A stretch of DNA of 27,093 bases from a virus. A program made the position numbers and the translations under genes. The notes under the pieces were generated by a model, which saw only the letters and a program-made list of their open reading frames with translations, did not search any database and was not told the DNA's origin. Of the stretch, positions 1-27,093 are shown one piece after another (position 1 is the stretch's first letter; each line of letters starts with the position of its first letter). The DNA is taken from IMG/VR virus record IMGVR_UViG_3300031963_000786, positions 1 through 27,093 of that record; one strand, given 5' to 3'.

Positions 1-134
1 TATTCATTCATAGCCTGCTTAACATCTTCAAGCTCAACAAACCTGTGATATCTTTTTGCTATACCCCAAGCAATGGTGCTTGTTATGTCATTGATTGCAG
101 ACCAAATCTCATGGTCTTTATCTAGGTCAGTCAA
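1..134 (-). CDS. Partial gene at left edge, possible sigma-factor-like protein
   Basis: An open frame runs from a TTG at 134-132 to the window edge, giving at least 44 residues. A stop (TGA at 143-141) lies just upstream and TTG is the only start available; GGTGA about 6 bases before it is a fair ribosome-binding site. It overlaps the end of the endonuclease VII gene by 8 bases. The peptide contains AWGIAKRYHRFVELEDVKQ, which resembles the start of region 2 in sigma-70-like proteins found in actinophage replication blocks (a Trp/Tyr-rich helix followed by VEDVKQ). The rest of the protein is missing, so the function is only a suggestion. It is coding with fair confidence because the frame is open and the overlap matches the style of its neighbours. 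Confidence 0.5.
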   Translation of the reverse strand, partial: MTDLDKDHEIWSAINDITSTIAWGIAKRYHRFVELEDVKQAMNE

Positions 135-414
135 GGGATTTCACCAAGTATTCAACAGACCTAAGCATTAATTTAATATCATCATTGAGTAAACCAAGAG
201 CACGATTGTGATTAGAACAAAGCAAGCCACGCACCTTGCCAGTTGCATGGTCGTGGTCTATATCAAGAGCTCTGCCTTCTGGCTTCTTGCCACAGATGTG
301 GCAACCACCATCTTGTTCTTCAAGCATACGGTCGTAATCTTCCACGCTAATTCCATACATACGGATACGTGAGATACGTTGCTCTTCGTAAGTCTTATTC
401 CGATTTCTTGGCAT
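127..414 (-). CDS. Endonuclease VII-type HNH nuclease
   Basis: This is a 95-aa protein of the recombination endonuclease VII family (T4 gp49-like), which cuts Holliday junctions and branched DNA before packaging. Numbered from ATG at 414, it has C38-x2-C41 and C66-x2-H69 as the zinc site, and DIDHDHATGKVRGLLC at 51-66 as the beta-beta-alpha metal motif, with H54/H56 as active-site candidates. The length is typical for the minimal family core. A GTG at 432 gives 6 more residues in frame, but ATG 414 starts the conserved basic N-terminus (MPRNRN) and is preferred. It overlaps the end of the DUF1599-like gene by 20 bases and so probably sits in the same leftward operon. The family assignment is strong from motifs; the exact substrate is inferred. 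Confidence 0.9.
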   Translation of the reverse strand: MPRNRNKTYEEQRISRIRMYGISVEDYDRMLEEQDGGCHICGKKPEGRALDIDHDHATGKVRGLLCSNHNRALGLLNDDIKLMLRSVEYLVKSLD

Positions 415-733
415 ACTTAGCCCACACCCCACGCTGTACCATTAGTGCGATGATGGCGTAATTAGCCAGGTCAACAAACGAATCTTCAAGAGATTCGTTC
501 TTAGGTTTCTCTGACTTGGGACTATAGATAAGATTCTTTAATCTCTCTAGCTTGTCCGACATACGTACCATCAGCCCATTGGTTGCGCCACCTGGTGCAT
601 GCCAGATGTTGTATGGACCGTAATCAATTTGTTTCTTTACTAGAATCGCAAGCAATTCATCGTAGATTTTTTGAGCATCCTCTTCGAATTGCAGGATGGT
701 GGTATCTTCAGACAACGAGCTCCCTCTATTCAT
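395..733 (-). CDS. DUF1599 / Nmad1-like protein
   Basis: This 112-aa protein resembles DUF1599, also called nucleotide-modification-associated domain 1. The visible hallmarks are YGPYNI near residue 40, NGLMVRMSDKLERLKNL around 52-68 and ESLEDSFVDLANYAIIAL around 80-97, followed by a Gly-x-Trp end. This all-helical domain recurs in actinophage replication regions and is thought, from gene neighbourhoods, to act in nucleotide metabolism or base modification; no reaction can be read from this sequence. ATG 733 overlaps the Toprim gene end by 8 bases. A TTG at 715 lies closer to a GAGGGAG ribosome-binding site, so the true start may be 6 codons later. No partner DNA-modification enzyme is visible in the window. 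Confidence 0.8.
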   Translation of the reverse strand: MNRGSSLSEDTTILQFEEDAQKIYDELLAILVKKQIDYGPYNIWHAPGGATNGLMVRMSDKLERLKNLIYSPKSEKPKNESLEDSFVDLANYAIIALMVQRGVWAKYAKKSE

Positions 734-1373
734 CCAGTGCGTTAATCAACTTAGTTAACGCTTGAGCTCCTTGGCTGACAATTATACTATTAACGTCACT
801 ATCAGGCGGTAGCGACACGCGGATGGCTTGAGGTATTGCATCAGATAAACGGCGGGCTAGTTCTTGTCCTGGGTTGGAACCATCTTCCTTGGCATCGTTA
901 TCGGTGGCTATAACCACACGACCAATGCCGTCAAAACAACGGCTAAAGTGAGGCTTCCAAGCATTAACGCCAGCCACAGCGACAGCAGGATGACCAGCAA
1001 GGGTAGCAGATATCGCATCAATCTCTCCTTCTACAATCAATACTTCATGGACTGCATGAAGGATAGCACTAACGTTATATAGGTGGTGCTTCTGACCAGT
1101 AGGAATCATATACTTTGGGTCGCCGTCATCTATACGGCGGAACTTAAATCCAACCACACCTGACTCTGTTATGTATGGGATAGATAGGTGATGCTTCAAC
1201 CTATCTTCATGACCAGGTGCAGGTTCAACCACATACCCAAGCTTGAACTGTTCGGCTCCGTTAAGGATGCCACGCTTCTCAAGGTATGCCTCGGCTGGTG
1301 AACCAGCAAGGTTGGCATGATATGTGTTGGCTGCTTTAGTCCAAAGGTCTATGAGCTTTTGATTTGGTTTCAC
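726..1373 (-). CDS. Toprim half of a split DNA primase
   Basis: This 215-aa protein carries a DnaG-type Toprim domain. Motif VLIVEGEIDA at 111-120 supplies the catalytic Glu (E116), VVIATDND at 153-160 supplies the DxD metal pair (D158, D160), and LPPDSDVNSII at 188-198 is the usual closing motif. The N-terminal part (about 1-100), with SPAEAYLEKRGI at 25-36, matches the segment that joins zinc and Toprim domains in phage primases. It has no zinc finger of its own; that is encoded at 1900-2229, with a proteasome-like gene in between. The start ATG overlaps the stop of that hydrolase gene (ATGA), so translation is probably coupled. It should make primers or act in replication initiation together with the helicase at 3793-4626. 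Confidence 0.88.
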   Translation of the reverse strand: MKPNQKLIDLWTKAANTYHANLAGSPAEAYLEKRGILNGAEQFKLGYVVEPAPGHEDRLKHHLSIPYITESGVVGFKFRRIDDGDPKYMIPTGQKHHLYNVSAILHAVHEVLIVEGEIDAISATLAGHPAVAVAGVNAWKPHFSRCFDGIGRVVIATDNDAKEDGSNPGQELARRLSDAIPQAIRVSLPPDSDVNSIIVSQGAQALTKLINALDE

Positions 1374-1903
1374 TTCTTCTCCTGCCTATGCACTACGAAA
1401 GGAGGAGCAGTATACACATCATTCTTCGCTGCAATCTGCAGCGCTTTCTTCCAGTTAGCACCAGATGCGAGAGCACCTATGGCATAGGAAGACCCAGAAC
1501 CTAAGCCATAGATGCCATCGTCGCGTAGGAAGACTGAGTACGTATCATCTACTTCATAGATGGTTCCATTCACAGCCATTAAGAAAAGGAATTCATATTC
1601 ATCTGTCTTCTCATCATGAATGAATCCGTTATCACGTAAGCATTCACGCATATTAGGAATGACGGTTGTAATCATAAAATGATATATGTCTTTTGTGTTA
1701 GCTGGTATGGCTGGTGGTTTCCATATGTGTTGGACTATGTCACATGGTTGAGTTGTGCCAGCACCAGCGATTAGAAACTTACCGCGCTTAGTAATCTTAG
1801 TTACGATTGGATGTGAGTAAGGGCGACCCTTCTCAGTTGTAGTTCTACTATCGGCTGCAATCAAGCAGCCGTCTGGTTCTTGAATACCAATGATTGTTGT
1901 CAT
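1370..1903 (-). CDS. Proteasome/HslV-like Ntn-hydrolase protease
   Basis: This 177-aa protein resembles a proteasome beta or HslV subunit. It starts MTTIIG, so removal of Met would expose the nucleophile Thr. Counting from that Thr as 1, Asp17 lies in IAADSR, exactly the family position, and Lys35 is close to the usual Lys33. IAGAGT (45-50) and GLGSGSSYAIGAL (133-145) match the conserved oxyanion/SGS region. No propeptide is present, which is like HslV. The residues suggest an active threonine peptidase, probably an oligomer, but no ATPase partner is visible in the window. It lies between the two halves of the primase, overlapping each neighbour by ATGA, so it would be made early. The target is unknown; host proteasome interference or replication-protein processing are only ideas. 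Other Ntn hydrolases are possible but fit less well. Confidence 0.85.
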   Translation of the reverse strand: MTTIIGIQEPDGCLIAADSRTTTEKGRPYSHPIVTKITKRGKFLIAGAGTTQPCDIVQHIWKPPAIPANTKDIYHFMITTVIPNMRECLRDNGFIHDEKTDEYEFLFLMAVNGTIYEVDDTYSVFLRDDGIYGLGSGSSYAIGALASGANWKKALQIAAKNDVYTAPPFVVHRQEKK

Positions 1904-2229
1904 CGAACTGACCTCAATCTAGGTGGAGTCCAACGACTACTGGACTTGCGTCCACGTGTCGGAGCTGGGCTCTTCGACTCCTTACCTATGTTCTTCTCTG
2001 CCCATTTACGAGCGTCTGAGTATGTTAAGTTTTCACGAGCCATGACAATCTGTATACCAGCGCCACGTCCGCTGCATGCATAACATACCCAGACACCCTT
2101 CTCCGAATTAACCGAAGCAGACTTATGTGAGTCATCATGTACAGGACAAAAGATGGATTTGTCCCCACCTAACGGTAGGTCTAATCCGTAATGACGAAAG
2201 ACTGCTTCAAGAAATTCGGGTTGGTTCAT
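1900..2229 (-). CDS. CHC2 zinc-finger half of a split DNA primase
   Basis: This 109-aa protein is a stand-alone primase zinc-binding domain. C28, H31, C49 and C52 form the CHC2 site (FCPVHDD then WVCYACSGRG), followed by a helix-rich GIQIVMARENLTYSDARKWA segment typical of DnaG N-termini (DVIDLVM-like). The last 30 residues are basic and Ser/Pro/Arg-rich, probably a flexible tail. In DnaG the domain reads the template sequence for primer initiation and must work with a Toprim catalytic core, here encoded separately at 726-1373. The start ATG at 2229 follows a weak AGG; the stop overlaps the start of the hydrolase gene by 4 bases. Confidence 0.88.
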   Translation of the reverse strand: MNQPEFLEAVFRHYGLDLPLGGDKSIFCPVHDDSHKSASVNSEKGVWVCYACSGRGAGIQIVMARENLTYSDARKWAEKNIGKESKSPAPTRGRKSSSRWTPPRLRSVR

Positions 2230-2232
2230 GAC

Positions 2233-2613
2233 CTAATACCAATTCCTTTCCTGGTGAAACCTGTACGCTTCGCACCAAGTGTCGTATCGATGTAGCACAT
2301 ACTTGTGTGCTTCCTCTGTTTGTTTGAGTAATGACCACCCTGGTTTTGCCCAGAGTAATTGCCATACTCCACGTGCTCCACTCGACTTGTTGAGGGAGTC
2401 CACGTTGTATCGGCTCTCCTTGTATGCAATGCGAATCGCACACTGAGCCTCGCGTTTGTTGGTTGTGACCTGTGTTAACGCCAACTCCACTCGTTCCTTT
2501 TTGTCCGTGACTACGGACAACTTCTTCTCGAATGTAAGTTCTGGTGATAACGCTTGGGCTGGTGCTGCTATCGGCAGCATCATTCCAAGTATAGTCACTA
2601 GCACTAACCGCAT
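2233..2613 (-). CDS. Secreted lytic transglycosylase-like protein
   Basis: This 126-aa protein begins with a likely Sec signal peptide (MRLVLVTILGMMLPIAAPAQA, cleavage near A21), then a charged linker, then an SLT-like domain at about 55-126. AYKESRYN at 63-70 supplies the catalytic Glu (E66), SSGARGVWQL at 78-87 is the conserved turn, and the end HRYDTWCEAYRFHQERNWY matches the close of actinobacterial transglycosylase-like domains. C58 and C114 could form a disulfide outside the membrane. A good GAGG site lies 5 bases before the ATG. It should cut the glycan strand of peptidoglycan from the outside. Its place among replication genes rather than beside the holins and endolysin is odd. An overlapping frame from 2207 to 2665 looks like a shadow. 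Confidence 0.78.
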   Translation of the reverse strand: MRLVLVTILGMMLPIAAPAQALSPELTFEKKLSVVTDKKERVELALTQVTTNKREAQCAIRIAYKESRYNVDSLNKSSGARGVWQLLWAKPGWSLLKQTEEAHKYVLHRYDTWCEAYRFHQERNWY

Positions 2614-2651
2614 AGTTACCTCTTTTCATTTTGTGAAACTCTGTCACAGCT

Positions 2652-3005
2652 TCACTGATGTCCATTGTAACCTGCCTGTTTTAGCAGATTCACCCAGAGT
2701 TCCGCAGGCATTACTGCATACGACTCTGAGATATTAGATGTGCCACGCTTTTTTATTAGCACAACTCCTGTTTCCGCATCCGCATGAATCATCTCATCCT
2801 CAAGTTCTTTTAGATAACCAGGGATGTTGATGCGTTTTTCATTCTTGCATTCTATAACAACACCATCGATACCATCAATGTCACCCACATCATCATGGCG
2901 ACCAGCACCGTAAGCTCGTTCAGCACATGGGTAGCCCATGCTGATAAGCCATTTGACTACGTCACGTTCGTACTGTGAGCCTTTGCGTTTGGATGGTGTA
3001 GTCAT
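2652..3005 (-). CDS. Holliday-junction-resolvase-like PD-(D/E)XK nuclease
   Basis: This 117-aa protein resembles the archaeal Hjc and phage resolvase group. KGSQYERDVVKWL at 8-20 provides the first acidic residue (E13), GDIDGIDG at 41-48 provides the metal-binding Asp (D42 or D44), and VVIECKN at 49-55 provides E52-x-K54. The length matches a minimal PD-(D/E)XK core. The likely substrate is branched DNA formed in replication or recombination, though a more general endonuclease is possible. Its ATG overlaps the stop of the 46-aa gene upstream (TAATG), tying it to the WhiB gene unit. A second junction-cutting family (endonuclease VII) is encoded at the left end of the same operon. Confidence 0.8.
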   Translation of the reverse strand: MTTPSKRKGSQYERDVVKWLISMGYPCAERAYGAGRHDDVGDIDGIDGVVIECKNEKRINIPGYLKELEDEMIHADAETGVVLIKKRGTSNISESYAVMPAELWVNLLKQAGYNGHQ

Positions 3006-3145
3006 TAGAACTCAATCGAAATCCAAATTGGTCCGATGTCTAAATTAAATCCCCATCTGTCAATACAGATGCCAAGAGCAAACCTTCTAAAATTAAAACC
3101 AATATGGAACCAACGCTTTAATATAGTAAACTCAATCGTCTTCAT
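3005..3145 (-). CDS. Small 46-aa protein of unknown function
   Basis: A short frame from ATG 3145 to TAA 3005 gives 46 residues starting MKTIEFTILK and ending IWISIEF. It overlaps the WhiB stop by ATGA and the resolvase start by TAATG, so it exactly fills the gap and is almost surely translated. The peptide is rich in Trp, Phe and Ile with alternating hydrophobic residues (FHIGFNFRRF, then WGFNLDIGPIW), suggesting a small beta-strand protein or peripheral membrane peptide rather than a classic transmembrane helix. I do not recognise the family. Confidence 0.75.
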   Translation of the reverse strand: MKTIEFTILKRWFHIGFNFRRFALGICIDRWGFNLDIGPIWISIEF

Positions 3146-3408
3146 ACATAATCCTTTACTAGTATCTCTTGAATAATTATATTTCTACTGCGCCTAATCT
3201 TCTTGCGCTCCATTGGGGTTGTCCCGCCCCACATGCCATAAGCCTCATGTCTTATAGCCCATTCCAGACATTCATTCTTAACCACGCACTTGCCACATAT
3301 CTTGCGTGAGTATGTATATATATCAGTACCACTTCCTCCTTCTTCTGGAAAGAAGAACTCAATACCAATCTCTCTACACAACCCCCTGGTCAAGTCTGGA
3401 AATTTCAT
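3142..3408 (-). CDS. WhiB-family transcription factor
   Basis: This 88-aa protein from ATG 3408 carries the four cysteines that bind a 4Fe-4S cluster (numbered from the GTG two codons upstream: C13, C40, C43, C49) and the GMWGG turn at 60-64 that follows them, then a basic tail (MERKKIRRSRN) expected to contact DNA. WhiB proteins pair with the host sigma factor region 4 and retune transcription; phage copies such as TM4 WhiB can repress host whiB genes. AGGGA lies 7 bases before ATG 3408, which is why I prefer it over GTG 3414. It sits in the early block, consistent with an early regulator. This gene is the best evidence for an actinobacterial host. Confidence 0.92.
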   Translation of the reverse strand: MKFPDLTRGLCREIGIEFFFPEEGGSGTDIYTYSRKICGKCVVKNECLEWAIRHEAYGMWGGTTPMERKKIRRSRNIIIQEILVKDYV

Positions 3409-3802
3409 CTGCACTTCCCTTTCGTAGTAACTTCATTGCGGACAATAAGTTTTCTATAGTAACCAAGTAACCTTTACTTCGGTTCGGGGGAATCTCACAA
3501 GTAATCTCGTGACCCCAGTTCTTGACTACATATCTTACGTAATCTGTCGGAACCATAATCACGCCTTCTTCTAAGACGAATGCCCAGTAATCAGCTTGCG
3601 TTACTGATAAACCAGATGGTTCCCAAGATTGGGATTTAAGATACCAGCACTCAACCTCAATGTAAACATTGTTTGTCTTGTGCCACTTGCGGTCACGCTT
3701 TACTTCAACAGTTTTACCATTGGTCAGAAGTTGTTCAACTAGTTTCTCACCTTCACGACCATATGAGAAATCTAAATCGAAACTTGATTTAGTTACTTCC
3801 AT
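3374..3802 (-). CDS. PD-(D/E)XK nuclease-like protein
   Basis: This 142-aa protein starts with FDLDFSYGREGEKLVEQLL (8-26), then KTVEVKRDRKW (30-40) and NNVYIEVECW (44-53), followed by SWEPSGLSVTQADYWAFVL. The order of an N-terminal acidic helix, a strand with E33-x-K35 and a following acidic strand (E49, E51) fits the restriction-endonuclease fold seen in small phage nucleases. The catalytic residues are assigned by pattern only. It lies between the helicase and WhiB genes, overlapping both (10 bases with the helicase, 35 with WhiB), so it is part of the replication operon. It might process DNA ends or degrade host DNA; which of these cannot be told from the sequence. Confidence 0.7.
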   Translation of the reverse strand: MEVTKSSFDLDFSYGREGEKLVEQLLTNGKTVEVKRDRKWHKTNNVYIEVECWYLKSQSWEPSGLSVTQADYWAFVLEEGVIMVPTDYVRYVVKNWGHEITCEIPPNRSKGYLVTIENLLSAMKLLRKGSADEISRLDQGVV

Positions 3803-4626
3803 TGGCTCATCGTCCTTGCTCTAAACAATTCTGTCGATGAGTTATACAGAGTCATCTTGCTAGCTTCTGCTGCCAGTGTTATGTACTCTTCAGCATTCGG
3901 GTCAGCTTTACCGTGACGATTCTTCACGACAGCCACACGATAAACATTAGATGCGCTATCCAGCGCCACGGATAAGACGAGTTCTGGTAGGGCTGCAACC
4001 TTGCCCATCAGAGCCTTACGTGGCGCTGGGTAGTTTGGCTTAGACATCTTCTCGTTCTCCGACACATGGTGAAGAACGATGAAGGCAGTTTCATATTCAC
4101 GAGCCATATAGTGGAACGCTGACATTGCATCACGCAATGCAGTCCACTCATTGTCGCTTGATGAAGCGACGTTCATTAAGTTATCAACATACACCGCCAC
4201 AGGTGCAGCACCGTGCAGTTCAATCCACGCTTCGATTTCTTCCTCGATGTCTTGTAACGAGGGTGCTGGGTCGAAGGCAAACCGAACATGTCCTGCACCT
4301 TCAGCCAATGCATCTTCAAGAAGAACACTGGCTTCAGTATCCATGATTCTCTCAACGTCAGACACTTCTCTGTCCATAATGATTGCGCCTGCACGAGTCG
4401 CTATTGTTCTTGAATCAGAGTCCGCTGAGATATATAACGCTGGAACTTTGGAGGCGATGGCGTACCACAATGCAATCAGTGTCTTACCGCCACCTGGCTG
4501 TCCTGCAATCAAATGCAGTTGAGCCTGACGGAAGGCAACTTGACTTGCGGTAAGAGCAGGGAGCACCTCTGGTAATTGCTTACCAGCAGGTGACTCCACA
4601 CCGACTACTTGTAGTAGTGAACGCAT
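3793..4626 (-). CDS. DnaB/RecA-like replicative helicase ATPase
   Basis: This 277-aa protein is a RecA-fold ATPase. The Walker A motif is GQPGGGKT at 42-49, Walker B is VAVYVDN at 143-149, IVLHH at 183-187 fits the sensor strand, and VVKNRHGKAD at 233-242 resembles the Arg-finger/KNR element near the end of DnaB. It lacks the N-terminal domain by which DnaB binds primase, so it is closer to RepA-like or compact phage helicases. The neighbouring split primase suggests it unwinds DNA at the fork. The stop of the upstream 154-aa gene lies 2 bases before the start. An AAA_25-type recombination ATPase is the main alternative. Confidence 0.85.
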   Translation of the reverse strand: MRSLLQVVGVESPAGKQLPEVLPALTASQVAFRQAQLHLIAGQPGGGKTLIALWYAIASKVPALYISADSDSRTIATRAGAIIMDREVSDVERIMDTEASVLLEDALAEGAGHVRFAFDPAPSLQDIEEEIEAWIELHGAAPVAVYVDNLMNVASSSDNEWTALRDAMSAFHYMAREYETAFIVLHHVSENEKMSKPNYPAPRKALMGKVAALPELVLSVALDSASNVYRVAVVKNRHGKADPNAEEYITLAAEASKMTLYNSSTELFRARTMSQWK

Positions 4627-4628
4627 TG

Positions 4629-5093
4629 TTAGCCTTTAGTCCAGATTGTTTCTGCTTCAGCAACACCTGGCTTAAATGGCTTTGGTCCCTTGGCTGGGTC
4701 AAACCAACCAACGTAAGCCTTACCAGCCTTGGATACGCCCTTCTTCTTGGCGTACTTGCCACGTCCATCTGGTAGGTCTGGGGCATCTGGGTGTCCGTAT
4801 GTCCACTCATTGCCGTACTTGTCTTTGACTACCTCAATTGATTGAGGTGATGATGACACTGGCTGAGGATTCATGCCAGCATCTTGGAGTGCTTGAATAG
4901 CTTGCTCCATGTTAGGTGCGTATGCATTACCTGTTGGTCGATTAACCAACACGGCTTGCAGGCTTTGTGCTTCATTGATTGCCTCAATAGCTGCATTCAA
5001 ATTAGCTTTGAATTCGGCAACACTCATACCTCGGACGGTAAATAAGTCCTGCCCATTCAACTTGCCAGTATATGAAAACGTAGATTCAGTCAT
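4629..5093 (-). CDS. Conserved-looking replication-block protein, unknown function
   Basis: This 154-aa protein has no motif I can name. An N-terminal strand-rich start (SYTGKLNGQDLFTVRG) is followed by a helix (AEFKANLNAAIEAINEA), a Pro/Ser/Gln linker around 95-105, and a basic, aromatic C-terminal half (KYGNEWTYGHPDAP, then KYAKKKGVSKAGKAYVGWF). The final segment would suit a nucleic-acid-binding surface. It lies directly between the Cas4-like nuclease half (stop 1 base away) and the helicase (2 bases), so a helper in DNA replication or repair, perhaps single-strand binding, is a guess from context only. Confidence 0.75.
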   Translation of the reverse strand: MTESTFSYTGKLNGQDLFTVRGMSVAEFKANLNAAIEAINEAQSLQAVLVNRPTGNAYAPNMEQAIQALQDAGMNPQPVSSSPQSIEVVKDKYGNEWTYGHPDAPDLPDGRGKYAKKKGVSKAGKAYVGWFDPAKGPKPFKPGVAEAETIWTKG

Positions 5094-5762
5094 CTACTTT
5101 TTCCTTTCCTTCCCCTTTGTTGTAGGTATTTGCAGAGGGAAATCTTTTGAGCCCATTGCTGGACACTTCTCTTGGAATGAACACATCTTACAGTTTTCTC
5201 CAACCGATGGTGGGAACCAACCTTTAGACACGGAGTCATTCATTGCACCAAATACATAATCAAAGTAATCAATACTCAAATGCGATAAGTCAAACAGGTC
5301 ATCGAGCTGACCTTGTCTTGTCATAAAGAATGCGCCGAACTTTGGGCGAATGCCGTATATCTTTTCAATACCGCTGGCATACAAGCCAGCTTGAATCATA
5401 CCGAACGGTGTCCTAGCACCAGTCTTGAAGTCGACTATTACTAAGTCTTCCCCCACTTGGTAAATGACATCAATGACAAAGCGTACAGGTGTGCCTCCGA
5501 AATGCACACTTGCATCCCATTCGATGCCAGGACGACCGTCGGGCAGGGTGGCGATTTTCCACCCAGACTGAGCATACCACTTCTGGTAAGCCTCAACCTG
5601 TTTGAGTCCATCACTCTGCCAGAACGCTAGGTCTTCCCCATCTGGGCGAGCTGCGGTCTTACGACCTGCAGTCTTCCAATCAGAACTAGGAACACCTGTT
5701 TGTTCTTCGGTAACTCTAACAGATTCATTAAATACTTCAAGCCATTTTTCAGTTAAACTCAT
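5094..5762 (-). CDS. C-terminal half of a split RecB/Cas4-like nuclease
   Basis: This 222-aa protein (from the third ATG in a run of three, which has AAGG at a better distance) holds the catalytic half of a PDDEXK_1 nuclease. FVIDVIY at 95-101 supplies the metal Asp (D98), VIVDFKTG at 108-115 supplies D111-x-K113, and QAGLYA at 124-129 is the RecB QxxxY motif. The end carries C191, C194 and C200, three of the four cysteines of a Cas4/AddB-type 4Fe-4S cluster. The N-terminal part with the GxxxH helix and the first cysteine is missing here and is found in the ORF at 5945-6145. The two parts together match a full-length family member. It overlaps the zinc-ribbon gene by 14 bases. Confidence 0.85.
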   Translation of the reverse strand: MSLTEKWLEVFNESVRVTEEQTGVPSSDWKTAGRKTAARPDGEDLAFWQSDGLKQVEAYQKWYAQSGWKIATLPDGRPGIEWDASVHFGGTPVRFVIDVIYQVGEDLVIVDFKTGARTPFGMIQAGLYASGIEKIYGIRPKFGAFFMTRQGQLDDLFDLSHLSIDYFDYVFGAMNDSVSKGWFPPSVGENCKMCSFQEKCPAMGSKDFPLQIPTTKGKERKK

Positions 5763-5979
5763 CATCATCCTTCGGAGTGTAGTCTGGGTTATCTATGGGG
5801 GTAGGGGTAGTCATCGGCGACCCACAGGTCGCACAGAAGGAATCAGTAAACCACATAACAAGCTCATAGTCTTGGAAGATGGCACGGATAATCTGGATGT
5901 TGGAGCCACAGTTGATACACTCATTGCTAGGTATCCCCCGCTGGTCAATTAGATTCTTGTTGGGTTCTGTAGAACTCAT
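5749..5979 (-). CDS. Small zinc-ribbon protein between nuclease halves
   Basis: This 76-aa protein has C21-x2-C24 and C49-x2-C52, a zinc-ribbon pattern, separated by about 24 residues with a hydrophobic centre (IIRAIFQDYELVMWF). The tail is acidic and Pro-rich (PIDNPDYTPKDDDEFN). Its start lies 35 bases inside the end of the N-terminal nuclease half and its end lies inside the start of the C-terminal half, so all three are probably translated from one message. It could hold the halves together or bind DNA or RNA, but nothing in the sequence proves that. I do not recognise a named family. Confidence 0.75.
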   Translation of the reverse strand: MSSTEPNKNLIDQRGIPSNECINCGSNIQIIRAIFQDYELVMWFTDSFCATCGSPMTTPTPIDNPDYTPKDDDEFN

Positions 5980-6145
5980 GGTTCAACCATTCCAGCATCG
6001 AGTGGACTGCTGAGCCAGCAGCCAAATAAACAGCTGGTTTCTCTGGGACCATTGCGACTTTGCTGAGGTAGTATTTCTGCGGGCAGGATTGCCAAGTAGA
6101 AAGCTGACTATAGGAACGATGTGGGGGTAGTTGATTCATATGCAT
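5945..6145 (-). CDS. N-terminal half of a split RecB/Cas4-like nuclease
   Basis: This 66-aa protein from ATG 6145 (GGAG 8 bases upstream) contains SYSQLSTWQSCPQKYYL at 11-27 and AAGSAVHSMLEW at 42-53. These are the N-terminal landmarks of PDDEXK_1/Cas4 nucleases: a Ser-x-Ser-Gln/Leu start, the first Fe-S cysteine (C21) in CPQKYY, and the GxxxHxxLE helix (H48). It then stops, and the rest of the domain is encoded at 5094-5762. It is the first gene of the leftward early operon. A full-length gene broken by one sequencing error is unlikely, because a separate zinc-ribbon ORF lies between the parts. The frame is open further upstream to 6334 but that stretch looks non-coding. Confidence 0.8.
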   Translation of the reverse strand: MHMNQLPPHRSYSQLSTWQSCPQKYYLSKVAMVPEKPAVYLAAGSAVHSMLEWLNHEFYRTQQESN

Positions 6146-6466
6146 AGTGTATTCTCCAAGTCGGACAAATCGGGTCCGACACGCCGTTTGTTTTTTAACC
6201 AAGTTCGTGATAAGTTTGAGGGGTGGAGGGCGGGAAAGGCTCGCCTCAGGGCGAGCCGTGAAAAGAATAAGACATGGGATGAATTCTATCCAAGGTTCAA
6301 TGAACTCCACGGACATTACATAGCAAGGTTCCACAAGAAGATTGACTACGCAAAGATGGACCCTAACTCCAGAGCTTGTCTACCAGACAAGCGATACTGG
6401 GAGGGATGGAATGCAGGATTAGATTGGGCTCATCGAATAGTTGATGGGGATAAATCTGCAGATTAA
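6140..6466 (+). CDS. Probable plus-strand gene of unknown function
   Basis: This is the only convincing plus-strand frame. It codes for up to 108 residues (ATG 6140) or 92 (TTG 6188); neither has a clear ribosome-binding site, and the ATG start would lie inside the start of the oppositely oriented nuclease gene. The peptide looks real: charged, with two similar elements, FEGWRAGKARL and YWEGWNAGLDW, and no low complexity. No minus-strand gene covers 6146-6516. I do not recognise it. Its divergent orientation at the early/late boundary would suit a regulator, but it has no visible DNA-binding motif. It contains an 8-bp hairpin at 6238-6257. Confidence 0.5.
   Translation: MHSVFSKSDKSGPTRRLFFNQVRDKFEGWRAGKARLRASREKNKTWDEFYPRFNELHGHYIARFHKKIDYAKMDPNSRACLPDKRYWEGWNAGLDWAHRIVDGDKSAD
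6160..6180. promoter_or_regulatory. Inverted repeat upstream of the early operon
   Basis: GTCGGAC at 6160-6166 and GTCCGAC at 6174-6180 form a perfect 7-bp inverted repeat with a 7-base spacer. It lies 15 bases upstream of the first codon of the early minus-strand operon, next to its GGAG site, and within the 5' part of the plus-strand frame. It could be an operator or an mRNA hairpin near the ribosome-binding site. No clear -10/-35 pair was found beside it. Confidence 0.35.
6238..6257. other. Eight-bp GC-rich hairpin
   Basis: GGCTCGCC at 6238-6245 and GGCGAGCC at 6250-6257 pair perfectly around a 4-base loop. On the minus strand the hairpin is followed by TTTCCC, so it could be a weak second terminator for leftward transcription or shape the early leader RNA. 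It also lies inside the plus-strand frame (Lys-Ala-Arg-Leu-Arg-Ala-Ser). Confidence 0.4.
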
Positions 6467-6477
6467 AAACAAAAAGA

Positions 6478-6502
6478 AGGGGGAACCGTTATGGTTCCCC
6501 CT
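6478..6502 (-). terminator. Intrinsic terminator of the late operon
   Basis: AGGGGGAACC at 6478-6487 and GGTTCCCCCT at 6493-6502 form a perfect 10-bp stem with a 5-base loop. Read leftward, the hairpin is followed by TTCTTTTTGTTTTT, a good U-tract, so it should stop transcripts coming from the late genes just past the last one (stop at 6517). Read rightward it also closes the plus-strand gene, but with a poor U-tract. Confidence 0.88.
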
Positions 6503-6516
6503 ATCTCTTTGGCTCC

Positions 6517-6735
6517 CTACCATTCAGGCGGAGCAACTGCGAGCGCATCCAGCGTGGCTAAGTTGATGCACCCGACTGCTGGAATGGAAAGCGTATGCTG
6601 CAAACCCTTAAGCACTTCAGCCAGGGGAGCATCTAGCACATCATCTCCAGCTATATTCAGCGCCACTCGAACTTTCTCTACTAGTTCGTGACGCTCACCT
6701 GGTGATACCAGGGATATTAGTCTGTTCTGTTCCAC
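6517..6735 (-). CDS. Small protein, peptidoglycan-binding-like
   Basis: This 72-aa protein starts at a GTG that overlaps the stop of the 637-aa tail gene (TAGTG) and has no clear ribosome-binding site, so it probably relies on coupling. Residues 37-65 (APLAEVLKGLQ, then IPAVGCINLATLDAL) follow the pattern of PG_binding_1-like repeats, in which a helix with LQ is followed by a Gly turn and xATLxAL. The N-terminal part is a charged helix. It is the last late gene before the terminator. It could be a small virion or lysis-associated protein; the wall-binding role is a pattern-based suggestion. Confidence 0.65.
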   Translation of the reverse strand: MEQNRLISLVSPGERHELVEKVRVALNIAGDDVLDAPLAEVLKGLQHTLSIPAVGCINLATLDALAVAPPEW

Positions 6736-8648
6736 TATGTAATTGGAACTTCTGTATCAATAGTCTGTAGTTGAACCGTAACTATTCCACCAAATCCCGA
6801 CGCAAAAGAGGGAGGTGAAGTTTGCTCGAACTGTAAAGCGCGGATAGTACAGAGTCTTTCTTCTCCTGAAGAAAAGTCCTGGAAGAGTACCGCGCCTCCA
6901 TTTTGTTCAATACGTTCCAAATAGTTAATGCGTTCCCATGGGTTGGATACTCTTGTGACTCCATTTGAATCGCGCTCCTCTTCGAAACATAGTAACGGAA
7001 CTGTAATTGTACGAGAACGAAGTGGTGCTGGTAGCGCACGACACTGCCATTCTTCTACCATCGGACCAACTGTTGCATCACTTGTACTTCTAGTTAAAGT
7101 CAGTTGAATCTCGAAGTGGTCAGCTGGTTGAAGACCAGCAGATAACTGGAATTCTGTTGAGCCATTAAGCGGGATAGCATCAATCAATGTTGAGTTGAGC
7201 TCTTGGTCGTAAACAGAAAAACCTACTCGACCACCACCCTCGCAACGTACTGCAATAGATACTGGTTGTTTATTTTCTGCAGTACCCCAACGAATCCATC
7301 CTGATTTAATAACTCCAGAGGTGGCAAGGTTTGTTGCATGCTCGGTCCATATTCCAGACGCACCAACCATAAACTTCCTGGCTGATACCCCTAGAAAACA
7401 AACACCAATAACATTAGACGAATCTGTTTCTAAGTCTGAAGCATAGGCATAGCCATTATCTATAGGTTGACCAAGGTCAATCTTCCATAGACCTTTTTTG
7501 TTATTAATGGCAAGCGACCTGGTTGCATATACAAACCTTCCTGTAAATGCAATGTCTTGTACATCTCCAGTAATGTTTAATGGTCCGTATGTAAACGAAG
7601 CTCCATCTGTCGATTGGTTTCCTATGCGTACACCAGCTGTTGTAGCCATAACAACAAATTCGTTTAGGTATGTACGAATCTGATGTATCGTTTCACCTCG
7701 TGGTAATTCAGCAATAACAATAGGGTCATTGATTGCAGCCAACGGAGATGTATCATTTATAGTAAATGACAATACTCGTGAAATTGCACCAAGTGTATAG
7801 CCAACTATAATTGCACTATTGAGTTCGCCAACAGTATTCCATACCAGAGCTGGGTCTTTGTACGTATAACGCTCTTCAGTATTACCGATAGTTGATGGTG
7901 CTGAAGAGGGGAATCTTGATATTTCATACACCACACACTGGGTGTTGTTTTCTAATACACCAATAACTATTCTGTCTTTAACAAAACCAATAGCTTGAAC
8001 GGTCCAAGTGGTAGCAGTATTTGGTTTGTTCCAAATTTTGGTTACAACCATTGATGTACTTACTGTATAAATTGCATCCGTTCCGCCAACAATTGCGTTG
8101 TTACCATCACTTGTTAAAACATGTGCTGTTACAGATGTAGCTAACGCTGTTGATGTCGCAGCATTAGTGCTAGCGTTATAGTAATAAACATTGCCATCTT
8201 GAATATAAAAAGCTCCATCAGTTACAGTGGCTGGCTTAGCTGTGATAGCTGTTGTAGAAAACTGGGTAGTTGCTGGAAGTAAAGTAATAGAGCCAGTATT
8301 ACTAAATACATCTATGTTGTTTGATTCATAGAATCTATAAAGGTCTGATGCGTCAGCGTCATAGTAACGCTCTCCAGCACCATGATGCCAGGATGTTGCA
8401 GACCTAAGCCACCAGTTAGACAAGGAGTTTTCACCAGCAGTCGAGCCTTGGTCAATACGTTCTTTCTGGTATGTCGTAGTGATACGACTAATGCGGTTCT
8501 GGTCAGATGCAGCAGAAAGCCAAGGAGTACTACCAATTGCATAACTAGCAGCAAAGTCTTCTCGCTGGTATTTAACCAGCGCTGTAGGAATAGACTGGCT
8601 AAGAATTACAGGTAAATCACCAACAAGTTTTTTGTTGTCTGTTGCCAC
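6735..8648 (-). CDS. Large tail protein, beta-rich
   Basis: This 637-aa protein starts at GTG 8648 with AAAGGA a few bases upstream. The sequence is mostly short beta strands with repeated Gly/Asp/Thr turns (for example AIVGGTDAIYTVSTSMVV, RIVIGVLENNTQCVVYEI, EFVVMATTAGVRIG), like a beta-propeller or stacked beta domain from about 120 to 480. A C-terminal domain near 550-637 has the NPWERINYLERIEQNGG and LCTIRALQFEQ segments. No catalytic motif is seen. The position between the endolysin and the end of the late operon, and its size, suit a tail needle, hub or tubular tail protein of a short-tailed phage. The structural role is inferred from composition and context. Confidence 0.75.
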   Translation of the reverse strand: MATDNKKLVGDLPVILSQSIPTALVKYQREDFAASYAIGSTPWLSAASDQNRISRITTTYQKERIDQGSTAGENSLSNWWLRSATSWHHGAGERYYDADASDLYRFYESNNIDVFSNTGSITLLPATTQFSTTAITAKPATVTDGAFYIQDGNVYYYNASTNAATSTALATSVTAHVLTSDGNNAIVGGTDAIYTVSTSMVVTKIWNKPNTATTWTVQAIGFVKDRIVIGVLENNTQCVVYEISRFPSSAPSTIGNTEERYTYKDPALVWNTVGELNSAIIVGYTLGAISRVLSFTINDTSPLAAINDPIVIAELPRGETIHQIRTYLNEFVVMATTAGVRIGNQSTDGASFTYGPLNITGDVQDIAFTGRFVYATRSLAINNKKGLWKIDLGQPIDNGYAYASDLETDSSNVIGVCFLGVSARKFMVGASGIWTEHATNLATSGVIKSGWIRWGTAENKQPVSIAVRCEGGGRVGFSVYDQELNSTLIDAIPLNGSTEFQLSAGLQPADHFEIQLTLTRSTSDATVGPMVEEWQCRALPAPLRSRTITVPLLCFEEERDSNGVTRVSNPWERINYLERIEQNGGAVLFQDFSSGEERLCTIRALQFEQTSPPSFASGFGGIVTVQLQTIDTEVPIT

Positions 8649-8658
8649 GGTTTATCCT

Positions 8659-9159
8659 TTACTTCTTAGGGCAGTGCTGACAGCACTTAGATGTGTCTTC
8701 CTTTATTACTTTTTTATCTGGCAATGGTTTGATTACAGCCTTGACTTGATTAATAAGTTTAGGTTGATTCATCCACCAGAACCAAGGACTAGTATCGTCA
8801 CCATGACCATCGTTAATAGAAATGTGTAGATGTTTTGTGTGCGGGTTGCTACCAGTATAAGCGCGATTTCCAAGACGAGCCTTGTCTTTCGACCAAATCT
8901 TCTTGTTGAAAATAAGGTATTTAACTCGCTTATCTTCTTTAAGTTTTTCGAATATGTCACTACAATCGACCCCGCTATCAGGGTCATGGGTGAGGTCGAC
9001 TGCTAGCCCAGTATTGTGGTCCGAAGTCGGACTCGCCTTGAGGTGAGCAGCACTGGGCAGGAGCCCATCGCTTGCCTTCTTGCGTTTCGGTGCTAACGCC
9101 GTCGCTTGACGGAGCACAGCAACAGCAGCAGGTGTGGCTTTCTTGGCTACAGTTTTCAT
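8659..9159 (-). CDS. Endolysin, M15-type zinc peptidase
   Basis: This 166-aa protein has TSDHNTGLAVDLTHD at 45-59 and PHTKHLHISI at 106-115. H48 and D55 of the first motif and a His of the second (H110 or H112) form the zinc site of M15 peptidases (VanY, L-Ala-D-Glu and D-Ala-D-Ala cleaving endolysins). There is no signal peptide; release would depend on the holins encoded at 10082-10485. The C-terminal tail after about 130 is Lys-rich and ends with C159, C160 and C163 (a CCQHC cluster), which may bind metal or the cell wall. AAGGAA lies before the ATG. It should cut peptide stems of host peptidoglycan at the end of infection. Confidence 0.87.
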   Translation of the reverse strand: MKTVAKKATPAAVAVLRQATALAPKRKKASDGLLPSAAHLKASPTSDHNTGLAVDLTHDPDSGVDCSDIFEKLKEDKRVKYLIFNKKIWSKDKARLGNRAYTGSNPHTKHLHISINDGHGDDTSPWFWWMNQPKLINQVKAVIKPLPDKKVIKEDTSKCCQHCPKK

Positions 9160-10077
9160 TCATTTCCTTACTCTACTCATAATCAAATCGCTTTTATCTC
9201 TTAGTTCTATTCCAGTTTTTTCTATCCACTGTAGGTATAAGTCATAATCGCCTATGCCATATATACCAAGGGTTGTATCACCAGTCATAATTTTAGCTAA
9301 ACGTTCATATGATTGATAGTTAAGCAGATACCAGTTCGGGTCATCCTCCCAATGCAACTTACGTTTAGGAGTGCTTTCATTCCAAGATGCTTTATATTCG
9401 TGGAACATGAAATCAACTGGAGTATTTATTAATTTAATACCACGAGTGTAGAACCGTAATCCTAGAGATGGTTCTTCTCCATGAAAATAAAGCAATGAAT
9501 CATAAGGAACTTCTTCTATTATTTCCTTGAAACAGAATAAAGAATTACCAGACACATAATAGATTTCATCTCCATAGGGATTGAAACTAGCTTCTTGAAA
9601 TGATGGTCCAACCATCTTTTCAATTTCATCCCAAACAGGAACTATCTTTAATAAATTACTGCGGTAATGAAACTCATCTTGTTTATTGTCGTTTACTTTA
9701 TATCCTTCTGGGTAGGTAGTAAAGACAATCTTTCCGTAATGTGCATACGATGACAGGTAAGAATTTACAATTGCCCTATCCCATCCTGCTCTAAACCTAG
9801 AATGAGAATCTGTCTGAAGAAAGAATGTTCCTTTAATATCCCTGGAACCTATTTCCCTAGCCCAACAAACTCCCTTACTTTGACTCCAATGAAACTTGTA
9901 ATAAGTTAACTGTTCTTCTGGAATGAAAGATAGGTCGGGATGTTCGTCATCTTCAGCTTGAGAAACTATAGTAAAATGTAAATTATCAGGGTCTGAAGAA
10001 TTATCCCAGGCGGAACGAATGCTTGGTAATAGTTCAATATCCCTATAACTTGCTATAGAAACATTGATACCAGACAT
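9160..10077 (-). CDS. GlcNAc-type glycosyltransferase
   Basis: This 305-aa protein resembles the GlcNAc transferase family (PF11397, eukaryotic Skp1 hydroxyproline GlcNAc-transferase relatives). Visible landmarks are INVSIASYRDIELLPSI at 4-20, SKGVCWAREIGS at 67-78, FFLQTDSHSRFRAGWD at 85-100 with the metal/sugar-nucleotide D90-x-H92 motif, and YYVSGNSLFCFKEI plus FHGEEPSLGLRFYTRG further on. There is no membrane segment, so it acts in the cytoplasm on a phage or host acceptor. It lies between the holins and endolysin, close to the glycine-rich adhesins and tail fibre, which makes decoration of those Ser/Thr-rich proteins plausible. The acceptor and sugar are inferred. Confidence 0.85.
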   Translation of the reverse strand: MSGINVSIASYRDIELLPSIRSAWDNSSDPDNLHFTIVSQAEDDEHPDLSFIPEEQLTYYKFHWSQSKGVCWAREIGSRDIKGTFFLQTDSHSRFRAGWDRAIVNSYLSSYAHYGKIVFTTYPEGYKVNDNKQDEFHYRSNLLKIVPVWDEIEKMVGPSFQEASFNPYGDEIYYVSGNSLFCFKEIIEEVPYDSLLYFHGEEPSLGLRFYTRGIKLINTPVDFMFHEYKASWNESTPKRKLHWEDDPNWYLLNYQSYERLAKIMTGDTTLGIYGIGDYDLYLQWIEKTGIELRDKSDLIMSRVRK

Positions 10078-10081
10078 CTAT

Positions 10082-10276
10082 TCACTTTCCCGCTATGAGT
10101 TCAAATAGACTATCAACACGCTTCTCTAATCTATCGACAGAATCGCGGAGGCTTGTGCCAGAATTTGGCTTGAGTTCAGCAAGGTAGTGCTTGACCAACC
10201 AACGAACTGAGCCAGCAAAGCTGGCGACTATTGTGGTAACCGCTACCGCGATACCAGCCCATTCGTTGGTGCTCAT
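10082..10276 (-). CDS. Small membrane protein, holin-like
   Basis: This 64-aa protein has one predicted membrane helix at about 6-31 (WAGIAVAVTTIVASFAGSVRWLV) followed by a charged, probably coiled-coil tail (SLRDSVDRLEKRVDSLFELIAG). A membrane helix followed by a short coiled coil is common for the second holin or antiholin of actinophages. Its start overlaps the stop of the upstream holin gene by one base, and the glycosyltransferase follows at once. The function is inferred from topology and neighbours. Confidence 0.72.
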   Translation of the reverse strand: MSTNEWAGIAVAVTTIVASFAGSVRWLVKHYLAELKPNSGTSLRDSVDRLEKRVDSLFELIAGK

Positions 10277-10485
10277 TACTCTGTCTTACCGAACGCTGAA
10301 TCAGATGTATCTAAAGCACGGAGCACGACGGGCAGCACTGCCACGACTCCTGCTGTGAAGATAGCCTTGAGTCCCGCTGCATCAAGAGTGAAGATATCCC
10401 CACCAGTAGCAGTAAAGGCAGCAAGGCAAGCACCAATAAAATGGCGGACATAGCTTTTAACAGCTGCAAAAGTTTTTTCATTCAT
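10276..10485 (-). CDS. Holin, two membrane segments
   Basis: This 69-aa protein has two hydrophobic stretches, about 13-33 (VRHFIGACLAAFTATGG) and 41-58 (AIFTAGVVAVLPVVLRAL), joined by a short loop. The order SYVRHFIGACLA then VLPVVLRALDTSDSAFG matches small holins often seen in actinophages. AGGAG lies 6 bases before the ATG. With the 64-aa protein downstream and the M15 endolysin two genes on, it forms the lysis group. The function is well supported by topology and context but not tested here. Confidence 0.82.
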   Translation of the reverse strand: MNEKTFAAVKSYVRHFIGACLAAFTATGGDIFTLDAAGLKAIFTAGVVAVLPVVLRALDTSDSAFGKTE

Positions 10486-10503
10486 TTATTTCTCCTATAT
10501 TAG

Positions 10504-11664
10504 TTATCCACTGAATCCAGTTAATGTTCTGGCAGTTCCATTACCACCAGCTCCACCATCTGAATAAAAAGTACCGCTAGTATTAGTTTCGTAGCCCAAA
10601 CCTCTAGCACCACCAGTAGCAGAAACTTGAGTTACGGAACCACTGCTACAAAGAATTGTTACAGAGCCAGCGCCAGAACCTCCACCACCACCAATAGAAG
10701 CACCAGTAACACCTCCGCCTTGTGAACCATTAGACGAAATTGTTCCAGTTCCAGAAAGAGTTCCTGTTACAAAAATAATTAAAGTTCCACCAGTTCCAAA
10801 GTATCCGTCAAGTGTTGAGTTTCCAGTGTATGCACTGTCCCCAGACCTACCTGACCTTCCACCTGGATTTCCAGCACCACCGCCAGAAGCATTACCACCA
10901 CCTACTGAATCACTTCTTCCACCAGCACCACCGTTTGCACCACCAGATGTTGCTGTTCCTGAGTTAGCACCGCCACCGCCAGCACCACCAGAGAATGCAC
11001 TACCTGATGCACCTGCACCGCCAGTTCCTGATGTTACTAAATACTTACCACCTGAGCCACCGCCACCTGTACCACCATTAGAACCATTTGAGCCGCTGTT
11101 TCCAGGACCTGAGCTGCCTGTAAATGCAGCACCTCCAGCACCACCGCCTGATGGAACTTCTGGATTGGTTACAGATGAATATGTTCCAGTGATGATACGA
11201 ATAGTATTGTTTGGATTAGTTAATGAGTTTGTGCTTGCACCACGAGCCGTCATGGTAATTGTTCCATTGACGGTTAAGTTTCCCTGAACCCAAATGCAAG
11301 TGAAAAGTTTTCTTACACTGGGCTGGAAAGTAACTCCAGCATCAATAGTTAAGTTTCCATTGACAACAATAAGCGCAGCAGCGGAGTCTTCTGTATTAGT
11401 AAACCATTCTTCTGACGTGAAACTAGAAACTGTTGTGTTGCCTTGTTTAACCACATAATCGTAGTTGTTCAGACCAAGACTATTGACGGTTAATGCACCT
11501 CCAACAGTTGGAACATTTTGTCGATATCCACCATTGATAATTTGTTTCATAACATCATACATGCTTGTTTGAGATACGCTTACTCCAGTAAGCGTATTCT
11601 TTGCTAGTCCAGATTGTTTCTCTCCAGTAGAAATTGATGAAGATGAAAATATTTTATTAGCCAT
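10504..11664 (-). CDS. Glycine-rich receptor-binding/adhesin-like tail protein
   Basis: This 386-aa protein has an N-terminal attachment region (about 1-110), a beta-helix-like middle (LIVVNGNLTIDAGVTF, WVQGNLTVNGTITMTARG at about 97-143), and a glycine-rich domain from about 172 to 280 with GGAGG and GGGGSGG runs, then a beta-rich tip. Such glycine-rich regions form polyglycine-II sandwiches in phage adhesins (for example S16 gp38), with loops contacting the receptor. It overlaps the 135-aa protein gene by 8 bases. It and the 294-aa protein at 12064-12948 are similar in plan but not close copies. The receptor is unknown. Confidence 0.82.
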   Translation of the reverse strand: MANKIFSSSSISTGEKQSGLAKNTLTGVSVSQTSMYDVMKQIINGGYRQNVPTVGGALTVNSLGLNNYDYVVKQGNTTVSSFTSEEWFTNTEDSAAALIVVNGNLTIDAGVTFQPSVRKLFTCIWVQGNLTVNGTITMTARGASTNSLTNPNNTIRIITGTYSSVTNPEVPSGGGAGGAAFTGSSGPGNSGSNGSNGGTGGGGSGGKYLVTSGTGGAGASGSAFSGGAGGGGANSGTATSGGANGGAGGRSDSVGGGNASGGGAGNPGGRSGRSGDSAYTGNSTLDGYFGTGGTLIIFVTGTLSGTGTISSNGSQGGGVTGASIGGGGGSGAGSVTILCSSGSVTQVSATGGARGLGYETNTSGTFYSDGGAGGNGTARTLTGFSG

Positions 11665-12064
11665 TGGTTATACCTACCTCTGGTTTTGTAATTGTTGTTT
11701 CGTCAACCCAAGAAACGGTATTGTCGTCCCATACCCATGGAACTGATTCATTTTCTTTTCCTTGGGGGTAAGGGACAGGTGGCTCCCATTGGTAAGTAGA
11801 TTCATTTAGAATCCATGTTGAGTATAGCTTAGGTGCTATAAATGCATCTTTTGAAGAATCATAAGAATCTCCAATCCCAGCATATCTTTTTCTAAATGAA
11901 CCATTGTATGAAGTTTGTTTCCAGTTAGAATATCCATGAAGGTTTGTCAAAAAATCAATGCCAGCCTGTTCGGATTCAATGCCATCAATTGTTATGACAT
12001 CATTGCTAACTACGTGAACAGCTATTACAATATTGTTATCATTTAGTTTTGCAAAATGTGCCAT
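11657..12064 (-). CDS. Conserved virion-associated protein, tail-fibre related
   Basis: This 135-aa protein begins MAHFAKLNDNNIVIAVHVV and has LHGYSNWKQTSYNGSFRKRYAGIG at about 42-65 and APKLYSTWILNESTYQWEPP further on. This pattern is common in marine and freshwater phages, usually next to tail-fibre genes, where it is a structural or fibre-associated protein of unclear role. Here it sits between the two glycine-rich adhesins. Its stop overlaps the start of one adhesin and its ATG overlaps the stop of the other. The C-terminal half is Trp/Pro-rich (VPYPQGKE, VPWVWDDN). Confidence 0.8.
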   Translation of the reverse strand: MAHFAKLNDNNIVIAVHVVSNDVITIDGIESEQAGIDFLTNLHGYSNWKQTSYNGSFRKRYAGIGDSYDSSKDAFIAPKLYSTWILNESTYQWEPPVPYPQGKENESVPWVWDDNTVSWVDETTITKPEVGITNG

Positions 12065-12948
12065 TAGAATCTAATACTCCCATCGGCGTTAAATTGATAT
12101 ATGTAATTAGAACCACTTGTAGTAGCAGTTGGGGAGCCAGTTGTAATTTTTGCAGGTACTGGACTGCTTATGATTACAACACCAGAACCACCATTACCGC
12201 CAGTACCGTCGCAAGAACCCCCTCCGCCAGAACCTGTATTGGTAGTTCCATTACCACCGTTTCCAGATTCGTTGCTACCTATACCACCTCCGCCAGAGCC
12301 ACCTGCGGTATATCTAGCGCCACCACCGCCACCTGCTCTGGTTACAGAAGTTCCAGTAATGCTTGATGCAGAACCGTTACCGCCAGTACCGCCTACTGCT
12401 GAATTAGCAGCACCAGCACCTCCTGCTGCACCAGCACCACCCCCGCCTCCAGCTCCATAGTATGAAGTTCCACCAGCTCCACCTCCACCATTATTTCCTT
12501 GTGTTTTGTATGAAGCAACATCGGAAGTCAAACCAGAATTACCATAAGAAGTTTGGTCCGCGCTTCCTCCAGCAGAGCCTCCACCACCACCACCACCGTT
12601 AGAACCGCTCATAGCGCCTCCGCCTCCGCCAAGGGCATATTCACCAAAAACAGTGCTTGCCGAACCAGGGTTTCCAACTGCGCTAGAACTTGATGTTCCT
12701 CCGCCACCGCCCCCGACTACCATCGTATAGGTTCTATTTCTATATATGGTTTTTGAGCCTGTTAAATAACCACCAGCGCCACCGCCACCGCCATTTCTAG
12801 CAATACCTGTTGAACCACCACCACCACCGCCTCCTGCGATTACTAAATAATCAACAGTTATGGGAATAAGGGCTGTATCTTCGGCAGCATTAGTTTCTTT
12901 TATTAGCTCCTGAGCAAAGCTAGATTTAGATAATTTAGATATAGCCAT
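12064..12948 (-). CDS. Glycine-rich adhesin-like tail protein
   Basis: This 294-aa protein has VDYLVIAGGGGGGG at 32-45, the usual entry to a Gly_rich-type domain, then a long run of glycine stretches to about 255, broken by Ser/Asn/Thr loops and TYTMVVGGGG. The end (VVIISSPVPAKITTG, YIYQFNADGSIRF) looks like a beta-strand cap. It has the features of phage receptor-binding tips built from polyglycine-II helices. The N-terminal 30 residues may attach it to the fibre. A mirrored proline-rich frame on the plus strand is just a shadow. Confidence 0.82.
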   Translation of the reverse strand: MAISKLSKSSFAQELIKETNAAEDTALIPITVDYLVIAGGGGGGGSTGIARNGGGGGAGGYLTGSKTIYRNRTYTMVVGGGGGGTSSSSAVGNPGSASTVFGEYALGGGGGAMSGSNGGGGGGGSAGGSADQTSYGNSGLTSDVASYKTQGNNGGGGAGGTSYYGAGGGGGAGAAGGAGAANSAVGGTGGNGSASSITGTSVTRAGGGGGARYTAGGSGGGGIGSNESGNGGNGTTNTGSGGGGSCDGTGGNGGSGVVIISSPVPAKITTGSPTATTSGSNYIYQFNADGSIRF

Positions 12949-12963
12949 TATATTTCCTTATGT

Positions 12964-13290
12964 TTATAGTTCAGAACCGAAGGCTGTAAAAGTCAATGAG
13001 CTTGCTGCGGATGCGTAAGTTACAATTACATTTCCTGAAGAAAGTGTTACACCAAGAGTTAGCGCCACCGAATCATTTGCTGCAATTGACACGTCATATG
13101 CAATGTAGTGTGAGTCAGCTAATGTAGTACCAGTTGTTGGCTTAACAGCCAAACGGTATGTACGTGCAGAAGTTGAACGATTAGCTACAACAATTGTTGA
13201 CACAACAGCAGATGAACCAGAAGATACTGTGTAAAGGTTCTCAGCGGTAGTGGCAGCAGCAGCAACTTGACCTAGTATTTTGTATGCCAT
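12964..13290 (-). CDS. Small virion structural protein, fibre-associated
   Basis: This 108-aa protein starts MAYKILGQVAAAAT and has YTVSSGSSAVVSTIVVANRS, YRLAVKP, HYIAYDVSIAANDSVALTLGVTL and a VTYASAASSLTFTAFG end. It is a beta-sandwich-like pattern seen in cyanophage and other aquatic phage structural proteins near fibre genes. Its ribosome-binding site (GGGAG) lies inside the end of the Mtd-N-like gene upstream. A capsid-decoration or fibre-joint role is possible. Confidence 0.78.
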   Translation of the reverse strand: MAYKILGQVAAAATTAENLYTVSSGSSAVVSTIVVANRSTSARTYRLAVKPTTGTTLADSHYIAYDVSIAANDSVALTLGVTLSSGNVIVTYASAASSLTFTAFGSEL

Positions 13291-13294
13291 TTAT

Positions 13295-13498
13295 TTATGC
13301 TCCCATCAATAGAAAAGGGTCTAAGCTGGAGGCGGATACCTCCGAAGCTTTTGCTAGTGGGAACCCACCAGCTGTAGAACCATCGTGTACAACGATAGTG
13401 TCTTTGTCGGTGTCGATTGTTATCTCGCCGAGCAAACCTGTAAATGTCGAGTGTTGTGATGTTGTTCCTCGACGTAGTTGTAATGCAAATGCTGGCAT
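13295..13498 (-). CDS. Small Mtd-N-like tail protein
   Basis: This 67-aa protein matches the N-terminal domain of the phage major tropism determinant group: LQLRRGTTSQHSTFTGLLGEI at 6-26 and DTIVVHDGSTAGGFPLA at 33-49. In larger proteins this domain sits at the base of a receptor-binding trimer; here it stands alone and ends with DPFLLMGA, so it may be a connector between the fibre and the adhesins. GGGAG from the last codons of the tail-fibre gene upstream serves as its ribosome-binding site. No retroelement or variable repeat was seen nearby. Confidence 0.82.
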   Translation of the reverse strand: MPAFALQLRRGTTSQHSTFTGLLGEITIDTDKDTIVVHDGSTAGGFPLAKASEVSASSLDPFLLMGA

Positions 13499-13500
13499 TG

Positions 13501-15159
13501 TTATGCTCCCATCATCATAAAGATGTCGGTCAATGGGTCAGTAACAATAGTTGCCCATGACGCTGTTGAACCGTTTGTAGTCAAATATTTTCCACCATTA
13601 CCAGATTGAGATGGCAGGGCATCCACAGTTCCCCAACTTGCCGTTGAACCATTGGTGGTTAGGTACTTGCCAGTATGGGTTGCTTGCGCTGGTAGTACAT
13701 ATACACTTGATGTATCAAGTGATACGGTAACCGCCCCGCTTCCACCACCTCCGCTTAAACCTGTACCAGCGGTAACTGCAGTGATATCACCAGAAGTTGT
13801 TACAACTTCCCACGCAGTTCCGTTATAGACATTCATATTCTTATTGGTTGAGTTCCAATAAAGAGCGCCTTCAAGAAGAGCATCTCCGTCATTGTCTAGT
13901 GTTGGAGCCGATGCTTTAGAGCCAAGATATCTGTCATCAAAGTTGTCGTAACTTGTAGCAGCAGAGCTGGCTGAAGTTGCAGCAGATGACGCACTTGTAG
14001 CAGCAGATGTTGCACTGGTTTGTGCTGATGCTGTTAGGGTTGCAATGTTTAGATAAGTACTAGTTGTTGTATCGGTGTCAGTAATAGAACCAAGGTCACG
14101 TAAGATACCTGAACCAGTAAGACCAGTTACTGCGGTAAAACTATTAGCAGCACTTGTTGCTGATGTAGCAGCACTTGCTGCACTGGTGGCAGCAGCTGTT
14201 GCAGACGCTGCAGCCGAAGTAGCTGAGGTTGCAGCAGCAGTAGCCGAGTTAGCAGCGCTGGTTGCCGAAGTTTGGATAGCAGCAACTGAGGCAGCAGCGG
14301 TTGTTGCACTAGCAGCAGCACTGGTAGCACTGGTCGCTGCAGCGGTTGCTGAAGTTGCAGCAGAAGCTGCCGATGTTGCAGCTGCCGTAGCTGAAGTGTC
14401 TGCAGAAGAAGCAGATGTTGCAGCAGCAGTGGCTGATGTAGCAGCGGATGATGCACTTGTTGCTGCTGCGGTTTGAGATGTTAATGCGCTTGCTGCAGAT
14501 GTGGCTGCTGCTGTAGCGCTTGTTGCTGCCGAGCTTGCAGATGTGGCTGCTGCGCTAGCAGAACTAGCAGATGCTGTTGCTGAATTAGATGCTGATGTAG
14601 CAGAGGTTGCTGCAGATGTAGCACTGGTTGCAGCACTAGCTGCACTAGTTGAAGCAGCTGCTACTTGAGCATCAGCAAAGTCTTTACGTACTGCATCAGA
14701 AGATGATGTTGGTGTTGCAAGATTAGTAATCTTGTATCCACCAGCATCAAGAATAGAACCAAGGGTTGCCGTGGTTAGGGTCTTACCAGTAAGAGTTTGC
14801 GCTCCGCCAGTTCCAACAATATCTCCAGTTACTCCATGTGCTGAGGTTGCAGCTTCATGGCTGCGAGAATCTGAATAGTCACGACCAGAAACACCGTGTT
14901 CAACAGTAGCACCAACAGAGTGGGACTTGGCGGTTGAGCCATCAACACCGCGAGTTACCGTGTATGCGCTACCAACAAGACCAGTGACATCAATGATTTC
15001 TTCATTGGCTGTATCTTTTTCAAGGATGAGTGTGAATGGATACTGCGATGGTAAACCAGAAGCAGCAGCCAGTTGCAAGCTTGTAGAGCCTGAATCGACA
15101 GCGCTAGACAGTGTTGTCTTAGCAGCTGTCGAGCTGTAATAGCGTGTAATTGATGGCAT
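13501..15159 (-). CDS. Long Ala/Ser/Thr-rich tail fibre protein
   Basis: This 552-aa protein has an N-terminal beta domain (about 1-90; TLILEKDTANEEIIDV, YTVTRGVDGSTAKSH), a fibre neck with GGYKITNLATPTSSSDAVRKDFADAQ at 140-165, a long run of Ala-Ala-Thr-Ser-Ala type repeats at about 168-345 and again near 375-400, and a C-terminal domain with two copies of GKYLTTNGSTASW. The repeats likely form an elongated trimeric shaft. The N-terminal domain resembles part of the adaptor protein upstream (15163-16062), suggesting where it docks. GAGG lies 6 bases before the ATG. Confidence 0.85.
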   Translation of the reverse strand: MPSITRYYSSTAAKTTLSSAVDSGSTSLQLAAASGLPSQYPFTLILEKDTANEEIIDVTGLVGSAYTVTRGVDGSTAKSHSVGATVEHGVSGRDYSDSRSHEAATSAHGVTGDIVGTGGAQTLTGKTLTTATLGSILDAGGYKITNLATPTSSSDAVRKDFADAQVAAASTSAASAATSATSAATSATSASNSATASASSASAAATSASSAATSATAAATSAASALTSQTAAATSASSAATSATAAATSASSADTSATAAATSAASAATSATAAATSATSAAASATTAAASVAAIQTSATSAANSATAAATSATSAAASATAAATSAASAATSATSAANSFTAVTGLTGSGILRDLGSITDTDTTTSTYLNIATLTASAQTSATSAATSASSAATSASSAATSYDNFDDRYLGSKASAPTLDNDGDALLEGALYWNSTNKNMNVYNGTAWEVVTTSGDITAVTAGTGLSGGGGSGAVTVSLDTSSVYVLPAQATHTGKYLTTNGSTASWGTVDALPSQSGNGGKYLTTNGSTASWATIVTDPLTDIFMMMGA

Positions 15160-15162
15160 TTA

Positions 15163-16062
15163 TTACCTCGTATACTGGATTGTGTTTAGGAAGTTGGCTT
15201 GTTGCTTAGCAATCTCTTCTGCTAGGCGAACTGTGTAAAGTTGGAATATGTACTTAGCAGCATTGGTTGATGCTCCAGCTTGTACTGGTTGGTCAATAAC
15301 ATCTGCAGATACCGATGTTGCTGTTACCTTTCCTGGGTCTACTGTTGACAGTAAACGATACATAGCACCAAGACGAACTACATCTTCGCATGATGCTGGA
15401 AGCCCGCTAACCGTTAGTTCTTGGTTATCGGTGATTGTTGTTGGAAACTTTGTATATTGAACATTGACTGTGCGACCAGGCATTGGTGATTCTTTTAGAA
15501 TCAATGCCTGCTTGATGGTTGAAGTAGTGGTGTCGTAATAGTTTTTATCAACACGGTAGTTCTTAATAATTTGCCATACGCCAGTTGAATCTGGAACATC
15601 CCATGAGATGCCCACAATATCTTCCATTGCATCTGGCATTAAGTATGAATAATCTGCACCGTTAAAAGTAAATGTATAGTAAGTAATGCAAGGGAAGTTC
15701 ATTGCCTTGATTGTTTCAAGGATTGCTCGCTTAACTTGATTACGAGGGAAGATTGGATTGTTTCGTACAACCGAACCAGCTACGTGACTTGTTGCTGTGG
15801 TTCCACGCCAGCCACGACCAATTGGATTTCCAGCCACGCCAAGTGCTTGGATAGTACCGCTAGTCTGAATAGCTTTCTTTACATAAATTAACTCATCGTC
15901 AATTTCAACGATTCCTCTGCTGATTGCTGATGCGTCATCAACCAACATGGTTAGGTCGCCAGCAGTTGTGGCGCTAGTAATAACCGTAACTGATTCTTGG
16001 TTTTTGACGTAGGAGTTAACTTCGCCAAGGGTCTGTTCGGTCAGCTGGTTTAGTGTTGCCAT
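15163..16062 (-). CDS. Virion adaptor/neck-like structural protein
   Basis: This 299-aa protein has an N-terminal helix, a beta-rich module at about 25-105 (GIVEIDDELIYVKKA, GRGWRGTTATSHVAGSVV), a middle helix (NQVKRAILETIKAMNF), a second beta region with DAMEDIVGISWDVPD, and a helical end (YIFQLYTVRLAEEIAKQQANF). The site between capsid genes and the fibre suggests a head-tail adaptor or tail hub protein. The module with ELIYV and RGTTATSH recurs in weaker form in the fibre N-terminus. I do not recognise an exact family. Confidence 0.72.
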   Translation of the reverse strand: MATLNQLTEQTLGEVNSYVKNQESVTVITSATTAGDLTMLVDDASAISRGIVEIDDELIYVKKAIQTSGTIQALGVAGNPIGRGWRGTTATSHVAGSVVRNNPIFPRNQVKRAILETIKAMNFPCITYYTFTFNGADYSYLMPDAMEDIVGISWDVPDSTGVWQIIKNYRVDKNYYDTTTSTIKQALILKESPMPGRTVNVQYTKFPTTITDNQELTVSGLPASCEDVVRLGAMYRLLSTVDPGKVTATSVSADVIDQPVQAGASTNAAKYIFQLYTVRLAEEIAKQQANFLNTIQYTR

Positions 16063-16313
16063 TATGCTTGCGCTGCCCTTCCAATAAGGTCAGATGCTCT
16101 GACCGCTTTTTGAATGTCTTTCATTTTTGTTGAAGCAGGTTGAATTCCTAGCTTGCGAGCCTCACGATATGCGCTCAATTCTTTATCTGTATTTTTAATA
16201 TCGGCTGATACATGCTCATTGCTAATACTTAAATTAGCTGCACGAAGACAATCCCCCCAAGACTCATGGTCTTGAGTTGTACATCCACTTCTACACTTCG
16301 ACAATGTATTCAC
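16062..16313 (-). CDS. Small Cys-motif protein common in actinophages, unknown function
   Basis: This protein of up to 83 aa starts at GTG 16313, or at TTG 16304, which has GGTG 6 bases upstream. It contains CRSGCTTQDHESWGDCLRAA near the start (C7, C11, C22) and DKELSAYREARKLGIQPASTKM near 43-64. The same sequence pattern is familiar from structural regions of actinophages, with no known role. The three cysteines might bind a metal. It overlaps the 84-aa gene upstream by 23 bases and ends one base inside the adaptor gene start. Confidence 0.75.
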   Translation of the reverse strand: MNTLSKCRSGCTTQDHESWGDCLRAANLSISNEHVSADIKNTDKELSAYREARKLGIQPASTKMKDIQKAVRASDLIGRAAQA

Positions 16314-16545
16314 CGTATCCTGCAGCAGTTAACTCTGCTGCCTCTGCGTCAGTAATTGGGTTGTCATATCCACCACGAAGCACCTTGTCATAATCAGCCA
16401 AACTGCTATCTTGTGGTGAAACTATGGTTGACCAAGTTCCATTCTTCTTAACAACTGTCTTGCCCCATGGATAAGAAACAAACCAAAGGTCATATTGAAG
16501 ACCAAGCTTGATTGTCATGGTTGGTCCACGAAATATCTTTGCCAT
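16291..16545 (-). CDS. Small structural-region protein, unknown function
   Basis: This 84-aa protein starts at ATG 16545, which overlaps the TAA of the upstream gene (TAATG); a GTG two codons earlier is less likely. It reads MAKIFRGPTMTIKLG, then DLWFVSYPWGKTVVKKNGTW, and ends DAEAAELTAAGYGEYIVEV. The mix of short strands and a C-terminal helix suits a small head-tail joining or head-completion protein, but that rests only on position between capsid and adaptor genes. Confidence 0.7.
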   Translation of the reverse strand: MAKIFRGPTMTIKLGLQYDLWFVSYPWGKTVVKKNGTWSTIVSPQDSSLADYDKVLRGGYDNPITDAEAAELTAAGYGEYIVEV

Positions 16546-16820
16546 TACCACTTCACCTTGTCTGCCCAGTATGCTGCGGACATAACACCCTTGGCTATGT
16601 TCTTAGAGTGACGAGCCTTGAATGATTGGCGACGTTGGCGGTAAGACCTTGTTTCTCCAGCCTTCTTGGGAGAGCCTGATACACCTTGCTGACCAAACCT
16701 AATTGTCTTTACTTGTGAGCCAGACTTGGCTACGACAACATGGGATTTAGTGGGATGACTGGGTGTGCGCTTGGGTTTATTAAACCCTGCTACTCCCGCC
16801 CTCTTTAGCCTTGGGTCCAT
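16545..16820 (-). CDS. Basic conserved phage protein, unknown function
   Basis: This 91-aa protein is strongly basic, with VKTIRFGQQGVSGSPKKAGE at 38-57 and RQSFKARHSKNIAKGVMSAAYWADKVKW at 64-91. The ending pattern (SFKARHxKNIAKG then SAAYWAxKVKW) occurs in many phages, where it has no known function. The charge suggests nucleic-acid or capsid-interior binding. It overlaps the 56-aa gene upstream by 41 bases in another frame. Confidence 0.8.
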   Translation of the reverse strand: MDPRLKRAGVAGFNKPKRTPSHPTKSHVVVAKSGSQVKTIRFGQQGVSGSPKKAGETRSYRQRRQSFKARHSKNIAKGVMSAAYWADKVKW

Positions 16821-16950
16821 TCTTCTTATACTCCCCGACTTTTCCTAGTATCGATTGAATACGTCCGTCTTTACGAAGACGAACAATCATTCCATCTTTA
16901 ATCTGTATTGGGTTAAAACTATGTTTCGACTTGTACTTACCAGACGACAT
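16780..16950 (-). CDS. Small 56-aa basic protein
   Basis: ATG 16950 overlaps the TAA of the 40-aa gene (TAATG), and the frame ends with TAA at 16780 inside the next gene. It encodes 56 residues: MSSGKYKSKHSFN, then QIKDGMIVRLRKDGRIQSIL and KVGEYKKNG. The central part looks like a small SH3-like or KOW-like strand pattern, though this is weak. It is supported as a gene by its exact fit between two start/stop overlaps. Function unknown. Confidence 0.7.
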   Translation of the reverse strand: MSSGKYKSKHSFNPIQIKDGMIVRLRKDGRIQSILGKVGEYKKNGPKAKEGGSSRV

Positions 16951-17072
16951 TACTTTTTCTTTAGCTTAGGCTTCTTTACTGCCATCTTCTTGCCAGTCTT
17001 TTTGGCTTCAGCTTTAGCCATAGCCATTCCTTTAGCAGTATATGCAAATTCTTTCTTTCCTACTTTTGGCAT
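16950..17072 (-). CDS. Lysine-rich 40-aa protein
   Basis: ATG 17072 overlaps the TAA of the 66-aa gene and its own TAA overlaps the next ATG, so it is one link in a TAATG chain. The 40 residues (MPKVGKKEFAYTAKGMAMAK, then Lys/Ala-rich) are about one third lysine and form one likely helix. Similar tiny basic proteins occur near capsid genes of aquatic phages. DNA binding or capsid filling are guesses. Confidence 0.72.
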   Translation of the reverse strand: MPKVGKKEFAYTAKGMAMAKAEAKKTGKKMAVKKPKLKKK

Positions 17073-17272
17073 TATTCTTCATCCTTGTCTGTAAATTCTG
17101 GTGACTCTAATTCCCAATCGGGCAGATGACGAACCATTAGTTCCCACGCTTCGCCTTCTGTAAAACCTGCTTGTGCAAAAGAGTTATACAATTCATGTGC
17201 TTGATGTGCATACTCTTGGAGTGGCGTAAAGAAATCTAACGGTAGTTCTTCAGCCTTTTTCTTTTTAGCCAT
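17072..17272 (-). CDS. Small acidic protein downstream of the capsid gene
   Basis: This 66-aa protein has a Lys-rich start (MAKKKKAEELPLDFF), a helical middle (LQEYAHQAHELYNSFAQAGFTEGEAWELMVRHL) and an acidic end (ELESPEFTDKDEE). A good AAGGAG lies before ATG 17272. It is the first gene after the capsid gene and follows a hairpin at 17290-17311. I do not recognise a family; the helical middle resembles small actinophage proteins of the same position. Confidence 0.75.
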   Translation of the reverse strand: MAKKKKAEELPLDFFTPLQEYAHQAHELYNSFAQAGFTEGEAWELMVRHLPDWELESPEFTDKDEE

Positions 17273-17289
17273 TGTTCTCCTTGCGTGAA

Positions 17290-17311
17290 GAGGGGTGGTT
17301 GCCCACCCCTC
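17290..17311 (-). terminator. Hairpin just downstream of the capsid gene
   Basis: GAGGGGTGG at 17290-17298 and CCACCCCTC at 17303-17311 form a 9-bp GC-rich stem with a 4-base loop. It lies 13 bases beyond the major capsid stop codon and upstream of the next ribosome-binding site. No U-tract follows on the minus strand (TTCACGCAAGG), so it is more likely a partial terminator or an mRNA-stabilising 3' end than a full stop. Confidence 0.55.
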
Positions 17312-17323
17312 CCACTTTGTAAA

Positions 17324-18301
17324 CTACGCAGTTGCGATGCTTGACTTGGTCTGGATGACGTAACGTGCTTCCTTGCGGAAGATGTTCCATCCGAGTAGAC
17401 CCTTCCAACCCGCTGGGCGGAAGCGCATCAACTTATCTGTCACAGGACCGATAACTGTCTTTGGCTCGTAAGAAACAGCCTCAAGAAGAGCCTGCTTTCC
17501 GAGAAGAACAGTTGCGTATACCTTTGAAGTGCCTGAGCCAGAGATTGACTCGCAGCGTGGAGATTCGATATAACGAACTTGGTCGTAGATACCGATTTCA
17601 CCATTCCAAAGGTTGGCAACGCCAGCCTCTGTGTAGGTGTGAGGCAACTGCCATACAGCAGAACCAGATGATTGAGCTTCTGAACGAAGGTCATAAGATA
17701 CATCTGGGTGAATTAATGCTGTGTAGAGTCCGCCTTCACGTGGCTGTACGTTTGCGCCACGAAGCTTGGCAACACCCTTACGTGCAAGAGCAGCGGTTAA
17801 GTATGCAGCTGTGGTGCTTGAAGATACGTTCTCACCGTTGATGGTTGATTCATCAGCAGAAGTTGTACCTGTGTAACGCATTGTTGCAAGAGATGTCAGC
17901 TTGTTCCAGACCAAAGAGTCTAGAGAGTCGCGCATGTTGAATGACAACATGTCTGCAACAGCTGGGTCAATTGCTGAAAGTGACTCAAGAGCCAAGCGCT
18001 CAGTTGTGATTACAGCATTGCCGTATTCATCTACTGTAACATTCACCTTGTTGGTGTTGTTAAGTGTTACTGCGTCTGGGTCTTGTGTCTGAGTTAGTGC
18101 AGTAGTTGCACGTGATAGGTCCTGATAGACCTGGAAGACGACGGTGTTACCTGGGTTTGTTACATCGACTGGGCGCTTGTCCGCAAACTTACGGAACATT
18201 GGCTCAGAGCGAAGGTTAAACTCAATGTACTTGTCATACGCCGTCTGAATCAAGTTCGACATCGTTGATGTCGTTGTTGACGTTGCTGGTGTAGTAGGCA
18301 T
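17324..18301 (-). CDS. Major capsid protein, N4-gp56 family
   Basis: This 325-aa protein is the likely HK97-fold coat protein. The N-terminal segment TAYDKYIEFNLRSEPMFRKFADKRPVD (20-46) and GNTVVFQVYQDLSRATTALTQTQDPD (51-76), then VDEYGNAVITTERLALESL, and LYTALIHPDVSYDLRSE with the late NIFRKEARYVIQTKS end, follow the N4-gp56 capsid family. AGAAGG lies just before the ATG. It follows the scaffold gene by 34 bases and is followed by a hairpin, a layout that lets it be made at high level. About 700 capsid-shell copies or fewer are usual for such phages, but this cannot be read here. Confidence 0.9.
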   Translation of the reverse strand: MPTTPATSTTTSTMSNLIQTAYDKYIEFNLRSEPMFRKFADKRPVDVTNPGNTVVFQVYQDLSRATTALTQTQDPDAVTLNNTNKVNVTVDEYGNAVITTERLALESLSAIDPAVADMLSFNMRDSLDSLVWNKLTSLATMRYTGTTSADESTINGENVSSSTTAAYLTAALARKGVAKLRGANVQPREGGLYTALIHPDVSYDLRSEAQSSGSAVWQLPHTYTEAGVANLWNGEIGIYDQVRYIESPRCESISGSGTSKVYATVLLGKQALLEAVSYEPKTVIGPVTDKLMRFRPAGWKGLLGWNIFRKEARYVIQTKSSIATA

Positions 18302-18335
18302 GATTTCCTTCTAATTGGGGTTGATTGTGGACGTA

Positions 18336-18785
18336 TCAGCCTTTGAGTAGATTACTTAATTCCTCTGGCGAACCTACGTTCGCAATACGAGAAGCTAAGT
18401 CCTGACCCACGTATGGGTCAATATCTCCATTATCAAAGTCTGACATTCGCTCATATGATTGAGCGTCAGGGGACTCAGTCCCCTCTTCAACGGCTTCGAT
18501 ACCGAATGCATCGCCGTATTCATTTAACCATTGTGCGACAGCATCCTCGTCCGCTTCAACTTCATCTGGGATGAATTTTGCGATTCGTGGATTGAGTCCG
18601 AAACTTTCTAGGATTTCGCCAACGGATGCTTCGTGACTTTGCGTAGTGAACTCTGCAAGGATTTCATCACGTTCTTTGACTTGCTTAGAAAGTGCGTCAA
18701 TCTGTTTGCGAAGTTTCTTTACAAGGTCAGTTCCACTGCCATTGTCTTCATCTTCGTAGTCGTACTCTAGGTATTCTTCTGCCAT
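18336..18785 (-). CDS. Capsid scaffolding protein
   Basis: This 149-aa protein is acidic (EEYLEYDYEDEDNGSG at 3-18), with a coiled-coil helix (LVKKLRKQIDALSKQVKERDEILAEF at 21-46) and a middle region SVGEILESFGLNPRIAKFIPDEVE typical of phage scaffolds placed just before the capsid gene. A good GGGAG site lies before the ATG. It should guide procapsid assembly and then leave. No protease motif is seen, so it is probably removed by exit or by another protease. Confidence 0.87.
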   Translation of the reverse strand: MAEEYLEYDYEDEDNGSGTDLVKKLRKQIDALSKQVKERDEILAEFTTQSHEASVGEILESFGLNPRIAKFIPDEVEADEDAVAQWLNEYGDAFGIEAVEEGTESPDAQSYERMSDFDNGDIDPYVGQDLASRIANVGSPEELSNLLKG

Positions 18786-18926
18786 TGTTTTCTCCCTTTA
18801 TTAGTAGTTAAACCCTCATCGGGTTCTGCACCACACGTACTCCTCACCAGGGGTAGTGATTCGTAGACGTGATGACTTCCAGACTTATACACATCACCAG
18901 GGCTGGACGGTCTGGGACGGAATCTA
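18786..18926 (-). other. Non-coding gap upstream of the scaffold gene
   Basis: This 141-base gap is the longest clean gap within the late block. It contains TCACCAGGG twice in the same direction (18844-18852 and 18894-18902) and a small 5-bp stem (AACCC/GGGTT) close to the scaffold start. It may hold a promoter or processing site for high-level scaffold and capsid expression, but no convincing -10/-35 pair was found. No tRNA is visible. Confidence 0.4.
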
Positions 18927-20606
18927 TTAAACGTCAGGTGTTCTTAAACGAGAACCTAACGATGCGCGGTCAATTGCTCCACGTTGCTGGAACTTGGCGC
19001 GTTCTTTAGAGGCAAGCTTCTTAGTCTTGATACCAACTTCAGTACCACCTGCAAGACCAAGTGCTTCACGAGTTAAGTCTTCTGTACCAGCGGTTTCGCC
19101 ATACAGTGACATTAAGCGTCGGTAATCATCTTGTTCGCGGGCTGCACCTTGGAAGGCACGTTCGGCAGCATCTGCCTTACCTGCCTTGGTAATCTCTTCA
19201 GCAAAGGCTCTAGAGATACCTGTATCAAATCCTGCACGAGCAGCAGCGCCACCAACTTCAGCAGAGGTATACATCAATTTAGCTTGCTCTGTTGAATACT
19301 GGTAACGAGAGTTGATAGCATCAAATGCCTTCTCGTTATCTAGAAGATAGGCGACCAAGTCGCCAGATGATAAGCCATAGTAATCTTTAAGTGATTTAAC
19401 AATTGCTTGGTCTGCCTTTTGTAGCGCATTCTGTGCAATGTTTACACGTGCTGTAAATTCACCAACGCTGATTGAGTTGGCAATAAGGTTACCTAAATCT
19501 TCTGGTTGGTCGTAGAACATTTCTGGTAATCCTGCTTCTTGCATGATTTCTCTATAGCCATCTTCGGCTGCAATGTATTCTGCAGGAGCTAGAAGTCTGT
19601 CACCAGGGCGACCCTTACCATCTGCTATACGTTTACGAATAGCCTCGTTAGCAGCAAACCGTGTCTTGTATGCATCACTGGTATAGATACTGTTAAGAAC
19701 CTGTGCATCGGTAGGCATAATGTTTTCTTCATAGACCTTGTCTATGGTGTCAACTAGTGACTTAATAAATGCATCACCAAGTCCTGTGTTCTCAAACATC
19801 TTCATGACTGAGTCACGAGCACCAAAGTCCTTGTAAGATTCGATTAACTTACCAAGAGAACCATCGGACATCTGCTCGTATACTTCAACAACGCCACCAG
19901 TTTTACGAACCGTACGTGTTCCAGTAACCTTTGGCTTAGCAGCATCGGCTGCAGCAGCAGCCTGCATAGCTGCAATCTGTGCAGTTAGCGCAGCAATCTG
20001 GTCAAGAATTGCACCTGTTGCTGCTGCATCAGGACCTTTACCACCAGCACCAGTATTAGGGTCGCCACCAAAAGATGGACTAGAAGTTGGTGTGGGTGAT
20101 GGAGTAGGTGTCGGGGTAGGTGTTGGGGTAGGACTAGGTGTAGGTGAGGGCGTTGGGCTAGGTGAAGGACTTGGGGTAGGACTTGGAGTAGGTGAAGGAC
20201 TAGGAGTAGGTGAAGGACTAGGAGTAGGTGAAGGACTAGGAGTTGGCGAAGCAGTTGGTTTCGGTGAAGCAGTTGGTGTTGGTGAAGGGGTTACTGTTTG
20301 ATTTTGATATCCAACATTTACTGTAGTTCCAGACCAAATCATGTTTCCACCCTGATACTTAGGGTTAGATTCAAACTTTGGATTTAGCTCTAAAATTTCC
20401 GCAACTGTTGTATTGTTTCTTGCAGCAATAGATGAAAGAGTGTCACCAGGTTTAACAGTTACCTTAACTGGAACTTGAGTTGTTGTTGCTTGAGAAGCAG
20501 CATTAGCAGCTTGCATTTGAGAAATACGTGCTCGCTCTGCAGCGTCGGCTGCAGCATCATTTCGTACAGCAATTACTGAATCGTAAAAATCGTCATATGC
20601 TCCCAT
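18927..20606 (-). CDS. LysM virion protein with long Pro/Thr/Ser linker
   Basis: This 559-aa protein has a helical start (1-45), a LysM domain at about 48-99 ([26 protein letters not shown], then GTTVNVG), and an almost pure Pro-Ser/Pro-Thr linker at about 106-188. A Gly-rich spacer and an Ala-rich helix ([21 protein letters not shown]) lead to a large helical C-terminal region. LysM binds GlcNAc-containing glycans, here most likely peptidoglycan. The position upstream of scaffold and capsid suggests an internal or injected virion protein. Its LysM is a close relative of the one in the 419-aa neighbour, so they probably arose by duplication. Confidence 0.82.
20185..20238. repeat. Three exact 18-bp tandem repeats in the linker
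   Basis: The unit GGAGTAGGTGAAGGACTA (plus strand) occurs three times without change at 20185-20202, 20203-20220 and 20221-20238. It is flanked by degenerate copies from about 20081 to 20296. On the coding strand each unit encodes six residues of the Pro-Ser/Pro-Thr linker. Such repeats can change copy number by slippage, so linker length may vary between isolates. Confidence 0.9.
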
Positions 20607-20608
20607 GT

Positions 20609-21868
20609 TTACCCCAGGAATCCGAAGTCTTTAAGAATACGTGAAGCAATAGAAGTCTTCTCCTCTTTTGCTGTTTGGGTATCGTCCCACTTGGCGCTAC
20701 GTCGTCCAAGTTTCTTTGTGTCATACAAGTTCATTGTGGTGAAGTTGCCGTCTTTATCTTGCATGTTTATAGCTCTTTGTACATAATCATCATTAAGGTC
20801 AACTTGGTCAATATCCATTTCCCAAGTATCTGCAAGGGCTTTAAGCCATGGGTCTGCAGCTTCACGAAGAGTCTGACCTTGGTCAATAAATCTAGCCAAA
20901 CCAGGAGCAAATGATTTTGCTCTAGCCTGTAGGTCGTTATCGACATCTTCTGGGTTAAGGGTTCCAGCAACTAGACCTTTCATGCTTGCCTCAAACCACT
21001 TATCAAAGCTTGCATTAGATGTTGTTTGTTGGAAACCATAATCACGAGCCATGCTATACAACTTGCCAGCCATAGTTTCTAGCTTTCCAGCTAGACCAGT
21101 GTAAACAACACGACCATCAATAGAGTTTGTCTTAACAAACTTGATTGAGTCAGCCATCAATTTGTTTAGATAGTCTTGGTCAAATCTAACAACTTTACCA
21201 TCTTTGATGATGGCTTGCTTCATCATGTTGTTAGCGTATTCAATTGCTTCAGAAGCACTAATAGGTAAACCCATAGAAGCAAATTGTTTTACAATATTGC
21301 TTGCATTCTTTTGTAGGTCTGCAGCAAACTGACCTGGGTTGGTTGCTTTAGCAAAATCAAATTGGCGTTGAGTATCTGTCTGGTCACGATACCAAGATGT
21401 ACCCTTGACAATAGCCTCTTGTAGCGCTGGGTCAGTAATCATTGGACCGCCATCAGCACCAAGAATTTTGTTAAGAGCAGCCAATAAACTTGGGTCGTTA
21501 TTAATAACTGCAGCAGTAATACCATACATCTTTTGAAGCATAGCCATTGACAATTTATCGGCTGCCATGGGTACAGCAGTAGGCGAGTTCTGCGATAAAC
21601 CAAGATTATCTGTAAAAGGATTTGGAGATGATGTAGGTGTTGGGGTCGGTGAAAAAGCTGGTGTTGGAGTTGGGGTTGGGGTTAAAGCAGAACCAGAACC
21701 AGGTATTGTTACCTTAGTTCCTGCAAATATTGTATTACCGTTATTGTATTTAGGGTTTGTTGTAAGTACAGGGTTGGCTTTAAGGATTGCAGAAACCGTA
21801 GTTCCATTTGCTTTAGCAATAGAGCTAAGTGTTTGACCAGACCTAACTGTTACTTTTGTATCAGCCAT
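20609..21868 (-). CDS. Second LysM virion protein with PT linker
   Basis: This 419-aa protein opens directly with LysM (about 5-56; [34 protein letters not shown]), followed by a short Pro-Thr linker (about 62-85) and a helical region to the end with no catalytic motif that I can name. The LysM shares NPKY, GN, I(F/W) and GTxV positions with that of the 559-aa protein. It ends [13 protein letters not shown], 2 bases before the next start. It is most likely a virion protein that contacts the cell wall during DNA entry. Confidence 0.8.
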
Positions 21869-22680
21869 TACTCAACCACCGTTCCGATAGCATTAGGGTC
21901 CTTAAGAAGACTTTCAATAATCTTCAAGAAGTTCTTTGTTGCAAAAGATTCTGCGAAGTCGGGACGACTTCTAGCAAAGTTCTGTGCATAGATAGCTGGG
22001 TCGAAACCAGTTGTTTGAGTTGCCTTAGTTGTACTGGTTCCAAGAAGTCCACCTTTGCCTGGGGCAGTAGTGGTTGACCCTTCATAGATTGCTGGTTCCT
22101 TTTTGGCAGCAGCATTAACACCTTTAAGGTAGGCATCAATTTCTTCTTTGGTAGCAGTTCTACCAATCTCAGATTCAAATGTCTTAGTTAGATAATCTGC
22201 AGCATTAGATGGGCTGTACTGTGTTGTGGTTTCAGTACGGCTTTTAGTGGTTCCATACTTCTTTGTACTACCAGTTCCACCTGTATAGCTTGCTGGATTC
22301 CATACGTTGAGGTACATCTTTGGGTCGCCAGTTGCGCCAGACCCAGGAGTTCCTACCCAGTCAACAGCATCATCCCATACGGATTGCCATTTGTTTTGTG
22401 GAATACCAGCTTTCTTAAGAATTGCAATAAAGCTTTCGTAATATTTACGAACTTCGCTACCCTTTTTAGCTGTGGCTGCACTGTACTTAAACCAAGACTT
22501 AGCCTGGACATCATTGATACCAGCCTCTGGGTTAATACCAGGAAGTTTGATAGGAGCAATGTTTAATTTCTTTGCAGCTTCGGCATCTTTGACCGCTTGT
22601 TCGTAAGCAATCTTTGCTTCGTTATACTGCCTATCGCCTATCTTACCTTTTGGGTAATCCGAACGCTTTGGTTTCTTCAC
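21868..22680 (-). CDS. Internal virion-like protein, unknown function
   Basis: This 270-aa protein starts with a basic helix (KKPKRSDYPKGKIGDRQYNEAKIAYEQAVKDAEAAKKL), has a middle domain with AILKKAGIPQNKWQSVWDDAVDWVG, a Ser/Thr/Gly-rich region, and a helical end (DYLTKTFESEIGRTATKEEIDAYLKGVN, then FAESFATKNFLKIIESLL). Its start overlaps the giant protein stop (ATGA) and its stop overlaps the next LysM gene start (TAATG). The gene order suggests it belongs to the same internal virion complex. I do not recognise a family. Confidence 0.72.
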   Translation of the reverse strand: MKKPKRSDYPKGKIGDRQYNEAKIAYEQAVKDAEAAKKLNIAPIKLPGINPEAGINDVQAKSWFKYSAATAKKGSEVRKYYESFIAILKKAGIPQNKWQSVWDDAVDWVGTPGSGATGDPKMYLNVWNPASYTGGTGSTKKYGTTKSRTETTTQYSPSNAADYLTKTFESEIGRTATKEEIDAYLKGVNAAAKKEPAIYEGSTTTAPGKGGLLGTSTTKATQTTGFDPAIYAQNFARSRPDFAESFATKNFLKIIESLLKDPNAIGTVVE

Positions 22681-25600
22681 TTTGTCACCACGAATTCATT
22701 GTCTAGTTCTGGCATGTTGTTTAACCATCTTGTGGCAAATGCATCAAATTCATCAGATGCTGTCTGTAGGAAGTCATAATGGAACTGTGCAAACTGTTGC
22801 TTTAGCATTAGCTTTCTTTCATCGCTATTGTTTGGTCGGTCATACTCGTCCTTAAAGTTACGAGCCTTACCTGCCCAGAAAGCAATTTCTTCCCATTTGG
22901 TATTGCCAGTCGAGTACGCATACGTTCTCCAATCAAGATTCTTGGAGATAGTTTCAACCGCTGCAATGGTTCCATTCCAGTAGTCTTTACGTTCTTCGTC
23001 GCGTTGCTCTACCCAGCCCTTGTAGTCATTCTCAATGTCATCTACCATGTCGTCAAAGACACGTTTGATGCCAGAGTATTCGTACCTAGCTTCATAGGTT
23101 GAGGCAATTCCATACTGCTTCATCATGGCGTTGCGCCAATCAACAGCCTTCTGATACTCAGCCCAACCAACACGAGCCTGTGTTGACTTCTTTAGCTCGT
23201 CTTCGTTCTTCTTCTGAGTAATAGGGTTATTAAACCCTCCAGCAAACTTCATTCTTTTATAGATAGAAGCTACTTCTGTTGAGTAATCATTTGGTCCACT
23301 ACCAGTACCTGCAATATCACCATAACCAGATGACAACATTCCAGCATACTTTGTATTGGTATTACCAAGTTCTTCTAGCAACTTAGTGCTATTACGAAGA
23401 ACTTTAATATCATTCATTGTTGCAGCTACGCCTGCAACGTTCTTTTGGTTAGACCCAACAAGTGCTAGGGAATCCATTCCCCACTCTTCAATCATAACCT
23501 TCTGTGCGATGTCATAATCGCCGTTAGCCATCTCGACTAAGTCTGCATAATATGAAGTAGCAGCGCGAGTTACTGGGTCAAATGTTGCTGAGATAGGTGC
23601 GTTGAATTGAACAACAGACCTAATAAATGCCATGTTACCTGCTGCCTTAGCAGCTGATTCCATTGTAGGTGGTTGACCAACACGACCGTTTGCTACCCAC
23701 TCAGAGAAACCTTTACGCCATTGGGCATAAACCTCATCAGTGAATCGCTCACTCTTCTCAAGTCCGATAAGCGAAAACGCTGTGCGGATTGGATATGGCA
23801 ACTTACCTGAGTCAATCAATGACTGAAGGTAGGCTGGAACCATTGTGTTCTTTACCTTCTCGGCAAGATTCTTACCTTCTACTGGATAACCACCATATAG
23901 AATCGTAGATTCATAAACATCATCACCAAGTGTTTCACGTAGAGATGTTGCTACTTGCTCGCCATAAAGTTTCCATGGACCAACACCGAATCCGTTATCA
24001 ATAATTTCAGATAATGTTGCTGTGCCAAACCAGGAGATAGATGGGTCTGCAACCATAAATTCCATTTGCTTGGGGTTGAATTTAATTCCACCACCACGAG
24101 CATCTGTATATGGCTTTAGCGCAGTCTTAACCCAGTTAGGTAACTTATCTCCATATGGAAGTGGGTACTTAACAGATACTGCCACTCCAGCTGGAACATC
24201 CTTGATTGAGGAATAAGTGTTTCCATCTTGGTCTTCATAAGCTTGGTAATTATCAAATGCTTGCTGGATGCTGTTGTACCAGTAGGCATTCATTGGGTTA
24301 CGAGCCAAGAGCCGTAGTGCCACAGCCTGTGAATTAACAAAAGCTAGGGGGAAGCTAAAGGCATAACGTGCCGTATACATACCATTGGTAAGGCGACGTG
24401 AAGAATAAAGAGTTTCTTCGACTCGGCTTAGCGCCTTACGATAAGCAATCTGACGAATTTCGTTATTAACTACAGCTTCTGATACATCAATACCAGACCG
24501 TTGCGCTGCGCTAATCAGGGTCTTCATTTCGTCACGTACATAAGACAAGAACAGTGGGTTACGAACTAACCGTGTTTCAGCAAGTGAAAGAACTTTCCAC
24601 GCTGCGTTGGTTGCTCCACCTACGCGAGCAAGAACTTGCTCAGCGCCAGTTAAGTCAGAAAGCTTAAGGCTTGGTCCATCAATTTCTTTAAGTAGGTCTG
24701 TTCTGCCATAAAGCATTGCATCTACTTCTTGATAGGTTACTGGACGTTCTGTGATAATCTTGCGTAGGTCAGGGTCTGGATACATCGCATAGAGTTTTTC
24801 TCTTGTCTGTCCTACCCATGCCTGCATATCATCGCCAAAGCGTTCTTCGATACGAAGTCTGTATTCTTTACCAGCTGGGCTATATAGCCATTCTACGATT
24901 TCAGCGTTGGACTTTTCGCCCCTCATCATCCATCCGACTGGTAACTCAAGTTCGTTGCGAACTTGGCGATTGGCAATATGCGCCAATGCGTTCATATATT
25001 CTTCGCGGTTCTTGCGAGGAATCTTTACAAAGCGAGCACCATCGGCGCTCAGTCTTCTTGAGATTTCTGATTGCATTGATGCTGAATAGAAGTTTGTAGC
25101 GGTATCAATCTCTGACATGTATGCGCTAGCACCACGAACATTGGGGTCAGCTAATCCTTGAAGTGTATATGTCTTGCCATCAACTTCAATAATCTCAGCA
25201 TCTTGACCAAGAAGTTTCTTTTGTTTCAAATCTCCTTGAGTGTTGGCAAAATCTGCCCAGTCCTTACGTTCACGTTGAATAAGTTTTGCAGTGCCGTTAA
25301 TATAATCAGCAAGGCGACTCATTTCATCGAATGAATTATCTACTTTGGTTTGTAGTTCTGTTACCTTGTCCTCAAGTTCATAATACTTATTCTGAACTTC
25401 GGCATCATTGCTCTTCATTGCTTTGGCTTTAGCCTTATCACGTGCTGCAATAAGTTTTGTCAATGACTTATCTAAGTCATCATATGCAGCTTCAGCTTTT
25501 GCATGTGCTGTAATCTTGGGTTCTAGGTCTGCTCGATACTTTTCTACACGGAACTGTGCAGATTTAGCTTGCTTACGAGCATTGGCAGCAGGACTACCTG

Positions 25601-27093
25601 GTATCCATTTCTTAGCAGTTTCTTTAAGAAGACCAGTGTTGTAGATAACATTATCTACACCAGGAATTGCATTCTTAACAAGCTCCATCGACTCAAGAGC
25701 CATACTTGCACGAGCAAATGGGTCTACCATTGAGTTTTTTGGTATGTATGCAAGACGAAGTAGGTTCAAGTTGCTGAAGACCATGTTGGCTAAGTCAAGG
25801 AACTGACCAACATTCATAGCAGTTCTAGACGCTACAGCGCCATAGAATTGACCTTGGGTAACCTTTGCACCCTTACCCGCAACGCGACGAGCGTTGAAGA
25901 TAACTTCGGTTTCAAGTCTACGGAAGTCAAGCATTGGAAGATTCTGTGCTTCGTTTGATACAGACAAGAAGTTCTGTACGTTGATTCCGCCATTTTCGTC
26001 TGGAACAAAACCATTCTTAACGGCATACTCTTTAATGCTGTCACGACTTTGGTTCATGCGGATGTGCCAATTTTTAATCTGGTCAACAGCATCTTTGACA
26101 TTAGCAATATCTTGCATGCCTGTAACGCCATAGTGTTTAGCAAGACGACCCATGACGCTTTCTTCAATGCGACCAAGTGCAATAGCACGTTGGGTATCGC
26201 TTTGTGCATCAAGGAACATCTCAACCATACGACGCTTGTATTGTGCGCCTTCTACTCCCTTAAGGAACTGAAGACGGTTTAAGTCAGACAATAAATCGTT
26301 GGCTGCTTCAAACTTACGTGGGTTGGAAATATTAATATACCCTTGTGGGCGACCTGAGCCAGTCCATGCAATAAGGCGTACTGCTCTGTCATAGACACCT
26401 GTTTGGTAAACCTGAGTTTTCCAACCACCATCGGCATCTTGACCAAACATCTTAAGGTCACCGTATAAAGCCTGTGACTGTATCTTCTTCTTGGCTAAGC
26501 CAATCTGCTCTAGCGCTGCGTAACGACCTGGGCGGTAGCTTTCGATAACACCCATCTGCGCCTTCTCCATGAAGTCATCTAAAGCGCGAGCAAAGTTAGG
26601 GTCTTCTACTTTAACAGCATCAATAATCTTTTGATATCTAGATGTAAGAGCTGGGTCTAGTGCATCTAATCCGATGCTAGCAAAGTTATCAATTGGTGCT
26701 GTAGCAGTAATTCCATAGTTATCAAGGTGGTCTGCTGCAAGCGGATTACGGTCAAAGAATCTTTGGAATGCAGCAGTATCGCCACGTTCTGCAAGCAAAT
26801 AATCTGCTACATCTTGGTGGTTATCTAATCTAGATAGAATTGTTGCAGTTCTATAAGGGTTAGATGTTTCAGATACAAGTGGGTTTGATGCAAGCTTAGT
26901 TAAATCTGTTTCATTAACCGCATCATCTACAAGAACTGATAAACCAGTCTTAGTCTGTTGCTCTATAGGCAAAGCCTTCTGTGCAACAATCTCATCTAGT
27001 TCGCTTCTGAATACATCCATGTCGTCTGTAGTAGCAAGACGCTTTGGACCAACAACTTTCTTTGCAGTACCACGAACGGCAAAACCAGCACCC
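22677..27093 (-). CDS. Giant internal virion protein, truncated by window edge
   Basis: The frame is open to the right edge: 24 codons lie upstream of the ATG at 27020 (GAGFAVRGTAKKVVGPKR), so the true gene is longer than 1471 residues. The visible part is mostly helical, with a coiled coil near residues 500-590 counted from that ATG (AKAEAAYDDLDKSLTKLI, YYELEDKVTELQTKVDNSF). A mid-protein segment, SFPLAFVNSQAVALRLLAR, is mildly hydrophobic. No clear enzyme motif was found. Length, helicity and place in the late block suit an ejected internal virion protein of a short-tailed phage; an N-terminal enzyme domain may lie outside the window. Confidence 0.78.
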   Translation of the reverse strand, partial: GAGFAVRGTAKKVVGPKRLATTDDMDVFRSELDEIVAQKALPIEQQTKTGLSVLVDDAVNETDLTKLASNPLVSETSNPYRTATILSRLDNHQDVADYLLAERGDTAAFQRFFDRNPLAADHLDNYGITATAPIDNFASIGLDALDPALTSRYQKIIDAVKVEDPNFARALDDFMEKAQMGVIESYRPGRYAALEQIGLAKKKIQSQALYGDLKMFGQDADGGWKTQVYQTGVYDRAVRLIAWTGSGRPQGYINISNPRKFEAANDLLSDLNRLQFLKGVEGAQYKRRMVEMFLDAQSDTQRAIALGRIEESVMGRLAKHYGVTGMQDIANVKDAVDQIKNWHIRMNQSRDSIKEYAVKNGFVPDENGGINVQNFLSVSNEAQNLPMLDFRRLETEVIFNARRVAGKGAKVTQGQFYGAVASRTAMNVGQFLDLANMVFSNLNLLRLAYIPKNSMVDPFARASMALESMELVKNAIPGVDNVIYNTGLLKETAKKWIPGSPAANARKQAKSAQFRVEKYRADLEPKITAHAKAEAAYDDLDKSLTKLIAARDKAKAKAMKSNDAEVQNKYYELEDKVTELQTKVDNSFDEMSRLADYINGTAKLIQRERKDWADFANTQGDLKQKKLLGQDAEIIEVDGKTYTLQGLADPNVRGASAYMSEIDTATNFYSASMQSEISRRLSADGARFVKIPRKNREEYMNALAHIANRQVRNELELPVGWMMRGEKSNAEIVEWLYSPAGKEYRLRIEERFGDDMQAWVGQTREKLYAMYPDPDLRKIITERPVTYQEVDAMLYGRTDLLKEIDGPSLKLSDLTGAEQVLARVGGATNAAWKVLSLAETRLVRNPLFLSYVRDEMKTLISAAQRSGIDVSEAVVNNEIRQIAYRKALSRVEETLYSSRRLTNGMYTARYAFSFPLAFVNSQAVALRLLARNPMNAYWYNSIQQAFDNYQAYEDQDGNTYSSIKDVPAGVAVSVKYPLPYGDKLPNWVKTALKPYTDARGGGIKFNPKQMEFMVADPSISWFGTATLSEIIDNGFGVGPWKLYGEQVATSLRETLGDDVYESTILYGGYPVEGKNLAEKVKNTMVPAYLQSLIDSGKLPYPIRTAFSLIGLEKSERFTDEVYAQWRKGFSEWVANGRVGQPPTMESAAKAAGNMAFIRSVVQFNAPISATFDPVTRAATSYYADLVEMANGDYDIAQKVMIEEWGMDSLALVGSNQKNVAGVAATMNDIKVLRNSTKLLEELGNTNTKYAGMLSSGYGDIAGTGSGPNDYSTEVASIYKRMKFAGGFNNPITQKKNEDELKKSTQARVGWAEYQKAVDWRNAMMKQYGIASTYEARYEYSGIKRVFDDMVDDIENDYKGWVEQRDEERKDYWNGTIAAVETISKNLDWRTYAYSTGNTKWEEIAFWAGKARNFKDEYDRPNNSDERKLMLKQQFAQFHYDFLQTASDEFDAFATRWLNNMPELDNEFVVTK

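Follow-up and report, generated by a model that had tools for sequence, protein, structure and literature searches.

A Cas4-like phage exonuclease that appears to be naturally split into two conserved genes

Cas4 nucleases of the Fe-S type are described, in the parts of PMC5704561 and PMC4625639 that deal with them, as holding their cluster with four conserved cysteines. The relevant section of the former places the Cas4-like pfam12705 proteins of Mycobacterium phages and of some Propionibacterium and Bacillus phages in a large clade, and the word "split" is absent from its main text. A viral Cas4 divided between two genes has been described in Thermoproteus tenax virus 1 (TTV1), where, according to the corresponding part of PMC4625639, the protein is split into TP1 and gp7 and catalytic residues are lost. 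An excerpt of PMC5050341 also reports an intein in the RecB-like nuclease of C1 mycobacteriophages. Among the open-licence papers listed, judged by titles and the opening lines of abstracts, we came across no further split viral Cas4 and no split Cas4-like phage nuclease with intact motifs. Here we describe a putative exonuclease of this kind, conserved and naturally split into two genes.

The window, by which we mean the whole stretch of DNA analysed, is a virus record of 27,093 bases with a GC content of 0.444. It codes for the N-terminal half of the nuclease (N), a small zinc-ribbon-like protein (Z) and the C-terminal half (C), together with two further genes that follow them.

5945..6139, minus strand: N half, 64 aa (66 aa from an alternative ATG at 6145)
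6083-6085, minus strand: codon of C19 of N, the first Fe-S cysteine
6002-6004 and 5990-5992, minus strand: codons of H46 and E50 in the N helix
5749..5979, minus strand: Z, 76 aa, zinc-ribbon-like, with CxxC twice (C21, C24, C49, C52)
5094..5768, minus strand: C half, 224 aa, with D100, D113xK115, Q126xxxY130 and the Fe-S cysteines C193, C196 and C202
4629..5093, minus strand: ORF of 154 aa whose ATG abuts the C stop, forming an operon-like run with C
3793..4626, minus strand: DnaB-like replicative helicase, 277 aa (phrog_243, E=5.7e-74)

The reading frames overlap by 35 nt between N and Z and by 20 nt between Z and C, with Z in frame +1 relative to N and C in frame +1 relative to Z. The ORF translations agree with the motifs named in the initial annotation, which had placed CPQKYY and a GxxxHxxLE helix (here GSAVHSMLE) in N, and D...DxK (here ID..DFKTG), QxxxY and the last three cysteines (C-x2-C-x5-C) in C; they also agree with its 76-aa C-x2-C/C-x2-C protein between the halves, overlapping both. 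The ends that it gave at 5094 for C and 5945 for N stand as well. Its upstream boundary of C, at 5762, does not, as this ORF starts at 5768 with three consecutive ATGs, while N, drawn from 6145, could begin there or at 6139, relatives keeping a start at the latter position or just upstream of it. The 154-aa ORF gave no significant family match against Pfam and PHROG profiles. Elsewhere in the window, a WhiB-like transcription factor (3142-3414, minus strand; phrog_472, E=1.3e-19) is in keeping with an actinobacterial host. Other genes on the same strand code for an HslV-family peptidase-like protein (1370-1903; phrog_1040, E=2.6e-26), a glycosyltransferase (9160-10077) and an adjacent pair (18927-21868), each member of which carries a transglycosylase/endolysin-like domain at or near its N-terminus and a different remainder (phrog_8424 and phrog_6654).

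Both halves match the same phage exonuclease family, phrog_1870, N at profile positions 11-68 of 313 and C at positions 73-299 (E=1.4e-60), and jointly they cover it almost end to end, with a gap of four positions between them. An intact relative (locus L370) covers positions 11-301, and N and C are colinear with the one-gene homologues in the alignment. N also matches positions 81-140 of 501 in phrog_69. With the Pfam family PDDEXK_1 (PF12705), N alone scored 31.2 bits (profile 3-50 of 247) and C alone 26.1 bits (profile 98-247 of 247), each above the gathering cut-off of 22, so the resemblance goes beyond chance, and the near-complete profile cover suggests an enzyme with little or nothing missing, divided at one loop. 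The four cysteines that characterize the Fe-S type of Cas4 are all present, but they are spread over two chains, one in N and three in C. Against the cas4 equivalog model TIGR00372 of NCBIfam, which has a cut-off of 65 bits, C reached 29.6 bits and N 16.9 bits; judged from its sequence, we regard the predicted nuclease as Cas4-like and not as Cas4 proper. The C sequence gave five weak matches in the PDB, the best being 9iab (E=0.027). A blastn search of phage records with window positions 4500-7000 gave no match, and none of the 52 pattern matches in a scan of genome contigs was a relative.

The same three-gene order, which the initial annotation had proposed to look for in related phages, recurs widely. 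Scans of viral contigs seeded with C, N and Z yielded 213 loci, including the window's own record (L001) and repeat fetches; N-Z-C was found in 210 of them among the matches listed, each scan covering the best 80 at most of 136 to 333 relatives, and architecture counts of this kind are not frequencies in nature. The other three loci (L037, L050 and L075) start inside the region at a contig end. The 210 loci collapse to 103 distinct regions, in all of which the open frames overlap and step by +1 and +1. Every region offers an ATG where C begins, and 98 offer one for N, at the 6139 position or just upstream; the five regions with no N start include four that are cut at the start of the locus. 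A scan seeded with the DnaB gene, which is a less biased sample, added 65 new loci (80 listed): N, Z and C are all present in 51, and the other 14 begin at a contig end within or downstream of the region. Among the matches listed, a single frame is restored in none of the 213 loci, which bears out the initial view that the arrangement is not a simple frameshift error.

Selection was analysed in 93 of the 103 regions; the ten dropped were four with C and four with N cut by the end of the contig or locus, one with a premature stop in C (L030) and one without an N start. For N, with the final 11 codons left out, the median dN/dS was 0.024, from 920 of 2485 pairs whose dS was in the usable range; the corresponding values were 0.103 for Z, from 734 of 2701 pairs, and 0.112 for C, from 2386 of 3916 pairs. 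N, Z and C are thus all under purifying selection.

The split also occurs in other architectures. Two wider scans were seeded with alignments, one led by the intact gene of Cutibacterium phage PHL010M04 and the other by L384, the latter covering the best 80 of 333 relatives. Classification of 487 loci by profiles gave, among the matches listed, 383 split with Z between the halves, 16 split without Z and 62 intact, the rest being 21 without a found N and five without a found C. Length filtering left 125 distinct N-Z-C regions, 13 in which N and C adjoin, 10 whose Z and C are farther apart, and 56 intact genes. The cut lies in the same loop in every aligned case, including the adjoining pairs (L371-L374 and L421-L429), which have no insert and whose halves overlap by 4 nt (ATGA or GTGA). 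An extra ORF lies between Z and C in L381 and L384, and two ORFs lie there in L410. Judged from the distances and not from a reading ORF by ORF, the spacing in L383, L393, L408, L409 and L431-L439 is identical or close to that in these three. The small ORFs at the junction of L381, L384 and L410 code for 62 to 78 aa and have AFEKAFVE in common, with one further ORF in L410; for those of L384 and L410, neither Pfam nor PHROG gave a matching family. In L384, about 110 nt that separate Z from the extra ORF have no assignment. Overall, the split site gives the impression of a place where genes are gained.

Two cultured phages carry the split as well. In both E7 and F5, separate ORFs with a 17-nt overlap code for N, of 61 aa counted from its ATG, and for C, of 202 aa; no Z lies between the halves, and none was found in the fetched stretch of E7. 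Their genomes, OX376640 (LanE43-AprE7) and OX376641 (LanE43-AprF5), are both filed as "Caudovirales sp. ct2KA10" and are unannotated in the phage records. The record descriptions AprE7 and AprF5 match the names of E7 and F5 in the portion of PMC10202952 that describes them as phages of "Ca. Planktophila" strain LanE-43, isolated from the Rimov reservoir. Profile matches, colinear alignment, recurrence, selection and these cultured phages together give good support to the initial proposal of one Cas4/RecB-like nuclease encoded over two genes.

The intervening gene is harder to place. CxxC occurs twice in all 22 aligned Z proteins, and four cysteines are kept in nine of nine diverse ones, with the first pair as CxC in L384 and L410 and as C-x4-C in L464. 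Zinc-ribbon families of Pfam were matched only below their cut-offs, the AlphaFold model of Z is poor (pLDDT 48.2), tblastn of Z in phage records gave nothing at E 0.01, and the nine diverse sequences, once aligned, were too divergent for use in a search. Z could be a third subunit of the nuclease, in an N-Z-C heterotrimer with the zinc ribbon bridging the halves or touching DNA. The Z-seeded scan is in favour of this, as Z lies between N and C in 71 of its 75 new loci (80 listed) and two more are cut by a contig end, and so is the strong purifying selection on Z. Against it, the last two loci of that scan carry a Z relative alone beside replication genes: in L555 it is flanked by genes for a DnaG-type zinc-finger/Toprim protein and an SNF2-type helicase, and a DnaB-like helicase is encoded upstream; in L503 similar ORFs lie upstream, as judged by eye. 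Moreover, no Z was found within the fetched stretches of the 62 intact loci or of the 16 split loci that lack it, among the matches listed, and other small ORFs also occupy the junction. We therefore consider this reading unlikely. The zinc-ribbon gene between the halves, around which the split had initially been described, does recur in the clade of the window, but it does not define the split: it was found in 0 of 16 loci of two split lineages, as fetched, and stands alone elsewhere, so Z is not needed for the split. An elaboration in which N and C share the cluster, N acts as the limiting switch and Z clamps the halves or feeds DNA in is likewise improbable; if true, phages would be using the junction to add subunits to an enzyme already split. 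A role of Z in the two-chain enzyme is doubtful; most likely Z is a zinc-ribbon protein in its own right, belonging to the replication module, and its gene has entered the junction.

The two halves could also be a decayed gene, with N as a remnant and C inactive or acting alone, a fate for which the split Cas4 of TTV1 is a precedent in the part of PMC4625639 devoted to it. Some defects of this sort were seen, each in a single contig where error and real variant are indistinguishable: the motif-III Asp is changed to Val in the C half of L070, the start of N is lost in L023 and C has a premature stop in L030. Nevertheless, N is the most constrained of the three genes, the split has been retained over deep divergences and hardly any distinct segment has lost its motifs. 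By our own pattern expressions and among the matches listed, the distinct C segments of split loci keep DxKT in 108 of 109 cases, QxxxY in 109 of 109 and C-x2/3-C-x5-C in 109 of 109 (the spacing being shifted to C-x3-C in L421 and L423), while the distinct N segments keep the first cysteine in 45 of 46 and a GxAxH-like motif in 46 of 46. The halves are thus not decayed at their catalytic residues, and decay appears very unlikely. In 16 records of the window clade, of 40.6-42.7 kb and with no completeness given for them, neither a second copy of this nuclease nor a further PDDEXK_1 match at E 0.1 was present; G003 has an additional short match, which is an end fragment of N.

Programmed frameshifting or ribosome bypassing could in principle join the parts into a single polypeptide with Z as an inserted domain. 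The constant steps of +1 and +1 in the 103 distinct regions of the window clade would fit this, as would the last codon of N, which is AAT or GAT in that clade. The steps differ elsewhere, however, being (2,1) in L464 and L465 and (1,2) in L460, L474 and L476, and without an insert the step is -1 in 15 of 16 loci and +1 in E7. As the frame relations vary by lineage, there is no common frameshift site joining the parts. The last codon of Z also varies widely, the stop of N can be TGA, TAA or TAG, and C has its own ATG in all 103 regions, all of which makes a single polypeptide highly improbable. Nothing in this locus speaks for a sequencing or assembly error, an intron or an intein, and these can practically be dismissed, given the many distinct contig sequences and two cultured phage genomes, the adjoining halves without any insert, a Z with its own selection and stand-alone relatives, and a sole Rfam match at E<=1 in window positions 4500-6800 that scored 21 bits against a gathering score of 80.

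The position of the cut can be seen on a fold model of the intact relative L370 (mean pLDDT 91.7, pTM 0.86), built from an alignment (A6) that combines nine intact relatives with nine N and twelve C halves. In this alignment, N ends just past the helix at residues 38-57 and the aligned part of C begins at the helix at 68-81, which puts the cut in the loop that connects them. Among solved structures, the fold closest to this model is chain A of AdnAB (Z-score 16.1, rmsd 3.6, 223 aligned residues), followed by ACE1 (14.8), chain B of AddAB (14.5), the Cas4 of a type I-C complex and Dna2 (12.0 each) and EXO5 (11.4). The best viral fold match is the 247-aa exonuclease of Propionibacterium phage Procrass1; this phage encodes a shorter exonuclease in a single gene, and none of its other genes is annotated as an exonuclease.

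The history of the split was followed in trees of N and C. Distances among N halves and among C halves correlate closely (r=0.96, 17 representatives), a correlation that shared ancestry alone can yield. The 30-row tree of N and C has two changes between split and intact forms, and holding all split rows together gave a borderline p-AU of 0.051. Adding five intact rows, of which three sit on long branches, raises the changes to three and makes a single split clade less favoured (p-AU 0.023). The N-Z-C rows form one side of a branch, with support of 100/97 in the 30-row tree and 86/97 in the extended one. Intact genes of the Cutibacterium type group with the split loci L371 and L372 (97/93 and 89/77, respectively) and, in the 30-row tree, are placed apart from the intact genes of the Mycobacterium type. 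This placement beside split forms suggests that fused and split forms may replace each other, and that fission or fusion at this loop may have happened more than once. Either the gene was split repeatedly at the same loop or it was split early and then re-fused; we claim neither a single nor a multiple origin.

The reading that we prefer, and consider probable, is that N and C are separately translated chains that would form one Fe-S PD-(D/E)XK exonuclease, with Z as a separate protein. Such an enzyme would have the Cas4/AddB/AdnA fold and may serve the replication or recombination of phage DNA. The cut in its gene falls in the loop joining the GxAxH helix to the one after it, and motif I (the His and Glu of N) would adjoin the D..DxK and QxxxY motifs of C. 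By homology, the [Fe-S] cluster would take Cys1 from N and Cys2-4 from C and so could act as a staple between the two chains. The overlapping ends probably couple the translation of N and C with that of the genes lying between them, and junction genes such as Z presumably arrived after the split.

If N and C do assemble, the metal cluster and the active site would be complete only when the two chains meet, and phages would have preserved a two-chain arrangement over deep divergences. The locus would then illustrate how a gene can divide and other genes come to occupy the gap, and it could offer a design template in the form of a natural split nuclease whose cut site is known. The cultured phages E7 and F5 make the two-chain idea testable. 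A half of 60-70 aa could also be overlooked by annotators, who would then miss that the enzyme is complete.

Among known systems, the one-gene Cas4-like (pfam12705-type) exonucleases of Mycobacterium, Rhodococcus, Gordonia and Cutibacterium phages are alike in motifs, in colinearity and in having a DnaB-like helicase downstream, which we found in five such phages with varying small genes between. Their exonuclease is one polypeptide, whereas here there are two, cut after the GxAxH helix and often with genes between. The Fe-S nuclease domains of AdnAB, AddAB, Dna2 and EXO5 are the nearest folds, but they were solved as single chains through the nuclease domain, and we know of no natural split at the same loop in any of them. 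TTV1 resembles the present case, as described in part of PMC4625639: its Cas4 relative is likewise encoded by two genes, with TP1 carrying Cys1 and gp7 carrying three cysteines. As far as the sequences tell, the locus described here differs from it in cut site, retained motifs and breadth: in TTV1 (PMC4625639, same part), the cut falls within QhxxY and TP1 is a nucleocapsid protein, whereas in the phages analysed here the cut lies upstream, the motifs are kept and the split is more widely spread.
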